A stretch of DNA of 64,000 bases from NCBI GenBank assembly GCA_011089965.1, contig JAANAU010000003.1, positions 62,001 to 126,000 of the forward strand. The letters run 5' to 3'. Below the pieces are notes generated by a model. That model was not told the origin of the DNA, ran no database searches, and saw nothing but the letters and a program-made list of their open reading frames with translations. This document shows, piece by piece, positions 1 to 64,000 of this stretch. A program made the translations under genes and the position numbers. Position 1 is the stretch's first letter, and each line of letters starts with the position of its first letter. The stretch is from Magnetococcales bacterium (GTDB lineage Bacteria; Pseudomonadota; Magnetococcia; Magnetococcales; Magnetaquicoccaceae).

Positions 1-220
1 TGAGCAGTTCCAGATCTGCGCGCCGTTCCGCCATGTGGCGTTTGATATCGGCCAAGGCAATGTGCCGGACCGTTTCGAGTTGGCTGCCAAGCTGGTTGAT
101 GCGGAGTTGATCGTTTTGATAGGTGGTAATCGACCATTGAATCCAGACCGGGATCAATCCGCACAGCAGCAGCAGCGCCGTCAGTTTATGGCGCAGCCGG
201 ATATCTTGCAGTCGGATCAT
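1..220 (-). CDS. Methyl-accepting chemotaxis protein, N-terminal fragment (cut by window edge)
   Basis: The first 73 residues of a membrane chemoreceptor are visible; the rest lies beyond the window. It starts MIRLQDIRLRHKLTALLLLC, a short basic stretch followed by a membrane helix, then a periplasmic helix ending in HMAERRADLELL. The same layout occurs in the complete receptor at 39146-41176 ([20 protein letters not shown]... and [13 protein letters not shown]), so the two are paralogues. It lies 18 bases downstream of cheA on the same strand and is probably the last visible gene of the chemotaxis operon. The ligand cannot be judged from this fragment. Assignment rests on the paralogue and the context. 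Confidence 0.8.
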   Translation of the reverse strand, partial: MIRLQDIRLRHKLTALLLLCGLIPVWIQWSITTYQNDQLRINQLGSQLETVRHIALADIKRHMAERRADLELL

Positions 221-238
221 GCCGATTCCCAGGTGGTA

Positions 239-2362
239 TTATTGAACTTCCAACTCGTGCAGCTCTTCCTCCTCGACATAGCGCACCATTTTGGTGAGAT
301 CCAGGATCAAAGCCACGCCACCATTTCCCAGGATGGTGGCACCCGAGAACTCTTCAGAGTGCTGGAAATTTTTGCCCAAGGTTTTGATCACGGTCTGGTG
401 CTGTCCGACCACCTTGTCGACCACGAAACCGATCCGTTTCTCATCGACTTCGGAGATGACGATCTGTTCGATCTCCGGAGCATTCCCTTCGATCTCAAAG
501 CGGTCGCGGATGCGGATGTAGGGGATGATATCGCCGCGCACGTTGATGACATGGCGTCCATGGGCTTTTTTCACATCGTCGCGGGAGAGTTCCACGCACT
601 CTTCGACGGCGGCCAAGGGCAGGACGAAATATTCGTTTTCGACCATGACCAGCAATCCTTCGATGATTGCCAGGGTCAACGGCAGTTTGAGGGTGATGGT
701 GGTCCCTTTGCCCAGGGTGCTGTTGACATCGATGGAGCCGCGCAGCCCTTCGATGGAGCGGCGTACCACGTCCATGCCCACGCCCCGGCCCGAGACATTG
801 GTAATTTTGGCTGCTGTGGAGAAGCCGGCGGCAAAGATGAGTTGGAAGGCCTCTTTTTCCGACAGTTCATCATCAGCGGAGATGAGTCCTTTTTCGATCC
901 CTTTGGCGCGCAATTTGTTGGCATCCAGTCCGGCACCATCGTCTTCCACACGGATCAGCACATTGGCACCCGAGTGAATGGCGGCCAGGGTGATTTTGCC
1001 GACCGGATTCTTGCCCCGTGCCCGTCGTACATCCGGGCCTTCGACCCCGTGATCGATGCTGTTGCGAATGATATGGACCAATGGATCGTTGAGCTGGTCG
1101 ATGACGGTTTTGTCCAGTTCAGTCTCTCCGCCTGAAGTGATCAGTTCGATCTCTTTGCCGAGTTCGGTGGAGAGGTCGCGGACCAGGCGTTTGAATTTGT
1201 TGAAGGTGGTATCAATCGTGAGCATGCGGATACTCATGGTATTGTCCCGCAGCTCGGCAGTGAGTCGTTCCACCTCTTCGGCGATCAATTGCAGGGTGTG
1301 GTCCCCGATAGTGCCAGCGGTTTGATTGAGGCGCGCCTGCATGGTGACCAGTTCGCCCACCAGATCGACCAGGCTGTCCAGTTTATCCGAGGGCACCCGG
1401 ACGCTGGTGGCAGTTTCGGCGGTTTTCTTTTTATCGTGTTTTTCCTGGATGACCTGTTGTTCGGTGAGAGCGGCCCGGACCTTGTCGGGTGAGACCACAC
1501 CGGCTTGCACCAGGCGATCTCCCAGGGGCATGAGTGCCCGTTCCAGTTCCGAGGCGTTCACGTCACCGCGTTCCAGGAGGATCTGTCCAAGTTTTTTGGA
1601 CTCTTCCCGATCCCGTATCACCTGGTCGCGATCCAGGAGGCGGATGTTCAGTTCGCATTCGTCTTCGACAAAGATGAAGACATCGCGGATGGCATTTTCA
1701 CCGATTTCGCTGGTCAGAAAGATCTCCCAGCCGGTATAGCAGACTTCAGGATCCAGGTCGTCGAAATCCGGGAGTTTTTCCGTATGGGCTACGATACGGC
1801 ACTCTCCGAGTTCGCGCAGTTCGTTGAGCAGCAGGAGGGGATTGGTGCCAGTGCCGAAAATGTCCTGGTTCGGGGTGAAACGAATGCGGAAAATATTGGG
1901 TTCTTTGGCGGCTGCCGTTTGGGCAGGTGCTTTGCTGCCGGTTGGGGCAGCGGGTGTGGTTGAGCCGCCTGCCGGTTTTTTGTCCGGGCTTAAGGAGCGC
2001 AAACCGGAGATGATGCGGTTGGCGTTGGCCTGATCCACGGCATCTCCGCTGGCTGCCGCATCCAGAAGGGAACGGATGTGGTCGCGGGCCGCCAGGGTGA
2101 GGTCGATGAGTTGTTTGGTGACCGGGATGGTGCCGTTGCGTGCCATGTCAAAGACCGTTTCCACCTCGTGGGTGAATTCGGCCACGGCGTCGAAACCGAA
2201 CATGGCGCCTGAGCCTTTGATGGTATGCATGGCCCTGAAGACCCGACTGATCAGATCCTGGTCCTGGGGTGAGGCTTCCAGTTCGAGCAGTGAGTCCTCC
2301 AGTTCGGAGAGGAGTTCATAGGCCTCTTCGGTAAAGGCGCTGGTATCGATTTCAACGTTCAT
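239..2362 (-). CDS. cheA: Chemotaxis histidine kinase CheA
   Basis: A cytoplasmic CheA of 707 residues that autophosphorylates in receptor arrays and passes phosphate to CheY. An N-terminal HPt domain carries the phospho-histidine at residue 46 in RAMHTIKGSGAMFGF. A Pro/Ala/Thr linker (about 130-155) leads to an accessory region (about 155-250) resembling the modulator domain seen in some CheA proteins. The dimerisation helices begin at VRVPSDKLDSLVDLVGEL, followed by the GHKL ATPase domain (HIIRNSIDHGVEGPDVRRA, then a GRGVGMDVV glycine loop) and a C-terminal CheW-like domain (LLVMVENEYFVLPLAAVEE onwards). It sits 24 bases after the cheY-like gene. No cheW, cheR or cheB is visible here; they may lie past the left edge. 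Confidence 0.96.
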   Translation of the reverse strand: MNVEIDTSAFTEEAYELLSELEDSLLELEASPQDQDLISRVFRAMHTIKGSGAMFGFDAVAEFTHEVETVFDMARNGTIPVTKQLIDLTLAARDHIRSLLDAAASGDAVDQANANRIISGLRSLSPDKKPAGGSTTPAAPTGSKAPAQTAAAKEPNIFRIRFTPNQDIFGTGTNPLLLLNELRELGECRIVAHTEKLPDFDDLDPEVCYTGWEIFLTSEIGENAIRDVFIFVEDECELNIRLLDRDQVIRDREESKKLGQILLERGDVNASELERALMPLGDRLVQAGVVSPDKVRAALTEQQVIQEKHDKKKTAETATSVRVPSDKLDSLVDLVGELVTMQARLNQTAGTIGDHTLQLIAEEVERLTAELRDNTMSIRMLTIDTTFNKFKRLVRDLSTELGKEIELITSGGETELDKTVIDQLNDPLVHIIRNSIDHGVEGPDVRRARGKNPVGKITLAAIHSGANVLIRVEDDGAGLDANKLRAKGIEKGLISADDELSEKEAFQLIFAAGFSTAAKITNVSGRGVGMDVVRRSIEGLRGSIDVNSTLGKGTTITLKLPLTLAIIEGLLVMVENEYFVLPLAAVEECVELSRDDVKKAHGRHVINVRGDIIPYIRIRDRFEIEGNAPEIEQIVISEVDEKRIGFVVDKVVGQHQTVIKTLGKNFQHSEEFSGATILGNGGVALILDLTKMVRYVEEEELHELEVQ

Positions 2363-2386
2363 GGCATGCAGTTCCCTTCAGAGGGG

Positions 2387-2752
2387 TCAGCCCAGTACCT
2401 TTTTGACGACTTCCAGGAGTTGTTCCGGCTTGAAGGGTTTGACGATCCAGCCGGTGGCTCCGGCGGTTTTCCCTTCCTGTTTGCGGGTGGCCTGTGATTC
2501 GGTCGTCAGCATGACAATTGGCGTGAATTTATAGTTGGGCAGGGCGCGCAGTGCGGTGATCAGGGCGATGCCATCCATGTTGGGCATGTTGAGATCGGTG
2601 ATGATCATATCCAGGGCACTGGCCTTGGCTTTGGCCAGACCGTCGGCACCGTCCACGGCCTCCACCACGGTGAAGCCGGCACCTTTGAGGGTCATGCCCA
2701 CCATTTGTCGTACGCTGGATGAGTCATCCACGGTCATGATCGTTTTTGCCAT
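2387..2752 (-). CDS. cheY: CheY-like single-domain response regulator
   Basis: A 121-residue receiver domain without an output domain. The acidic pair is at D9-D10 (TIMTVDDSSSVRQM), the phospho-acceptor is D53 (MIITDLNMPNMDG), the switch threonines follow in MLTTES, and the conserved lysine is K105 (WIVKPFKPEQ). The ATG at 2752 is preferred over an in-frame start seven codons upstream, because here its A is shared with the TGA stop of the STAS gene (TGATG), an arrangement typical of translational coupling. CheA follows 24 bases downstream. Its partner is therefore probably this CheA and its target the flagellar motor or the array. Whether it is the motor-binding CheY or a phosphate sink cannot be told. 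Confidence 0.93.
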   Translation of the reverse strand: MAKTIMTVDDSSSVRQMVGMTLKGAGFTVVEAVDGADGLAKAKASALDMIITDLNMPNMDGIALITALRALPNYKFTPIVMLTTESQATRKQEGKTAGATGWIVKPFKPEQLLEVVKKVLG

Positions 2753-3090
2753 CAGTTCATTACTCCCTTCCAAAGTCCACTGGTCTCTTTATCGCCTCCG
2801 CATTGTACGAAACCGGCTTGTTGCACGGCATCCCGGAGGGCTGGGGAGAGCGTGCCGGCAATTGTCAAGGTTTTTCCATTTTTCAGCAAGGTGCGATGGG
2901 CAGAGCAAAGGATTTGCAGGGTTGTCAGGTCAACCCGTTCCACTTCCGTGAGGTTCAGTTCCAACTGTTTGGATTGGTCCATGGCCTGGCTCATGGCCTC
3001 TTTGAGTTCGGCAGCGTTGCGGATGGTCAGATCTCCGTTCAGGGAGAGCACTCCAACCGAGCGTGCAGCATCCATGTTGAAATGGAACAT
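2752..3090 (-). CDS. STAS-domain protein (chemotaxis-linked anti-sigma-antagonist type)
   Basis: A 112-residue single STAS domain starting MFHFNMDAARSVG, with the family pattern of a beta strand (GVLSLNGDLTIRNAAEL), a central strand-helix (VERVDLTTLQILCSAHR) and a C-terminal helix (LRDAVQQAGF). In SpoIIAA-type proteins the phosphorylated Ser/Thr lies where DLTT is found. The ATG at 3090 has a good ribosome site (AAGGAG, seven bases upstream), so an upstream in-frame extension was rejected. It is the first gene of the STAS-cheY-cheA-MCP operon and overlaps cheY by one base. STAS proteins of this kind occur in many alphaproteobacterial chemotaxis operons; their exact role there is poorly defined. 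Confidence 0.88.
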   Translation of the reverse strand: MFHFNMDAARSVGVLSLNGDLTIRNAAELKEAMSQAMDQSKQLELNLTEVERVDLTTLQILCSAHRTLLKNGKTLTIAGTLSPALRDAVQQAGFVQCGGDKETSGLWKGVMN

Positions 3091-3116
3091 GGTTATATCT
3101 CCTTGCATAAGTCCCG

Positions 3117-3138
3117 TTAACCGGACATTTCCGGTTAA
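3117..3138. promoter_or_regulatory. Perfect inverted repeat upstream of the chemotaxis operon
   Basis: Two 9-base arms (3117-3125 and 3130-3138, TTAACCGGA and its complement) are separated by four bases. It lies 27 bases upstream of the STAS start codon and 67 bases past the thiE stop. There is no T-run after it on the minus strand, so an operator or leader hairpin is more likely than a thiE terminator. Confidence 0.35.
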
Positions 3139-3204
3139 GACGAAAATATAGCACATTCCACCGAATAGGGGAAGGAAATCCTGCCAATTGGAAAAAATTG
3201 CAAT

Positions 3205-3825
3205 TCAGTGATCCCCAAAGGGTGCCAGGAGTTCTTTGGCGGCCTGTGCCGGGTTCGGGGCGTGGAGCAATCCCCGGATCAGGGCTACACCGGAAGCACC
3301 GGCAGCATGTGCCTTCCAGACATTGTGCGGATCGATTCCTCCCAGAGCCAGGACCGGGCCGGGTATTTGCGCGCGCATGGCAGCAAAACGGTTGACCCCC
3401 AATGGCATGGCGTCCGGATGGGATGCAGTGGCAAAAAGTGGTGAAAGTGTAACATAATCTCCGCCATCGAGCAAGTGTTTGCAAGCATGAGCGGGTGCAT
3501 GGCAGGAGCGGCCCAGCACTTTGGCTGGTCCGAGCCGTTGGCGTGCCTGGTTTGTGGACAGGCCGGTCTCAGGCAGATGCAGGCCGTCGGCATTGACGTG
3601 GATGGCCACATCCAGACGGTTGTGGATGAGCAGGCGTCCGCCAGCGCGGTGCAGGATGGGGATCAAGATGTGCGCCTGTGCGCACAGAGTCTCCTCAGAG
3701 GCTGTTTTATCCCGCAACAACAGATCGAATGGGGCACCGGTCAAAGCGATGTTGACCAGATCGACCAGATTGGCAGGCAGGGGGGAGTCGGTGATCAGCA
3801 GCAGGCGTGGATGGGAAAGAGGCAT
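3205..3825 (-). CDS. thiE: Thiamine phosphate synthase / TenI-like protein
   Basis: A 206-residue TIM-barrel protein of the ThiE/TenI family. ThiE joins hydroxymethylpyrimidine diphosphate to thiazole phosphate to give thiamine phosphate; TenI-type relatives aromatise the thiazole. Visible motifs are LLLITDSPLP, GRLLIHNRLDVA, DGLHLPE, GRSCHAPAHA, DYVTLSPLFATASHP and the phosphate-binding LALGGIDPHN with GASGVALIRGLL. The first catalytic region reads LLLRDKTASEETL, matching the LReK region of the family. Length fits. Starts are ambiguous: the ATG at 3825 is preferred because an in-frame GTG at 3855 falls inside the hairpin behind the TorF gene. No other thi gene and no TPP riboswitch is seen nearby, so ThiE versus TenI is not settled. 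Confidence 0.85.
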   Translation of the reverse strand: MPLSHPRLLLITDSPLPANLVDLVNIALTGAPFDLLLRDKTASEETLCAQAHILIPILHRAGGRLLIHNRLDVAIHVNADGLHLPETGLSTNQARQRLGPAKVLGRSCHAPAHACKHLLDGGDYVTLSPLFATASHPDAMPLGVNRFAAMRAQIPGPVLALGGIDPHNVWKAHAAGASGVALIRGLLHAPNPAQAAKELLAPFGDH

Positions 3826-3845
3826 GTGGGATTTATGAGGGGTCA

Positions 3846-3883
3846 GGCGAGACACGCCGTTGAGGCCGATGGCGTGTCTCGCC
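3846..3883 (-). terminator. Hairpin terminator candidate after the TorF-type porin gene
   Basis: Arms 3846-3858 and 3871-3883 form a perfect 13-bp GC-rich stem with a 12-base loop, nine bases past the stop of the porin gene. No T-tract follows on the minus strand, so it may be a Rho-assisted or mRNA-stabilising hairpin. It separates the glnK-amtB-porin genes from thiE. Confidence 0.55.
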
Positions 3884-3891
3884 GGGTGGAA

Positions 3892-4626
3892 TCAGAAGTT
3901 CTTGGTCACTTTGAGGGCCAGTTGATCTTTGGCATTGTTGCCCAAGGCTTTGCGACCGTCTTCGTTGTTGCCGTAGAACGAGAGATCGGTGACAAAGCCA
4001 AGGATCTCTTTGGAAAGGCCGACGCTGTAGTCGGTGTAGCCGTCACGCATGCCGATGGCATCGAAATGATCGCCGTTACTGTGGCCGACGTGGGCAGCCG
4101 CCGTGACTTCATAGGGCAGATCATAGGTCAAGGCCCCTTCGGCATAATAGGCCGAATTGTCCGGGATCGAGCCGCCAAAATCCGGTGAATAGGAGTATTT
4201 GGCGCTCATGCCCAGGGCTTGATACTTGTACCCCAGACCAACATAGAACTCGTTGTAGTTGTACTCCAGACCGCTGGATGTGCCAGGGTAGTTGTAGTGG
4301 ATGAGTCCCAGATCGATCTTGACCTTGTTGGCGAATTCACGGGCATAGCCGCCAGCCAGATCGATTTCCACAGGTCCCACGTTTGCATCGTTGAAGTCTA
4401 TGGAAAAGGCGGTGGCGCTGACATAAAGACCGGTATCATGATTGATGGTGATGCCGCCTTGTACCGACGGATCCCGGTCCGAATTGGAGAGTCCGCGCGA
4501 CACATAATCCGTGGTCAGGGTCATGGAGCCGCCGATGTCGAATTCACCGTATTTGGTTCCTGCCATGGCCGGTGTGGCGGTCATGCCGGCCAGAAGGAAC
4601 AGGATGGTTTTGGTGGTGGTGCGCAT
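3892..4626 (-). CDS. TorF-family putative porin (Gcw_chp)
   Basis: A 244-residue outer-membrane protein with a clear signal peptide (MRTTTKTILFLLAGMTATPA, cleavage near AMAG). The mature part begins GEFDIGGSMTLTTDYVSRGL, the hallmark of the Gcw_chp/TIGR02001 family, then alternating beta strands rich in Tyr, Gly and Ser ending in ALKVTKNF with the C-terminal Phe expected of a barrel. It lies 24 bases downstream of amtB, and the amtB-glnK neighbourhood suggests nitrogen-regulated expression and uptake of a small nitrogenous solute. That is inferred from context; the family's substrate is not known. Confidence 0.85.
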   Translation of the reverse strand: MRTTTKTILFLLAGMTATPAMAGTKYGEFDIGGSMTLTTDYVSRGLSNSDRDPSVQGGITINHDTGLYVSATAFSIDFNDANVGPVEIDLAGGYAREFANKVKIDLGLIHYNYPGTSSGLEYNYNEFYVGLGYKYQALGMSAKYSYSPDFGGSIPDNSAYYAEGALTYDLPYEVTAAAHVGHSNGDHFDAIGMRDGYTDYSVGLSKEILGFVTDLSFYGNNEDGRKALGNNAKDQLALKVTKNF

Positions 4627-4650
4627 GGTTTGTTTTTCCTTTCCGAAACA

Positions 4651-5967
4651 TTAATAATTGTATCCCCGTTCGCCGTGCAAGGCGATGTCCAGCCCGGTAC
4701 TTTCCGACTCTTCGTCCACCCGCAGACCCACCACACCATCGATGAGTTTCAGTAAGACATAAGAGAGAAGTGCGCAATAGATTCCGGTTGTCACCACACT
4801 GATCCCTTGCACCCCCAGTTGTCCGGCCATGTCCAGCTCTTTAGCAAAACCGATGCCACCTAATGCGGGTGAAGCAAAGACTCCGGTCAGCATGGCACCG
4901 ACGATCCCGCCGATCCCATGCACGCCAAAGGCATCCAGCGAGTCGTCATAACCCATTTTGCGCTTCAGTGTGGTGGCGCCAAAGAAGCAGACGATTCCAG
5001 AGATTCCGCCCACAGCCAAGGCACCCATCGGACCAACGAATCCTGATGCCGGGGTGATGGCCACCAGTCCTGCGACTGCTCCGGTGGTCAGACCCAGGGC
5101 GCTGGGTTTGCCATGGGACATCCATTCCATGAACATCCAGGAGAGGGCTGCCATGGCCGTGGCCAGTTGCGTCACCACCATGGCCATGCCTGCTGCGCCA
5201 TTGGCGGCAGCGGCGCTGCCAGCGTTGAATCCGAACCATCCCACCCACAACATTCCGGCACCCGTGACCGTCAACGGCAGACTGTGCGGAGGCATGGCCA
5301 CATGCGGAAATCCCTTGCGTTTGCCCAGAACCAGGGCAGTGACCAGACCGGCAATTCCGGCGTTGACATGCACCACCGTACCACCGGCATAGTCCAGAAT
5401 GCCCATGTTCATCATCCAGCCGCCACCCCACACCCAGTGACAGATCGGAAAATAGACCAGAGTCACCCATCCGGCCATGAACAGCAGCATGGCGGAAAAC
5501 TTCATCCGTTCGGCAAACGCGCCAACGATCAAAGCCGGGGTGATGATGGCAAAGGTCAATTGAAAGGTGAGAAAGACCGTTTCCGGAATGGTGCCGTTCA
5601 GAGAGTCGGGCTTGATCCCGGCCAGAAAGGCTTTGCTTAATCCACCAACCCAGGCATTGAGTGCCCCACCATCGGTGAAGGCCATGGAGTAGCCGTACAG
5701 ACTCCAGAGCACACTGACCATGGCAGTGATGGCAAAGCATTGCGTGAATACGGACAGAATGTTCTTGGTGCGCACCATGCCACCATAAAACAGGGCCAGA
5801 CCCGGCAGGGTCATGAAGAGTACCAAAGCGGTTGAGGTGAGCATCCAGGCCGTGTCGCCGGAACTGAGGGTGGGAACAGGTGCTGCCTCTTCTGCCAGAA
5901 CAGCCGCAGGCATCAGCAGCGTGGTCAGGGTCAAGGCATTCGGTACGGAAGGGATCAAACGTCGCAT
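4651..5967 (-). CDS. amtB: Ammonium transporter AmtB
   Basis: A 438-residue inner-membrane ammonium channel of the Amt/MEP/Rh family. The N-terminus looks like a cleaved signal (MRRLIPSVPNALTLTTLLMP... to AVLAEEA), as in other AmtB proteins, and about eleven membrane segments follow. Family signatures include GLALFYGGMVRTKN, DYAGGTVVHVNAGIAGLVTA (first pore histidine) and DAFGVHGIGGIVGAMLTG (second pore histidine). The ATG at 5967 has an AAAGGAGC ribosome site; an in-frame start nine codons upstream lacks one. It lies 29 bases after glnK, the usual operon, in which GlnK docks on AmtB when nitrogen is plentiful. Transcription probably starts at the sigma-54 promoter upstream of glnK. Confidence 0.97.
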   Translation of the reverse strand: MRRLIPSVPNALTLTTLLMPAAVLAEEAAPVPTLSSGDTAWMLTSTALVLFMTLPGLALFYGGMVRTKNILSVFTQCFAITAMVSVLWSLYGYSMAFTDGGALNAWVGGLSKAFLAGIKPDSLNGTIPETVFLTFQLTFAIITPALIVGAFAERMKFSAMLLFMAGWVTLVYFPICHWVWGGGWMMNMGILDYAGGTVVHVNAGIAGLVTALVLGKRKGFPHVAMPPHSLPLTVTGAGMLWVGWFGFNAGSAAAANGAAGMAMVVTQLATAMAALSWMFMEWMSHGKPSALGLTTGAVAGLVAITPASGFVGPMGALAVGGISGIVCFFGATTLKRKMGYDDSLDAFGVHGIGGIVGAMLTGVFASPALGGIGFAKELDMAGQLGVQGISVVTTGIYCALLSYVLLKLIDGVVGLRVDEESESTGLDIALHGERGYNY

Positions 5968-5996
5968 GGTATTGCTCCTTTCATGATACAACATCG

Positions 5997-6674
<678 letters not shown>

Positions 6675-7631
6675 ATGACACAACGCCACCTGATCACCTT
6701 TGACTGGGCATTGAAACGGCTGTTGCGCAGCAAGGCCAACTTTGACGTGCTGGAAGGGTTGTTGAGCGAGTTGCTCATGACCGATGTGCAGATCCTCGAA
6801 ATCCTGGAGAGCGAAAGCAATCCGGATCATGCCCTGGATAAATACAATCGCGTGGATCTGAAGGTCAAAAACAGCCAGGGCGAACTGATCCTGATCGAGT
6901 TGCAATATGAACGGGAGCATGACTATCTCCAGCGTCTGGTCTATGCCTCCTCCAAGGCCATTACTGAACATTTACATAAGGGGGATGCTTACTCGAAAAT
7001 CCCTAAAATAATTTCAATCAGCATTCTGTACTTCGATCTTGGACAGGGTGAAGATTATGTTTATCATGGTACAACTTCGTTTCGTGGGATGCATCTCCAT
7101 GATGAATTGCAACTCAACGAAGGGCAGAAGAGTCTGTTCCAGCGTCAAACCGTCCAGGAGATCTTTCCGGAGTTCTATTTGCTCAAGGTCAACCGGTTTG
7201 ATGAAGTGGCCCGCACCAGCCTGGATGAGTGGATCTATTTTCTCAAGACCGGCGAAATCCGGGAGGAGTTTTCGGCACGAGGTTTGAACAAAGCCAAAGA
7301 GCTGTTTGATATCCTGAATCTGCCACCAGCCGAACGGCAGGCATACGAACGGTATCAGGAAGATCTGCACTTCCAGGCCAGCATGGTGGAGTCCACCTAT
7401 GGTGCCGGGTTGATCGAGGGAAAGAGAGCGGGAGAACAGATCGGCTTGCAGAAAGGGGAGCAGATCGGCCAGATCAATCTTTTGACCCGTCTGCTTCAGC
7501 GCCGTTTTGGATCCTTGCCGGATTGGGTTCAGGACAACCTTTCCAAGGCCGATTCCAGATCTTTGGAGCAGTGGAGCCTGCAATTTGTGGATGCCAGCTC
7601 TCTGGAGGAGATCTTTGTCAGGTCGGGGTAA
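6675..7631 (+). CDS. PD-(D/E)XK (Rpn-like) nuclease with DUF4351 C-terminal tail (nuclease A)
   Basis: A 318-residue protein. The N-terminal 200 residues belong to the Rpn/PDDEXK transposase-derived nuclease group: MTQRHLITFDWALKRLLRSK, then the active-site strand pair NRVDLKVKN and ELILIELQYE (D ... E-x-Q). A helical section follows, then the DUF4351 tail [18 protein letters not shown]... SLEQWSLQFVDASSLEEIF. The ATG at 6675 has a GGGAG site; the frame is open further upstream but without support. Relatives are RecA-independent recombination-promoting nucleases, or are annotated as transposases. The same tail is on two other nuclease-like proteins in this window (51631-52581 and 59908-60903). 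No flanking repeat was found around this copy. Confidence 0.85.
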   Translation: MTQRHLITFDWALKRLLRSKANFDVLEGLLSELLMTDVQILEILESESNPDHALDKYNRVDLKVKNSQGELILIELQYEREHDYLQRLVYASSKAITEHLHKGDAYSKIPKIISISILYFDLGQGEDYVYHGTTSFRGMHLHDELQLNEGQKSLFQRQTVQEIFPEFYLLKVNRFDEVARTSLDEWIYFLKTGEIREEFSARGLNKAKELFDILNLPPAERQAYERYQEDLHFQASMVESTYGAGLIEGKRAGEQIGLQKGEQIGQINLLTRLLQRRFGSLPDWVQDNLSKADSRSLEQWSLQFVDASSLEEIFVRSG

Positions 7632-7735
7632 GCACACACCGGGTTGTGGGTTTTTGCCTTCTCTCGCACGCAGGGCTGGATTATGATGACCGCTGTCCAT
7701 TGAGAAAAATCTGAACCGTTGGAGGGGAATTGCCC

Positions 7736-8176
7736 ATGCGTACTGAGTTTCATTCCATACTGCTGGCCAAAATGAAGGATGTGGGCGAACCCCGCTTCAA
7801 TCTGGCCCATGAGCGTCTGTTCAATATCATCATCGATGCCGATGAGATTCTGGGAGCAGCGACCTCTGGAGAGCGCCAACTCACCTCCGAAGAGTGGAGT
7901 TCCTTGTCCACTGTCTGTGATGAACTGGTCCGCTATACCAAGATCCATTTCATGGAGGAGGAGGAGTTTCTGATTTCTCGTGGTTATCCCGACAGCGAAC
8001 GCCACCGGGTGATTCATCAAAACCTGATCGAAGCCCTGAATAGTTTTCAGAAAAAGGTGACCCAATGCGATGAGATGAATCTGAAAGAGATGCGGCGTTG
8101 GTTGCTGGAGTGGTTGTTGAATCACATCAACCATGAAGATTATGCCTATGCAGCGTACTTCAGCACCAAGGAGTAG
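7736..8176 (+). CDS. Bacteriohemerythrin (di-iron O2-binding protein)
   Basis: A 146-residue single-domain hemerythrin. The iron ligands are visible in order: His in FNLAHERLFN, the HxxxE pair in KIHFMEEEEF, two His in HRVIHQNLIEAL, and the closing HxxxxD in NHINHEDYAYAAYF. Such proteins bind oxygen reversibly at a di-iron centre and are common in microaerophiles and magnetotactic bacteria, where they buffer, sense or deliver O2. The ATG at 7736 has a strong GGAGGGG site eight bases upstream and was preferred over an in-frame TTG at 7730. The PilZ gene starts 29 bases later on the same strand, so the pair may be co-transcribed and linked to aerotaxis or c-di-GMP signalling; that is inference. 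Confidence 0.93.
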   Translation: MRTEFHSILLAKMKDVGEPRFNLAHERLFNIIIDADEILGAATSGERQLTSEEWSSLSTVCDELVRYTKIHFMEEEEFLISRGYPDSERHRVIHQNLIEALNSFQKKVTQCDEMNLKEMRRWLLEWLLNHINHEDYAYAAYFSTKE

Positions 8177-8205
8177 CGGCCAGTGTTCATTCAGGATTGA
8201 ACCCG

Positions 8206-8658
8206 GTGGTGGCAACAACCAGACCGCGTCAGGCCGTGCGCCTGAAAGATCTGGAAGCGGCAGGCGTGCTGCTCAACGTGCAATGGTCGCGGGGGATCCA
8301 TTTTGATGTTATTCCCATGGATATCAGCACCGGAGGGTGTGCCTTTCTGATTCCAGATCCGTTCGAGCCGGTCACGGTGGGTTCCCGGCTCGAACTGACG
8401 TTGCATTGGTGTGTGGATCGACGGATCTCTTTGGAAGGGATCCTGTTGCGGGTGGAGAAGGGCAAAGAGGGCTGGTCAGGTCATGTGCGCTTTTCCAGTC
8501 CTAACCCCCAGAGCATGCGTGTCGTGAGCGATCTGGTCATTGCCCTCGAACGTCGCATGTTGCAGCAGCGTAGTGGTTGGGAAGCAACCGGTACAGAGGG
8601 TTCCCGCACGCAGCAGCCTCGTCGTTCCTTGACCTCTCGTTGTCGCGTCTGTCCGTAA
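8206..8658 (+). CDS. PilZ-domain protein (putative c-di-GMP receptor)
   Basis: A protein of about 150 residues with a PilZ-like beta barrel: DVIPMDISTGGCAFLIP carries the (D/N)xSxxG motif, followed by LELTLHW, EGILLRVEKGKEGW and GHVRFSSPN strands. The upstream RxxxR motif needed for tight c-di-GMP binding is not canonical (RPRQAVRLKDLE), so binding is uncertain. The C-terminal 35 residues are basic and probably disordered. Starts at 8197 (TTG), 8206 or 8209 (GTG) are all possible; 8206 gives the best spacing to AGGA. Confidence 0.75.
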   Translation: MVATTRPRQAVRLKDLEAAGVLLNVQWSRGIHFDVIPMDISTGGCAFLIPDPFEPVTVGSRLELTLHWCVDRRISLEGILLRVEKGKEGWSGHVRFSSPNPQSMRVVSDLVIALERRMLQQRSGWEATGTEGSRTQQPRRSLTSRCRVCP

Positions 8659-8666
8659 CGATGGGA

Positions 8667-10265
8667 TCATGCCCGCTTCCAGGCCGCAAAGTGGTTCAAG
8701 GGGGTGACCGGGGCAGAGCCGCTGATCACCTCAGCCAATGATTGAATCAATTCGGCTTCGGGATGGTGGTTCTGGAGTGCGCGTTGACAGTTGCACTGCA
8801 AGTCCCAACCCGGTGACCGGATCCCTGCCAGAATCATCCCTTTGATGTGGTGCAAGGCTTCGTCAAACCGGGGCAGGTCATGGGCCAACACATAAAACCA
8901 TAATTCAAGTTTCAGATCTGGGGGGGCGTTGTCGAGTTGCATGAGGGCTTTGTGCAACAGAGGCAGCCCTTCAACTTCTCGTCCATTGCACAAGAGCAAT
9001 TGCACGAAGTTGCCCAAACGGACGATATTGTTCGGCTCCACCTGCAAGGAGCGCCGATACAGCTCTTCGGCGGCTTCCGGGTTGCGCCGCAGACTCCGCA
9101 TGAAGTGGGCCAGGTTGCCCAGATGGTTGGAGTCGTTGGGATCGGCCTGCAAGGCGCGGTGATAATAGGTTTCGGCACCATCATAGTCCTGGCGGACGTT
9201 TTTCAAGAACAAAGCGAAGTTTCCCAGATGGGCGGAATGGTTGGGTTCGATGGTGAGGGCCAGGCGGAAATGGTGTTCTGCTCCGTCGTGATCATGCCGG
9301 ACATTTTTGAGAAACAGTGCAAAGTTGCCCAGACAATTGGCATCCTGGCTGTCCAGGGCAATGGCGCGTCGGTACAAGGTTTCGGCCAGATCGTCATCGC
9401 GGCGGGTGTTGTGCAAAAACAGGGCGAAATTGCTCACGGTGGCGGCATCCGGTGTGCCTGACATCGCCTGACGAAAGAGCTGTTCGGCCTGATCGTCATC
9501 ATTGCGGACTTCGTGTAAGAAGAGCGCCAGATTGCTGGCATGGATCGATTGTGCAGGCTCCAGCTCCAGGCTGCGGCGATAACAGGTTTCCGCTTCGTCA
9601 TAGGCATGGCGGACCTGATGGAGGAAGATGGCAAAATTCTCCAGATTGGCAGCATCATGGGGGTTGGCCTGGAGTGCGCGGCGATAGAGGGAGTCGGCCT
9701 GCCCGGCATCGTGGCGGACCTCGTGCATGAACAAGGCAAAACCACCCAGAATATCCGCATTGGTCGGTTCCATGGCCAAGATCTGACGATACAACCGTTC
9801 GGTCAGGTCGTAATCCTGGATCACCTTTTCGGCCACAAATCGTTTGGCCAGCAGTTCGTTGACCTCGGAAGGCCGGGTCTGATCCAAAGGGGGGATCCAA
9901 CGGATCTGATCCGATGCCAGAATCGGTCCCAGTTTATCCATCAGGGCATGCATCCCCAGTTGCAGCCGCACGCCGTTTTCCGGGTTGGGTGTCACGGGGT
10001 GCTTTGGGGAGATGGGCCGGAATTCCAGGGTGGCAATCTCCTCCAGAAGCGGTTGCCAGTTTTCCAATTCCCGTGGTGTGGTCGGAACTCCGGGACCGGC
10101 AATCCGAACCTCATAATTGTGAATCTGTAAAAACACCCAGTGATTCCAATCCGTGGACTCTTCAGGGGTTGGTTGGTGCCGTGACCACATCGAGGTCAGT
10201 CCGTTCCAGAAACCACCGGGAGAGGTGGTCCGGGAAGTCACGGAGCCATGGTGTTGGGTGTTCAT
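8667..10265 (-). CDS. Tetratricopeptide repeat protein with uniform 35-residue repeats
   Basis: A 532-residue protein of unknown function. The N-terminal 150 residues are not recognised. From about residue 155 to 435 there are eight to nine very similar repeats of 35 residues with the pattern NFALFLKNVRxDxDxAE, then YRRAL, then a PxxxxxLG turn. Two neighbouring copies differ at only a few positions, implying recent duplication or strong selection. The C-terminal 100 residues are helical. No signal peptide or membrane segment is seen, so it is probably a cytoplasmic scaffold. It is 40 bases downstream of a ParA-type ATPase on the same strand, so the two may cooperate in positioning cargo; that is inference. 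Confidence 0.85.
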   Translation of the reverse strand: MNTQHHGSVTSRTTSPGGFWNGLTSMWSRHQPTPEESTDWNHWVFLQIHNYEVRIAGPGVPTTPRELENWQPLLEEIATLEFRPISPKHPVTPNPENGVRLQLGMHALMDKLGPILASDQIRWIPPLDQTRPSEVNELLAKRFVAEKVIQDYDLTERLYRQILAMEPTNADILGGFALFMHEVRHDAGQADSLYRRALQANPHDAANLENFAIFLHQVRHAYDEAETCYRRSLELEPAQSIHASNLALFLHEVRNDDDQAEQLFRQAMSGTPDAATVSNFALFLHNTRRDDDLAETLYRRAIALDSQDANCLGNFALFLKNVRHDHDGAEHHFRLALTIEPNHSAHLGNFALFLKNVRQDYDGAETYYHRALQADPNDSNHLGNLAHFMRSLRRNPEAAEELYRRSLQVEPNNIVRLGNFVQLLLCNGREVEGLPLLHKALMQLDNAPPDLKLELWFYVLAHDLPRFDEALHHIKGMILAGIRSPGWDLQCNCQRALQNHHPEAELIQSLAEVISGSAPVTPLNHFAAWKRA

Positions 10266-10305
10266 GAAGTCACCTCAAGCCAAAGTGTGGTTGTCGGGAA
10301 ACTGT

Positions 10306-11076
10306 TCAATGTTTGGTTTTTTCATGCCCGCGACGACCATCACGCTGTTTGATTTCGTTCCAGAGGGCGCGATAGGCTTGGGCCTCTGAACTCTCGCGTG
10401 CATACGAGAAGACCGGGGAGCGTTTCACTCCCATGGCTTCGATAATGTTGGATTCAGGAATGATCGATTGCAGAAAGATCGGATGCTTCCCGAAGACGTT
10501 GCGCGTCACCACCCGATGGATCGGTTTATGGTCATTGATCATGTTGAAGAACGGCAGCACCTGGAGACGATTGGCGCGCCGTTTGACCAGAAACTGCACC
10601 AGGCTGTTGTAGGCCCGCAAAGACAAAGGGGTGGGGATGAGCGGGACCAGCAGCACGTCCGACATCTGGAATACATTTTCCGCAACGACGCCGATACCGG
10701 GAGGGCAATCGACAAAGACATGATCAAATTGATCTTTTAATGGTTTTAATATTTTTTGCAGAGCCAGCAGCGGCTTAGAGTGGTGATCGATCTGGGTCTC
10801 CATGTGGCGATAGGAGAGATCGGCAGGCAGAAGATCCAGATTGGGGTAACCGGTCATGCGCAGCATGGATTGCGGATCGGGATGGTGGCCCAAAAGTTCT
10901 TTGGTCCCACCTTTGATCACGGGTTTGACACATAAATAATAGCTGGTGCTGCCCTGCGGATCGAGATCCCAGATCAGGGTTCTGGCCCCTTCCGAGGCGG
11001 AAAGATAGGCGAGATTGACAGCCGTGGTCGTCTTGCCGACGCCGCCCTTGATGTTATACAGGGAAAAGATCTTCAT
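10306..11076 (-). CDS. ParA/MinD-type partitioning ATPase
   Basis: A 256-residue ParA-family ATPase. The deviant Walker A motif is YNIKGGVGKTTTAVNLA near residues 8-24, followed by WDLDPQGSTSYY (A' motif) and the Walker B segment HVFVDCPPGIG. The ATG at 11076 has a GGAG site in CGGGAGTACCC; longer in-frame versions would add 62 residues of unrelated composition. There is no ParB or obvious parS site beside it, so it is an orphan ParA of the kind that positions protein cargo (chemosensory arrays, carboxysomes, granules) rather than the chromosome. The TPR protein gene follows and may be the partner. The gene is transcribed away from rnfH, with a 184-base gap between them. Confidence 0.93.
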   Translation of the reverse strand: MKIFSLYNIKGGVGKTTTAVNLAYLSASEGARTLIWDLDPQGSTSYYLCVKPVIKGGTKELLGHHPDPQSMLRMTGYPNLDLLPADLSYRHMETQIDHHSKPLLALQKILKPLKDQFDHVFVDCPPGIGVVAENVFQMSDVLLVPLIPTPLSLRAYNSLVQFLVKRRANRLQVLPFFNMINDHKPIHRVVTRNVFGKHPIFLQSIIPESNIIEAMGVKRSPVFSYARESSEAQAYRALWNEIKQRDGRRGHEKTKH

Positions 11077-11260
11077 GGGTACTCCCGTACTCCTTGAGCC
11101 AGATGTGATACGGACCGGATGGCTGCATCGATCCAATTCTACCAATATAACGGTTTTGTCGGTTGAAAGAAAGTCGATAATGCGGGTATGCTGTTGCAGT
11201 AGTGTCCGGGAAGTCACCGGTCTTTGCGGAGTGGACGGTTCAATCGGGAGGAGAGGGACC

Positions 11261-11554
11261 ATGAAAGTGGCTGTGGCCTATGCCGAGGATAAACGGCAGG
11301 TGGTGTTGAACCTGGATGTCGCCAGCGGATCCACAGCGGAGGCAGCGATCCGGCAATCCGGCATCCTGGGTCGTTTTCCGCGTCTGGATCTGGGCGTGAA
11401 CAAAATCGGTATTTTCAGCAAACTGGTTCCTTTGGACCAGGTGCTCAACGAAGGGGATCGGGTTGAGATCTATCGGCCTGCCGAGGGCAAACCCCCGAAG
11501 AAAGAGCGTGCTGCCAAAGGGGGAGCGGCTGCCACTGCGGATGAGAGTGAATAG
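11261..11554 (+). CDS. RnfH-family ubiquitin-like protein
   Basis: A 97-residue protein of the RnfH (Ub-RnfH) family: MKVAVAYAEDKRQVVLNLDV opening strands, GSTAEAAIRQSGIL helix and NKIGIFSKLVPLDQVLNEGD ending in RVEIYRP, the typical beta-grasp layout. About 20 basic and Ala/Gly residues follow. The ribosome site GGGAGGAG is strong. RnfH proteins lie near rnf or ratA-smpB genes in other bacteria, but their biochemical role is unknown; neither is present here. truA starts 15 bases later. Confidence 0.88.
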   Translation: MKVAVAYAEDKRQVVLNLDVASGSTAEAAIRQSGILGRFPRLDLGVNKIGIFSKLVPLDQVLNEGDRVEIYRPAEGKPPKKERAAKGGAAATADESE

Positions 11555-11569
11555 AGGGAAGGAGGTGCC

Positions 11570-12367
11570 GTGACCGCTCAAGCCGAAGGTCCGTTGCTCC
11601 GCTATCGTCTGACTTTGGAATACGATGGCAGCCGGTTTGCCGGATGGCAGCGTCAGGCCCGGGGGGTGGTCACGGTCCAGGGTGTGGTGGAGCAGGCTTT
11701 GGAACGGATGTGTGGTCATCCGGTGCTGTTGGTGGGGGCCGGGCGCACCGATACCGGAGTGCATGCCTTGGGACAGGTGGCCCACTTTGACACTGCCAAA
11801 CCTCGTACGTCGCAGGTTTTTTGTCGTGCGCTGAACGTCCTGACCCCTCCGGATGTGACCATTCTGGAGGCAGAGGCTGTCTCGAACCGGTTCCATGCCC
11901 GACGGGCAGCCTGGCGGGAGTATCTCTACCGGATTCTGAACCGTTCGGCGGGTGCGGCATTGGATCGGGGACGGGTGTGGCACCATCCGGGCCGCCTGGA
12001 TTTGACAGCCATGCAGGAGGCTGCGCAATTGTTGCTGGGCCGTCAGGACTTTTCCGCCTTTCGTTCGGCCAACTGCCAATCCCTCACACCGGTGCGTGAG
12101 GTGATCCGGGCCGAGATGCACATCAGGGGGGATGAGATCCATTTTGTCATTCGGGCCAATGCCTTTTTGTACCACATGGTACGCAACATCGTCGGCTCTC
12201 TGGTGCTGGTCGGTCGGAACAAATGGAGTCTGGAGCAGTTTCATACGGTGCTGTTGGGCAAGGATCGTCGTCAGGCCGGTCCCATGGCTCCGGCCCATGG
12301 ACTCTATCTCCAGCGGGTTCATTATGCCGATGCGGCCAATGCTCTTGATTCGGATGAGATCTCATGA
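11570..12367 (+). CDS. truA: tRNA pseudouridine(38-40) synthase TruA
   Basis: A 265-residue TruA that converts uridines 38-40 of the tRNA anticodon arm to pseudouridine. The catalytic aspartate is in GAGRTDTGVHALGQVAHFD; other family motifs are LEYDGSRFAGWQRQ, RFHARRAAWREYLYRI, DFSAFRSA and FLYHMVRNIVGSLVLVGR. It starts with GTG at 11570 behind a GGAGGT site. It is close behind rnfH and 57 bases before the next gene, so these may share a transcript with the downstream cluster. Confidence 0.97.
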   Translation: MTAQAEGPLLRYRLTLEYDGSRFAGWQRQARGVVTVQGVVEQALERMCGHPVLLVGAGRTDTGVHALGQVAHFDTAKPRTSQVFCRALNVLTPPDVTILEAEAVSNRFHARRAAWREYLYRILNRSAGAALDRGRVWHHPGRLDLTAMQEAAQLLLGRQDFSAFRSANCQSLTPVREVIRAEMHIRGDEIHFVIRANAFLYHMVRNIVGSLVLVGRNKWSLEQFHTVLLGKDRRQAGPMAPAHGLYLQRVHYADAANALDSDEIS

Positions 12368-12424
12368 TATGGACCTGCTGTAAGGTTTATAAATCAGGAA
12401 TGACGCAAGCGGGAGTTGAGACCA

Positions 12425-13108
12425 ATGGATGAATGGATCCGGATCCGAAACGATGCTCACTTGGCCTTGACGCGCGCCCAGGATCGTTCCGGGGAATTGA
12501 AGAGTCGTTTCAATCAGATCAAGAAGCAACTGCTGACCAACTCCATACAGCTCGCCCGTGCCGAAGGAGAACGGGAACGCGCCCTGGCTGCCTATGCGAT
12601 TCACCCGGGCAGCGAACGGATGCAGGAGGCATTGACCGAATCCCGCGAACAGGTCAGCCAGATCCGTCAGGAGATCAGCGATCTGGAAACCCTGATGGCA
12701 GCCTCCAAACAGGAGTTTCAAATCCTGGCCAAAGAGATTCCTCTGTTGCGTCAGGCACGGGATCAGTCGGATCAGCTTTTCTGGTTCGGGATGTTTGAAT
12801 CCCTGCGTGAGCGGATCCGTACAGCGGTGGGTGCGGAAGTGGAACAGGCCTATGCTGCGTATGCCGCTTCCTTTGCACGCGATCTGAGCCGGGAAGCGTT
12901 TCTCAAACGGCTGTTCGTGGAGGGGACGGATGCCGAACGCCTGGCAGAACTGCGTCAGCGTATGGCCCAGGCCCATCCCGTGCCCCAATCCAAAGAGTCC
13001 CAGTCCAAAACCTACTCGTTGGCCCCGCCGGAAACGGGCAGCAGTCGCATGTCTGATCCCACACCCGGCGATGAGGCCCGGAACTGGGCGCAAATGGTCC
13101 GGGGCTAA
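12425..13108 (+). CDS. Unrecognised coiled-coil protein upstream of the MamK-like gene
   Basis: A 227-residue soluble protein with no family I recognise. Residues 15-115 are a long charged coiled coil (AQDRSGELKSRFNQIKKQLL ... QVSQIRQEISDLETLMAASK). A helical domain follows (QLFWFGMFESLRERIRTAVG ... REAFLKRLFVEGT), then a Pro/Ser-rich tail. The ATG at 12425 has a GGGAG site nine bases upstream. It precedes the MamK-like actin by 83 bases on the same strand, so it could be a filament-binding or adaptor protein of that cluster; only position supports this. Confidence 0.7.
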   Translation: MDEWIRIRNDAHLALTRAQDRSGELKSRFNQIKKQLLTNSIQLARAEGERERALAAYAIHPGSERMQEALTESREQVSQIRQEISDLETLMAASKQEFQILAKEIPLLRQARDQSDQLFWFGMFESLRERIRTAVGAEVEQAYAAYAASFARDLSREAFLKRLFVEGTDAERLAELRQRMAQAHPVPQSKESQSKTYSLAPPETGSSRMSDPTPGDEARNWAQMVRG

Positions 13109-13191
13109 AGATCCACACTGTTGTTCCATGCCGGGGATCAAGAGGGTCACTTCCTTTTTTTTCTTGCGGCATCATAACCTTGGAGGCAGTC

Positions 13192-14229
13192 ATGACGACC
13201 CATAAGACTGAAAGAGTCTTGCTGTTGGGCATCGATTTGGGCACCGCGCGCACGGCGGTAATGAGCAATCGCCAGTTCAAGGGATTGGTGCATACGGTGG
13301 TCGGGTATCCCAAGGATATCATCGGAGTCAAGATTCTGAACCGCACCCAGGTGGTCGGTGCCGAAGCCATTGAAAAGCGTTCGTTGCTGGATCTTTATTA
13401 CCCTTTGCAAGACGGCATGCTCAAAGAGGCCAGCGAAAAGGATCTGGATGCAGCGCGCGAACTGTTGCAACAGGTGGTGGCCATGGCCACTCCTGCTGCC
13501 GGGGACAAGGTGTGCGGCATCATCGCCATTCCGGCACGGGCTGCTCTGTCCAACAAGGGGCAGCTTCTGAAACTCATGGACGGGATCATGGATACCGCAG
13601 CATTGGTGGCCGCTCCCTTCATGGTGGCCTACGGACAGGATCGGCTCAGCAATGCGTTGATCATCGATGTGGGGGCGGGCACCATTGATCTGTGTGCCAT
13701 GCGAGGCACCATTCCGGGTCCGGATCAGCAGTTGAGCATCTTCAAGGGTGGCAATTATATCGATGGTCTGTTGGAGGCAGCGATTCGCGATGGTCACTCC
13801 GGGGTGCATGTGGATCGTTATCTGGCTCAGGCCATCAAGGAGCGTTACGGCTTTGTCGGCCAGCCTGAACAGCGGGTGGTCGTCCCCTTGCGGATTCATG
13901 GCAAACCGGCTGAAGTGGATGTGACCGAGGCGATTCGCGTCACCTGTGAAACCATTGTTGCCGATATTGTCGAGGGGATCAAACGCATGCTGTTGCAGTT
14001 TGACCCGGAGTGTCAAGCCGCAGCCTTGACCAATCTGGTGCTGGCTGGAGGTGGGGCGCGCATCCGGGGATTGGGGCCGATGATCGAAAACGATCTGCGC
14101 GAATATGGCGAGGTCAAAGTGACCGTGAGCAGTGAACCCGAATTCGCAGCAGCGGCTGGCGCTTTGAAACTGGCTACGGAACTGCCGCCAGAGTATTGGG
14201 ATCAGATCGGCGACGTGGTCAGCCGATGA
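13192..14229 (+). CDS. MamK-type bacterial actin
   Basis: A 345-residue actin-fold ATPase. The nucleotide-binding motifs are GIDLGTARTAVMS (phosphate 1, residues 13-25), LIIDVGAGTIDLCAMRG (phosphate 2, from about 155) and LVLAGGGARIRGLGP (adenosine, from about 281). Between them are stretches I recognise from MamK, the magnetosome-organising actin: VVGYPKDIIGVKIL, YYPLQDGMLKEAS, IAIPARAA, APFMVAYGQD, and the ending ELPPEYWDQIGDVVSR. MreB and ParM lack these. The ATG at 13192 has GGAGG five bases before it. No mam gene lies near; instead a Zorya/Mot-type channel gene follows 31 bases later, so the filament may serve that complex. It could be true MamK or a MamK-like paralogue; a tree would decide. 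Confidence 0.85.
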   Translation: MTTHKTERVLLLGIDLGTARTAVMSNRQFKGLVHTVVGYPKDIIGVKILNRTQVVGAEAIEKRSLLDLYYPLQDGMLKEASEKDLDAARELLQQVVAMATPAAGDKVCGIIAIPARAALSNKGQLLKLMDGIMDTAALVAAPFMVAYGQDRLSNALIIDVGAGTIDLCAMRGTIPGPDQQLSIFKGGNYIDGLLEAAIRDGHSGVHVDRYLAQAIKERYGFVGQPEQRVVVPLRIHGKPAEVDVTEAIRVTCETIVADIVEGIKRMLLQFDPECQAAALTNLVLAGGGARIRGLGPMIENDLREYGEVKVTVSSEPEFAAAAGALKLATELPPEYWDQIGDVVSR

Positions 14230-14260
14230 ATTCGTTCTGGATTGGAATTCCAGGGGGGGG

Positions 14261-17200
14261 ATGAAGATGCGCGCTGGTGTGGCGAGTTTTTTTTCAAACC
14301 TTCTGGCCCTGGTGTGGAGTTTGGCACTGATCGCTGGTGCCCTGGGGGTTGGCATCCATGTGTTTCGCGAACTGGATGTCGTGGCGCTCTCCCGTTGGGC
14401 CGGGTTGCCCAATTTTCTCAGTGTTCCTCTGCAACGTCAGGGGGACAATCTGATCATCGTGACATTGGCCGGTGTGATCGCCGGTTTGTTGGTGTTGTTT
14501 GTGGGGGGGTATGTCTGGCAGGCACTCTGGGATGGGGTGCGTTTGCGTTTGGTGCGGCGCTCCCTGATCAAACGTCTGGGTCGCCTGAATGACCCGGAAC
14601 AGATCCTGCCAGACGCATGGAGTTGGTTCTATTATCCTCATTTCACCCGTTTGTGGCGTGAATATGCCGCTGCCCTCCATCTGGAAAGCCGGTTGGACCC
14701 CCGTACCGGTCTGGTCCATCCCCATCTGCTGGCCACAATTCCCCCTGAGATGGTCTTCAACCAGCAATCGTTGGTCGATCTGCCGATGCGGATCGAATTT
14801 TTTCGACATCTGCCCGGGATTTTGACCGGTTCCGGGATTGTCAGCACCTTTGCCGGTATTCTCATGGGTTTGACCGGGTTTGATCCGGCAGTCGGAGCCG
14901 ATCAGGTGACCCGTGAGTTGCAAGGTCTGTTCATGGGGGTATCCACCGCTTTTTCCGCCTCCTTTTTTGCCATACTCACCGCCATGCTGGTGACGGTGAT
15001 CGAGAAGATCCTGCTGCATTGGCGTTATGGTCAGGTATTGGTTTTCCAAGGGGAGGTGGGTCAACAGATCTCCCGTCAGGCCGTTGGTGTCGAACCAGCC
15101 GTCACATCGGTGGTGCGCGCTCCGGTCTGGGATGAACCGGTCCAAAAGATCATCGATTCCGTGGCCCGTCTGGAGCCGTTGTTGACCCGGGAACAGATCG
15201 GACGCGAGGAGTCCACCCTGGCCATCTCCCTGAATCTGAACGGGGTCATGGCCACCGTGGAACGTGCTCTGGAGTCGTGGGTGGCCTATGAGAGCAAACG
15301 GCGTGACGAGGAGCGGTCTGCCTGGACCACCCTGGAGCGCCATCTGACGGCCATGGATCAAAACCTGCGCCATGAAATCGGATTGCAGGCCGATGTGAAA
15401 GGGGTGGGAGAACGGATGGCCGGATTGCTGGAGCGTCAGATGTCGCTGTGGCAGGAGGGATTGAAACAGCACAAGGAACAGAATGCCGCGTTGATGCGGT
15501 TGATTGCGGTGAGCGAAGGGCTGGATCAACGGTTGGACCGCCTGCAAAGCTGGATGGCCGATGAATGGCGTCAACAGCAGGCGAGTCGGGCAGCGCAAGA
15601 GGAGCGGTTGGCAGCCTGGGCTGAACGGCTGACCCACCAACTGGAGCGGTTGCAGGATTCTGTCCATGCTTCGCATGACACCCCAACCACAGGTTACGGT
15701 CTGGAACAGATCGGTCAACAGTTGGATCAGCAGCTCTCCTGGATGCGCGAGGATACGGCAGCGCGTCAGGTGAGCATGGGTGAGATCGTGCAGGGATTGG
15801 AACAGTTGGATGACCGTTTGCGTCAGCAGCTCAACCGTTGGCGTGAGGAGTCCACGTCACGTCGTGATGGTGTGGGTCAGGTCCATCAGGGGCTGGAACG
15901 ATTGGGTGCCGAATTGCAGCAGCAGTTGACAGGGATGCAACAGCAGTTTGCACGCGCCAACGCAGAGTCCCAGAGTGTGGCCCACGGATTGGAGCAGTTG
16001 GGCCGACAAATGGATCACCATTTGACCCGGATGTTCGATGCCGCCACGCTGCCTCAGGAGGATCTGCGTGCCGTTGTGGCCGGTGTGGGAACACTTGAAA
16101 AGCAGTTGCAACAACAGCTTGACCAGATGGGTCGGAATGCGCAGGCGCGGCAGGCCGATGCCCAGGCTCTGCTGCGGGTGGCAGAGCAGGTGGAAAAACA
16201 ACAACAGGAGATCGCAGCGCGCCTGGAGAGTTTCGATGGGGTGGCGGCGGGTGTGGAGCGTCTGGGTGGCCAGTTGGAGGCGCAACTGGCCTGTCTGCGT
16301 GACGGCCTGGCAGTGGGTCAACAGGGGCAGACCCGGCTTGGTCAGGGTTTGGCCCACCTGGCTACCCAACTGGAGCAACAACTGGAGGAGATGCGTACCG
16401 GGTCTGCTGGTCAGCGTGCCGGTGTTGCCGTTCTGGAGAGCGGGATGGAGCGGCTGGGGGAGCGGTTGGGAGAGCGGTTGGAGCGGCAACTGACCTGGCT
16501 GGAACAGGAGAGCAGCGTTCAGCGTGAGGCCGCAGCGAGCCGGAACGGTCGTCTGGTCGAATCGCTTCAGGGGATTGATCGGCAACTGGAGCGTCAAGGC
16601 GGGGAGTTGAGCGCAGTGGCAGCGCGTCATCCGGACTGGGTGCGACGCGCAGAAGAGGGGATGGGGGCACTGCGTGCGCTTATGGAGCGGATCGATGCCC
16701 AGGGGCATGAGAGTCGTCAATTCCGCGATCAGGCTCTGGAAACGGGTCACCGGTTGACCCGTGGCGTGACGGAACTGCATGCCCGGATCCCTTCGGGAAC
16801 AGAAATGGCAGGTTGGATCCGGGATGCCCTGGCTGAAACAGGTCAGGCGGCTGAGGGGCGGCATGCCCGGTTGCATGACCGTCTGCGTACCGGTCATGCC
16901 GAGTTGTTGGCCAGGGTGGAGGCAGGTGTGGTGGCCATGGAGGCGGTAAGGGCCGATGGGTCGGGCCTGTTGCGGTTGCTGGAGGCTGTTTCGCGTCGTC
17001 TGGAAGGGTTGCAGGGAGGCTGGCGCGAAGGGATGAGCGAGTTGGCCGAACGGGTGGCCCAGGCGACTCAGGCCATGGATGCCACTTTGCGCGAGGTGTT
17101 GTTGAAGGTGGAACGGGCGGCTGGTTCCAGTGAAGAGGGGATGGCCACGCTGTTTGGGGAGATGGGCCGCGAGATGGAACGGATGCGGCGTCAGATGCGG

Positions 17201-17980
17201 GAATCCGCCGGTCATGTGGCTGCCCAGACCCGTGAATGGCTGCTTGCCACCCGGATGGGTGGGGAAGAGAATCTGCACAGCCTGATGAAAGGGGTTTCCG
17301 AGGAGTTCAAGAGCGCCGTATCGACTCTGGTGGATGAACGCGCTCAACTGGATGGCGACCGGGAGGCCGCCATGGTGGAACGGCTGCTCAGTCAGACCGC
17401 CGAACAGGCCGAAGGGGTCAAGATGGCGGTATTGGGCGAGCTGGATGAAACGGCCAAACAGTTGACTGAGCATCTGCGTGTTTCGGGTGAGGAGCTGGAA
17501 CGCTCCCGAGAAGAGACCTCCCGGGAGGTGGTGCGGGTGATCGCCGAGCGGGTTGAGACTGCGTTTGGCGGAGTGGCGCAAGAGTTGTCGGAGATGCGCA
17601 AGCGTCTGGTGGCTGAACAGAAGGCCATGGAAAACGCCTTGCAACTGTGGGTCAACGAAGCCGCCCGTTCCACGGTCGAAGAGAACCGGGTTCTGGCGCA
17701 ACGGCTCATGGAGGTTCAGAGCCATTTTGAAGAACGCCATCAGGGGGTCATCCATGTCATCGACCAGCTTGGCAAAGGGTTGGAACAGGATCTGGAACAG
17801 TTGCGCGATGGTCTGTATCACAAGAACGAAGAGTCTTCGCGTCATGTTGAGCAGCATCTGAACGAATTGGGTCAACTGCTGGAAGGGGTGGTGACCAGCC
17901 TGGGACGGGAGCAGAGCGTTTTCATTGAAATGCTCGGAGAGCGGTTGGAGTCGTTGCGGCGGCGGTTGCGGGTCAAATAG
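14261..17980 (+). CDS. ZorA/MotA-TolQ-like proton-channel protein with giant coiled-coil tail
   Basis: A 1239-residue membrane protein. Four membrane segments lie at about residues 12-33, 62-86, 182-204 and 220-247; the third and fourth (LPGILTGSGIVSTFAGILMG and GLFMGVSTAFSASFFAILTA) match the ZorA/MotA/ExbB channel core. After residue 280 the rest (about 950 residues) is cytoplasmic, almost entirely helical and Gln/Glu/Arg-rich. It includes eight 32-residue repeats from residue 480. This matches ZorA of the Zorya phage-defence system, a MotA-like stator with a long tail, more than flagellar MotA. The matching ZorB/MotB-like gene is two genes downstream. The position after a MamK-like actin is unusual. 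Its ion and cargo are unknown. Confidence 0.85.
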   Translation: MKMRAGVASFFSNLLALVWSLALIAGALGVGIHVFRELDVVALSRWAGLPNFLSVPLQRQGDNLIIVTLAGVIAGLLVLFVGGYVWQALWDGVRLRLVRRSLIKRLGRLNDPEQILPDAWSWFYYPHFTRLWREYAAALHLESRLDPRTGLVHPHLLATIPPEMVFNQQSLVDLPMRIEFFRHLPGILTGSGIVSTFAGILMGLTGFDPAVGADQVTRELQGLFMGVSTAFSASFFAILTAMLVTVIEKILLHWRYGQVLVFQGEVGQQISRQAVGVEPAVTSVVRAPVWDEPVQKIIDSVARLEPLLTREQIGREESTLAISLNLNGVMATVERALESWVAYESKRRDEERSAWTTLERHLTAMDQNLRHEIGLQADVKGVGERMAGLLERQMSLWQEGLKQHKEQNAALMRLIAVSEGLDQRLDRLQSWMADEWRQQQASRAAQEERLAAWAERLTHQLERLQDSVHASHDTPTTGYGLEQIGQQLDQQLSWMREDTAARQVSMGEIVQGLEQLDDRLRQQLNRWREESTSRRDGVGQVHQGLERLGAELQQQLTGMQQQFARANAESQSVAHGLEQLGRQMDHHLTRMFDAATLPQEDLRAVVAGVGTLEKQLQQQLDQMGRNAQARQADAQALLRVAEQVEKQQQEIAARLESFDGVAAGVERLGGQLEAQLACLRDGLAVGQQGQTRLGQGLAHLATQLEQQLEEMRTGSAGQRAGVAVLESGMERLGERLGERLERQLTWLEQESSVQREAAASRNGRLVESLQGIDRQLERQGGELSAVAARHPDWVRRAEEGMGALRALMERIDAQGHESRQFRDQALETGHRLTRGVTELHARIPSGTEMAGWIRDALAETGQAAEGRHARLHDRLRTGHAELLARVEAGVVAMEAVRADGSGLLRLLEAVSRRLEGLQGGWREGMSELAERVAQATQAMDATLREVLLKVERAAGSSEEGMATLFGEMGREMERMRRQMRESAGHVAAQTREWLLATRMGGEENLHSLMKGVSEEFKSAVSTLVDERAQLDGDREAAMVERLLSQTAEQAEGVKMAVLGELDETAKQLTEHLRVSGEELERSREETSREVVRVIAERVETAFGGVAQELSEMRKRLVAEQKAMENALQLWVNEAARSTVEENRVLAQRLMEVQSHFEERHQGVIHVIDQLGKGLEQDLEQLRDGLYHKNEESSRHVEQHLNELGQLLEGVVTSLGREQSVFIEMLGERLESLRRRLRVK
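15698..16561 (+). repeat. Eight ~32-residue coding repeats in the ZorA-like tail
   Basis: Units of exactly 32 codons begin at residues 480, 512, 544, 576 and 608, then after a 24-residue insertion at 664, 696 and 728 (the last is longer). Each opens G(L/V/M)E(Q/R)L, continues with xxQLxQQLxxM and ends in a variable charged stretch. The DNA copies are diverged, so this is an old protein-level repeat. Confidence 0.75.
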
Positions 17981-18002
17981 CGGCAGTCAGACGGGAGGTG
18001 GG

Positions 18003-19547
18003 ATGCGTATCGAAACGATTCGTCTGCGGATGACGACCGGCAGCGGGAACGAGATGGTGTGTGATCATCCGGCGGTTCGTGCAGCCCTGGTCGGCAAGTC
18101 GCGGCGCGAGGAGAAGCAGGAGTTTTGTTTCGATTCGTTGGATCTCGGACTGTGGCGTCAGGGTGTGCAACTGGTGGTGGAGCGTCAGGGAGTCCGGTGG
18201 TTGGGCCAGCTGATCGGTCTGGTCGGGCGTTCCGAAGTGCGGCAGGAGTGGGATTGCGGCACCGGAGAGCAACCGGACTGGAGTGAACTGAAACGCCTGT
18301 TGGCAGCCTGTTCCATCGAAGAGATCAAATCGAAGGCGTTGCGTCCCTGTCTGTTGGTTCATCGGAAGGAGGAGTGGTGGCGTCTGGAGTATCCGGATGG
18401 CTCCCGCCTCTGGCTGTGTGAAGCGCGCGGTCAATTGGAGTGGCTGGGTGAGGAGGGGGTGACCGAGCCGTTCCACGAGTTGGTTGTACAACATGTGGCA
18501 GGATCCCGGCTGCGTTTTCTGCAAACGGTGTTGGCGTTGGGGCGGCAGGGAGGGGCTTGTCTGGAGCCGTTGTCCCCGGCGGCGCGCGGGTTGGCACGGC
18601 TGGATCCCGGGCCTGTAACGGCCATGGCGTTGGAGCGTGTGGTTTGGGAGGACGGAGAACGGGCGATTGGCGGGTTGGCCAAGGCGGGCGCGGGTCGGAT
18701 TGCCGGGATGCTGGATCAACTGGCGGCGTTGCTGTATGGACCGGAACAGGCCTGTCTGGAGGCGGTGTGCAATCTGGAGCGGGCGGTATCCGGTTTGCGG
18801 CGTCTGATCGGCTGGTTTGCCGAGTGGATGCCGGAGCGGATGCATCGTGACATGGACAATGAGTTGATCTGGCTGGCCGGAGAGATCCGGCCAGCCTGTG
18901 TCGGGGTGGATTTGCGTCAAGTCACTCTGCCTGGCATGCGGCGGCATTTTCCGGAGGTTGTCCATCTGGCCGAGGCCGAGGAGCGTGCCCGTCAGGAGGG
19001 TGGAGCCAGCGTGCAGCGTGCCCGCGAGGCCGTGGACTCCTTTCGGTTTGCCCGTCTCTGGATCGGTTTGGCCACCTGGTTGAGCAGTGAAGAGGGGGTC
19101 AAGGCTGCTCTGCGGGACAGCGAGGCCGGGGTGCGGGTGCGGCAGCAGGCCACGGTGGATGAACAGGCCCAGACCTTGTTGCGTCCATTGATCAAACCCC
19201 TGAAGAGCGCATGGGCCGGATGGGGTCGCAATGTCCCTGTGACGCTGGAAGAGTTGCGTGAACTGCTTGTGTGGGCCGAAGCGTTGGAAGATGCATTGGG
19301 GTTGTGTGGTGGCTGTTGTGAGGAGCGGAGAGCCTCTGGCTGGCACGAGGGGGTGACGGTTGTGGCAGGTGCGGCACGCGCTGTGGTGGCCTTGGAGGAG
19401 GAGCGGCAGTTGTGGCAGCGTTTGGCAGCGGATTGGTCTGGTCAACCGGTGGCGGCTCTGTTTCGGGGTTGGCAGGGGGCGCGACTGGAGGGTGCCTGGC
19501 AGGATTGGGAGCGTGCCTGGGCCTCTTTTTCGTGCCATTTGGCCTGA
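18003..19547 (+). CDS. CYTH-CHAD domain protein (degenerate)
   Basis: A 514-residue soluble protein. The N-terminal 165 residues resemble a CYTH (triphosphate tunnel) domain: the stretch FDSLDLGLWRQGVQLVVERQ matches the family pattern FDTxDLxLxxxGxxLRVRxx. The opening MRIETIRLRM lacks the intact ExExK catalytic motif. Residues about 215-505 form a CHAD domain of paired helices (AVCNLERAVSGLRRLIGWFA, then ELIWLAGEIRPA); the usual RDxDV element is altered to ACVGVDLRQ. CHAD domains bind polyphosphate and can target proteins to polyphosphate granules; loss of the CYTH motif suggests binding rather than hydrolysis. The ATG at 18003 has GGGAGGTGGG before it. It lies 22 bases after the ZorA-like gene and 18 before the ZorB-like gene, so all three are surely co-expressed. 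Confidence 0.75.
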   Translation: MRIETIRLRMTTGSGNEMVCDHPAVRAALVGKSRREEKQEFCFDSLDLGLWRQGVQLVVERQGVRWLGQLIGLVGRSEVRQEWDCGTGEQPDWSELKRLLAACSIEEIKSKALRPCLLVHRKEEWWRLEYPDGSRLWLCEARGQLEWLGEEGVTEPFHELVVQHVAGSRLRFLQTVLALGRQGGACLEPLSPAARGLARLDPGPVTAMALERVVWEDGERAIGGLAKAGAGRIAGMLDQLAALLYGPEQACLEAVCNLERAVSGLRRLIGWFAEWMPERMHRDMDNELIWLAGEIRPACVGVDLRQVTLPGMRRHFPEVVHLAEAEERARQEGGASVQRAREAVDSFRFARLWIGLATWLSSEEGVKAALRDSEAGVRVRQQATVDEQAQTLLRPLIKPLKSAWAGWGRNVPVTLEELRELLVWAEALEDALGLCGGCCEERRASGWHEGVTVVAGAARAVVALEEERQLWQRLAADWSGQPVAALFRGWQGARLEGAWQDWERAWASFSCHLA

Positions 19548-19565
19548 TACCTCAGGACTGGATAT

Positions 19566-20366
19566 ATGATGATCAATGGGTGGCGTCAACAGCGTTCCGT
19601 AACCGATGAAGGGCCGGGAAATCCTTTCTGGATCAGTTATGCGGATCTGATGACAGCTTTGGTCATGTTGTTTCTGGTGGTGATGAGCATCTCCATGGTG
19701 GCGATTGCCTCGCGTCCCATGGTCGAGAAGCGCCAGCGGGCTGGAGACATCCGCATGATCCTGACCCAGTTGGATCTGAAGGCCGAAGAGGCCGGTTTGG
19801 ATCTGCGGGTCAATCACGAAGATCACTCCATCAGTTTTGGAGACAAGGCCCGTTTTGCCTTCAACAGCTTTCAGTTGACCCCCGAGGCGGTGGAGATTCT
19901 GCGCGCCTTTGTGCCGATCCTGTTGGAGGTGCGGGCCGGGGTAGAGGGGGAGCGGTGGATGGAGCGGGTCCACATTGAAGGGTATACCGATGCAGCAGGA
20001 AGTTATTTGTATAATGTGGATTTGAGTCTCAAGCGCGCCCAGTCGGTGTTGTGTGCATTGTTGTCCGTGGACCAACCTCCGGAAAAATTGCGTCGTTTGC
20101 AGCAGTTGCTGATCATTGACGGGGCCTCGGTCACGGCCATCAAGGCCAGTCCGGAGGAGAGTCGGCGTGTGGAGATCCGGTTGGAGTTTCGCCGTGTCGG
20201 TGATGAATCGACCAGGATCAAATCACCACCCGATCTGCCGATGGGGCGTTGTGCCATTCCCATGGAAGAAGGAAAAAAAGTACCTGCCAAATCCACGGGC
20301 AGCGATTCCACCCATGCACCGGCCTGGTTGGAACCCTTCCGTGAACAGCTTTTGGAGCAACCTTGA
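19566..20366 (+). CDS. ZorB/MotB-like peptidoglycan-anchoring OmpA-domain protein
   Basis: A 266-residue stator partner. One membrane helix follows a short cytoplasmic N-terminus: NPFWISYADLMTALVMLFLV, with the ion-carrying aspartate at D27, as in MotB and ZorB. A periplasmic linker (45-90) leads to an OmpA/MotB-like domain: FNSFQLTPEAVEILR, HIEGYTDAAGSYLYNVDLSL with KRAQSVLCAL, and ESRRVEIRLEF. The C-terminal 45 residues are Pro/Lys-rich. With the ZorA-like protein it should form an A5B2-type stator anchored to the cell wall. No flagellar genes and no ZorC, ZorD or ZorE are nearby. The ATG at 19566 lies 18 bases after the CYTH-CHAD stop. Confidence 0.88.
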   Translation: MMINGWRQQRSVTDEGPGNPFWISYADLMTALVMLFLVVMSISMVAIASRPMVEKRQRAGDIRMILTQLDLKAEEAGLDLRVNHEDHSISFGDKARFAFNSFQLTPEAVEILRAFVPILLEVRAGVEGERWMERVHIEGYTDAAGSYLYNVDLSLKRAQSVLCALLSVDQPPEKLRRLQQLLIIDGASVTAIKASPEESRRVEIRLEFRRVGDESTRIKSPPDLPMGRCAIPMEEGKKVPAKSTGSDSTHAPAWLEPFREQLLEQP

Positions 20367-20434
20367 TGTTGCGGAATTGAATATCCGGTTTTATTTGACT
20401 GGCAGAGACCTCTCTAACAATTCGGATAGACACC

Positions 20435-22993
20435 ATGAACATCTTCAAGAATTCATTATGGCTGTCATGCGGTTTGTTTCTGATGACTGTCGGGAATCAG
20501 CTTCAGGCCGCTGCGCCAACGGTTATGAATCCAATCCAGGATCAGACCTGGACCGGGAGTGGAGTGAAGAGCTTTCAGGTGCCGGCGAATACCTTCCGGG
20601 ATGTGGATCAGGATCTGCTGACCTATACGGCTTCGATGGCCGATGGCACGGCATGGCCCTCCTGGTTGCGTTTTGTTGCGGCCACTCGGACCTTTTCCGG
20701 TAATCCACCGGTCGGGGTGATCCGGTTGCCATTGCGGGTCACGGCCAGTGATGGTCGCGGGGGGAGGGTGAGCAGCCGTTTCAATCTGAATCTGGTGAAT
20801 GTCAATGATCGGCCTGTGGTGCGTCAGCAGTTGACCAGTCAGGTGTGGAGTGGTTCTGGAATCAAATCGTTTCAGATCCCAACAGAGCTGTTTCGAGATG
20901 GGGATGGTGATCGTTTGACCCATTCGGTCCGCATGGCAGATGGAAGCACATGGCCCTCCTGGTTGCGTTTTTCCGCAGCGACCCGAATGCTGTCGGGTAA
21001 TCCTCCATCCGGCACCCGTACCTTGGCGCTCAAGGTTCAGGTCAGCGATGGTCATGGAGCCACGGCCTCGACCGTGTTTGATCTGGTGACACGCGCGGGC
21101 AATGATCTCCCGGTGGTGACAACCCCACTGGCCAGTCAGACATGGAATGGCAGCGGCGTGCAGAGTTTTCAGATTCCGGTTGCGACTTTTTCGGATGCCG
21201 ATGGTGACCGTTTGAGCTACACCGTGAAACAGGCCAATGGCTCTGCCCTGCCGACCTGGTTGAGTTATGCAAGCAGCACCCGAACCCTGTCCGGCAATCC
21301 ATCAGCCGGTCTGACGGCTCTCAACCTGTTGGTGACGGCCACGGATGGCAAAGGTGGGACGGCCACCACCCCTTTGACTTTGAACTTTGGTTCTGCAACC
21401 AATGATGCACCCGTGGCAGTGAATGACTCTTTGACTGTGAGCGGATCCAATCCGGTTGCCGACACACTGACCGCTACTGATGCAGACCGGGATGTCTTGA
21501 CCTACCTGATTGTTGGCCAACCGGCTTCTGGTCGCGTCACTCTGACCAATTCTGCTGCCGGAACCTATACCTACACGGCCAATGCCGGGGCTGTCGGTAC
21601 AGACCGTTTCACGTTCAAGGTCAATGATGGCCGTCAGGATTCCAATGTGGCGACTGTTACGGTCACTGTCAGCAACGCGAATTCGATCCCGGTGGCCAAC
21701 AATGGCACGCTCACCATTCGTCAGGGTGCGGTTGCACGTGGAACTCTGTCGGCCAGCGATGCCGATGGCAACGGGTTGATCTACTCTATTGTTGCCAATG
21801 GCACCAAAGGAAGAGCAGAACTGACGGATCCGGCAACCGGGGCTTATACCTATACACCCAATGCCACCAGCATCGGAAACGATACGTTCACTTTCAAGGT
21901 CAATGATGGTGTAACCGATTCCACGACAGCCACCATGACTGTCACGATCACCTCTCCGACCTCTTTGCCCGCCACAGGGGTGAGGGTTTCTTTGAACAGC
22001 GGGGATGACGGGGCGCTGCGGAAGGGAGAAGTCTGGCCCGTACCGCGTTTCACCGATCACGGCAATGGTGCAGTGACCGATCACCTGACTGGTTTGGTGT
22101 GGCTCAAACAGGCCGATTGTCTTGGCACTGCCGCCAGTTTGACGGCTGCCGTCAATCTGGTGGGTGCCCTGGAGGGCAATGGCGGGCAGTGTGGACTCCA
22201 GGATCGCTCTCAGCGTGGAGCCTGGCGCGTACCCAATCGTGTGGAGTTGGAAAGTCTGGTGGACTACTCCCGTATCGGCCCTGCTCTTCCAGAGAATCAC
22301 CCTTTCCTGGGGTTCCCTTTGAACACCACACGGATTTTCTGGTCGAATACGGCTCAGTTCAATGGAAGTTCGATTTGTTGGGCCGTGGATTTCAGGCTCG
22401 GGAGTCAGGATCGTTCCGCCAACTCCTCCAGTCTGGTTTGGGCGGTACGTGATGGCACGGCAACCGGTCGGGTGGCGTTGCGACAAACCGGTCAGACCCG
22501 CTCTGTTGTGACCGGGGATGATGGGAATCTGCGCAAGGGAGTGGCCTGGACCAGCGACAGCCGATTCGTGGATCGCCAGGATGGCACCATCATGGATCAA
22601 TTGACCGGGTTGGTATGGTTGAAGAACATGTTCCGCTGTCCGGATAATACCGAGTTGTCGGGATCCGTGACCCGGGTATTGGAGCGGGCCGCAGGGTTGC
22701 AGCAGGGCGTGTGCGGTTTGACCGATGGCTCCCGTGCCGGGGATTGGCGCGTGGCCAATATCCGGGAGGCGGCCAGCTTGCAGGATATCGATCAGACTGA
22801 TGGTGGTTCAGCCTGGGCATCACCGTTGTTCAATGGTTCATGGATCGGTTGGACCAGTACGCCGGTGGCCAATGATCCTCTGCGGTACTGGACTGCGGTT
22901 TTCACGGCCGCATATGTCGAGAATCAGGAGATCTCCCGGAATGGATCCCCGGTGGTTTACATGGGGTTTTATGTGCGTGACGAGCGTCCGTGA
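20435..22993 (+). CDS. Secreted protein with cadherin-like/Ig repeats and two Lcl (DUF1566) domains
   Basis: An 852-residue secreted protein. The signal peptide is MNIFKNSLWLSCGLFLMTVG ... QAAAP. Three CADG/He_PIG repeats of about 98 residues follow (TWTGSGVKSFQVPANTFRDV, VWSGSGIKSFQIPTELFRDG, TWNGSGVQSFQIPVATFSDA). Then come two cadherin-like Big units (TLTATDADRDVLTYLIVG ... FTFKVNDGRQDSN, and TLSASDADGNGLIYSIV ... FTFKVNDGVTDST). Residues 510-850 hold two Lcl_C/DUF1566 lectin-like domains, each with TGLVWLK and an AWRVPNR or DWRVANI motif. It is probably a cell-surface adhesin or cargo. The TpsA gene begins eight bases later, so it is likely part of the same transcript. Confidence 0.88.
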   Translation: MNIFKNSLWLSCGLFLMTVGNQLQAAAPTVMNPIQDQTWTGSGVKSFQVPANTFRDVDQDLLTYTASMADGTAWPSWLRFVAATRTFSGNPPVGVIRLPLRVTASDGRGGRVSSRFNLNLVNVNDRPVVRQQLTSQVWSGSGIKSFQIPTELFRDGDGDRLTHSVRMADGSTWPSWLRFSAATRMLSGNPPSGTRTLALKVQVSDGHGATASTVFDLVTRAGNDLPVVTTPLASQTWNGSGVQSFQIPVATFSDADGDRLSYTVKQANGSALPTWLSYASSTRTLSGNPSAGLTALNLLVTATDGKGGTATTPLTLNFGSATNDAPVAVNDSLTVSGSNPVADTLTATDADRDVLTYLIVGQPASGRVTLTNSAAGTYTYTANAGAVGTDRFTFKVNDGRQDSNVATVTVTVSNANSIPVANNGTLTIRQGAVARGTLSASDADGNGLIYSIVANGTKGRAELTDPATGAYTYTPNATSIGNDTFTFKVNDGVTDSTTATMTVTITSPTSLPATGVRVSLNSGDDGALRKGEVWPVPRFTDHGNGAVTDHLTGLVWLKQADCLGTAASLTAAVNLVGALEGNGGQCGLQDRSQRGAWRVPNRVELESLVDYSRIGPALPENHPFLGFPLNTTRIFWSNTAQFNGSSICWAVDFRLGSQDRSANSSSLVWAVRDGTATGRVALRQTGQTRSVVTGDDGNLRKGVAWTSDSRFVDRQDGTIMDQLTGLVWLKNMFRCPDNTELSGSVTRVLERAAGLQQGVCGLTDGSRAGDWRVANIREAASLQDIDQTDGGSAWASPLFNGSWIGWTSTPVANDPLRYWTAVFTAAYVENQEISRNGSPVVYMGFYVRDERP

Positions 22994-23000
22994 TTGTGGC

Positions 23001-25358
23001 ATGCGGGTCGGGATTGCGTTGTTGGCTGTCGGGTGCATGGGGCAGCCAATTCCGGTAACGGCAGCCTCCCGGATTGCCTTTGATGGTTCGCTGGGGAGTG
23101 GTGGCGCTGTGACCGGAGTGCAGGGGGTGTATGCCATTGACCAGGCACGCGGCACCACCCGTGGCAACAATCTGTTTCACAGCTTTTCCCGATTTTCGGT
23201 CGGGACCGGGGACACTGCCCGTTTCACCGGTTCCGGGGTGAGCAACATCATTACCAGGGTCACGGGCGGTGAGATGACAACCATCGATGGACGACTGGAG
23301 TCGGCCATTCCTGGCGCCAACCTTTATCTGCTCAATCCGCACGGAGTGATGTTTGGCCGGAATGCCTCTTTGAATCTCTCCGGCTCCCTGCATGTTGCCA
23401 CAGCCGATTACCTGGCCTTTCCGGATGGCACCCGTTTTCCAACCGATTCTGCCCGTTCTGTAGGTTTGGCCTCCGTGGATCCAGTGGCTTTTGGATTTCT
23501 GGGGGGCAGGGCTGAGGGTGTGACCGTGCGTGGAGCTTTTTTGGAACTGCCTGCTGGTCAGGGAATGACTTTGATCGGTGGACCGGTCTCCCTGGAGAAT
23601 GCCACACTGTTCGTGGAAAGCGGTCGAGCCAACCTGGTGGCAACCAATGGCCCGGGCGAAGTGACCTTGAGGGCTGAATCGGTCGCCTTGCAGGGCTTTC
23701 CTGCGCTGGCCGATGTGACTTTGCAGCGCAATGAGCCGTTTCGTTCATTCTGGTCTGGTTTTGGTGAGACCTGGTTTTATGGGGATATTGGCACATCCGG
23801 GACCGGGCCTGGTCAACCAGGTGGCCAGGTCTTTCTGACCGGAGATCGTGTTGCCCTGACCGGATCAACGATTGGCAACAACAACGGTGCAGACACCTCG
23901 GGAGGTTCGGTGCGGATTGAGGCCAGCCGTGAAATGGTGCTGGATGGCTCTGGTCCCAATCCTGGCATCAACGGGGCGGTGCAAAATGGAACGTATGCTG
24001 CCGGGGATGCCGGTTCAATCCAGATTTCTGCTCCGCGTGTTGTCCTGAAACATGGTGGATCGCTCTCCGGACATACCAAGGGCAGAGGGATGGGCAGTGA
24101 GATCACGGTGACCACTCAGGAGTTGATTCTGGAAGAGCAGGCCGGGATCTATGCCAATGCCTTTGCATCTGGGCCAGGAGGGCGCATTGCCATTCATGCA
24201 GAGCGGATCTCCATGTCCGGAGGCTCCCAGATCAACTCCTTTGCCCGAGGGTTTGGGTCGGGAGGAGAGGTTGTCATACAGGCGCACGAACGGCTGTTGA
24301 TCGATGGTCAGAGTGCAGAAGGGGCGATCAGTGGCATGCATGTCACCACACGTGGGTTTGGACAGGGAGGAACTCTGACCCTGGAGACACCCTGGCTGAG
24401 ATTGTTGCATGGTGGGGGATTGGTTGCCACCACTTCTGGCGCAGGCCATGCGGGTTCATTGAGTGTGCTGGCCGCACGTCTGGAGATGGATGGGGGGATG
24501 ATCCAGGCAGAGACCAGGAGTTATGGGGATGCCGGACAGATCATGATGGATGCCGGGCAGATGGAGATGTCCAACCAGTCACGCATCTCAACCACAGCCC
24601 AAAGCAGCGGACAAGGGGGCGATGTGGTGATGCACATCTCGGAGTTGGTCATGCGTGGTGCCAGTCGGATCGAAAGCTCCACCCAGGAGCAGGGAAGCGG
24701 AGGCACCATTCAGATTCATGCGGTGCGCACACGGCTGGAGGATGAAAGTGCAATTGTTGCCAATAGCACCTTGCCCTATGCACTTGCCGGACGAGCCGGG
24801 TCTGTACAACTCCGTTCTTCTGACACCCTGATCATGAATCATGGTACGATCTCTTCCAGTGCCGAGAGTGGCGGAGGCGGGGATCTGGAAATTGCCGTGG
24901 GGCAGATGATCCATTTGAGCGATTCTGCCCTGACCACTTCGGTACGCGGTGGAGATGGCAATGGGGGCAACATTCGTGTTGACCCCAGGTTTCTGATTCT
25001 GGAGCGGACGCAGGTCACTGCCAATGCCTACGAAGGGGCGGGAGGCAATGTACATCTTCAGGCCGATACCCTGATTCAGGATCCTGCCACCAGGATCACG
25101 GCCTCATCGGCTTTGGGGATTCAGGGTACGGTGGTGATCGATACGCCCGAGATCAATGCCACAGAGGGGCTGGTGGCTGTCAATACCGGTTTTTTTGATG
25201 CATCTGCGTTGATGAATCAACAGTGTGCGGCACGCCGTTCCGGCAAGGTGAGCACTCTGGTGGTATCCACCCCTGGAGGATTGCCAGAGATGCCGGGTGA
25301 TGTGCGTCCGGCAGGGATTGGGCAGCTCTCTGCCCACTGTGCAACGGATCTTCCTTGA
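23001..25358 (+). CDS. Two-partner secretion exoprotein TpsA (filamentous haemagglutinin type)
   Basis: A 785-residue exoprotein. A short signal (MRVGIALLAVGCMGQPIPVT) is followed by the TPS secretion domain: SRIAFDGSLGSGG, GNNLFHSFSRFSVGTGDTAR, a segment with NIITRVTGGEMTTIDG, and YLLNPHGVMFGRNASLNLSG (NPNG-like motif as NPHG). The rest is a right-handed beta-helix of glycine-rich turns (GDAGSIQISAPR, GSGGEVVIQA and many similar). The end FDASALMNQQCAARRSG, followed by GGLPEMPGD, matches the conserved C-terminus of the cyanobacterial-type TpsA group. It is small for the class. The stop overlaps the tpsB start by one base, so the two are made together. Confidence 0.9.
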   Translation: MRVGIALLAVGCMGQPIPVTAASRIAFDGSLGSGGAVTGVQGVYAIDQARGTTRGNNLFHSFSRFSVGTGDTARFTGSGVSNIITRVTGGEMTTIDGRLESAIPGANLYLLNPHGVMFGRNASLNLSGSLHVATADYLAFPDGTRFPTDSARSVGLASVDPVAFGFLGGRAEGVTVRGAFLELPAGQGMTLIGGPVSLENATLFVESGRANLVATNGPGEVTLRAESVALQGFPALADVTLQRNEPFRSFWSGFGETWFYGDIGTSGTGPGQPGGQVFLTGDRVALTGSTIGNNNGADTSGGSVRIEASREMVLDGSGPNPGINGAVQNGTYAAGDAGSIQISAPRVVLKHGGSLSGHTKGRGMGSEITVTTQELILEEQAGIYANAFASGPGGRIAIHAERISMSGGSQINSFARGFGSGGEVVIQAHERLLIDGQSAEGAISGMHVTTRGFGQGGTLTLETPWLRLLHGGGLVATTSGAGHAGSLSVLAARLEMDGGMIQAETRSYGDAGQIMMDAGQMEMSNQSRISTTAQSSGQGGDVVMHISELVMRGASRIESSTQEQGSGGTIQIHAVRTRLEDESAIVANSTLPYALAGRAGSVQLRSSDTLIMNHGTISSSAESGGGGDLEIAVGQMIHLSDSALTTSVRGGDGNGGNIRVDPRFLILERTQVTANAYEGAGGNVHLQADTLIQDPATRITASSALGIQGTVVIDTPEINATEGLVAVNTGFFDASALMNQQCAARRSGKVSTLVVSTPGGLPEMPGDVRPAGIGQLSAHCATDLP

Positions 25359-27001
25359 TGACCCGATCCATGCAGGTTTTTGCCTTCGTGGTCTGTCTGC
25401 TGTCTGATCCGGTGGGCGTGGTGATGGCAGACTCTGCCATTCTGCCTCCCCTTGAGTTGCCTGATGCGGAAGATCGTGCGCTCTCTCGTCGTGAACGGTT
25501 GTGGTTGCAGGGGGTACGCCTGGAAGGCAACCGGATTCTGAGCGATGCCCAGGCCGCAGAGTTGCTCTCTCCGTATCTGTTTCGTGTGGTGACGACAGAT
25601 GAGTTGATCCTGCTCAAGGATCGCATTTCGCTTTGGTATCTGGAACGCGGATATGTGACCTCCGGAGCCTATTTGCCGGAGCAGGAGATCGGAACAGATG
25701 GCATCGTGCGGATTCGTGTGGTGGAGGGCCGACTGGGAGAGGTGGCAATCCATGGCCATGAGCATCTGCATGAGGCGTTCTATCGTCAGCGATTACAGAT
25801 GGATGCTGATGAGATCCTCCATCTGCCGGAATTGGAGAAACGGTTGCGACAATTGCGGCAGCATGAGTTGGTGGAGCGGATTCAGGCCGATGTGCGTCCA
25901 ACCTTGACTCAAGGTGTGGCTCGGGTTGATGTGCAGGTCGAAGAGCGTTCCCCCTATCGCATCCGGATGGGGGGTAACAATCAGGGTGCACCCGGAACCG
26001 GGGTCAATCGTTCCGTATTGGGTGTGGTCCATGAGAGCCTGTTGGGTTGGGGAGATCGCCTGGAAGGGGAGTGGATCCACTCTGCGGGTGTCAATGATGT
26101 CATGATCTCCTATCAGTGGCCGTTGCCGGGTTCGGAGAGTTCGCTGCATGCCCGGATCGGTCGTTCGACTGCTGCGGTGGTTCAGGAGCCATTGGCGCCT
26201 CTGGATATTGTCAGCCATACCAACAGCTATCAACTCGTCTTCAAACACAGGCTCGAACGGAATCCCCGGGATGAATTGGCCTGGTCCCTGGGTGTGCAAC
26301 ACAAGAAGAGCCGGACAGAATTGCTGGGTGTCCCGTTCGATTTTGTTCGGGGAACGGATCAGGGGGAATCCGTGGTCCACGAGATCGATCTGGGTGGGGA
26401 GTGGATCCGTCGCGATTTGGAACAAGTTTTGGCTCTGCTTGCCACATTGCGGTGGGGGGTTCCCTGGGGTGGTGCCAGCCACCGACCGGATGAGCCGGGA
26501 AGTGACTTCTGGGCCTGGATGGGACAGTTGCACTGGGCCAGACGCCTCCCCTGGCTGGAGAGTCAACTGCTGCTGCGGACGGCCATGCGGTTGACCAGCC
26601 ACTCCATGTTGCCGACTGAAAAGTTCATTCTGGGTGGAATGGAGACCATTCGCGGATATCGGGAAGGGTTGCTGGCCAGGGATTCCGGCCTGTTTGAGAG
26701 TCTGGAGTGGCAGGTGCCATTGCCGTTCACTTGGTCATTGCCGGGACTCACCGCTCAGGAGGGGGATGGCCAAGTCTCGTTGGCGCTTTTTGAGGATTGG
26801 GGACGGAATTGGGAAAAGGACGGCACTCCCCCGGGTGAGCCGGGTGTATTGGCCAGTGGCGGGATGGGTCTGTTGTGGGGCATCAACCGTCATTCGGAGA
26901 TGGCCTTGTATCTGGCTGCCCCCCTGCATCCAGTCGAGATTCTGGACAAAAGTTCCTCGGATCGCGGGATCCATTTCCGGCTGACCGTGGGTTGGCCATG
27001 A
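25358..27001 (+). CDS. Outer-membrane TpsB transporter (ShlB/FhaC/HecB family)
   Basis: A 547-residue outer-membrane pore that exports the preceding TpsA. After a signal (MTRSMQVFAFVVCLL ... VMADS) come POTRA domains (VRLEGNRILSDAQAAELLSP; ISLWYLERGYVTSGAYLPEQ; GIVRIRVVEGRLGEVAI) and a 16-strand barrel with the L6-loop region EKFILGGMETIRGYREGL, corresponding to the VRGY motif. The protein ends in VGWP rather than with a terminal aromatic. The ATG at 25358 shares its A with the tpsA stop (TGATG). Confidence 0.92.
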   Translation: MTRSMQVFAFVVCLLSDPVGVVMADSAILPPLELPDAEDRALSRRERLWLQGVRLEGNRILSDAQAAELLSPYLFRVVTTDELILLKDRISLWYLERGYVTSGAYLPEQEIGTDGIVRIRVVEGRLGEVAIHGHEHLHEAFYRQRLQMDADEILHLPELEKRLRQLRQHELVERIQADVRPTLTQGVARVDVQVEERSPYRIRMGGNNQGAPGTGVNRSVLGVVHESLLGWGDRLEGEWIHSAGVNDVMISYQWPLPGSESSLHARIGRSTAAVVQEPLAPLDIVSHTNSYQLVFKHRLERNPRDELAWSLGVQHKKSRTELLGVPFDFVRGTDQGESVVHEIDLGGEWIRRDLEQVLALLATLRWGVPWGGASHRPDEPGSDFWAWMGQLHWARRLPWLESQLLLRTAMRLTSHSMLPTEKFILGGMETIRGYREGLLARDSGLFESLEWQVPLPFTWSLPGLTAQEGDGQVSLALFEDWGRNWEKDGTPPGEPGVLASGGMGLLWGINRHSEMALYLAAPLHPVEILDKSSSDRGIHFRLTVGWP

Positions 27002-29241
27002 ATCGGCTTGTGTGGGTTTTGTTGGTTCTCTGCATGGGAATGCGTGGCAATCTTCTGGCTGCCTGTCTTGTCCAACCGGTTGTGTCATCTCAGGAATGGC
27101 AGCGTCTGCTTGCGGACGTGCCTGACGCTCAAAGGGTCTCTGCCTGGCTCCGGTTGGCCGGGCAATATCGCGCGCGCGGGTTGTTGCCCGAAACCCGGAC
27201 AATCCTGGATCAGGCCCGTCAATGGGTGCAACAGAATCCCAATCCGTCGGATCAGCTACAGGTGGATATTGCCTGGGCTGATTATCTGTTGGGCATGCGT
27301 CAGGAAGAGGAAGCAGTCCAGATTCTGGAGCAGAGCGTGCAGTCACAGAAGGAGTCGTCGGACCGCACCGGTTTGGTGCAAGGGTGGATGCAGTTGGGCA
27401 ATGCTTATCTGGTCCAGGAGGAGTTTGTCAAAGCAGAGCAGGCTTATCACACGGCACTGCAACATTCAGGTGTTTCCGGGGAGGAGCGTTGGCGTGCCGA
27501 ACTGTATCACAATTTGAGTCGGCTCGCCTTGCGTCAGAAAGCTTTGTCCAGGGCCAGCCGCATGTTGGAGGAGTCGGCCAGGCTCTATCGTCGTCAGGAG
27601 GACAAGCGGGTACAAGGGTTTGGTCTGCTGTCAGCAGGCAGGATTGCCATGGAGCTGGCCCAGCGTGCCAAAGGTGAAACCGGGTTTGGCACGGCATTGT
27701 TGCGTGCGGATGGTCTGTTCGTGGAAGCGGATGAGGCAGCACGTGCGGTTCGGGATGAGCGGACCCGTTCATTTGCCCTGGGTTGGCGCGGTCAGTTGTA
27801 TGAATGGGAAGGCCGGATGGCCGAGGCCATGAGTTTGACCCGTCAGGCACGGTTTCTGGCTCAGGAGGGCGATCATCCGGAGAGCCTGTATCTTTGGCAG
27901 TGGCAATCGGGCCGCTTGTTGGCCGGTCAGCACTACCGGGCGGAGGCTGTGCGTCATTATCGTGCGGCCTTGGCAACTTTGGGACGGGTGCGGGAGGATG
28001 TGTTTTGGGGGATGCGTTCTGAGACGGATCTGTTCCGCACCACGATTGCCCCAGTCTATTATCAATTGGCAGACCTGCTGTTGCAGGAGGCAGACAGTCG
28101 CCCCAGCGGGAAGGAACAACAGAAGGATCTGCTGGAGGCCCGCCAGGCCGTTGAGGCCCTGAAGAGTGCCGAGATCCAGAATCTGTTTCAAGATGGTTGT
28201 CTGGTGGAGCGGCAGGCGCGCCATGCCCGTCCGGAACGCACGGTGCCAGGTACGGCCATTCTTTATCCCATTGTCCTGGCAGATCGGCTGGAGCTGTTGT
28301 TGACTTTGCCCTCGGGTCTGGTTCGGCACGGGGTAAGGGTGGAAAAACAGCGTGTGGAGGAGGAGAGTCAGCACCTGCGTCAGGCTCTGGAGGATGGGGA
28401 GGGGGAGGATCGAGGTTTTCTATTGCCATCCCGTCAGCTCTATCGGTGGTTGATCGATCCCATTGCCCAGGAGCTGCGTCATGAACGTATTCAGACTCTG
28501 GTGGTGGTGCCGGATGGGGTTTTGCGTACCATTCCGTTTGCGGCCCTGCATGACGGCCAGAAATTTCTGGTGGAACAGTGGGCCATTGCCGTGACCCCCG
28601 GTCTGCAATTGACCGACTCCCGTCCGACAGATCACCGGCAAGAGACGCATATTTTGATCTCTGCATTGTCCAAAGGAGTGCAAGGGTTTGCCCCCTTGCC
28701 GAATGTGACCCGCGAGGTGCAAAGGATTCAGCGTTTTTTCCCCGGAGAGGTGTTGAGTGATACGGAGTTCACGGTTGATCAGGCCATGAGCATGGTGGCC
28801 AGGCGTTCTTATTCCATGGTGCATATTGCCTCTCACGGGCAGTTTGATCGTGATCCGCGCAAAACCTTTCTGTTGACCTATGATGGCAAATTGACCATGG
28901 ATCGCCTGGAAGCGATGATGGCTGCTGGTCGGGATCGGGAACAACCGGTGGAGTTGTTGACACTCAGTGCCTGCCAGACCGCTGTGGGAGATGATCGGGC
29001 AGCCTTGGGATTGGCTGGTGTGGCAGTCAAGGCCGGGGCCAAGAGTGTCCTCGCATCGTTGTGGCTGATCGATGATGAAGCCACCTCTTTACTGGTTTCT
29101 GATTTTTATCGCCGCTTGCGCGAGCCAGCGTTTTCCAAGGCCGAGGCGTTGCGTCAGGCGCAAGTGCAATTGATCCAGAGTGATCGTTACCGTCATCCCA
29201 ATTTGTGGGCACCGTTTGTGTTGATTGGCAACTGGTTGTGA
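26998..29241 (+). CDS. Secreted TPR-CHAT (caspase-like) protein of the TPS locus
   Basis: A 747-residue protein. The N-terminal 22 residues (MNRLVWVLLVLCMGMRGNLL) look like a signal peptide. Residues 30-400 are TPR-like helical repeats; residues about 490-745 form a CHAT domain, a caspase-type cysteine peptidase fold. The catalytic His613 is in MVHIASHGQFDRDP and Cys659 in LTLSACQTAVGDD, both intact. The start overlaps the tpsB stop by four bases (ATGA). CHAT-TPR genes are often found next to TPS exoproteins of this class, so it may process or regulate the exoprotein or a surface complex; the substrate is unknown. Cytoplasmic location cannot be excluded. Confidence 0.87.
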   Translation: MNRLVWVLLVLCMGMRGNLLAACLVQPVVSSQEWQRLLADVPDAQRVSAWLRLAGQYRARGLLPETRTILDQARQWVQQNPNPSDQLQVDIAWADYLLGMRQEEEAVQILEQSVQSQKESSDRTGLVQGWMQLGNAYLVQEEFVKAEQAYHTALQHSGVSGEERWRAELYHNLSRLALRQKALSRASRMLEESARLYRRQEDKRVQGFGLLSAGRIAMELAQRAKGETGFGTALLRADGLFVEADEAARAVRDERTRSFALGWRGQLYEWEGRMAEAMSLTRQARFLAQEGDHPESLYLWQWQSGRLLAGQHYRAEAVRHYRAALATLGRVREDVFWGMRSETDLFRTTIAPVYYQLADLLLQEADSRPSGKEQQKDLLEARQAVEALKSAEIQNLFQDGCLVERQARHARPERTVPGTAILYPIVLADRLELLLTLPSGLVRHGVRVEKQRVEEESQHLRQALEDGEGEDRGFLLPSRQLYRWLIDPIAQELRHERIQTLVVVPDGVLRTIPFAALHDGQKFLVEQWAIAVTPGLQLTDSRPTDHRQETHILISALSKGVQGFAPLPNVTREVQRIQRFFPGEVLSDTEFTVDQAMSMVARRSYSMVHIASHGQFDRDPRKTFLLTYDGKLTMDRLEAMMAAGRDREQPVELLTLSACQTAVGDDRAALGLAGVAVKAGAKSVLASLWLIDDEATSLLVSDFYRRLREPAFSKAEALRQAQVQLIQSDRYRHPNLWAPFVLIGNWL

Positions 29242-29320
29242 GTGCCATGGGATCTTCAAGGTGATGGAAGGATTGACATCTCGGGGGGATAAACGGGACG
29301 AAACGACGTCCCTGATCACC

Positions 29321-32300
29321 TCATCGTTTTCCCGACTCCTGGCGTCGGATATGGATCCGTTTGGGACCGAACAGTTTGCGGAGTTCATCCAACAGGTTTT
29401 GACAGGGAGTGACCCGGAAGGGATCGCCAAAGGCAAACATGCCGATCCGGTCCGGAAGACGCAACTCCAGAACCAGACGACAGGTGTGGCCCGGATGTGC
29501 CCGCAACAGGGTCTGCAACCGCTCCAGGACGGTTGGCGTCAGGGTGAGCGCATCGGCCTGGAGCAGCAATTCACGGCACCAGTCGCGGCGTAAAGAGTCG
29601 AGATCCACCACCTTTTCCGCCGTGATCTTCGGTTCGTCCTCTCCGGATTCCAGGTTGCCCTCGATGATGATTAAACCCTCTCCCTCCAGCAATGTCTGGC
29701 ATGCGGCATAGACATCGGCAAAAATGACGACCTCGATCTGCTCATCCTGATCTTCCAGGGTGATGAAGGCCATGCGCTCCCCTTTGCGGGTGCGATGCAG
29801 TTTGATCTCGGCCACAATACCGGCCACCCGCACTTTGCCCCCCCCTTCCGTCGGCATGCGTTGTCCATGCTTGATGTGCGCAATGGAATGGATGCCATAC
29901 TCCTGCAATTCGGCGGTATCTTTTTGGGCGGGATGGCCGGTGATGAAAAAACCGATTGCCTCTTTTTCATGCATCAGTTGTTCATCGAACGACCAGGTTG
30001 GCACCTCGGGCAGAGGCGGCGGTGCATCCTCCTGATCACCGAACAGATTCATGAATCCTTTGCTTTTGTTCTCCTGTGTTTTCTGGGCAGAAGCCATGAT
30101 CTCCGGCAATCCGGCCAGCATGGCGGCCCGGTTGGGGTGCAGACCATCGCATGCCCCGGATTTGATCAGACTTTCCAACACCCGGCGATTGAGGCCACTG
30201 GCTGCCAAACGACTGCACAGATCATGCAGGGAACGGAACGGACCTCCGGCTGTGCGCACCCGCACCAAAGCCTCCATGGCCCCTTCGCCCACGTTTTTGA
30301 TTGCCGCCAGACCGTAACGTACACTCTGGCGTTCCACGGAAAAGACGATGTGCGATACATTGATATCCGGTGGCAGGACCGGGACTTTCATGGCCCGGCA
30401 TTCGCGAATGAACTGAGCCAGTTTGTCGGTGTTGATCAGGTCACACGTCAAGGTGGCAGCCATGAACTCCACCGGATAATGGGCCTTGAGCCAGGCGGTC
30501 TGATAGGAAATCAGGGCATAAGCCGCAGAGTGGGATTTATTGAAACCATATCCGGCAAATTTTTCCATTAAATCAAAAATATATTCCGCACGCTCCCTGG
30601 AGATCTGATTGGCCAGCGCACCGCGTACGAAGATCTCTCTTTGGGCCAGCATTTCGGCGGGTTTCTTTTTGCCCATGGCGCGACGCAACAGATCGGCTCC
30701 ACCCAGGGTGTAGTCGGCCAGCACCTGGGCGATCTTCATCACCTGTTCCTGATAGAGAATCACTCCGTAGGTCTCTTTCAGGATCGGTTCCAACTGGGGC
30801 AAAGGGTAGGTGACGGCCACGCGGCCATGCTTGCAGTTGATGAAATCATCCACCATGCCCGAACCCAATGGACCAGGCCGGTAGAGCGCCACCAGGGCGA
30901 TGATGTCCTCAAAAGTGTCGGGAGCCAGTTTTTTCAAGATATCCCGCATGCCGGACGATTCCAACTGGAACACCCCGCGTGTCTGTCCGGATTGCAGCAA
31001 TTTGTAGGTTGCGCGATCCTCCATGTCTATGGTGGCGATATGGATCGGGGGTTGTCCGACCCGTTCCGGGCTGTTGTTGACCAGTTTGATCACATCATCG
31101 ATGACGGTCAGGGTCTTGAGTCCCAGAAAATCGAACTTGACCAGTCCGACCTTTTCCACATCTCCCATGTTGAACTGGGTCACCGGCATGTCGGAGCGGG
31201 GATCCAGATAGAGCGGCACCATGTCGGTGAGCGGACCATTGGCCATGACCACACCCGCAGCATGGGTGCCAGCCGAGCGTGGCAACCCTTCCAGGGCCAA
31301 TGCCAGATCGATCAGTTCTTGCACTTCGGGTTCGGCCTGGATCAGGGCGGCAAACCGATCTTCCTGTTCCAGCGCCTCTTTCAAGGTGATGCCGAGTATA
31401 TTGGGAATCAGTTTGGCAATGCGATCCACCTGTCCATAGGGGAACTGCAACACCCGTCCGACATCGCGAACCGCCATGCGGGCTTGCAGGGTGCCAAAGG
31501 TGATGATCTGCGCCACCCGGTCCTGGCCATAGCGGTTCTGAACGTAATGGATCACCTTTTCCCGCTGATCCATGCAGAAATCGACATCAAAGTCGGGCAT
31601 GGAGACCCGCTCCGGATTGAGAAAACGTTCAAACAGCAGTTGATAGCGCAATGGATCCAGATCGGTGATCTCCAGCGCCCAGGCCGCCACCGATCCGGCA
31701 CCTGAACCGCGTCCAGGACCGACGGGAATCCCATGATTCTTGGCCCAGCGGATGAAATCGGACACAATCAGGAAATAGCCCGGAAAACCCATCTGCACGA
31801 TGACATCGAGTTCATAATCGAGCCGTTCACGGTAGTTCTGGGCAATCTCCTGCCCGTTTTGTGGTGTGTTGTGTGGGATAACGGTGCTGGTCAGGCGTTT
31901 CTCCAGCCCCTGTTCTGCTTCCCGTTTCAGCCAGGAGGCCAGATCTTCACCCTCCGGGACGTAAAAATCGGGCAGCACGGTCTTGCCCAGTTCCAGACGA
32001 AAGTTGCACCGCTTGGCAATGAGCAAGGTGTTTTCCAGAGCCTCGGGCAGATCGGCAAACAGACCTTGCATCTCGTCCGAGCTGGAAAAATGATGTCGAT
32101 CATTGATTCTTGGGCGTTTTTCATCCAACAGGGTGAATCCGGCACCGATGCACACCAATGCGTCATGGGCGCGGTGATCGCTTTTGTCGAGAAAATGGAC
32201 ATCATTGCTGGCCACAAGTGGCAGTTCGAGCTGATAGGCCAACTCGACCGTGCGGGCAATCCACTCCTCTTCTTCCGGCTCACCGTGTCGATGCAGTTCC

Positions 32301-32833
32301 AAGTAAAATCCGGGAGCACCACAGTCAGGGTCGCGGAACAGTTCACTGAGTTTGCGGGCCTGCTCTGTAGCCAGATCGGTCCGGCCTGCCTTAAGAAAGC
32401 GACCCACAGCACCCTTGGGACCAGCAGAGAGGGCCAGCAATCCCTCTTTGTATCGCTCCAGAACCGCGTAATCGATGCGTGGCTGATCATGGCTCCCTTC
32501 CAGATGACCGGCAGAAACCAGCCGCATGAGATTGCGCCACCCTTCGGCATTGCGACACAACAGAATCAGTTGATCTCTTGGTTCCTGATCGGGTCGGCTG
32601 GATTTGTCGAAACGGTTGGGTACCATATAGACCTGAGCACCCATGATCGGCTTGATGCCCGCTTTCAGACAAGCCAGGTGGAATTGTACGGCAGCGAACA
32701 GATTGCCATGATCCGTGAGCGCCAGGGCTGGCATGGCCCACTGTTTGGCACGGGCAACCAGAGCCTCCAGCCGGACGGTTGAGGAGAGCAGGGAAAAGCA
32801 CGAATGGACGTGCAAATGGACAAACGGGGTCAT
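29321..32833 (-). CDS. dnaE: DNA polymerase III alpha subunit
   Basis: A 1170-residue replicative polymerase. The N-terminal PHP domain begins FVHLHVHSCFSLLSSTVRLE. The palm carries the catalytic aspartates in PDFDVDFCMDQREKVIHYV near residue 410, preceded by the GPGRGSGAGSVAAWALEITD nucleotide-binding segment. The finger and tau-contact regions (GYGFNKSHSAAYALISYQTA) are followed by an HhH region and an OB-fold (KVRVAGIVAEIKLHRTRKGE). Length and order are those of standard DnaE (DnaE1), so this is likely the main replicase. The start codon overlaps the stop of the upstream Sel1 gene by four bases, which is an unusual neighbour for dnaE. Confidence 0.97.
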   Translation of the reverse strand: MTPFVHLHVHSCFSLLSSTVRLEALVARAKQWAMPALALTDHGNLFAAVQFHLACLKAGIKPIMGAQVYMVPNRFDKSSRPDQEPRDQLILLCRNAEGWRNLMRLVSAGHLEGSHDQPRIDYAVLERYKEGLLALSAGPKGAVGRFLKAGRTDLATEQARKLSELFRDPDCGAPGFYLELHRHGEPEEEEWIARTVELAYQLELPLVASNDVHFLDKSDHRAHDALVCIGAGFTLLDEKRPRINDRHHFSSSDEMQGLFADLPEALENTLLIAKRCNFRLELGKTVLPDFYVPEGEDLASWLKREAEQGLEKRLTSTVIPHNTPQNGQEIAQNYRERLDYELDVIVQMGFPGYFLIVSDFIRWAKNHGIPVGPGRGSGAGSVAAWALEITDLDPLRYQLLFERFLNPERVSMPDFDVDFCMDQREKVIHYVQNRYGQDRVAQIITFGTLQARMAVRDVGRVLQFPYGQVDRIAKLIPNILGITLKEALEQEDRFAALIQAEPEVQELIDLALALEGLPRSAGTHAAGVVMANGPLTDMVPLYLDPRSDMPVTQFNMGDVEKVGLVKFDFLGLKTLTVIDDVIKLVNNSPERVGQPPIHIATIDMEDRATYKLLQSGQTRGVFQLESSGMRDILKKLAPDTFEDIIALVALYRPGPLGSGMVDDFINCKHGRVAVTYPLPQLEPILKETYGVILYQEQVMKIAQVLADYTLGGADLLRRAMGKKKPAEMLAQREIFVRGALANQISRERAEYIFDLMEKFAGYGFNKSHSAAYALISYQTAWLKAHYPVEFMAATLTCDLINTDKLAQFIRECRAMKVPVLPPDINVSHIVFSVERQSVRYGLAAIKNVGEGAMEALVRVRTAGGPFRSLHDLCSRLAASGLNRRVLESLIKSGACDGLHPNRAAMLAGLPEIMASAQKTQENKSKGFMNLFGDQEDAPPPLPEVPTWSFDEQLMHEKEAIGFFITGHPAQKDTAELQEYGIHSIAHIKHGQRMPTEGGGKVRVAGIVAEIKLHRTRKGERMAFITLEDQDEQIEVVIFADVYAACQTLLEGEGLIIIEGNLESGEDEPKITAEKVVDLDSLRRDWCRELLLQADALTLTPTVLERLQTLLRAHPGHTCRLVLELRLPDRIGMFAFGDPFRVTPCQNLLDELRKLFGPKRIHIRRQESGKR

Positions 32834-33678
32834 TCGGCTTTTTTGGGATGCTGAGTGGCACCACCACTTGGCCCAGGGGGTGGGGAGATCGGTTTCAAGT
32901 TGGGGGGGGACCAGCGCCGTGCCAGATCTTTGGCCTGAGCCATTTGCTCACGACTCATCTCTTGTCCAAGTTGGGTCAATTTTTTGGAGGCTGCCGGATC
33001 CCCTTGATCCGCAGCCAGTTGCAGCCACATGACGGCCTGGATCAGATCCTTGGTCCCTCCCTGGCCTGTTGCCAGCATGGTGCCCAAAGCCGATTGGGCT
33101 TTGGCAAACTCCTGGTCTGCCGCTTTGCGCAGCCATCCTGCTGCTTCGGTGGCATCTTGCGGGCAATCTTTGCCATCCCGCAGACAGATTCCCAGGTAAT
33201 ATTGGGCTTCGGCAAACCCCTGTTCCGAAGAGCGACGCAGCCAGCGCATGGCCTCCTGGTCATTGTTGGAACCGTCTTTGGCAGTGCGGTACACCTCGCT
33301 CAAAGCAAACTGGGCTTCAGCCATCCCCTGATCAGCAGATTTGCGTAACCATTTCAAAGCTTCTGCGTCATTTTTTGGGCCGCCTTTGCCGTCGTGCAGC
33401 ATCATGCCCAGATTGTATTGTGCCTCGGCATGTCCTTTGTCGGCAGCCATGCGAAACCATTTCAAGGCGGCTTTGTAGTCCCGTGTTACGCCCAGTCCAT
33501 CCCGGTAGATCATGGCAAGACTGTTTTGGGCTTCCACTGCCCCCTGATTGGCAGCCCGGATCGCCTCATCCAGGGTGTGGATCCCCTCGTATTCCCCTGC
33601 GTGCAGGGGGGCGAGGTGGGTCAGACCCAGTGTCAGGGCCAGCAGGAGTGTTTTAGAGGTGATGTTATGGAAGTACAT
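32830..33678 (-). CDS. Secreted Sel1-repeat protein
   Basis: A 282-residue protein with a signal peptide (MYFHNITSKTLLLALTLGLT ... APLHA) and six Sel1-like repeats of about 36 residues. Repeat examples are AQYNLGMMLHDGKGGPKNDA then EALKWLRKSADQGMAE, and AQYYLGICLRDGKDCPQDAT. The tail is Pro/Lys-rich. Sel1 proteins are periplasmic or cytoplasmic scaffolds for protein-protein contact. The ATG at 33678 was chosen; a TTG two codons upstream is possible. Its stop overlaps the dnaE ATG (ATGA), so translation of the two is probably coupled. No functional link is known. Confidence 0.9.
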   Translation of the reverse strand: MYFHNITSKTLLLALTLGLTHLAPLHAGEYEGIHTLDEAIRAANQGAVEAQNSLAMIYRDGLGVTRDYKAALKWFRMAADKGHAEAQYNLGMMLHDGKGGPKNDAEALKWLRKSADQGMAEAQFALSEVYRTAKDGSNNDQEAMRWLRRSSEQGFAEAQYYLGICLRDGKDCPQDATEAAGWLRKAADQEFAKAQSALGTMLATGQGGTKDLIQAVMWLQLAADQGDPAASKKLTQLGQEMSREQMAQAKDLARRWSPPNLKPISPPPGPSGGATQHPKKAE

Positions 33679-33772
33679 ATGCAACCCGGATCAAAAAATG
33701 TGTGGTTCAAGAATCGATTAAGTCATGTGTTACCAGTAATGTCCGCCATGGTCAAGCCTTGTTTCAACCGGG

Positions 33773-34198
33773 TTATCCGGATGGCAGAGGTTTCCTGCGC
33801 AATCGGGGCAGAATCAAGCCAAAGAAGCGATCCGTGGAGGATTGTTGAAACATCCAGCCCAGATGGTGTTGACATTGACCACAGAGTGCCAAGGTCCAGG
33901 CATGTCCGGGGAACCAGGTGAACTCCATGGAGGCTGTCCCAGCGGTCAGGCATCCTGGTGCTTGTCGGAAGCAGCCGATCTGGAAGATCAAGCCATGAGG
34001 GTTGAAAAAAGTGTGTTCATGACTGTCGGAAACTTCAATCCGTTGTGTTTCATCGGTGATCGGATGATTGCAATAGCCGCAGAGCAGTCGATTGGGAGCG
34101 GCATGCTGTTGCTCCCGGGTGGGCGAATCCGGGATTGGGCGTGGGGTGTCGGGTGCTTTTGGAGCGCGGAAGAGCCTGACTGCCTGCTTCCAAGTCAC
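33773..34198 (-). CDS. CULT-domain protein (bacterial cereblon homologue)
   Basis: A small protein (about 141 residues) whose C-terminal 95 residues form a CULT domain, the fold that binds thalidomide in eukaryotic cereblon. It shows two zinc CxxC pairs (LLCGYCNHPIT and LALCGQCQHHLGW) and the aromatic cage tryptophans (FTWFPGHAWTLAL and HLGWMF), with the conserved DSHEHTFFNPHGLIF in between. Size and layout resemble the 124-residue MsCI4 of Magnetospirillum gryphiswaldense. Its natural ligand in bacteria is unknown; cyclic imides such as C-terminal glutarimide-like modifications are candidates. The start is inferred as the GTG at 34198, placed about nine bases after a strong -10 box, which would make the mRNA nearly leaderless. 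The frame is open further upstream. Confidence 0.85.
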   Translation of the reverse strand: MTWKQAVRLFRAPKAPDTPRPIPDSPTREQQHAAPNRLLCGYCNHPITDETQRIEVSDSHEHTFFNPHGLIFQIGCFRQAPGCLTAGTASMEFTWFPGHAWTLALCGQCQHHLGWMFQQSSTDRFFGLILPRLRRKPLPSG

Positions 34199-34207
34199 GT
34201 TAATTGA

Positions 34208-34236
34208 ATTATCGTAACCTGGAAGCGGGCAGTCAA
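34208..34236 (-). promoter_or_regulatory. Near-consensus sigma-70 promoter for the CULT gene
   Basis: On the minus strand TTGACT (34231-34236) is 17 bases from GATAAT (34208-34213), five of six matches in each box with ideal spacing. The presumed GTG start codon follows nine bases after the -10 box, so the transcript would have almost no 5' leader. Confidence 0.6.
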
Positions 34237-34260
34237 GAGGGTTGCATGGCACAAGAGGCA

Positions 34261-36114
34261 TCATGTTGGGTACAGTGGTGGCAAAAGAGCCGGTTGATTG
34301 GGATGAGGGTCCGAGGGTTTTGTGGTGGCCTTCTGGTAGGCGCGCCACAGTTCCGTCCCCTGCCAGGTCGTGGCGGTTTGGCCATAAAGCATGCTGTTCA
34401 ATCGTTCGATCTCATGCATTAATTCTTTATTCTGACTGCCATGTGTTTCAAGGTTGTTCAAGGCCGTGCGGGCAGCGTGGGCATCATGGCGTTGACAGGC
34501 GCGGTGCAGTCGCTTTTCAAATGACTGTCGGGACGAGTCGGGGTTGAGGTTCTGCTCTTTTCGGGAACTTTGACGGTGCGTGGTTCGCCACCACAACAAT
34601 GCCGTGATCATCCAGCCCAGCCCACACAAGAGCGCCACCCAGAGCCACACCTGCGGGTGCCATTGCGGGGCAGGGGTTGCAGGGGATTCCGGATTGGGGA
34701 TTGGCGTGGCAGTGGGAAGATTGTTGGCGGTTGTTGACACCGGAGGAGTGGTGTTTGGCACGGCTGGAGTGGCACCGGCATCGGCAGGGGTTAAGGCCGA
34801 GGTGGCCTTGGAGGTGGGGGCCGGAGAGACGGCGATGCGTCGTTCCGGCAGACGGGCGATTTCGATTTTTTTGAGGTCACGGTTCCACCAGGGGATCTCG
34901 ATGGCGGGCAGGGTGTATTCTCCGGGAGTGGTTGGAATCAGGGCGACCTTCTCGGTCTGTCTGCCAAGGATGCCGGACCACTCTCGTTGATCCTCGCGCA
35001 TGGGTCGATCCGGATAGTGTTTGAAACCATCCAGGCTCGAAGTGGCAAGTGACGGCAGTTGGGCGGCAGTCAGACCATCTGCGGTCAGAGTCAAGGTGCG
35101 GGTGATCGGTTCCCCCACTTGCCAGCGGGGCGGATCCTGGCTCCATTGCTCGCTCAGGGTGAGTTTGTGAGCGGGCAACCAGTGGGGATGTTTCCAGCTT
35201 TCCGGGATGGGCTGGATGGTCCGGGTCAGAGCCGGGGTGGTCAGGCGGATGGTGCGTCCCGGTCGTCCTGGTCCCAGCGGGAGATTTTTGATGAACGGGT
35301 CATTGAAAAACTCCTTCAACAGGGATCCGCCCCCTTGGGTGGCCTGTTGCACGGTCAAGGAGATCGGATCGATCCCCAGGGTTCCGCTGCGCTGTGGGAA
35401 CAGGGCGTAGCGGCGTTCCGACACCAGATAGCGTTGTCCATGGCGTTCGCTTTCATAGGCCTGGTCCTGGCCCATTTTTTCCAGGATGGCATCCCCGGTG
35501 GCAATGTGTGGATCGGCCATGGTGGCCCCGGCAATCGGTACGGCATTCAGGAAGCGGACGGTGAGGATGAATTGTTCCTGGATATACCCTTCCGTCGGTG
35601 TCAGTTCGGCCTCCAGCAGCAATTCGGAATCCGTGCTGGCGGCATCCTTTTGGGGTTTGGTGCGGGCGTTGGCCGGGAGCACCTGGATGGTCAAGGGGGC
35701 GCTGCGTTCCTGACCAAAGGCAATGGCAGGGATGGTGAGCGTGCCACTCTGTTTGGGCATAAGCTCCAGGGTCCAACTGATGCTGTGGCTTTGCTGACCA
35801 TTGAGGAATTGAAAGCTGCTGCTTTTTTTCTGGTCGAGCAGTTCAAAATCGCGGCGCAACGGGGAGAAGTCCGGTTCGCCGCTGGGGGATTCTGCGGTTG
35901 AGAAGAGCAGGGAAAAGGATTCGTTGACGATCACCGGATCCCGTGACACCCGGGCCTGGATGGTGGCAGCTTCCAGTATGGAGGGAAGAAGCCAGAACCA
36001 GAGACAGACCAAAACAGAGAGGATGCGCAGCAGGGCTGAAACACAATCCGTACCGCACAAGCCAAGTTTTCGTTGTGCGTCAGGCACAATCCTCCAGGAT
36101 CCAGGTGTCACCAT
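34261..36114 (-). CDS. BatD-family protein (aerotolerance operon)
   Basis: A 617-residue membrane protein with an N-terminal hydrophobic segment (LLRILSVLVCLWFWLLPSIL) and BatD beta-sandwich domains: IQARVSRDPVIVNESFSLLF, FELLDQKKSSSFQFLNGQQS, TLELMPKQSGTLTIPAIAFG and a second set around RYALFPQRSGTLGID. A Pro/Thr-rich linker precedes a C-terminal membrane helix (VWLWVALLCGLGWMITALLW) and a cytoplasmic helical tail. The ATG at 36114 has a GGAGGT site and overlaps the upstream batB/C gene by seven bases. Bat proteins form a membrane complex linked to stress or envelope maintenance; their mechanism is unresolved. Confidence 0.88.
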   Translation of the reverse strand: MVTPGSWRIVPDAQRKLGLCGTDCVSALLRILSVLVCLWFWLLPSILEAATIQARVSRDPVIVNESFSLLFSTAESPSGEPDFSPLRRDFELLDQKKSSSFQFLNGQQSHSISWTLELMPKQSGTLTIPAIAFGQERSAPLTIQVLPANARTKPQKDAASTDSELLLEAELTPTEGYIQEQFILTVRFLNAVPIAGATMADPHIATGDAILEKMGQDQAYESERHGQRYLVSERRYALFPQRSGTLGIDPISLTVQQATQGGGSLLKEFFNDPFIKNLPLGPGRPGRTIRLTTPALTRTIQPIPESWKHPHWLPAHKLTLSEQWSQDPPRWQVGEPITRTLTLTADGLTAAQLPSLATSSLDGFKHYPDRPMREDQREWSGILGRQTEKVALIPTTPGEYTLPAIEIPWWNRDLKKIEIARLPERRIAVSPAPTSKATSALTPADAGATPAVPNTTPPVSTTANNLPTATPIPNPESPATPAPQWHPQVWLWVALLCGLGWMITALLWWRTTHRQSSRKEQNLNPDSSRQSFEKRLHRACQRHDAHAARTALNNLETHGSQNKELMHEIERLNSMLYGQTATTWQGTELWRAYQKATTKPSDPHPNQPALLPPLYPT

Positions 36115-37835
36115 GATTCGACCTCCGGCTTGGTGGTTCCACGTCTTTGATATTGGTATTGAAATTTTCGGCGCAACAGTCCGCCCGGATCGTCCGGGAT
36201 GCGTTGCAACCATTGGGCCTCGGCCTGTTTGGCTTCCTGTTCTGAAGCGGTGGGGGTTGGCTGGGAATCCGTGGATGGAGTGGTCTGTTCTGGGGGTGCG
36301 TTGGCTTCAGCGGTCTCTTCTTTTTGGGAAGTAACATTCGATAATTGAGTTTTCGTATTTTCAGGTTCCCCTTTCTCCCCCTCCTGGGCAGCGGATGAGG
36401 GTGGATTTGGGGCGGATGGCGACTCTTTTTGGGCGGATTGGCTCGATTGGTTCGATTGGCTCGATTCCTTGGGCTTCTGTTGAAGCTGTTGTTGGATCAA
36501 ATCCCGATTGTACCGGGCATCGGCATGATCGGGATTGCGCTTGAGTGCCGCATCATAGGCCTGTACCGCCTCTTCCAGACGTTGCAGTTGTGCCAGGGCA
36601 TTGCCCCGATTGTACCAGGAGTCGGCATGATCCAAAGATTGCCATGCGGTCAGTGCCTCGGCAAATTCTCCGGCCCGATAGTGGGCTGCCGCTTTCCAGG
36701 CCGGATCCGTAAACAGACGGGCCGCAGCGTCAGGTTGGTCGGCTGCCAGCATCCTGGCCCCCTGTTGGTCCGGACGTTGCCAGAAGGAGTCCCACTCCGA
36801 GGCCAGTGCCGGTGGCTGGATCATCCATACCAGCCACCAAACCAGCACACCCCGCCGGAAACCAAGAGCAGCCAAAGGAATCACCACCAACAGCAACCAA
36901 GGCCCCTCCTCCTGCCAGCGGTCGGCGGTCACACGCATCTGGCGTGAGGATGATGTCAGATGGTTGGTCGATTCTGCATGCAGGAGTTGATGCAGGTCGC
37001 CATCATCTGTGGTGATCCGGGCGTAGTCGCCCCCTCCCGCTGTGGCCAGGGTGCGCAGAGCCGCTTCATCCAGCCTGGGGAGGACGATTTGACCTCGGGC
37101 ATCGTGCAGAAATCCACCCTGTTTGCGTCGGATCGGCGCGCCATCTGGAGTGCCAACCCCCAGGACCGACAGGCGATACCCCTGACGATGGAACTGTTTG
37201 GCCAACTCCACGGTTTGGTCAGCCCCCGGTGCGTCTCCGATCAACCATGCCGACCCCTGGCTGTGACCGGCTTGTTTGAGCATCTGTCCTGCCAGAGTGA
37301 TGGCCAGATCCGGTCGACTGCCTGCAACAGGCATGATTTCGGTTGACAGGGCGTGCAGATGGGCGCGGATCGTCTCCCCATCCGTGGTCAGAGGGGTGAC
37401 CGTAAACGCCTGACCGGCAAAAGCGATGAGACCCACACTTCCTTCACGTCGCTGGTGCAGCAGATCCGCGATTTTCAGGCGTGCCCGCTCCAGACGGCTG
37501 GGTGTCAGATCGGTGGCTTCCATGGATTGAGAGAGATCCAGCATCAATACCAGTGCGGATTGGGACTGATAGACCGGTTGCGGGAGCTGGTGCCAGGCCG
37601 GGCCGGCCAATGCCAACAGACTGAGCGTGCTGACCAGAAGGATCACCCACACCCCGCGCTGGTGTGGCAGGGATGAACCGGTCGAACGCAACAGTCGGGG
37701 CAACAAATGCGCATCACACACCCGGTGCCAGTCGTGAGTCTGACCGGCACGAGTGCGCAGCCACCACCACAAACCCGGCACCAGCAGCAACCCCGCCAGC
37801 CACCAGGGACGCAGCCAGTGGAACCCCTCGATCAT
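36108..37835 (-). CDS. BatB-BatC fusion: VWA domain plus TPR
   Basis: A 575-residue protein. Two N-terminal membrane helices (WWLAGLLLVPGLWWWL and VWVILLVSTLSLLALAG) precede a von Willebrand A domain with an intact MIDAS (LMLDLSQSMEATDLTPSRLE; GLIAFAGQAFTVTPLTTD). A second membrane region (WLLLVVIPLAALGFRRGVLV) leads to TPRs (DSWYNRGNALAQLQRLEEAV; HADARYNRDLIQQQL) and a long Gln/Ser/Glu-rich tail. This is BatB fused to BatC, common in proteobacteria. The ATG at 37835 overlaps the stop of batA by four bases. Confidence 0.9.
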   Translation of the reverse strand: MIEGFHWLRPWWLAGLLLVPGLWWWLRTRAGQTHDWHRVCDAHLLPRLLRSTGSSLPHQRGVWVILLVSTLSLLALAGPAWHQLPQPVYQSQSALVLMLDLSQSMEATDLTPSRLERARLKIADLLHQRREGSVGLIAFAGQAFTVTPLTTDGETIRAHLHALSTEIMPVAGSRPDLAITLAGQMLKQAGHSQGSAWLIGDAPGADQTVELAKQFHRQGYRLSVLGVGTPDGAPIRRKQGGFLHDARGQIVLPRLDEAALRTLATAGGGDYARITTDDGDLHQLLHAESTNHLTSSSRQMRVTADRWQEEGPWLLLVVIPLAALGFRRGVLVWWLVWMIQPPALASEWDSFWQRPDQQGARMLAADQPDAAARLFTDPAWKAAAHYRAGEFAEALTAWQSLDHADSWYNRGNALAQLQRLEEAVQAYDAALKRNPDHADARYNRDLIQQQLQQKPKESSQSNQSSQSAQKESPSAPNPPSSAAQEGEKGEPENTKTQLSNVTSQKEETAEANAPPEQTTPSTDSQPTPTASEQEAKQAEAQWLQRIPDDPGGLLRRKFQYQYQRRGTTKPEVESW

Positions 37836-38830
37836 CTCCCCAATCCCCCCCGTTGCCAGGCGTAAAGGAGCAGACCGGCCACGCCCAATGCCGGACCCAA
37901 CAGCCAATGGAAGAGTGCGGTTCTTGGACGATACGCCTGTTGCTCCCGTGTCACGGGTTCCAAAGTGTCGAGCAGTTGATAGATCTCTTCCAGTTGTTGG
38001 CTCTCTTTGGCGCGGAAATAGCGGCCCTGGGTCAATTCCGCCATTTGAGTGAGGGTTTTTTCGTCCAGGTCTGTGGAGGGATTGACCTTTTGGGATCCAA
38101 AAAAGGTGCGGATGGTCATCTCGTCCGCACCCACACCGATGGTATAGATCTTGATGCCATGATCGGCAGCCATCTGTGCTGCTTTGAGCGGAGAGATCAC
38201 CCCGGCGGTATTGGCACCATCGGTCACCAGGATCAAGGCGCGACTTGGTTGTGGTCCGGAACCGATCTTTTTGACTGCCAATCCCACAGCCTCGCCGATG
38301 GCCGTCTCTTTGCCGGCCAGACCGATTTCGGCCTCTTCCAGAAGGTGGGCCGTACTCTCCCGATCCAAAGTCAAAGGGGCCTGTACATAGGCGTTGAGTC
38401 CAAACAGGATCAAACCCACCCGGTCTCCGGTGCGGCGACGGATGAAATCGGCAGCCACCTGTTTGGCCACGGTCAGACGGTCAACGGGTTGATCCTTGAT
38501 CAGAAAGTCTTTTGTTTGCATGCTGCCCGACAGATCGACCGCCAGCATCAGGTCGCGTCCGCTGGCAGGCAGATCCACCGGATCTCCCATCCAGGTTGGT
38601 TGGGCCGTGGCAATGATCAGCAGCACCCAGGCCAGGAGAGCCAAGCTCCAGTGCCAGAGGCCGGTGTGCGTTTCCAGGGTGGGTGTTGTTGCCAAAGAGT
38701 CTGCAAACTCTTCGATATACGGGAGTTCCAATGCTCTTTCATATTGAGGCTGTATCTCTGGCAGCAACCGGCGCACCAGCCAGGGCAGAGGCAGCAGTAA
38801 CAAGATCCAGGGCCATTCAAAATCGAGCAT
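37832..38830 (-). CDS. BatA-like VWA membrane protein
   Basis: A 332-residue protein with N-terminal membrane helices (WPWILLLLPLPWLVRRLL and SLALLAWVLLIIATAQPTW), a VWA domain with a full MIDAS (DLMLAVDLSGSMQTKDFLI; RVGLILFGLNAYVQAPLTLD; ALILVTDGANTAG) and a C-terminal helix (WLLGPALGVAGLLLYAWQ). It is first in the batA-batB/C-batD operon. The moxR ATPase and DUF58 genes that usually precede batA are absent; the gene upstream points the other way. The ATG at 38830 has an AGGTG site; a GTG three codons upstream is possible. Confidence 0.9.
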   Translation of the reverse strand: MLDFEWPWILLLLPLPWLVRRLLPEIQPQYERALELPYIEEFADSLATTPTLETHTGLWHWSLALLAWVLLIIATAQPTWMGDPVDLPASGRDLMLAVDLSGSMQTKDFLIKDQPVDRLTVAKQVAADFIRRRTGDRVGLILFGLNAYVQAPLTLDRESTAHLLEEAEIGLAGKETAIGEAVGLAVKKIGSGPQPSRALILVTDGANTAGVISPLKAAQMAADHGIKIYTIGVGADEMTIRTFFGSQKVNPSTDLDEKTLTQMAELTQGRYFRAKESQQLEEIYQLLDTLEPVTREQQAYRPRTALFHWLLGPALGVAGLLLYAWQRGGLGR

Positions 38831-38839
38831 CGGTTGCAC

Positions 38840-39145
38840 CTGGGCGTGGGATCGATTGAGCGGCGCATCATAAAATTTACGTAACCCAAAATTTTATCTC
38901 ACTTCCCGGAGCAGATCAAGCCTGGGTATGTGCCACATCAGGGTATGACGTCATTTTCTGATCTTGCGGGACAAATGTCATGGTGCAGGATTGGTATACG
39001 AATGAGAATTAATATTATTATTATACGCGTTTGAGATCAATTATCAATACCATTAGAATAAAATAGTGATTTACAATGCATAAATTTATTGATATTTTAA
39101 ATTGCAGATTCAATTTGTATTCATCTATCTGAATTTAAGGGGGAA
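38840..39145. other. AT-rich divergent promoter region
   Basis: 306 bases between batA and the chemoreceptor gene, far richer in A/T (about 38990-39130) than its surroundings. It holds the promoter at 39031-39059 and a Fur-like AT-rich stretch at 39001-39020 (AATGAGAATT AATATTATTA). No open frame here looks real. Confidence 0.6.
39031..39059 (+). promoter_or_regulatory. Sigma-70 promoter for the chemoreceptor gene
   Basis: TTGAGA (39031-39036) and TAGAAT (39054-39059) are separated by 17 bases, five of six matches in each box. It lies 86 bases before the ATG in an AT-rich stretch. Confidence 0.55.
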
Positions 39146-41176
39146 ATGAAGATGCGTCTTGCTGATATCCGGATTCGTCCAAAATTGATCACTCTGTTTC
39201 TGATGGTTGGTCTGATTCCTTTGATTACGGCGGCCTGGTGGACCACCCATGAGGCCGGTGACGCCTTGATGGATAGTGCGTTTCAGCAACTGGACGGGGT
39301 GCAGGCCATCAAGAAGACTCAGATCGAACGATTTTTTGAGGAGCGTATTGGGGATATCCGGGTATTGTCCGGATCCGTGGATCTGGAGCGTGCTTTGGAA
39401 AGCGTGGGAGGGGCTTACGAAACCGAACAGCGTAAACTCAACGGTCCTTTGTGGAAACAGGCTGTGGAGAACAATACCCGGTGGTTGGCGGATTTTGTCA
39501 AGGAGTACGGGTACTATGATCTGTTTTTGATCGAGTTGGACGGGGATGTGGTTTACACCTATGGCCGGGAGAAAGATCTGGGTCAGAATCTGATTCACGG
39601 AGATCTCAAGAACAGCGGGTTGGGAAAGGCATATGACAAGGCCATGAGGAGTGGCGAAGCCGTGGTCTCGGACTTTGAACCTTATGCTCCCTCCAATCAT
39701 GAACCCGCTGCATTTCTGGTGGCTCCGGTCAAAAGGAACAACAAGCCGATTGGGGCAGTGGGATTGCAACTCTCCCTGGATGCCATCAATGCCATCATGC
39801 AGCAGCGCGACGGAATGGGACGGACCGGTGAGACCTATCTGGTCGGTCCTGACAAGCGCATGCGTTCGGACTCCTATCTGGACAAGCAGGGCCATTCGGT
39901 GAAGGCCTCTTTTGCTGGCACCATCGACAAGAACGGTGCCGATACCGAAGGGGTGCGGGAGGCTTTGGCTGGAAAAGAGGGGACCAAAGTGATCACGGAT
40001 TATAATGGCAATCCGGTGTTGTCCAGTTTCTCCCCGATGCAGGTGGCGGATGTGCGTTGGGCTGTGATGGCCGAGATTGATCTGGCCGAGGTTCAGGAGC
40101 CGTTGGCCCGTTTGGTCAGAATTGTGCTGATCATTGGTGTTGTCATTGCCTTGATCGTGGTATTGGTCGCCCTGACGGTGGCCAACAGCATTGCCAATCC
40201 GTTGATTCAGGGGGTCCGTCTGGCCGAGGCGGTGGCAGAAGGGGATCTGACGGCCACAGTCCAGGTCAATCAAAAAGATGAAATCGGTCAACTGGCGCAG
40301 GCAATGCAGCGGATGATCGGTCGGCTGACCTCAATCATCGGAGACATTTCTGCCGCTGCTTCACAAGTGGCTGTGGGGAGCAACGAGATCTCCAATTCCG
40401 CACAAACCCTGTCTCAAGGGGTGACCGAACAGGCTGCCTCCGTGGAGTTGACCTCGAATGCCCTGACCTCGATTTCCGGAAGTTGTCAGATGAATACGGA
40501 CAGTTCGGACACGACCCAGAATATTGCCCTCAAGGCATCCCGGGATGCAGCTCAGGGAGGGAAGGCCGTTGATCAGGCGGTGAACGCCATGAAGGAGATT
40601 GCCTCCAGGATCAATATCATCGAAGAGATTGCCCGTCAGACCAACCTGTTGGCCTTGAATGCCGCGATTGAAGCGGCCCGTGCCGGAGAGCATGGCAAAG
40701 GGTTTGCCGTGGTGGCTGCCGAAGTGCGCAAACTGGCCGAACGCAGTCAGACTGCCGCTGGAGAGATCAGTCATCTTTCGGCCTCCAGCGTGCAGATTTC
40801 CGAACAGGCCGGCACGATTATCGGCAAATTGGTTCCGGACATTCAGGATACGGCGAAACGGATTCAAGGGATCGCCGAATGCAGCCGCCTGCAACGGGAT
40901 GGGGTGGCGGAGATCGGTCAATCGATTCAGCAGTTGGAGCAGGTGGTGCAACAGACTGCCGGGGCATCTGAGGAGTTGGCGGCCACGGCAGAGGAGTTGA
41001 GTGCCCAGGCCGATACCATGGCCCAGGCCATTGCGTTTTTCAAGGTGGCTCAGAGCGGGTCTGTCGTTCGGTCACGTTCGCCTGCGGCCAGGCCGACAGT
41101 TGTCAAGGCGCTGCCTGCCCCGGCACAAACACCACGTCTGGTTGGCAACCGTGATGAGGAGTTTGAACAGTTCTGA
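39146..41176 (+). CDS. Methyl-accepting chemotaxis protein
   Basis: A 676-residue receptor. The first membrane helix is in [19 protein letters not shown], followed by a large periplasmic sensor (about 35-305) of the double-Cache type ([36 protein letters not shown]), a second membrane helix ([20 protein letters not shown]), a HAMP domain ([20 protein letters not shown]) and the signalling domain with the invariant hairpin [20 protein letters not shown]. The Cache fold suggests a small organic ligand. Its N-terminus is very like that of the receptor cut by the left edge. No adaptor genes lie beside it. Confidence 0.95.
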
Positions 41177-41185
41177 AATTGTGTT

Positions 41186-41200
41186 ATCATTGACAATGAT
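41186..41200. promoter_or_regulatory. 15-base palindrome upstream of the rhodanese gene
   Basis: ATCATTG-A-CAATGAT is a perfect 7-1-7 palindrome between the chemoreceptor stop and the rhodanese gene. It looks like a regulator binding site; the regulator is not identifiable. Confidence 0.25.
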
Positions 41201-41274
41201 CCGGTTGCCAATCAACCATGATGGGCAGTCGGATCCTGTCAATTCTCGTTTTCCATGATGGATTGAATCAAAAA

Positions 41275-41784
41275 ATGCCGATATTTGGAAAAAAGACGGC
41301 CATGCCGATTGAGGAGTTCCTGGCTGATCCGGCGTTACCGGTGATCATCGACGTGCGTGGATATCCGGATTCCGATCCTGCGATCCCGGGGTCGCACAAG
41401 GTCTATGTGCTGGAGATCGAGGAGAAAACCGAGGCGTTTGAAAAAAGGTTTGCATCCATGGCTGCCGGACGACCTTTATTGCTTTATTGCAGCAAGGGTG
41501 AGTCGAGCAGTTATCTGGTTGGAAAGCTCTCTGGAAAAAATCCGGCCTACAGTCTTCAGGGTGGGATGGCAGCTTATTTGACCACCATCTCCCGTCTGCT
41601 GCACGAGCATCCGTACGAAGATCCCAGCAAGCGGGGTGATACCATGGTCAAGATCCTGAATGCCTTGACCAATCGCGCCACCGATCCGGCCACGTTCCGC
41701 AAAATCATGGAGCGCCTGATGCGCTGCACGTCCAACCCGAAATTTCGTAAACTGGTTGCGGGCATGAAGAAAACGGCCTATTGA
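41275..41784 (+). CDS. Rhodanese-like sulfurtransferase domain protein
   Basis: A 169-residue protein. Residues 10-100 form a rhodanese domain: LPVIIDVRGYPDSDPAIPGS, then RPLLLYCSKGESSSYL with the active-site Cys72, and YSLQGGMAAYL. The C-terminal 70 residues are helical and basic (TMVKILNALTNRATDPATFR) and unassigned. The loop CSKGESS is six residues after Cys, the size of sulfur-transferring rhodaneses. Its acceptor is unknown. Starts at 41218 and 41275 are both possible; neither has a good ribosome site. Confidence 0.8.
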   Translation: MPIFGKKTAMPIEEFLADPALPVIIDVRGYPDSDPAIPGSHKVYVLEIEEKTEAFEKRFASMAAGRPLLLYCSKGESSSYLVGKLSGKNPAYSLQGGMAAYLTTISRLLHEHPYEDPSKRGDTMVKILNALTNRATDPATFRKIMERLMRCTSNPKFRKLVAGMKKTAY

Positions 41785-41805
41785 ATCCACAAGACCAAGG
41801 TGCAT

Positions 41806-42360
41806 TCACCTTCCAAGCGGTCCCAACAGATCGGTTGGTTTGGCCATTTGATTGACATTGTAATTCATGTGATTGACCGCCCTGGTGACGGAGACGAATC
41901 GTCCGCTCATCTCTGCAACGCCACCATCGATTTGTCCGATATGACGTTCCATGGATTGAATGTTCTGGTTCATGTTGGCCACTGCGCCATTCATCCCCTT
42001 CACATCCTTGTTCATGTGTTGCATCGATTTGGCAATGGCGGGAATGCCCTGGATATTGTCGCCCATATTGATGACCGATCCGGTGATGTGATGCATATTT
42101 TTCGACACCAGTCCGAAGTGACTGTACATGGTGTTCATGTTTTCGATCATGGCGCTCATGCTGTCAGTCAAATCGGTCAGCAGGAACATGATGATCGCGC
42201 TGCTGCCTGCCAGAATGGTCAATACCATGCGGATCAACCGGGTGGTATGTCTGGCAATATCGTCTGATCTGGCATCCATGACGGTCATGTCGGCATGGAA
42301 CGTGTCGAGCGTTTGTGTCATCGTGTGGATGGTGGTGGAAATTTCCTGTTCCTGATTCAC
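41806..42360 (-). CDS. Met-rich single-TM coiled-coil protein (paralogue 2)
   Basis: A 184-residue protein of unrecognised family. A charged N-terminus (1-45) precedes one membrane helix (LIRMVLTILAGSSAIIMFLL) and a C-terminal 115-residue helix with regularly spaced Met, Asn and His (MSAMIENMNTMYSHFG; MGDNIQGIPAIAKSMQHMNK; VANMNQNIQSMERH). The topology suggests a membrane-anchored rod like a chemoreceptor stalk without a signalling tip. It is 15 bases downstream of a paralogue of the same plan, and the two are probably co-transcribed and may pair. High Met content could reflect coiled-coil core packing or metal (Cu/Fe) binding; nothing here decides it. Confidence 0.7.
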   Translation of the reverse strand: MNQEQEISTTIHTMTQTLDTFHADMTVMDARSDDIARHTTRLIRMVLTILAGSSAIIMFLLTDLTDSMSAMIENMNTMYSHFGLVSKNMHHITGSVINMGDNIQGIPAIAKSMQHMNKDVKGMNGAVANMNQNIQSMERHIGQIDGGVAEMSGRFVSVTRAVNHMNYNVNQMAKPTDLLGPLGR

Positions 42361-42375
42361 GGTTCTGTCACCTTT

Positions 42376-42927
42376 TCATGGAAACGGAAAGATGGAATTG
42401 AACATCCGCATCGGACGTGACATCCGGTGGACATCGTGTCCGATCTGGTTGACGGAACCATCCATCATGCGAAAAGTCATCGTCATGTTTGTCACGTTAT
42501 TGGTGATATTGGTCAGTCCTTTGTCAATGCTCTGCATGCGTTCCCCCATGCTGCTGATGTGGCTGTGCATCGAAGAGACCGATTCTTGCATGGTCTCCAC
42601 CTCCTGCACGATCACTGGCATGGTGGTCATGGCCTGATCCATGCGAACAATGATGTTGCGCATCTCTCCCATATCTTTGGAAATGGACGTGAATTGGGTG
42701 TTCATGGTGTCGATCAGATCGGTCATGTATTTGATCTTCGAGGTCAACACAACCAACAAAATCAGAAAGATGATGGCCACCCCAGCCAGACTGATGGTGC
42801 CGATCCGCAACAGGGTGGTCACGCGGGAGGCGACACGCAGATTCAAATGGGTGCGCAGCTCCATGGCATGGTTGAAATTGTGGACGGCATCGCGTAGTGC
42901 ACGGTGCTGTTCCAGTGTGAGACTCAT
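42376..42927 (-). CDS. Met-rich single-TM coiled-coil protein (paralogue 1)
   Basis: A 183-residue protein built like its downstream neighbour: a 40-residue cytoplasmic N-terminus, a membrane helix (IGTISLAGVAIIFLILLVVL), and a long helical C-terminus with Met every three to four residues (MGEMRNIIVRMDQAMTTMPV; MHSHISSMGERMQSIDKGLT; MTMTFRMMDGSVNQIGHDVH), ending MRMFNSIFPFP. The two share length, topology and composition and so probably arose by tandem duplication. Family not recognised. Confidence 0.7.
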   Translation of the reverse strand: MSLTLEQHRALRDAVHNFNHAMELRTHLNLRVASRVTTLLRIGTISLAGVAIIFLILLVVLTSKIKYMTDLIDTMNTQFTSISKDMGEMRNIIVRMDQAMTTMPVIVQEVETMQESVSSMHSHISSMGERMQSIDKGLTNITNNVTNMTMTFRMMDGSVNQIGHDVHRMSRPMRMFNSIFPFP

Positions 42928-43112
42928 GAAGCTGCCTCCCTGGTGACCATTTCTGGTTTGGTGGATCCGTTTTTTCTTTATTAGAGAATGGTGTTAAGCA
43001 AAAAACATACCAATTATTGCGATCCTCTCATTGTCGTCACTTGACATGGAACCGGATTGTACATATATGCTCATGGGTCAGACTTTTCATTTTCTCAGGA
43101 GAATACGCCAAC

Positions 43113-43892
43113 ATGTCCGTGAAACCATGGCTGTCTTGTCTGATCGGGTTGTTCGGTTTGCTGTTTTCACCTTCCGTGTGGTCTGCATCCGCGTCCGCTT
43201 TGACCAACACCATTGGTATGGAGTTCGTGTTGATCCCGGCGGGTTCTTTTATCATGGGGGTGCCCAAGGGACCGGCTGAGCAAGACCCGGAGACCCCGCA
43301 GCACCCGGTAACAATCAGCAAGCCGTTTTATCTGGGAAAATATGAGGTCACCCAGAAACAGTGGGAAGTGGTCATGGGGAGCAATCCAAGCAAATTCAAG
43401 GATCCATCCCGGCCTGTGGAAAATGTCAGTTGGAAGGATGTGCAGGAGTTCATTCAGCGTTTGAACGAACGGGAAAAAGTGCAACGCTATCGTCTGCCGA
43501 CCGAAGCGGAATGGGAGTATGCTGCGCGTGCCGGCACAACGACGCGGTATTCTTGGGGTGACGATGAAAGTGTTGTTGGAGTGTATGCCTGGTACAACAA
43601 TAATTCAGAACAACAGACCCATCCGGTGGGTGAAAAACAGCCGAACCTTTGGGGGTTGTATGATATGGCCGGAAATGTGTGGGAGTGGGTGCAGGATTGG
43701 TATCATGATGAGTACTATGCTCAGGCTCCAGAGGTCGATCCCCCTGGCCCGGCCAAGGGTTCCAACCGCGTGGTGCGGGGCGGGGGTTGGTACCGCTTCA
43801 GAGGCAGCATGCGCCCCGCAACCCGGGATTTCAACAGCCCTGGCCGACAGGCTGCGGACCAGGGTTTCCGGCTTGTGCGCACACTGCCCTGA
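43113..43892 (+). CDS. SUMF1/FGE-sulfatase-fold secreted protein
   Basis: A 259-residue protein with a signal peptide (MSVKPWLSCLIGLFGLLFSP ... SASA) and one formylglycine-generating-enzyme fold: MEFVLIPAGSFIMG, KPFYLGKYEVTQKQWEVVMG, YRLPTEAEWEYAARAG, LYDMAGNVWEWVQDWY and VVRGGGWYRFRGSMRPATRD. The mature part has no cysteine, so the copper-binding Cys pair of true FGE is absent and formylglycine formation is not expected. Such proteins act as binding modules or C-type-lectin-like domains. The ATG at 43113 has AGGAG ten bases upstream. The gene converges with the FadL-type porin gene, 12 bases apart. Confidence 0.9.
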   Translation: MSVKPWLSCLIGLFGLLFSPSVWSASASALTNTIGMEFVLIPAGSFIMGVPKGPAEQDPETPQHPVTISKPFYLGKYEVTQKQWEVVMGSNPSKFKDPSRPVENVSWKDVQEFIQRLNEREKVQRYRLPTEAEWEYAARAGTTTRYSWGDDESVVGVYAWYNNNSEQQTHPVGEKQPNLWGLYDMAGNVWEWVQDWYHDEYYAQAPEVDPPGPAKGSNRVVRGGGWYRFRGSMRPATRDFNSPGRQAADQGFRLVRTLP

Positions 43893-43904
43893 ACGTGGAG
43901 GAGA

Positions 43905-45161
43905 TCAGAATTTGCGACTCCAACTGATTTCCAGTTCGTTCTGGTTCATTTCCAGGTAACCGGTCTGGTTGGGGGTGTTGGGATTGGTGCCATGGAGTTT
44001 TTTGTTGAAGGCGTGCATGCCGGACAGGTTGATCCCGTCCCGATCATTCAATTTGTACGTTACGCCGACCGTGGCATGATCGGTCACTGTGGCCGGGGCC
44101 AGAATGTTGAACAGCGCCTGTCCGCCAGCCAGGACATCGGATGCCGTGCTGTAACCAGCCCGCCAGGTCCAGGTGTCGTTCATCATCCACTGCACCCCAA
44201 ACTTGTAGACCGTCATATCCTCCCAACCAAACCCCAATCCACCGGATCCGCCCAGGGCGCCGGGTGCCATGATGGTGTTGTTGGAGTTGGACAATGACTT
44301 GATATCCTGAAAGAAGATATGTTGAATATCCGCAACCGCAGTCAGGGTGGGTGTCAGTTTATAGGCGATTCCGGCGTTAAAGATGGGAGGGATATCGAAG
44401 TCACCTTCTTCGGCGATCAGGCCGCTGTATTTGTCGAATTTGCTCATCCACAGGCGGCTCTGGTAGGAGATGCCGACTGAAAAATCATGCGTCAGACGGC
44501 CATACCAGCCAACCCGCACCCCTCCGCCAAAGGACCAGTCATGCCCTTTGTTGGTGACACGATCCGCGTGGATGGAGAGTGCCTGGAAGGCCTCCAACCC
44601 CGTGGCCTCCATGTTTTGAATGGCAAGGATGGGGGCAATGCCCACAGAGTGGTCAGGGGTGAGCTTGTGAGACAGGGAGAGACCTGCGAAAATTTGCATT
44701 AAATCAATGCCCGTGGGTGCGCTGCCAGCACCGAAACCGTTGAAAACCGCCCAACTGTATTCGGTGTTCATGCCCCCATTGCCGCCGATGCTGATACCCA
44801 GACTGGTCTCCGGGGTCAACATTTTGTTGTAGCCGAAATTGGGAATGTAGAAAATATTATTATCACTTTCGTAACTGCCAGTCGGGAACGCACCCGGGGC
44901 AGGGGTGGGAGGATTGGCGGTAAAGCCACGGGTGGGAAAGAAAAAGGCGAGTCCAAGATCCATCCGGTCACCCGTATGGACCATCAAGGCCGGGTTCAAT
45001 GCAGTGGCCATGGTGTCCATGGGTAAAGCGGTGCCGGCACCGGCCATGGATTTGCTTTCACTGCCAAATCCATGTGAAAAATAACCATTGCTGGCCATGA
45101 CGGGACCGGTGGTCAGGAGTGCGGCCATGCCCAGCATCAGTCCGGTATAGATTTTTGACAT
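43905..45161 (-). CDS. FadL/OMPP1-family outer-membrane hydrophobe transporter
   Basis: A 418-residue porin with a signal peptide (MSKIYTGLMLGMAALLTTGP ... VMAS) and the FadL N-terminal plug motif NGYFSHGFGSESKSMAGAGT, followed by PMDTMATALNPALMVH. The barrel ends NQNELEISWSRKF with the expected terminal Phe. The family carries long-chain fatty acids or aromatic hydrocarbons across the outer membrane. A ribosome site AAGGGG precedes the ATG at 45161. The substrate cannot be read from the sequence. Confidence 0.92.
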   Translation of the reverse strand: MSKIYTGLMLGMAALLTTGPVMASNGYFSHGFGSESKSMAGAGTALPMDTMATALNPALMVHTGDRMDLGLAFFFPTRGFTANPPTPAPGAFPTGSYESDNNIFYIPNFGYNKMLTPETSLGISIGGNGGMNTEYSWAVFNGFGAGSAPTGIDLMQIFAGLSLSHKLTPDHSVGIAPILAIQNMEATGLEAFQALSIHADRVTNKGHDWSFGGGVRVGWYGRLTHDFSVGISYQSRLWMSKFDKYSGLIAEEGDFDIPPIFNAGIAYKLTPTLTAVADIQHIFFQDIKSLSNSNNTIMAPGALGGSGGLGFGWEDMTVYKFGVQWMMNDTWTWRAGYSTASDVLAGGQALFNILAPATVTDHATVGVTYKLNDRDGINLSGMHAFNKKLHGTNPNTPNQTGYLEMNQNELEISWSRKF

Positions 45162-45322
45162 TACCAATCACCCCTTGAAAGATCGGTGGAGTTCAACAGA
45201 GCAAGCGTTTGCTTTTGTCACCATTTTTTTGTCCCATGTCATGGACGGAATGGATCTTATGACATGGGGGAGATCTTTTTTCAAGTAGAATGTCGGGTGA
45301 TGCGGGAATCGTCAGACCGCCC

Positions 45323-46213
45323 TCAGGCGATGACCAGATCCCGACTGTCCGGAATGGTGACGAAAAAAGCCTTGAGTTTCTCCAGGGCACGTTTCTCGAT
45401 TTGCCGCACCCGTTCGCGGCTGATTTTGAGTGCTGTTGCCAGGGCGTCAAGGGTGGTTGGTTTTTCGGTGAGAAAGCGATGGGTGATGATGAGCTGTTCA
45501 CGGGGGTTGAGCTGGCTCATTCCCTGGCGAATCATGCTGCGCAGACGCTGGTCTTGCTCCTGCACCATCACGGCATGTTCCTGATCCGGACGTTGGTCAG
45601 GAATCAGATCGATGATTTCACCATCCTCGTCCAGGATCGATTGGTTGAGCGAGGCATCACCCCCGCTCATGCGGCCATCCACCTCCAGGATGGTTGCGGC
45701 ATCGGTGCCGAATTTTTTGGCCAGCTCCTGGGCTTCGTCCCAGTTCAGAGGAAGAGGTGAATCTTTGGCCTGACGCAATTTGAAGAACAGTTGGCGTTTG
45801 AGCTGGGTGGTGGCGATCTTCACCATGCGCCAGGAGTTGAGGATGAATTCGTGAATGGCTGCGCGAATCCACCATACGGCATACGAGGCGAGCCGGTTGC
45901 CCAGGGTGGGATTGAATTTTTTCACGGCATGCATCAGGCCCACGGTCCCTTCCTGGACCAGATCCGGCAGGTGCAAGTGATAATTGCCATATTCCCGGGC
46001 AATTTTCAGCACCAGACGCAGATAGGCATGCACCAGTTGATGGGCAGCATCCAGGTCGTTGTGTTGTTGATAGCGGCTGGCCAGCTCGAACTCTTCATCT
46101 GCTGTCAGAATGGGTGCCTGGAAGGCGTGTTGGACAAATTGACGAAATCCTGCACCATTGTCGGCACTGTTGAGATCAAAGGCGCGATGCACAGCCATAG
46201 GATAGGTCGTCAT
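45323..46213 (-). CDS. rpoH: Heat-shock sigma factor RpoH (sigma-32)
   Basis: A 296-residue sigma-70-family factor. Region 2 is HAYLRLVLKIAREYGNYHLH then DLVQEGTVGLMHAVKKFNPT and RLASYAVWWIRAAIHEFILN. The RpoH box appears as LKRQLFFKLRQAKDS (QRKLFFNLR in enterics), which distinguishes it from other group 3 factors. Region 4 ends in an HTH, TLDALATALKISRERVRQIE with KRALEKLKAFF. It directs transcription of chaperone and protease genes under heat and envelope stress. A promoter-like sequence for sigma-32 itself lies 50 bases upstream, implying autoregulation. Confidence 0.95.
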   Translation of the reverse strand: MTTYPMAVHRAFDLNSADNGAGFRQFVQHAFQAPILTADEEFELASRYQQHNDLDAAHQLVHAYLRLVLKIAREYGNYHLHLPDLVQEGTVGLMHAVKKFNPTLGNRLASYAVWWIRAAIHEFILNSWRMVKIATTQLKRQLFFKLRQAKDSPLPLNWDEAQELAKKFGTDAATILEVDGRMSGGDASLNQSILDEDGEIIDLIPDQRPDQEHAVMVQEQDQRLRSMIRQGMSQLNPREQLIITHRFLTEKPTTLDALATALKISRERVRQIEKRALEKLKAFFVTIPDSRDLVIA

Positions 46214-46263
46214 GGTTCATCTCCATACAGTTCCAGAACGGTTTATACTCCTTTGGCTCTTTG

Positions 46264-46291
46264 ATATGGCAACGCTGCGAACGGTTTCAAG
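46264..46291 (-). promoter_or_regulatory. Sigma-32-type promoter upstream of rpoH
   Basis: On the minus strand CTTGAAA (46285-46291) is followed after 13 bases by TGCCATAT (46264-46271), against the consensus CTTGAAA-N11-16-CCCCATNT. Seven of seven and six of eight consensus positions match (counting N). The rpoH ATG is 51 bases downstream. Confidence 0.5.
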
Positions 46292-46329
46292 AGGGGGCAA
46301 AAAAAATTGTGTCAAGCGCGACCAGGAGG

Positions 46330-46355
46330 GGATCAGGAGGAGATCCCCCTGATCC
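46330..46355 (-). terminator. Hairpin after the lytic transglycosylase gene
   Basis: Arms 46330-46337 and 46348-46355 (GGATCAGG and its complement) form an 8-bp stem with a 10-base loop, 20 bases past the transglycosylase stop. The T8 run on the minus strand begins about 20 bases further on, too far for a classical terminator, so this is tentative. Confidence 0.4.
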
Positions 46356-46374
46356 TTGAGGTGTGGTGATGGTG

Positions 46375-47175
46375 TCAGGTCGTGGCACCACCATCGACCA
46401 TTCCCATGATGCGCGTGACATAGCGGCGCGTTTCTCCAGGCATGGCAGAGGCAGGTTGCCGTTCCAGATTGCCCATTCCCCAGTTGTAGGCAGCCAGGGC
46501 TGAGCGTACGTTGCCATCGTAGCGATCCAGGAGTCGACTCAGATAGAGCGTGCCGCCCATGATGTTTTCTTCGGCGTTGAAGGGATCCTTGACGCCCAAT
46601 TCTGCAGCGGTTGCGGGCATGAGTTGCATCAGACCCTGGGCGCCGGCATGGGAGACCGCTTTGGGATTGAAACTGCTCTCCACCTGGACCACCGCCCGAA
46701 TCAGATCCGAATCGACTCCATATCGCTCCGAAGCCCGTTGAATGATCTGGTCGTAATTGCCGCCCTCTCTTTTTTCCGGGATTTTTTGGGCCGGATCCAC
46801 GGGAGCACGGGTTTTGGCATGGGTGACATGGTTGGAACGATAGCCCTGGGGCAAAGAGATGGGCGGATTGCAGCTCAATGGCCAGTGATCGTCATCATTG
46901 CCCAGACCGTTGCTTGCCAGACCTGTGGGCAGGCCACCCACCGAATCCTTGGCTTGGCGCAATGCGGCCATCACCGCTTCCACCAGGGCTGTGACCGAGG
47001 TGCGGGTCGGTGCCGGAGCACCGCTTCCCTGCAATCCTTGACGTTCTTCAAAGGCTTGCAGGAGCAGTTCATTGAACGGACTGTTGTCGTTGGCCGGATT
47101 GGTGCGAAACCGGTTCTCTTTCAGGCTGGTGGCCTGACGGGCGAGTTCCGGGAGAGAGATCGGTGTGGTCGTCAT
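46375..47175 (-). CDS. Lytic murein transglycosylase (SLT domain)
   Basis: A 266-residue protein. The N-terminal 150 residues are unstructured or helical, without a signal peptide. The C-terminal SLT domain has the catalytic glutamate in LIRAVVQVESSFNPKAVSHA, then GAQGLMQLMPATAAELGV, and MGGTLYLSRLLDRYDG with ALAAYNWGMGNLER. It cleaves the MurNAc-GlcNAc bond to anhydro-muropeptides. The absence of a signal peptide resembles flagellar or secretion-linked transglycosylases exported by their own machine. The ATG at 47175 has an AGGTG site; a GTG three codons upstream is possible. Confidence 0.9.
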   Translation of the reverse strand: MTTTPISLPELARQATSLKENRFRTNPANDNSPFNELLLQAFEERQGLQGSGAPAPTRTSVTALVEAVMAALRQAKDSVGGLPTGLASNGLGNDDDHWPLSCNPPISLPQGYRSNHVTHAKTRAPVDPAQKIPEKREGGNYDQIIQRASERYGVDSDLIRAVVQVESSFNPKAVSHAGAQGLMQLMPATAAELGVKDPFNAEENIMGGTLYLSRLLDRYDGNVRSALAAYNWGMGNLERQPASAMPGETRRYVTRIMGMVDGGATT

Positions 47176-47283
47176 CGGGTTCACCTGCTATGGTGGGTAG
47201 ATTGGAGTTGGTTGGAAGGCTTATGCAATTTTCAAGCCATTCAAGCAATCAATCCAATCTGTTCCACACCTGTGCAGGGGGGG

Positions 47284-48168
47284 TTACGGGGTTGGCAACC
47301 GGTCAAAGAAACGGGCGCGATACAGCACCCGGCGCGGACCATCCGGAGGATCGGCAAAGGCTGCCCGGGTGTGCAACACGTTGTTGCTGATCAGGCCCCA
47401 ACCGGTCTCCAGTCTGCCCCGAAACCGTTGCGGCTCAGAGGCGTTCAGGATCTGACGCAGAGTATCGACTGCATGCTGGGTGGCATCGTCCGAACGCCAA
47501 CGGATGCTTTTGGTGCGATTGGTGAACCGCATGTGCAAATGGCCCTGGGGCGTGACCGAAAAGACCGGTCCGCTCCGCTCCGGTCTGGCAATCGAGCCGT
47601 CCGGGGCCAGACGTGCCGGAATGGTCATCACGTCCGGCAGCATCAGGGTGCGTAACACCTCGGGTGCCGTGTCGCGGAGCTGAATGTAGACCAGATCGTG
47701 ATCCAGCAGATCGTTCTCCCCCCCCTCATGGGCAGGACGCTCGCAATAGAGGCACAAGGTCTGAACCGGTTGATCAGCCGGGTTGTAATAGCCATCCGTA
47801 TGCCAGCCGATGGCTGCCTCGCGATACGGAATGTAATTGGCGAATGGAGCAAAAGCCGCTCCTCCAGGGGTCAAGGCCGACAGGCCATCGCTGTCTGCAC
47901 CCAGATTGCGATCCAGTTGGTGGACACCCAACCGTGCGGTCATCGCTGGCAGGGGGTTGTCCTGGATCTTTTCCGGATGGGCCAGACGAAACAGTGCCAT
48001 GTTGGTCTTGGCGCAGAGGTTCAGGATGGCATGCACCTCGTCACGGGTCATGGCAAAGGGGTCTTGCACCTCCACCACGAGATCGGACAGGGAAGTGGGA
48101 TAGTGGGTCAGTTTCTGAGCCTTCCAGGCTTGGTATGCCGCGTCGCGGTCGAGATCAAAAGGGGACAT
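47284..48168 (-). CDS. TauD/TfdA-type Fe(II)/2-oxoglutarate dioxygenase
   Basis: A 294-residue member of the TauD/TfdA superfamily. The iron triad is visible: the HxD pair in AAIGWHTDGYYNPADQ (near residue 122) and the distal histidine in LISNNVLHTRAAFADP, with the 2-oxoglutarate-binding arginine in GPRRVLYRARFFDRL. The protein lacks the usual opening of taurine dioxygenase, and there are no tau or ssu transport genes beside it, so the substrate is open. It stands alone between the transglycosylase and the EndoQ-UvrD gene. Confidence 0.85.
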   Translation of the reverse strand: MSPFDLDRDAAYQAWKAQKLTHYPTSLSDLVVEVQDPFAMTRDEVHAILNLCAKTNMALFRLAHPEKIQDNPLPAMTARLGVHQLDRNLGADSDGLSALTPGGAAFAPFANYIPYREAAIGWHTDGYYNPADQPVQTLCLYCERPAHEGGENDLLDHDLVYIQLRDTAPEVLRTLMLPDVMTIPARLAPDGSIARPERSGPVFSVTPQGHLHMRFTNRTKSIRWRSDDATQHAVDTLRQILNASEPQRFRGRLETGWGLISNNVLHTRAAFADPPDGPRRVLYRARFFDRLPTP

Positions 48169-48280
48169 ATTTTTTTCTCACGTTGAAATCGGGTAAGGGG
48201 TATGGTTCTCTTGTTGCACAGGGTATACCGGGGATTGCGCGCCAAGTCATCCGAAAATCGATTGTCTCTGGGAGAAAGGT

Positions 48281-51200
48281 ATGCGTTTTTTTGCCGACAT
48301 GCACATCCATTCCAAATATTCCCGTGCCACGAGTCGCGATTGCGACCTGGTTCATCTGGCCTTGTGGGCGCGGCGCAAGGGGATTGCGGTGCTGGGCAGT
48401 GGGGATTTCACCCATCCGGCCTGGATTGCCGCCATTGCCGAACAGACCGTGGAGGCCGAACCGGGTTTGCGACGATTGCAACCCGATCTGGAGCGCCAGG
48501 TTGTCGAGGGGTTGGATCAGGGTGGCAGTATACCAGGGGATGGTCAGCCGGTCCGGTTTCTGTTGTCAGTGGAGATTTCGACCATTTACAAGAAAGGTGC
48601 CACCACCCGCAAGGTGCATCACCTCATCTGCGTGCCTTCATTGGAGGCGGCGCAACGGCTGAATGCACGCCTGGCCCGCATTGGGAATCTGCACTCTGAT
48701 GGTCGTCCGATCCTGGGATTGGACTCGCGGGATCTGTTGGAGATCACCCTGGAGTCAGACCCGGATGCCTTTTTGATTCCTGCCCATATTTGGACCCCGT
48801 GGTTTTCGGCTTTGGGTTCCAAGTCCGGTTTTGATTCCATTGCCGACTGCTATGGCGATCTGGCCTCCCATATCTTTGCCGTGGAGACGGGCCTTTCTTC
48901 GGATCCGCCCATGAATTGGCGGGTGGGCAGCCTGGATCGTTATCGACTGGTCTCCAACTCGGACGCCCACTCCCCCTCCAAGGTGGCGCGTGAAGCGACG
49001 ATTTTTACCTGCGACATGGACTATCATGCCATGTTGCATGCCTTGCGCAGCGGTGACGGATATGGCGGGACCGTGGAGTTTTTTCCGGAAGAGGGCAAAT
49101 ACCATCTGGATGGTCACCGCGCCTGTCAGGTCTGTCTGGAACCCCAAGAGACCAAACGGTTGTCCGGCCTCTGTCCCGTGTGCGGCAAAGGGGTGACCGT
49201 TGGGGTATTGAACCGGGTCGAAGCGTTGGCAGATCGTCCGGAAGGGGTGAAGTCACCCCATGCCGCCCCGTTCTGGTCCCTGATTCCTCTTCCTGAGATC
49301 ATCGCCGAGGTCGAAGGGGTGGGACCAGCCTCCAATCGGGTGGCCAGAAGCTATGATGACATGATCCGTCGTTTGGGTTCCGAGTTGACGATTCTCGAAA
49401 CCGTGCCTCTGGAAGAGATCCGGCGTCACACCTCCTTGCGCATGGCCGAGGCCATTCAACGGGTGCGGGCCGGGCAGGTGATCCGTTCCGGGGGGTATGA
49501 TGGGGAGTTCGGGGTGATTCGGGTGTTTGTCCAGACTGCGGACAAGGCGTCACGCAGCACCGGACTGTTCGCCCCGGGGAGTGTGGAAGAGCGGATCGTG
49601 CCCCCACCCACCCCGGCTCCACCGCCTCCCGTCGTTCCGGCAGGGATTCCGGCGCAACTTTCGACTCCGGTGGCAAAGGAGAGCGTGTCCGACTTGACGA
49701 CTGGTGTTGACCTGGAGCAGGAGCAGGCCATCACCTCGGATCATCCCTCTTTGTTGATCCTGGCTGGACCGGGCACAGGCAAGACCTACACCCTGACGCA
49801 ACGTCTGGTGCGTATGATTCAACAGGGAGCGACCCCGGAAACCTGTCTGGCCGTGACCTTTACCCGACGTGCTGCCAAAGAGCTGCGGACACGGCTTGCC
49901 GGACTGTTGGATGAAAAGGTGGTGCGTGCCATTTCCGTGTTGACCTTTCATGCCTTGGGCTGGGAGATCGTGCGGCAGGCTGCTGCGCGGTTCGGCTATC
50001 CCAAGTCGGTGGCCATTGCGACCGAAGCCGATGGCATCCGCCGTTTATGCACAGACCTCGGGTTGAGCCGGAGAGATGCCGGGCGTCAACTGGCGCGGTT
50101 TGGACGCCTGCGGCGCAGCGTCGGGCCGGAGTTGCCGGAGGATGCCGAGATCCGGAGTGCCTTGGCGTATCATCGCGAGGGGATGCGCAAGCGCGGGTTG
50201 GTGGAGCTGGAGGATCTGATCGCCTTGCCGGTTGCCTGGATGGATCAGGATCCGGAGTTGGCCGCAGACTGGCGCAATCGTTATGCGCATCTGTTTGTGG
50301 ATGAGTTCCAGGATATCGATGCCACCCAATATGCCCTGCTGCGCCATATCGTGGGTGCAGAGGCCACGTTGTGCGTGATCGGGGATCCGGATCAGGCGAT
50401 TTACGGTTTTCGCGGTGGCGATCCAGGTCTTTTTGCGGCGCTGGTGCGTGACGTTCCCGCCATCCATTCCGTGCTTCTGCGTCGCAACTATCGATCTGGC
50501 CACGGGATCATCCAGGGGGCATTGGGGGTGATGGCACAAGCCACCCTGCGGCGTGAACGGGAGTTGATTCCGATCTCTTCGGATGCCCGGCGGGTGGTTG
50601 TGCATGCTGCGGCCCACGACAATGCCGAGGCCCATTTCGTGATCCAGACTCTGGAAGCGTTGATGGGTGGACATGGGTTTCATGCCCTGGACAGTGGTCA
50701 GGCCGATGGACATGCCCAGGGGGAGTATGGCTTTTCGGACTTTGCCGTTCTGTATCGTTCGGAGGCTTTGACCGTCCCGCTTTGTCAGGCGCTGGAACGG
50801 GCGGGCATTCCGTACCAGAAACGGTCGCATGAGCGTTTGCGGGATCATCCCGGGGTAGATCGGTTGCTGGAAGCCATGGAGTCGCTCCAGATCTCTGGCT
50901 CGTTACTGACAAAGATGCAGCAGGTGGCCGCAGCGGATGGGTCTGACCTTGAGTTGGCACAGGCAGTGGAGTGGTTGACCCCTTTGGCCCAGCGGCATGA
51001 CGCGGACTGGAGGGCATTTCAGGCCGAGGTGGCTTTGGGGGCAGAGGTGGATCTGTTGGACGCCCGGGCGCAACGGGTGGCTCTGGTGACCATGCATGCT
51101 TCCAAGGGACTGGAGTATCGGGTGGTTTTTGTGATCGGATGCGAGGATGGGGTGCTGCCTTGGCGTTTTGGCGACCAACCCGCCGATGCAGCCGCCATCG

Positions 51201-51424
51201 AAGAGGAGCGACGGCTGTTGTTTGTGGCCATGACCCGTGCCCGGGAAACCTTGTTTCTGAGTTGGGCCAGAAAACGGTTGTGGCAAGGCGTGCCCCGTGC
51301 CATGACACCTTCGCCATTTCTGGCAGACATTCGTGAGGAACTGCTGGAACGTCGTGTTTTCAAATCCACGACAGCCAGGAAGCCTCAAACGACCAATAAG
51401 CAGTTGGCATTCAAATTGGAGTAG
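48281..51424 (+). CDS. EndoQ-like PHP endonuclease fused to UvrD/PcrA-type helicase
   Basis: A 1047-residue fusion. Residues 1-415 match EndoQ, an endonuclease that nicks 5' of deaminated bases: the PHP metal motif MRFFADMHIHSKYSRATSRD, LGSGDFTHPAW, a segment with LIPAHIWTPWFSALGSKSGF, SNSDAHSPSKVAREAT, and a four-cysteine zinc motif (CQVCLEP ... LCPVCGKGVTVGVLNRVEAL) near residue 282. A Pro-rich linker (about 435-470) leads to an SF1A helicase: Walker A LILAGPGTGKTYTLTQRLV near 490, Walker B LFVDEFQDIDATQY near 672, GDPDQAIYGFRGGDPGLF, VALVTMHASKGLEYRVVFVI and LLFVAMTRARETLFLSWARK. It would recognise a deaminated base, nick and unwind. Helicase and nuclease motifs look intact. Confidence 0.9.
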   Translation: MRFFADMHIHSKYSRATSRDCDLVHLALWARRKGIAVLGSGDFTHPAWIAAIAEQTVEAEPGLRRLQPDLERQVVEGLDQGGSIPGDGQPVRFLLSVEISTIYKKGATTRKVHHLICVPSLEAAQRLNARLARIGNLHSDGRPILGLDSRDLLEITLESDPDAFLIPAHIWTPWFSALGSKSGFDSIADCYGDLASHIFAVETGLSSDPPMNWRVGSLDRYRLVSNSDAHSPSKVAREATIFTCDMDYHAMLHALRSGDGYGGTVEFFPEEGKYHLDGHRACQVCLEPQETKRLSGLCPVCGKGVTVGVLNRVEALADRPEGVKSPHAAPFWSLIPLPEIIAEVEGVGPASNRVARSYDDMIRRLGSELTILETVPLEEIRRHTSLRMAEAIQRVRAGQVIRSGGYDGEFGVIRVFVQTADKASRSTGLFAPGSVEERIVPPPTPAPPPPVVPAGIPAQLSTPVAKESVSDLTTGVDLEQEQAITSDHPSLLILAGPGTGKTYTLTQRLVRMIQQGATPETCLAVTFTRRAAKELRTRLAGLLDEKVVRAISVLTFHALGWEIVRQAAARFGYPKSVAIATEADGIRRLCTDLGLSRRDAGRQLARFGRLRRSVGPELPEDAEIRSALAYHREGMRKRGLVELEDLIALPVAWMDQDPELAADWRNRYAHLFVDEFQDIDATQYALLRHIVGAEATLCVIGDPDQAIYGFRGGDPGLFAALVRDVPAIHSVLLRRNYRSGHGIIQGALGVMAQATLRRERELIPISSDARRVVVHAAAHDNAEAHFVIQTLEALMGGHGFHALDSGQADGHAQGEYGFSDFAVLYRSEALTVPLCQALERAGIPYQKRSHERLRDHPGVDRLLEAMESLQISGSLLTKMQQVAAADGSDLELAQAVEWLTPLAQRHDADWRAFQAEVALGAEVDLLDARAQRVALVTMHASKGLEYRVVFVIGCEDGVLPWRFGDQPADAAAIEEERRLLFVAMTRARETLFLSWARKRLWQGVPRAMTPSPFLADIREELLERRVFKSTTARKPQTTNKQLAFKLE

Positions 51425-51443
51425 CGTATCAATAGAAATTATT

Positions 51444-51463
51444 GATGTGCATAGGCAAGGAGA
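51444..51463 (+). repeat. 20-bp direct repeat, left copy (flanks nuclease B and IS66 remnant)
   Basis: GATGTGCATAGGCAAGGAGA is identical to 53375-53394. It lies 19 bases after the EndoQ-UvrD stop and contains an AAGGAG ribosome site. Confidence 0.85.
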
Positions 51464-51471
51464 TTGCGCCC

Positions 51472-51534
51472 ATGATCGAGACTGTGCATCTGGAGCAGGT
51501 TGCGGACGGCACCGGGCCTCTGGCTGCGATGAGA
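51472..51534 (+). pseudogene. Possible relic 5' end of an AAA_13 ATPase gene
   Basis: An ATG with AAGGAG nine bases upstream opens MIETVHLEQVADGTGPLAAM and stops shortly after. The pattern MIxxIxLxxVA is typical of the N-terminus of AAA_13 (RloC/PrrC-like) ATPases, whose 3' half survives at 53376-54542. The evidence is short and speculative. Confidence 0.25.
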
Positions 51535-51630
51535 CCATCGCCACCCTGAATCAGGTCTCGTCTTTGTCGGCGACACAGATTATGATGGTGGCACGTTGAT
51601 CATCGACACGACAGCCAAGATTTCATCGCC

Positions 51631-52581
51631 ATGAGCGACACCCAATCCAAAACCTGCTGGCACTGCCTGATCGCTGCAACGCTGAAAGAGTTGCTGGAAC
51701 CGGTGGGCATCGAAGTCCGTACGGAGGTTCCAGTCCTCGCCCAACCGCCCAATGCGGACATCATTCTTTTGCAACGCAAAGCGGGCCGCACCGAAGAGCA
51801 ATGCCTGCTGATGGCTGATGGACTTTTGGACTTGGATGTGGAGCAGATCCTGGCCGAAATCAAGGTAACCCAAAGTCTGAATGAAAGAGTATTTGCCAAG
51901 GCATACCGATATGATGATTCCTACCTGGAATATGCCAAGTTGGAACTCCACCAGTTGCGTACAGTCATCATCAGCTCCAAAACTCCGCAAAAATCACTTC
52001 TTGCTCGCTGTTCATTCCAACCAATCGGGATGAATGGTGTCTATGAAAACCAACCGATCTTCGGCAGGACTCTTCGATTGATTGTATTGAACCAACTGGA
52101 TAACCATGCCAGAAACGCCCCTCTGAAATGCTTTGCCTCTCGCATGGAAGAAAGAAGGTTGGCATTTGAAACCCTGGAGCAGGACAGATTGGTGCATGTG
52201 TCGAAATCTTTCAATACTGTTATAGCAGGTCTAAGGAGTAATCTCATGCAAGGCTCATTGAACCATCTTGACAATGCAGGTCTGACCCCGGATTCCGTGA
52301 TGCGGGTCGGGAGACGGATGCTCGAGGCCACGCTGGATATGATGGATGAGGAGGAGTTGTATGCCATCCCGAGATTGGAGCATTTCCTGGTTCAAAAGCT
52401 TCAGGATGGCGAGCAAAGAGGCGAGGCCAAAATCTTGACCCGTCTCCTTCAGCGCCGTTTCGGCACCCTGCCCGACTGGGCCAATGACAAAATTACCAAG
52501 GCTAAATCTTCCGAAATGGAGGAGTGGAGCCTCCGATTGATGGATGCGCCAAACTCATTGGAGGAGGTATTCGCAGAGTGA
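51631..52581 (+). CDS. Putative PD-(D/E)XK nuclease with DUF4351 tail (nuclease B)
   Basis: A 316-residue protein. Residues 35-85 look like a PD-(D/E)XK core: NADIILLQRK, then EQILAEIKVTQSLN (D ... E-x-K). The head differs from those of nucleases A and C. The C-terminal 55 residues are the shared DUF4351 tail: [20 protein letters not shown] ... MEEWSLRLMDAPNSLEEVF. It lies between the two copies of a 20-bp direct repeat together with an IS66 remnant, which suggests it came in as an accessory segment. The ribosome site is weak. Function is inferred only from the fold and tail. Confidence 0.7.
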   Translation: MSDTQSKTCWHCLIAATLKELLEPVGIEVRTEVPVLAQPPNADIILLQRKAGRTEEQCLLMADGLLDLDVEQILAEIKVTQSLNERVFAKAYRYDDSYLEYAKLELHQLRTVIISSKTPQKSLLARCSFQPIGMNGVYENQPIFGRTLRLIVLNQLDNHARNAPLKCFASRMEERRLAFETLEQDRLVHVSKSFNTVIAGLRSNLMQGSLNHLDNAGLTPDSVMRVGRRMLEATLDMMDEEELYAIPRLEHFLVQKLQDGEQRGEAKILTRLLQRRFGTLPDWANDKITKAKSSEMEEWSLRLMDAPNSLEEVFAE

Positions 52582-52619
52582 CGCGCATCAAGTCGCCTGC
52601 GTTGCCCATTGCGCGTCAC
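52578..52619. repeat. Inverted repeat at the end of nuclease B
   Basis: GTGACGCGCA (52578-52587) and its complement (52610-52619) form a perfect 10-bp stem with a 22-base loop that includes the stop codon. It could be a terminator without a T-run or an element end. Confidence 0.4.
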
Positions 52620-52843
52620 GAAAGGGCGGAGTCGAACCTTGCTCGACGCTGGCTGGTGATTTGATTTTATCGTAAATCATAAAGACATGACAACACCGCT
52701 GTCCAAAATAATCTGCCGCAGACGATTGACTCCTTTGCTGGTGCGGGTTGAGTCCGGATTTTCCTTGTTGAATGCGGAAGTAATGAATTGAAATATAACA
52801 ACAAAATAACGGAATGATCTGGATATTACCGGGTACAATATTC
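52620..52843. other. Non-coding stretch between nuclease B and the IS66 remnant
   Basis: About 220 bases of lower GC with no convincing gene or promoter. It is probably degraded DNA left of the insertion sequence. Confidence 0.5.
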
Positions 52844-53374
52844 GTAACCGTTCAGGTCAGAAACAAAGGCATCAAGCCTTGATAATGTGATTATTGGCGG
52901 TCAGGTTTTCATCCTTGAACAATATCAGGAAGTGGCCAAGGCGTTGCTGGGCGAGTTAGCCGGAGTTTTGATTTCTGATCGCTACAGCGCTACAATCCGT
53001 GGCCATTGGAGCGTCGCCAGGGGTGTTGGGCGCATTTGCGACGGGATCCTTCCCGTTGCCCCGGCGTTGTGGACTTTCGTTCGCGTCCCTGGCGTGAACC
53101 AACCAATAACGTGGCGGAACGGACGGTGCGTCATGGAGTGCTCTGGCGCAAGGGATGTTTTGGCACGGATAGCAAGACGGGAAGTCGCTTCGCGGAACGG
53201 ATCATGACTGTGGCTGCCACCTGTCGTCAACAGAAACGCAATTTCCTCAAATTCCTGATGCAGGCAATCAATGCGGATTTGCGAGGTCAGTCCGCCCCTT
53301 CTCTCCTGCCCAGGCAGGTTGTTTTGATGCTTCAGGCAGCCTGAATGAAGCATTTTACTGGGCTGAACGGTTAC
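52844..53374 (+). mobile_element. IS66-family insertion-sequence remnant (internally deleted)
   Basis: Imperfect terminal inverted repeats match at 15 of 17 positions: GTAACCGTTCAGGTCAG at 52844 and GTAACCGTTCAGCCCAG read inward from 53374. Both begin GTAA as IS66 ends do. The element is 531 bp, against about 2.5 kb for an intact IS66, and carries only a broken tnpC-like transposase. The flanking eight bases differ, so no target duplication remains. Confidence 0.8.
52887..53344 (+). pseudogene. IS66 transposase (TnpC) fragment, frameshifted
   Basis: Pieces of the IS66 transposase lie in two frames. LLGELAGVLISDRYSA (second catalytic Asp region) is followed after a one-base loss near 52990 by PLERRQGCWAHLRRD. 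ALWTFVRVPGV is back in the first frame, and after another one-base loss near 53093 the C-terminus EPTNNVAERTVRHGVLWRKG (catalytic Glu region), RFAERIMTVAATCRQQKRNF and FLMQAINADLRG continues. The section between HLRRD and ALWTF and the whole N-terminus are deleted. It cannot encode a working transposase. Confidence 0.88.
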
Positions 53375-53394
53375 GATGTGCATAGGCAAGGAGA
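53375..53394 (+). repeat. 20-bp direct repeat, right copy
   Basis: Identical to 51444-51463. It begins at the base after the right end of the IS66 remnant and runs into the truncated AAA_13 frame, supplying its apparent ATG and AAGGAG. Confidence 0.85.
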
Positions 53395-54542
53395 CTGAAC
53401 GACTGGGGCATGGCGATTGGGTGCGGGCCGGGCGTCGCCATCTGGAACGGAATCATGGAGTCTGTCCTTTCTGTCAGCAGTCGGCACCCGAGCGGTTGGC
53501 TGGTGAGCTAAATGATTATTTTGATGCGACCTTCCTGGAAGAAGAACAACTCCTGGCCAGGTTGGAGCAGCAATACCGGCAGGATGCGCACGCGATCCGC
53601 CAGTGGTTGGATCAGATTCTCTTGGCTCCTGCGCGTTTGTTGGATGTGGAACTCCTGCAACATCTGAAGTACCGTTTTGAGCAGGGTGTGACCATCAACC
53701 TGTACCGGATGGAGAACAAACGCAAAGAGCCAGGCTTGAGCGTGACATTGGAATCATTGGCGGATGATCTGTGCCGACTTGGGGATCTGGTTGCCGGGGT
53801 CAATCAGCAGATTGTGGAACAAAACCGTCTATTGAAGCAGTTGCATGAGGAACAGGGGCGGTTGATTGCCGAGTTCTGGCGCCACCTGCTTGATGGAGAG
53901 TTTGCGCCCCTGTTGCAGGCGTATCACCTGAACAGTCGCGAATATACCCAAACCCTGCTAGAGCTTGACCAGCGCATCACCCAATGCAAGCAGGACATGC
54001 GCACGTTGGAGCAGGAACGGACCGCATTGACGGACTCTTTGATCACCATCCAACCGGCCATCGACGGCATGAACGGTTTGTTGGAGATGATCGGCATGCA
54101 TGGATTTGTCGTCGTCCCGGCTGAACCCCATGGTTATCGTCTGGTCCGTCCGAATGGCACGGATGCCTTGGAGACGATCAGCGATGGTGAAAGAGGGCTG
54201 TTGACTTTGTTGTATTTTTATTATCTGGCGCGGGGATCCTTGGCGTTGCATCAGGTTGCCGATGACCGCATCGTGGTGTTGGATGATCCCACGGTTGGTC
54301 TGGATCCGGAGACCATGCATTTTGCTGCGCGCGTGTTGCGCAAATTGATTGGTTTGGTGCGTCAACCGGAAAGTCGGATCCGCCAGTTGTGGATTTTGAC
54401 CCATGATCCGCGTTTTCTTCAGGATGTCACGGTTCATCCTTTCCGACTGTCTGGTCAGCCTTTGGAAGACGAGAGCTTCTGGAAGATTCGGAAAGACCGG
54501 CATGGATCCAGCGTGGAACGTCTGGCTGTTATCGGGTTCTGA
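53376..54542 (+). pseudogene. AAA_13-family ATPase (RloC/PrrC-like), N-terminally truncated
   Basis: A 388-codon frame holding the 3' part of an AAA_13 protein. A CPFCQQ motif (HGVCPFCQQSAPERLAGEL) precedes a long coiled coil (residues 45-240). The ABC-type ATPase half follows: ETISDGERGLLTLLYFYYLA (signature), DRIVVLDDPTVGLDPETMHF (Walker B) and LWILTHDPRFLQ (H-loop). The first roughly 250 residues, including Walker A, are missing, so it cannot bind ATP normally. The break coincides with the right copy of the 20-bp repeat at the end of the IS66 remnant. Full-length relatives are often phage-defence or anticodon-nuclease components; no nuclease domain is visible at this C-terminus. Confidence 0.8.
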
Positions 54543-54772
54543 TTTTCTATAATTGTATTGATTTTGGTGATCGCTGACGTGTTGTTGGATCAAAATATGC
54601 AAACTTGGCAATTCCTCCGGTGTTTTTCCTGTTGCCCGATCTTGACTTTGTTTTATCCGGGTCGATTTTTCAGATGACTTGTTCCGGAAAACTGGGTAAT
54701 ATTATTGTCAGACGAGATGTTGCCCAGGTGGGTAAACGATAACGTACGATAATGTTCAATTGAGTGGTGAGC

Positions 54773-55243
54773 ATGGCCAGCCCCTTTGGGAAGATTTGGA
54801 TTCTCGTATTCAATCTGTTGCTGGGTCGCAAACGTGGGGAACACCATCGGAAAGCGGGAGAGCGTTATCGCTTGGAGAATGGTGCCAAACCTGGGGTGAC
54901 GACGACTGCCAGTGGCTTGCAATGGGAGGTGTTGCGTGCGGGCACCGGCCCCAGGCCCGGTTTTTCCGGGCGTGTGGTGGTTCATTATCGCGGCACCCTG
55001 GTCAATGGGGTGGAGTTTGACTCCTCTTATGCACGGGGTGAACCGGCCACCTTTGGTCTTTTGGATGTGATTTCCGGCTGGCGCGAGGGTCTGCAACTGA
55101 TGCCCGAAGGGAGTCACTACCGTTTTGTGATTCCGCCGGATCTGGCCTATGGGGCTACCGGAGCCGGATTGCTGATTGCCTCGATGTCTACTTTGATTTT
55201 TGAAGTGGAACTGCTTCGGGTGGAATCCAAGGACAAGCACTGA
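54773..55243 (+). CDS. FKBP-type peptidyl-prolyl isomerase
   Basis: A 156-residue FKBP. A hydrophobic start (MASPFGKIWILVFNLLLG) probably anchors it in the membrane, facing the periplasm. The linker GVTTTASGLQWEVLRAGTGP leads to the FKBP core: GRVVVHYRGTLVNGVEFDSS, ISGWREGLQLMPEGSHYRFV and IPPDLAYGATGA, ending STLIFEVELLRV. Active-site residues appear conserved (Y, F, D and W in order). The ATG at 54773 was chosen. A hairpin lies 10 bases after the stop. Confidence 0.92.
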   Translation: MASPFGKIWILVFNLLLGRKRGEHHRKAGERYRLENGAKPGVTTTASGLQWEVLRAGTGPRPGFSGRVVVHYRGTLVNGVEFDSSYARGEPATFGLLDVISGWREGLQLMPEGSHYRFVIPPDLAYGATGAGLLIASMSTLIFEVELLRVESKDKH

Positions 55244-55253
55244 AAGGGATCAT

Positions 55254-55288
55254 CCGCGCGGCTGCGGATGTCACAGGCAGCCGCGCGG
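55254..55288. terminator. Bidirectional hairpin between convergent genes
   Basis: Arms 55254-55265 and 55277-55288 form a perfect 12-bp GC-rich stem (CCGCGCGGCTGC) with an 11-base loop. It sits between the FKBP stop and the stop of the Gly/Tyr-rich gene. No T-run on either side. Confidence 0.55.
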
Positions 55289-55295
55289 GCACATG

Positions 55296-55568
55296 CTACC
55301 ACCAGTTCCAGGGCATCCACGAACCGCCCGGGCCACGGTTGTTGTAGTACGGATAATACCCGTAAGGATAACCTCCCCCCCACGGATAGTATCCGCCATA
55401 AGGGTAATAACCGCCATACGGATAATATCCACCATAATACGGATAATATCCATAACCTGGATAACCGTAATATGGATTGCCCCACCATGCGTCAGCGGTG
55501 TCAGGCAGAGTCATGGCAGCTGTTCCCAGAATGGCGGCCAAACCCAAGGCAATGGCATGTTTTTTCAT
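55296..55568 (-). CDS. Small secreted Gly/Tyr/Pro-rich protein (sulfur-globule-protein-like)
   Basis: A 90-residue protein with a clear signal peptide (MKKHAIALGLAAILGTAAMT ... TADA) and a mature part of about 63 residues built almost only of Tyr, Gly, Pro, Trp and Asn: WWGNPYYGYPGYGYYPYYGG followed by repeated GGYYPY units and the end WMPWNWW. Composition and size resemble the envelope proteins of intracellular sulfur globules of purple sulfur bacteria, and also some other Gly/Tyr-rich structural proteins. No sulfur-oxidation genes lie beside it, so the assignment is compositional only. Confidence 0.75.
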   Translation of the reverse strand: MKKHAIALGLAAILGTAAMTLPDTADAWWGNPYYGYPGYGYYPYYGGYYPYGGYYPYGGYYPWGGGYPYGYYPYYNNRGPGGSWMPWNWW

Positions 55569-55695
55569 GTTCTGGTTCCTCCCATGGTCAAGAAGTGAAG
55601 ATCCGGATCGGCTCTCCGGTACACGGCAATTGTTGAAAAAATAGCAAAGGATCTACAAGGTTTCAATGGAATTTTATGGCCGGGAGCCGGTATGG

Positions 55696-56322
55696 ATGTC
55701 TGGTGACAAAATTCTGGAACAGACGGTATGTGTGGTGCTCGCCGGAGGTCGCGGACAGCGCCTGGGAGGCCGGGACAAGGCTCTGATCCCTTTTCTGGAG
55801 GGTTGCCTGCTGTCGCGGATCCAGTCCCGTGTGACCGCTCCGGTTGCCGAGGTGGTTTTGAGTGCAAACGGGGATCCTGGCCGTTTTGTCGGGTTTGGCT
55901 GGCGTGTGCTCCCGGATCTCAGACCTGGCCATTTGGGTCCGTTGGCCGGGATCGAGGCTGCTTTGGTGGATGATGGCCGGAGGGAGTGGGTGTTGTCGGT
56001 CTCCGTGGATTTGCCTTTTCTGCCGTTTGACTGGATGAAGCGGTTGGCCGAGGCGAGTGGTGATGCGCGGCAACCTGTTGTGGCCAGCTCCAACGGACGG
56101 TTGCATCCTGTGGTGGCCCTGTGGCCGCGTGCGTTGTTGCCTGTGATTCAGGATGCCTTGGATCGCAACAACTGCCGATTAATGGATCTCTTGCATCAAC
56201 ATCCCCCACGCCCGGTGGAATTTCCGCTATTGCCGGGTGGAGTGGATCCGTTTTTCAATGTCAATGATCCGGACTCCTTGAGAGAGGCTGAGTATTGGGC
56301 CTCCCGTTCGCTGATTGGATGA
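55696..56322 (+). CDS. mobA: Molybdenum cofactor guanylyltransferase MobA
   Basis: A 208-residue nucleotidyltransferase that joins GMP to molybdopterin-Mo to give MGD for DMSO-reductase-type enzymes. The GTP motif is VVLAGGRGQRLGGRDKALIP, followed by DLRPGHLGPLAGIEAAL, VLSVSVDLPFLP, SNGRLHPVVALWP and FFNVNDPDSL, all characteristic. The ATG at 55696 has GGGAG nine bases upstream; an ATG ten codons earlier has none. Its stop overlaps the kinase start by four bases (ATGA). Confidence 0.94.
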   Translation: MSGDKILEQTVCVVLAGGRGQRLGGRDKALIPFLEGCLLSRIQSRVTAPVAEVVLSANGDPGRFVGFGWRVLPDLRPGHLGPLAGIEAALVDDGRREWVLSVSVDLPFLPFDWMKRLAEASGDARQPVVASSNGRLHPVVALWPRALLPVIQDALDRNNCRLMDLLHQHPPRPVEFPLLPGGVDPFFNVNDPDSLREAEYWASRSLIG

Positions 56323-59030
56323 ACGCTGCCATGCTCCATACCCGGATTGACCTGTTGTTCAAGATGATGATCGGCCTGTTCGGGCTGATTGCCGGTGGAT
56401 TGATGATCCTGTTGTGGCAACTGGAAATCCATGGCGAATGGGATCCATGGTTTTTCTGGTCAGGCTCCATTCTGACCGGATTGATTGGACTCTGCTTGGT
56501 GCTGTTGTCCATATTCCGGGCACAGGAAGAGCGGGTGCGGCTGAGACTGGAAAGGGAACGGGAACGTTTTGAACATGATCTGGTCACTGCGCATGCGGCA
56601 CTCATGGATCGCGAGACCCGGTTGCGGATGAGTCTGGAACATGCACTGGATGGGATCATCACCATTGATGCCCATGGGGTGATCGAGGATGTCAATCCGG
56701 CTGCGGAACAGATGTTCGGCTATTCCCGACAACAGTTGATCGGTCGGGATGTGGCCGAAATCATCATTCCCGAGCCATTCCGGAGCGCCCATCGCGCTGC
56801 ACTGCAACGCCATGCCCGGTTCAGCGGCGATATTCAACAGATCAAAAGAAAGGTCGAGCTTCCTGGTTTGTGTGCCGATGGTTCCACCATCGATCTGGAG
56901 TTGGGGTTGAGTGCCATCTCGCTGGGTGGCACGGTGCATTATACGGCCATATTGCACGATATCACTCAGCGCAAACAGTTGTTGGAGACGTTGAAAAAGG
57001 CTCTGGAAGTGGCCGAATCGGTCCATCGCATGAAAAGCGAATTTCTGGCCAACATGAGCCATGAAATCCGTACCCCCATGAATACCATCATCGGCATGAC
57101 CGATCTGTTGCTGCACACCCGGTTGGAACCGGCAGAGCAGCGGCGCGATCTGGAGATCATTCAACATTCGGCAGATGCGTTGTTGGAGTTGATCAACGGC
57201 ATTCTGGATCTCTCCAAGATCGATGCCGGCATGATCGCTTTGGAACGGGTCACCTTTGATCTGTCCGGTCAGTTGGAAAGCGCCTGCGAAACCCAGGCGG
57301 TGCGGGCACATCGCAAAAATCTGGAGCTGTATTGCTGGATTGACCCGGATGTCCCGCCAACTTTGATTGGCGATCCCTTGAGATTGCGTCAGATCGTGAT
57401 TCACTTGATCAGCAATGCCATCAAGTTTACCGATGAGGGCGAAGTGGTGTTGCGGGTCCAGAAAGTCAGACCATCCATGGCAGTTCATGAGGAGGTCAGC
57501 GATTCGGAGGAAAGTGCCACACTGCGTTTTTCCGTGACCGATACCGGCATCGGGATTCCCCAGGACAAGCAGGCGTTCATCTTTGAGCGTTTCACCCAAT
57601 TGGATGGGTCATCCACCCGGCGCCAGGGAGGAACCGGAATGGGACTGGCCATTTGTCAACATCTGGTTCACTTGATGGCGGGTGAGATCGGATTGCGCAG
57701 CGCGGTCGGGCAGGGGAGTGAGTTTCATTTCACGGCCCGTTTTGGAGTGACGCAACGGTTTGTTCCGGGTCGGAGTGGACAAGAGGCTGATGAACGGCGT
57801 GCCGTGCAGGAGGCACGCACTGCCCCTTTGACGGGGGTGCGGATTCTGGTGGTGGATGCCAATATTGCCGGACATCAGATCGTCGCGGCAATCCTGCGTG
57901 CTGCTGGTGCCCAGGTGACAGCGGCTCATGACCACGCCACCATGCGCGCGCAGTTGGGTCGGGAGCGCAGCCATTCCCAGCTGTTTGATGTGGTGGTCCT
58001 GGATTACGGGATGCTCCAGACCGAATGCATCAATCTGGTGGAGTTGGATCACTACTGTGCCACGGGTGGACGGGTGCTGACTCTGGTGCCAACCAACCTG
58101 TCGGATGGGGATTTGGCTTTTCTGGACTGGTTGCGAGGTGCCCATTCGGTGCGCAAGCCGGTCTGGAAGTTTCGGCTGCTCAAGGCCGTGAAGATGACCC
58201 TGGGGCAGGAGGTCGGTTCAGCGTCGAGTCTGTCGGTTCCGGTGACCGATGCCAACGCACAGATGTCGTTGGAAATTCTGCTGGTGGAAGACCAGGAGGA
58301 GAGCCGCAAGATCGCTGCCTTGATTCTGGAACAGGCAGGTCACAGTGTCACGGCGGTGGTCAATGCAGAGGAGGCCATGGAGCGTTTGCGCGGACAGGGA
58401 CGCGGAAATGGCGTGGACATGGTTCTGATCGACCTGCAATTGGCAGAAATCGGCGGCATCGAATTGGCGCGTCGCATTCGTGCGGACAAGACCGGAGAGG
58501 GGATGAATCCTCAGGTGCCGTTGATCGCGGTCACGGCTGTTCCTTCCCATGCCGAGGAGATGGCGTGTCAGGAGGCCGGAATGGATGGTTATCTGAAAAA
58601 ACCGTATCGCGCATGTGATCTGTTGGCGACCATATCAAAGGTAATCAAAAGGCGTCAAATTTTTAAAGGTCGCCCAGGATCGCGCGGTGTCAGTACCGTT
58701 TTGAAATCTGTAGAGTTGGAGGTCGCGGTCTTCGAAGAGAAAAGTCGGTTTTTTTTGGAACGGGCACCGGGGCAGTTGGCCCAGTTGCGTCGGGCGGTGT
58801 CGGACCGGAAAGCTCAGGATGCCAGTCGGCCTGTGCAGTGGTTGAGTGATGCCGCACGTGAGGTGGGAGCCTGGAAGGTCTCGATTCAGGGCATGCGGTT
58901 GCGTGGTGCGCTGGAGCAGAACCGTTGGGAGGAGGCGGTGGAATCTTTGCAACGGTTGGAAGGGGTGTGTCAGGAGGCTGTGGAGGCGTTGCAGGCGCAA
59001 ATGAGTGTTCATCTGGCAGCAATGAATTGA
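56319..59030 (+). CDS. Hybrid sensor histidine kinase (2TM-PAS-HisKA-HATPase-REC-REC-Hpt-like)
   Basis: A 903-residue membrane kinase. Two membrane helices (FKMMIGLFGLIAGGLMILLW and ILTGLIGLCLVLLSIF) are followed by a coiled coil, a PAS domain (HALDGIITIDAHGVIEDVNP), the phosphorylation site His near residue 247 (FLANMSHEIRTPMNTIIGMT) and an ATPase domain (LISNAIKFTDEGEVVLRV; TDTGIGIPQDKQAFIFERF; GGTGMGLAICQHLVHLM). A first receiver (from about 508) has a reduced acidic site (VVDANIAGH) but keeps Asp and Lys. A second (from 650) is intact (ILLVEDQEESRKIAA; LIDLQLAEIGGIEL; YLKKPY). The C-terminal 100 residues resemble Hpt but have no histidine at the expected place. The start overlaps the mobA stop. 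Confidence 0.92.
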   Translation: MNAAMLHTRIDLLFKMMIGLFGLIAGGLMILLWQLEIHGEWDPWFFWSGSILTGLIGLCLVLLSIFRAQEERVRLRLERERERFEHDLVTAHAALMDRETRLRMSLEHALDGIITIDAHGVIEDVNPAAEQMFGYSRQQLIGRDVAEIIIPEPFRSAHRAALQRHARFSGDIQQIKRKVELPGLCADGSTIDLELGLSAISLGGTVHYTAILHDITQRKQLLETLKKALEVAESVHRMKSEFLANMSHEIRTPMNTIIGMTDLLLHTRLEPAEQRRDLEIIQHSADALLELINGILDLSKIDAGMIALERVTFDLSGQLESACETQAVRAHRKNLELYCWIDPDVPPTLIGDPLRLRQIVIHLISNAIKFTDEGEVVLRVQKVRPSMAVHEEVSDSEESATLRFSVTDTGIGIPQDKQAFIFERFTQLDGSSTRRQGGTGMGLAICQHLVHLMAGEIGLRSAVGQGSEFHFTARFGVTQRFVPGRSGQEADERRAVQEARTAPLTGVRILVVDANIAGHQIVAAILRAAGAQVTAAHDHATMRAQLGRERSHSQLFDVVVLDYGMLQTECINLVELDHYCATGGRVLTLVPTNLSDGDLAFLDWLRGAHSVRKPVWKFRLLKAVKMTLGQEVGSASSLSVPVTDANAQMSLEILLVEDQEESRKIAALILEQAGHSVTAVVNAEEAMERLRGQGRGNGVDMVLIDLQLAEIGGIELARRIRADKTGEGMNPQVPLIAVTAVPSHAEEMACQEAGMDGYLKKPYRACDLLATISKVIKRRQIFKGRPGSRGVSTVLKSVELEVAVFEEKSRFFLERAPGQLAQLRRAVSDRKAQDASRPVQWLSDAAREVGAWKVSIQGMRLRGALEQNRWEEAVESLQRLEGVCQEAVEALQAQMSVHLAAMN

Positions 59031-59122
59031 ATGCGCACTGGCTTTTTGGCGTCTGGTGTGTCAAATTGGTGGGATTGGTGTTGCGTGGGCTGTGTATCCA
59101 ATAGAGGGGCAGGGGAGTGGTT

Positions 59123-59497
59123 ATGGAGCGCGTTGTTCAGGCTGAGACCCAGGATATGGAGGAGGAAGAGTTTGACGAGGTTGATCATGACCGTGCCTCG
59201 ATGGATCGCTTGTCGGTTCTGGAAGAGGAGGTCAGGTTGTTGAAGGCCGCGTTGTACACTCTGCCTGCTGCCTTGGAAAAGGAGAAAATGGAGATCCGTA
59301 AAAGCCTGGAAGAGTTCAAGGCTGCCCAGAAACGGATCTCGGAGCTGGCTGCCACGACCGTACAATCCAGTCAGAAGGTGGACAGCCTGGGCCGACAGGT
59401 GGAAGTGGTCAAGAAGGATACAAGTTCCTGGTTGGTGATCAGCATCGTCTGTTTTGCCATATTTTTTATCATATCGTTGTTTATCCGGGTAGGTTGA
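59123..59497 (+). CDS. Tail-anchored coiled-coil membrane protein
   Basis: A 124-residue protein of unknown family. An acidic N-terminus (MERVVQAETQDMEEEEFDEV) precedes a coiled coil (residues 30-95, RLSVLEEEVRLLKAALYTLP ... SQKVDSLGRQVEVVKK) and one C-terminal membrane helix (WLVISIVCFAIFFIISLFI). The ATG at 59123 has GGGGAG upstream. The next gene starts two bases after its stop, so the two are co-translated. Confidence 0.75.
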   Translation: MERVVQAETQDMEEEEFDEVDHDRASMDRLSVLEEEVRLLKAALYTLPAALEKEKMEIRKSLEEFKAAQKRISELAATTVQSSQKVDSLGRQVEVVKKDTSSWLVISIVCFAIFFIISLFIRVG

Positions 59498-59498
59498 G

Positions 59499-59861
59499 AT
59501 GGGTAAAGTCTCTCCAAAAGCGTCCAAGGAAACGGGTGATCATCTGGATCATCAACTGGAAGAAGAGATCGGCGTGGAGGTGAAGAATCTGTTGCGCGCC
59601 GAAATGAACGGGTCGGTTGCGACCATGGAGCGGGATTGGAGCGCCGAGGAGCGGCAGATGTTTTCCGATGCCTATCTCGGTTCAGCGGTTGAGCTGATGA
59701 TTCCCTGCGTGGCCCAGGAGCGTCGTTTGATGGCCTGGCAGGAGCCACCCCGCAAAAGTGGTGCCGCTGCTGTCAAACAAAAGAAGAAATCCGCATCCAA
59801 GGCAAAGAAAGGCACGATTCACACCAGGAAGTCTGCCCGGAAGCGGAGCAAGAAGCGGTGA
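59499..59861 (+). CDS. Small protein with highly basic C-terminus
   Basis: A 120-residue protein of unknown family. Residues 1-80 are helical and acidic (ETGDHLDHQLEEEIGVEVKN; RDWSAEERQMFSDAYLGSAV). Residues 85-120 are Lys/Arg/Ser-rich (KQKKKSASKAKKGTI then [11 protein letters not shown]), suited to nucleic-acid or membrane binding. Its last 11 codons and stop lie in the left 62-bp repeat. Before the insertion of nuclease C, its TGA would have overlapped the nfo GTG (GTGA). Confidence 0.7.
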   Translation: MGKVSPKASKETGDHLDHQLEEEIGVEVKNLLRAEMNGSVATMERDWSAEERQMFSDAYLGSAVELMIPCVAQERRLMAWQEPPRKSGAAAVKQKKKSASKAKKGTIHTRKSARKRSKKR

Positions 59862-59890
59862 AACGGGTTGGAGCGCATGTCAGCATTGCC
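59829..59890 (+). repeat. 62-bp direct repeat, left copy
   Basis: Base-for-base identical to 60924-60985. It holds the last codons of the upstream gene and the first 11 codons of nfo, which here are cut off after the repeat. Confidence 0.97.
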
Positions 59891-59907
59891 ACCAGGAACG
59901 TTATTTG

Positions 59908-60903
59908 ATGGCCGTCCATACCCATGCATCCGATTCCCTCTACCATCGCTTCTTCGCCCACCCGGAGATGGTGATCGACCTGTTGCGTGGTTTCTTGGAT
60001 CCAGACCTGCTGGCCGAACTTGATCTGGAAAATCTGCGGCGTCACAATACCAAATTCACCGCCAGGAGAGGAGATCGGCGACGCAGCGATGTCGTGTGGG
60101 AGATCCCCACCCGGCATGGCAGCAGCATCTTCATCCTGCTCATTCTGGAGTTCCAGTCCGAAACCGATGAATGGATGGCCTTGCGCGTTGATGTTTACAC
60201 GGGTTTGCTTTATCAGCAACTCGTGAGCGAACGAAAACTAAAAGCATCTTATGGGTTGCCACCTGTACTTCCCATTGTTTTGTATAACGGCGAGCCGCGA
60301 TGGAATGCCTCCTTCAGTTTGCGTGAGTTGATCCGTCTGCCGGAAAAATCGTCCTTGTGGCGGTATCAACCGGAGATGCGCTATTATCTGATTGACGAAA
60401 GACGCCTTGCAAAAGAAATGCTGGCAGGCATGCCATTTGTGACCGCTATACTCTTCCGCATGGAACACCCGGCCACTCCGGAAGATATCGTGCGGGCAGG
60501 GCAGGATGTGGCGGCATGGTTCAGGAACCATCCGGATGGGCCACCAGTCAAACGGTTATTCGTCGAACTCATCATGGCTGGATTGGAGCGTATGAAGGTT
60601 ATGCCTCTGCCTGTCATTCCAGACGATCTTCAGGAGGTGATGATCATGTTGGCATGGCACGTTGAACAGTGGGCGAAAGATTATGAGAATAAAGGAAGAG
60701 TTGCTGGGTATAATGATGGCGAACGGATCGGTGTACAGAAAGGCGAAGCAGCTCTTCTGACGCGCCTTCTCCAACGTCGTTTCGGCCCCTTGCCCGATTG
60801 GGTCCAGGAACAAATTGCCAGGGCCGATTCAAGAACATTGGAAGAGTGGAGCGTACAGATCTTTGATGGCCAGTCCCTAGAACAGGTATTTGCCACTCGG
60901 TAA
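59908..60903 (+). CDS. Rpn-family PD-(D/E)XK nuclease/transposase with DUF4351 tail (nuclease C)
   Basis: A 331-residue protein. The head is of the Rpn/Transposase_31 type: [20 protein letters not shown] opening, active-site strands [18 protein letters not shown] and [20 protein letters not shown] (D ... E-x-Q), and [13 protein letters not shown]. The end is the DUF4351 tail: [19 protein letters not shown] ... [18 protein letters not shown]. The ATG at 59908 has AGGAA upstream; a longer open frame reaches back into the neighbouring gene but reads its out-of-frame sequence. Rpn proteins promote RecA-independent recombination in E. coli. This copy is bracketed by a perfect 62-bp direct repeat, so it arrived recently as a one-gene module. 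Confidence 0.88.
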
Positions 60904-60923
60904 AGGTAATTGGAATGCCATTC

Positions 60924-60985
60924 AAGTCTGCCCGGAAGCGGAGCAAGAAGCGGTGAAACGGGTTGGAGCGCATGTCAGCATTGCC
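60924..60985 (+). repeat. 62-bp direct repeat, right copy
   Basis: Identical to 59829-59890. It supplies the functional GTG start and first codons of nfo. Confidence 0.97.
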
Positions 60986-61795
60986 GGGGGTGTGGCCCAG
61001 GCTCCGGGAAATGCCCGGGCCATTGGTGCGCGTGCCTTTGGCATGTTCACCAAGAATCAGCGTCAGTGGCGCTCGAAACCCTTGACCAGCCGGGAGATCG
61101 ACGATTTTCACCAGGCCATGGAGCACGGTGGGTTTGGGGCGGATGATGTGTTGCCCCATGATGGCTATCTGATCAATTTGGGCCATCCGGAGGAGGGTGC
61201 CCGGCAGCAGTCGTTGGAGGCGTTCATCGATGAGCTGGAGCGGTGCCGATTGTTGGGGTTGAACCGGTTGAATTTTCATCCCGGGAGCCATTTGCGACAG
61301 ATTGCGCCGGAGGTGTGCCTGGAGCGCATTGCCACATCGATCAATCGCGCCCTGGAGCAGGTTCCTGGCGTGACGGCGGTGATCGAAAACACGGCTGGGC
61401 AAGGTTCCAATCTGGGTCACACCTTTGAACAGATTGCCGATCTGATCGCACGCGTTGAGGACAAATCCCGCATCGGGGTTTGTCTGGACACCTGTCATAC
61501 CTTTGTGGCCGGTTATGATCTGCGGGATCGCGCCAGTTACGACCAGACCATGGCCCTGTTTGACGCGGTGATTGGATTTCACTATCTGAAAGGGATGCAC
61601 CTCAACGACTCCAAGCCTGGACTGGGTGCGCGGGTGGATCGGCATCACAGCATTGGTCAGGGTCAGCTGGGGGTTGAGCCGTTCCGTTGGATCATGAACG
61701 ATTCGCGTCTGGATGGCATCCCGTTGATTCTGGAGACGATTGACGAGAGTCTGTGGCCGGAAGAGATCCGTTTGTTGTATGGGTTGATGGGGTGA
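60953..61795 (+). CDS. nfo: Endonuclease IV (AP endonuclease)
   Basis: A 280-residue AP endonuclease of the Nfo family. It starts with GTG ([20 protein letters not shown]). The zinc ligands and signatures are in place: [75 protein letters not shown] with HSIGQG, and LILETID. Length is normal, so it should be active. Its first codons and upstream region come from the right 62-bp repeat; its original promoter or coupling to the upstream gene is now 1.1 kb away, unless nuclease C is read through. Confidence 0.96.
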
Positions 61796-61819
61796 TGCAT
61801 ATGCACTGAATCCAACTTG

Positions 61820-62833
61820 TTATATGCCGGAATTCTTCTCAGGAAGACGGGCCAGGATCTCCTTCAGGGGCCAGGGAGGCGGGCCGTCCCGAAAGAGTTT
61901 CTGGTGCGGGGTGGGTACGGAGAGAAAGTGCCAACCTGGCCACCACTCCTGGTCTGGCAGAGTTGTGGACCAGCTTTGTCCCTGTGTTCGTACTCTTTCT
62001 TGAAGTTTGCTGGAAAGGGGGCGTGTGGAGGGACCATATAAATTGATGAAATGCGCTCCGGGTTGTTGCATCCAGGCAAAGAATTTCTCCAGTTCACCAT
62101 ACAAGGCGTCCAGCAGGATCACCCCTTGCAGCCTCTTTTTTTGATCCTGGTCAAAGCCTCGGTCCAGGGTGTAGGCCGCAGCCCGGTAGCCGCCGCTGTA
62201 GGCGGTCAGCCACACCGGAGCCTGCCGAAATCGGGCTGCAAAAGCGTCTCCCAGTTCTGGGCGCAAGACCTGTGCAACATCCTCCAGCATTCTGGAAAAC
62301 CCTTGCGTCCGGTACAACTTGCCAGGGCTGGAGTCGGCAGCCTGCAACACCAGTTGGGGTGCCACCAGCACCAGATTGCGACCACTGCTGTTGATCTGTT
62401 GTACAAGATCCAGGTCGTGAATCAGAGTCTGACGGATTTCTGTCTGGTGACCATGAAAGAAAACCAGAATTGCAAACGGCTGTGCGGATTGAAAAAAAGG
62501 GGGGAGATGGATCAATACCCGGTTGTCCCGGTAGTGAGGGGATTCCGGATAGCGGATGCCATCACCCGTGGTATGGAACCTTTGGCCGCTGAATGGATCG
62601 AGGTGGTCAAAAAAGGGTTGGTCCGTATCACCCACACTCCCTTCATAGGGAAAGGGTGCCTGGGGCAGACGGGCCAGGATGGTATATCGACCGCTGGAAT
62701 CATGGCGGCAGATGATCTCCAGTTCACGTTGTTGTCGATGATCCATGGCCAGATACACGGTCAGAGATGCCCCCAGGATCCAGATGGCCAGGACAATCAG
62801 GCGGGTGTGGGGCGCAGCAAAGCGAAGAAGCAT
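61820..62833 (-). CDS. Membrane-anchored or secreted alpha/beta-hydrolase-like protein
   Basis: A 337-residue protein. An N-terminal hydrophobic helix (LIVLAIWILGASLTVYLAMD) is a signal or anchor. The body has an alpha/beta-hydrolase look: FAILVFFHGHQTEIRQTL (oxyanion-type HG), NLVLVAPQLVLQAADS, and the nucleophile elbow VWLTAYSGGYRAAAYTLDRG (SGG in place of GxSxG). GVILLDALYGELEKF supplies a likely acid, and a late histidine lies in WHFLSVPTPHQ. The ATG at 62833 overlaps the upstream gene by 37 bases. The substrate is unknown. Confidence 0.75.
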   Translation of the reverse strand: MLLRFAAPHTRLIVLAIWILGASLTVYLAMDHRQQRELEIICRHDSSGRYTILARLPQAPFPYEGSVGDTDQPFFDHLDPFSGQRFHTTGDGIRYPESPHYRDNRVLIHLPPFFQSAQPFAILVFFHGHQTEIRQTLIHDLDLVQQINSSGRNLVLVAPQLVLQAADSSPGKLYRTQGFSRMLEDVAQVLRPELGDAFAARFRQAPVWLTAYSGGYRAAAYTLDRGFDQDQKKRLQGVILLDALYGELEKFFAWMQQPGAHFINLYGPSTRPLSSKLQERVRTQGQSWSTTLPDQEWWPGWHFLSVPTPHQKLFRDGPPPWPLKEILARLPEKNSGI

Positions 62834-64000
62834 GGCCAGGCCAGAAGATAGAGTCCTGCTGCCAGATAGAGGTTGGCAGAGAGTCCCACACTGACCGAAA
62901 TGAGCGGAACCAGCACAGCCCCCATCACCGAAAACATGCCATTGATCCCCCAGGCCCACAGAAAAAACCGTTCTTTTCCCAGGTTGGCCAGCCAGCTCAT
63001 TCCGGTGGCAAAGGGAAATCCCATGAGAAAGGCCAAAGGAAAGAGCAGCAGAATGCAGGCCAGAGTGCGCCAGGAGAGGGTGCCGATGATCGGCAGCCAC
63101 TGTTCCAGCATCGCTCCGTACAGAATCAACAGGGCGGCAATGCCCATGAAAACCCGTGGCATGACCGTGCTGGCGCGCGCCAGATAACGCGCGGAGAGCA
63201 ATGAACCGAATCCGGTGCTGATGAGCATGCCGGTGATCAGCACGCTGGTTGAGATCACCGGGTTGCCCAGAGCTGTGATGAACTTGCCGATCAATGAGAC
63301 CTCAACCAGGATATACCCCAATCCCAGAGCGAAGAAATAGCCGAGAATCCCCAGTTTGCCTGGTTGGGGAGCAAAGATGGTGCGCCAGCCAAAAAGAATC
63401 GGCATGGACAGCAGGAGCATCCCGGCCACAGCCGCCTGTCCCAGGGTCAACCACAGCAGAAGATAGCCCCACTCATCGGAGATCACCTCCAGTCGGTTGG
63501 CAAAGGCGGGCAAATCTTGCATCCGGATGAAACCGGCAAAATAGGGACGATCATCGGACAACGGTGTGATGTCAAATGGATAGGCTGCAATTTCTTCCGC
63601 AGATGTGCCATGGATCATGCGATCCAGCATCAGGCGATACAACGCCGGAACCGACAGATCCGGTCCTTCTTCAACGTTGGTGGGGATGCTCTCCTCTCCC
63701 CCCAGGACGGCCTGACGGAAACCGGCCAACATGGCGGTACTGTCTCCCTGGAATCGTGCGCCGGGTCGATATACCACATCAAAGGCCATCTCCTGGGCAT
63801 ACTGGTCCAGCCTGGCCACCTCGTCAGGGGTGAAACCGCCTTTTTTGTAGAGAACGGTCGCTGTTGAAAGAAAGACCTGAACCACATAAAAGGAGTCCGC
63901 AGTCAGATCCCTGGCAGATGCCCGTCCGGCAGCGGCCAGGGTGGCGAACAGGCGCAGGGTGGATTTGGGTGGATCTTCTTTGTTCCATACCGTCACGGCC
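62797..64000 (-). CDS. Spermidine-synthase-like multi-pass membrane protein, C-terminal part (cut by window edge)
   Basis: The last 400 residues of a longer protein whose start lies beyond the right edge; the frame is open to the final base. The opening part (TADSFYVVQVFLSTATVLYK; FDITPLSDDRPYFAGFIRMQ) matches the C-terminal section of spermidine-synthase-like SAM-dependent domains fused to membrane helices. Then come six or seven membrane helices (LLLWLTLGQAAVAGMLLLSM; GILGYFFALGLGYILVEVSL; ACILLLFPLAFLMGFPFATG). True spermidine synthesis is doubtful for this class. It overlaps the hydrolase gene by 37 bases, so the two are probably co-expressed. Confidence 0.8.
   Translation of the reverse strand, partial: AVTVWNKEDPPKSTLRLFATLAAAGRASARDLTADSFYVVQVFLSTATVLYKKGGFTPDEVARLDQYAQEMAFDVVYRPGARFQGDSTAMLAGFRQAVLGGEESIPTNVEEGPDLSVPALYRLMLDRMIHGTSAEEIAAYPFDITPLSDDRPYFAGFIRMQDLPAFANRLEVISDEWGYLLLWLTLGQAAVAGMLLLSMPILFGWRTIFAPQPGKLGILGYFFALGLGYILVEVSLIGKFITALGNPVISTSVLITGMLISTGFGSLLSARYLARASTVMPRVFMGIAALLILYGAMLEQWLPIIGTLSWRTLACILLLFPLAFLMGFPFATGMSWLANLGKERFFLWAWGINGMFSVMGAVLVPLISVSVGLSANLYLAAGLYLLAWPCFFALLRPTPA

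Follow-up and report, generated by a model that had tools for sequence, protein, structure and literature searches.

A ZorAB-type motor operon headed by mamK in Magnetococcales and its possible action on MamK filaments

MamK and other bacterial actins are thought to owe their function to their own polymerisation. A four-gene operon from Magnetococcales, the magnetotactic cocci, raises the question whether such a filament may also be the object of an ion-driven motor. The operon lies in a stretch of 64,000 nucleotides (the window), for which a sequence-only reading had named a MamK-type actin, a ZorA/MotA-like channel, a CYTH-CHAD protein and a ZorB-like wall anchor, encoded on the same strand with gaps of 31, 22 and 18 bases. 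All four genes were found as ORFs on the + strand with exactly these gaps, and their identities were borne out by profiles, PDB matches and folds. A scan detected no terminator-like sites between the genes, and the promoter/terminator scan of the operon gave nothing above chance level. The features of the operon are as follows.

13192..14229, + strand: mamK paralogue, 345 amino acids, first gene of the operon (NCBIfam MamK, PDB 5jyg, tree)
13612..13614, + strand: codon 141 of MamK, with Ala instead of the catalytic Glu (compared with other Magnetococcales MamKs and AMB-1)
14261..17980, + strand: ZorA-type stator subunit, 1239 amino acids (PADLOC ZorA1, PDB 8qyh, AlphaFold2 model, Foldseek)
15581..16540, + strand: ZorA tail stretch with 32-residue repeats, residues 441–760 (self-similarity)
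17909..17977, + strand: conserved C-terminal 23-residue tail-tip peptide of ZorA, EQSVFIEMLGERLESLRRRLRVK (C termini compared)
18003..19547, + strand: CYTH-CHAD protein, 514 amino acids, probable adaptor (orthologues, profile, fold)
19566..20366, + strand: ZorB-type subunit, 266 amino acids (PADLOC ZorB1, PDB 8qyd_F, tree)
19644..19646, + strand: codon of ZorB Asp27, the ion-channel aspartate (invariant in 18 orthologues)

The sequence-only reading knew of no described system with this gene set. Our literature search likewise found no description of ZorA-CHAD sets, of Zorya in magnetotactic bacteria or of MamK-MotA/TolQ sets.

The two motor subunits

The ZorA-type subunit consists of a membrane domain (∼residues 1–275) and a coiled-coil tail (∼residues 280–1239) of ∼959 residues, close to the 950 residues given before. 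It matches PADLOC ZorA1 with 194 bits. The closest solved structure by sequence is ZorA of Escherichia coli (PDB code 8qyh, 3e-25), and the closest by predicted fold in Foldseek are ZorA 8qyk/8qyd, followed by 8vvn. The AlphaFold2 model shows the β-hairpin of the Zorya type, and a conserved Thr196 in the channel helix matches the Ser/Thr of ion-driven motors. The tail has a helical periodicity of 3.54 and contains 7 prolines; self-similarity within residues 441–760 at lags of 32, 64, and 96 exceeds that of shuffled sequences. Among the core-unit ZorA proteins of the order, tail length varies at least 2.5-fold and reaches at least 1,900 residues. Within the order, the core ZorA proteins whose C termini were read end in the 23-residue tip over their last 22–23 residues; it was not found in Zorya ZorA or in other stator types. 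Genera that lack MamK also keep the tip, as does one genus that lacks CYTH-CHAD, which argues that it is not a MamK-specific dock.

The ZorB-type subunit comprises a plug/transmembrane helix and an OmpA-type domain with retained wall-binding residues. It scores 218 bits against PADLOC ZorB1, and its family profile matches the E. coli ZorB chain 8qyd_F with 2e-64. Asp27 is invariant in 18 orthologues, and its equivalent is essential in Zorya (PMC11890865). MotAB, TolQR, and ExbBD belong to the same superfamily of ion-driven motors and share the plug/transmembrane aspartate of the B subunit, whereas ZorA and ZorB of the operon group with Zorya by tree and structures. An origin from flagellar MotAB was rejected on the basis of the closest structures (ZorA/ZorB) and the ZorB tree, in which MotB is a single row on a long branch. 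Together with the fold, these results uphold the earlier assignment to a ZorAB-type rather than a flagellar stator.

A core unit of Magnetococcales related to Zorya

Across at least nine families of Magnetococcales, the core unit reads ZorA–CYTH-CHAD–HDOD–ZorB, and its HDOD partner carries the Pfam HDOD domain (PF08668) in 15/15 cases. The cultured M. marinus MC-1 has this unit at ∼1.222–1.230 Mb and a further ZorA/ZorB pair close to its magnetosome cluster. The distribution of the unit is vertical and nearly order-wide, with synteny to amt/glnK in two families. No other genus read has MamK in the operon, which in the window's genus begins with it in each of the eight testable genomes. The HDOD gene has left the operon in this same genus; the copy of the window's own genome is unlinked (G000:C60). 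Gene order is kept in related genomes within the genus, and the operon is therefore not a chance adjacency. The four-gene set of the sequence-only reading thus stands for the window's genus but not as a constant unit, because MamK was added in one genus; its gene list was right as to the four genes and missed HDOD, which is part of the unit in the other genera read.

The pair shares with type I Zorya the ZorA membrane domain with its β-hairpin and long tail, a ZorB with channel aspartate and OmpA-type domain, and matches to the ZorA1/ZorB1 models ranging from 40–60 bits to 200 bits; the ZorA and ZorB scores lie below the NCBIfam cut-offs for ZorA1/ZorB1. In contrast to type I Zorya, CYTH-CHAD, HDOD and, in one genus, MamK take the place of ZorC/ZorD, the tails reach at least 1,900 residues and end in the unique 23-residue tip, and the distribution is vertical within one order. 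A further 56 ZorB loci, more distant, were retrieved, and every one of them belongs to type I Zorya, with ZorC or with ZorC and ZorD, whereas ZorC and ZorD are absent at every core locus read (L036–L060, L068, L069, and L072–L095). Membership in the Zorya system was rejected on this ground, and the two observations together point to a separate, vertically kept motor of the ZorAB type.

MamK, its linkage to stators, and the CYTH-CHAD protein

The operon MamK scores 481 bits against NCBIfam MamK (cut-off 400), thus passing the family cut-off, matches PDB MamK 5jyg with an E value of 4e-111, and retains the nucleotide-binding motifs GIDLGT, D161, and AGGG. It is the third of three mamK copies in its own genome; AMB-1 (PMC2818848) and UR-1 (PMC6783814) are known to have extra copies that lie outside their magnetosome clusters. 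Unlike known MamK and the MamK-like protein of the AMB-1 islet, which are without a described motor partner, it belongs to a motor operon, and in the window's subgroup Ala replaces the catalytic Glu. This residue (E143 of AMB-1 MamK) is Ala only in the three operon MamKs of the window, L038, and L039; the remaining 77 Magnetococcales MamKs and that of AMB-1 have Glu. The operon MamKs of L036, L041, and L258, half of all operon MamKs, retain the Glu, and the D161 equivalent is retained in the window. In other actins, mutants at E143 or D161 reportedly lose both ATPase activity and filament dynamics (PMC5059902). With the catalytic Glu lost, we expect the filament of the window's subgroup to be less dynamic and to rely on energy supplied from outside. 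The MamK tree indicates a genus-level duplication; the AU test neither establishes nor rejects one common origin of the operon MamKs (p 0.0525).

Within the order, 25 of 115 ZorA-type loci lie ≤10 kb and 40 of 115 lie ≤20 kb from a mamK, compared with 1.1 and 2.2 expected at random under uniform placement, an expectation that ignores kinship; linked loci of the same family do not count as independent. Ten of the 14 families show this linkage, and at least four gene orders are involved. Judged from gene neighbourhoods, the link of MamK with ZorA-type stators is not a one-off. A ZorA/ZorB/ZorC-like set also adjoins mamH in the magnetosome cluster of the window's own genome. In “Ca. Magnetaquicoccus” UR-1, genes for EH-signature, MotB, and apolipoprotein-like proteins were described beside the magnetosome cluster, with no Zorya-type identification (PMC6783814); they seem to correspond to the ZorC-, ZorB-, and ZorA-like genes of the stator set termed type D here, a second set distinct from the window's operon. 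The earlier proposal that a motor acts on an actin filament gains support from the recurrent linkage; the action itself we infer.

A Pfam search of the CYTH-CHAD protein (P0003) itself gave no match, and Pfam CHAD was matched by 11 of its 15 orthologues. Its family profile matches ygiF (PDB code 5a60) and CHAD (PDB code 6qv5), and its AlphaFold2 model (pLDDT 89) matches the full-length CYTH-CHAD protein ygiF (E 1e-14). Orthologues (400–608 bits) occur in Magnetococcales only. Domain order and predicted fold are those of the ygiF-type CYTH-CHAD triphosphatases and the CHAD polyphosphate binders. However, the ExExK motif of CYTH was not seen at the N terminus of the orthologue alignment, as read by eye, and the polyphosphate contacts of CtCHAD (H253, R256, R260, and R296) are kept in only 0/15, 2/15, 2/15, and 1/15 orthologues. 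The CHAD half carries a net charge of −9. The protein is probably an adaptor.

Proposed mechanism and alternatives

We tentatively favor a Magnetococcales-specific, non-defence motor of the ZorAB type that would act on MamK filaments by way of its tail tip and of CHAD/HDOD adaptors; the motor part of this reading is well supported, and the action on MamK is the conjectural part. By homology, five ZorA and two ZorB would assemble in the inner membrane as an ion channel of 5:2 stoichiometry, with ZorB gripping the cell wall. Ion flow would supply torque to rotate or twist the five strands of the ZorA tail; in the window's species, this tail may reach ∼140 nm into the cytoplasm, as estimated from its 959 helical residues. 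The tip would dock a CYTH-CHAD/HDOD adaptor, the putative successor to ZorC/ZorD. In the window's genus, the MamK filament supplied by the operon would be what the motor works on, by moving, anchoring, or ordering it, probably to place the structures borne by MamK (magnetosomes or some other organelle) with respect to the envelope.

The target could instead be polyphosphate granules, positioned or mobilised via CHAD, as the sequence-only reading had also suggested. Magnetotactic cocci contain very large polyphosphate inclusions, in some up to 90% of the cell volume (PMC8786505), CHAD domains bind polyphosphate (PMC6537752), and the fold of P0003 is that of CYTH-CHAD. The loss of the known contact residues weakens this idea, and the negative charge of the CHAD half, the retention of the motor without a CYTH-CHAD gene in four sampled genomes of one genus, and the presence in genomes of the order of a separate CHAD-only protein, a better polyphosphate candidate, make it improbable. 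We regard as very improbable that the operon is a Zorya-like anti-phage system in which ZorAB senses phage injection and CYTH-CHAD, HDOD, and MamK serve as effectors. ZorA and ZorB are indeed nearest to type I Zorya, and the earlier idea of a Zorya relative with swapped effectors was correct in that the partners are swapped. However, there is no nuclease or helicase gene, true ZorABCD loci occur separately from the core unit in seven sampled genomes of the order, and the vertical, nearly order-wide spread contrasts with the patchy one of typical defence systems, so that a defence role is unlikely; the amt/glnK synteny also speaks against it.

A real possibility, toward which we lean less than halfway, is that the core motor has a general task at the envelope or in cell polarity, and that mamK was inserted upstream in one genus, only sharing the motor's promoter without being acted on. 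The motor is present in many families, the operon lacks MamK in all other genera read, and the MamK sequences bear the mark of a genus-level duplication. MamK is accordingly not needed for the basic job of the motor, which in most genera has no adjoining MamK. Against mere promoter sharing stand the linkage kept in 8/8 testable genomes with short gaps or overlap, the departure of HDOD from the operon in the very genus that has MamK, and the linkage of ZorA-type loci to mamK far above expectation in other families and gene orders. A motor acting on MamK, our preferred reading, can be extended further: the ZorAB-type motor, once part of Zorya or sharing a common ancestor with it, would be the first known ion-driven membrane motor on a bacterial actin. 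It would generate the force with which organelles are positioned by means of MamK, and several subfamilies of the motor would be associated with different MamK copies. In this breadth we consider the proposal rather unlikely.

Our literature search found no bacterial motor acting on actins such as MamK, and the motor-MamK operon of one genus suggests an internal filament that may be acted on by such a motor. This idea is open to direct tests through the conserved tail tip and the E143A MamK. Defence finders would tend to label such loci as Zorya. ZorAB-type motors, familiar from phage defence, lead a second life with different partners, and this second role bears on the origin of Zorya. In magnetotactic cocci, from which mamJ and mamY are absent (PMC6783814), named candidate genes for MamK-based magnetosome organisation would come from this family of wall-anchored motors, whose link to mamK extends across the order.

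Genes of the Operon

The four genes are separated by gaps of 31, 22, and 18 bases, and a scan of the window found no terminator-like sites between them.

Genes of the window operon
13192–14229, + strand: mamK (P0001); NCBIfam MamK 481 bits (cut-off 400); PDB 5jyg, 4e-111
14261–17980, + strand: gene for the ZorA-type subunit (P0002); PADLOC ZorA1 194 bits; nearest solved structure E. coli ZorA, 3e-25
18003–19547, + strand: CYTH-CHAD gene (P0003); assigned from orthologues, family profile, and predicted fold
19566–20366, + strand: gene for the ZorB-type subunit (P0004); PADLOC ZorB1 218 bits; nearest solved structure E. coli ZorB, 2e-64 (family profile)

The modelled ZorA membrane domain (pLDDT 87) contains a β-hairpin of the Zorya type, described as unique to Zorya-type proteins (PMC12505986), and its fold ranking places ZorA entries first, above TolQ, ExbB, and flagellar stators. 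Pfam gave no match to P0003 itself. CHAD is matched by 11 of its 15 orthologues, the family profile matches ygiF and CHAD structures, and the P0003 model (pLDDT 89) matches the full-length CYTH-CHAD protein ygiF at 1e-14. Family scores, profiles, and folds thus confirm the gene calls of the sequence-only reading (MamK, ZorA-type, CYTH-CHAD, and ZorB-type).

A ParA-type ATPase is encoded on the opposite strand ∼1.9 kb upstream of the operon (10306–11262, − strand), and the loci L038 and L039 likewise have ParA-like genes upstream. Starting 68 bases after zorB, a gene not conserved downstream in the relatives read (20435–22993, + strand) encodes a protein of 852 residues that combines Ig-like and cadherin-like repeats with Lcl_C domains. 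A two-partner secretion pair, a TPS-domain haemagglutinin-like protein and a ShlB/FhaC-type transporter, occupies 22725–27001 (+ strand).

A Core Motor Unit in Magnetococcales

The host is presumably magnetotactic, because mamH, mamE, and mamK lie in a magnetosome cluster on contig C1 of its genome. The 24 best hits to ZorB across the genome collection all come from Magnetococcales assemblies (one labelled Deltaproteobacteria), and most genomes of this order have a ZorB orthologue at 52–87% identity. The neighborhood exists in two states. The order MamK–ZorA–CYTH-CHAD–ZorB recurs in the window's genus, which bears out the conserved co-occurrence that the sequence-only reading had proposed to look for; the other genera read have ZorA–CYTH-CHAD–HDOD–ZorB or, in genus g9, ZorA–HDOD–ZorB, with a CHAD-only protein all that is left in the g9 genomes. 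HDOD is the additional gene of the core unit (15 of 15 members), and the window's genus retains it away from the operon (contig C60 of the own genome and four relatives). The core unit is present in families f1, f2, f3, f4, f7, f8, f10, f11, and f12; it was not found in the genomes searched from f5, f13, and f14, and f9 yielded no ZorB match and f6 only a fragment. Most assemblies are drafts, and single absences are therefore weak evidence. Within a sample of 399 genomes, CYTH-CHAD orthologues at 400–608 bits are confined to Magnetococcales, and other proteobacterial CYTH-CHAD proteins reach at most 238 bits.

ZorC and ZorD, sought with profiles built from separate Zorya loci of Magnetococcales, are absent from all core loci, whereas ZorC is found at 56 of 56 other ZorB loci and ZorD at most of them (84,980 species; best 80 of 364 matches). 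The ZorB tree, which includes a single MotB row, joins the core proteins in one group (84/100) that adjoins type I Zorya and is distant from MotB; the placement within flagellar MotA/B that the sequence-only reading had named as its refutation is not seen. Since ZorC and ZorD are missing, the tree group is separate, and the CYTH-CHAD orthologues are restricted to Magnetococcales, the core unit is, judged from its sequences, a ZorAB-type motor with partners of its own: CYTH-CHAD, HDOD, and, in one genus, MamK, in contrast to the ZorC and ZorD of type I Zorya. Of the suggested Zorya relative with swapped effectors, the motor and the different partners stand, but membership in Zorya fails for lack of the defining ZorC and ZorD. 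The searched literature, largely without subscription papers, holds no description of this gene set, in agreement with the earlier claim of novelty. Complete type I Zorya loci (ZorA–ZorB–ZorC–ZorD) of magnetotactic cocci lie apart from the core unit in seven sampled Magnetococcales genomes (L061–L067).

The ZorA tail of the window comprises 959 residues, seven of them prolines; its hydrophobic period is 3.54, and residues 441–760 of the protein contain 32-residue repeats. ZorA orthologues range from 770 to >1,900 residues in whole length and share their C-terminal 22–23 residues (EQxxFIExLxERLxxLRxxLxxK), a motif absent from all Zorya ZorA proteins and other stator types in the set compared. 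It is slightly altered at L050 and L051, and at L053, where unidentified bases in the record split ZorA, the separate C-terminal piece carries it. The constancy of the tip, set against rods of such different lengths, suggests that it serves in docking or capping. Because the tip is retained where MamK or CYTH-CHAD is missing, HDOD, some other conserved protein, or the tip itself is a likelier partner than these two.

MamK Copies and Their Linkage to Stator Genes

MamK occurs in all Magnetococcales searched with adequate data, with three copies in the own genome. In the tree, the operon MamKs group with copies that the genus carries outside its magnetosome cluster (100/99) and are separate from its magnetosome-cluster MamK; they therefore derive from a duplication in the genus or its stem. 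MamK may have joined the operon once or twice (AU p 0.0525). Every genus genome with a contig extending that far, eight in all, has mamK upstream (G000, G001, G002, G004, G005, G007, G009, and G010; G004 and G009 scored from fragments at contig ends). The catalytic Glu143 is replaced by alanine in the MamKs of the window, L038, and L039 and kept in the remaining 77 Magnetococcales MamKs. Other actins are reported to lose their ATPase activity and filament dynamics when D161 or E143 is exchanged (PMC5059902), and the window MamK, with its alanine, is predicted to form a less dynamic filament. This predicted reduction is not general, as half of the operon copies retain the glutamate.

The ZorA-type membrane-domain profile detects 115 loci in 48 genomes. 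A mamK is found no more than 10 kb away from 25 of these loci, against 1.1 expected, and no more than 20 kb away from 40, against 2.2 expected; the expectations assume uniform placement and ignore kinship among loci, and the contigs are short. The linkage is seen in 10 of 14 families and, besides the window-type operon, on 30 contigs; several stator subfamilies and gene orders take part, some of the subfamilies being weak ZorA relatives. Family f8 has ZorA-like–ZorB-like–(TPR)–uncharacterized gene–MamK (arrangement B), and f13 has ZorB-like–TPR–uncharacterized gene–MamK. In f1, ParA–ZorA-like–ZorB-like–DUF697 protein is divergent to MamK (arrangement C), and in arrangement D, also found in the own genome (L070), a ZorA/ZorB/ZorC-like set adjoins mamH of the magnetosome cluster. 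The D genes of Ca. Magnetaquicoccus UR-1 were recorded as EH-signature, MotB, and apolipoprotein-like, with no known magnetotactic relatives (PMC6783814).

At L070 (9624–15599; contig C1), the divergent set encodes ZorA-like (1251 aa), ZorB-like (314 aa), and ZorC-like (422 aa, EH signature) proteins, lies beside mamH, and is followed by feoB; no ZorD was seen there. Similar sets lie near the magnetosome cluster in relatives (L190, L196, L198, L207, L221, L224, and L233). A second mamK ends the same-strand ZorA-like–ZorB-like–uncharacterized gene string at L191, L193, L209, L216, L222, and L237 (f8), and at L199, L241, L200, L202, and L212 (f1), the string of ParA, a short ZorA-like protein, ZorB-like, and DUF697 is divergent to a non-cluster mamK. 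The genome G027, which we take to be Magnetococcus marinus MC-1, encodes a 1705-residue ZorA-like and a ZorB-like protein (L186, 2054–8104) ∼12 kb from its only mamK.

A Possible Mechanism

The evidence for all readings is comparative throughout; at this level the parts, their conservation, the gene order, and the stator–mamK linkage are established. The polyphosphate contacts of the Chlorobium CHAD domain include His253, Arg256, Arg260, and Arg296 (PMC6537752), which, mapped through the CHAD structure, are retained in 0, 2, 2, and 1 of the 15 P0003 orthologues, respectively. With these residues largely lost and a net charge of −9 on the CHAD half, canonical polyphosphate binding is not supported, and the proposed link to polyphosphate through CHAD is weakened. 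HDOD proteins are generally viewed as non-catalytic signalling or scaffold proteins, and the simplest reading is that CYTH-CHAD and HDOD are both adaptors.

A machine acting on polyphosphate granules is accordingly improbable, since most of the CHAD contacts are gone, and a role in defence is likewise unlikely, as ZorC and ZorD are missing from the core loci. More serious, if still doubtful, is the alternative that the motor's task has nothing to do with MamK. Our preferred, still tentative, reading is an ion-driven motor with CHAD/HDOD adaptors at its tip and a MamK filament as its load. By homology, the ZorAB-type unit would be an ion-driven motor of 5:2 stoichiometry that ZorB, whose channel Asp is essential in Zorya (PMC11890865), anchors to the wall. 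Ion flow would rotate the tail or alter it, the tail tip would engage the adaptors, and the MamK filament would be the load in the window's genus, possibly for the placement of magnetosomes or another inclusion. The core unit is a variant of the known ZorAB-type motor, and its partner set is new.
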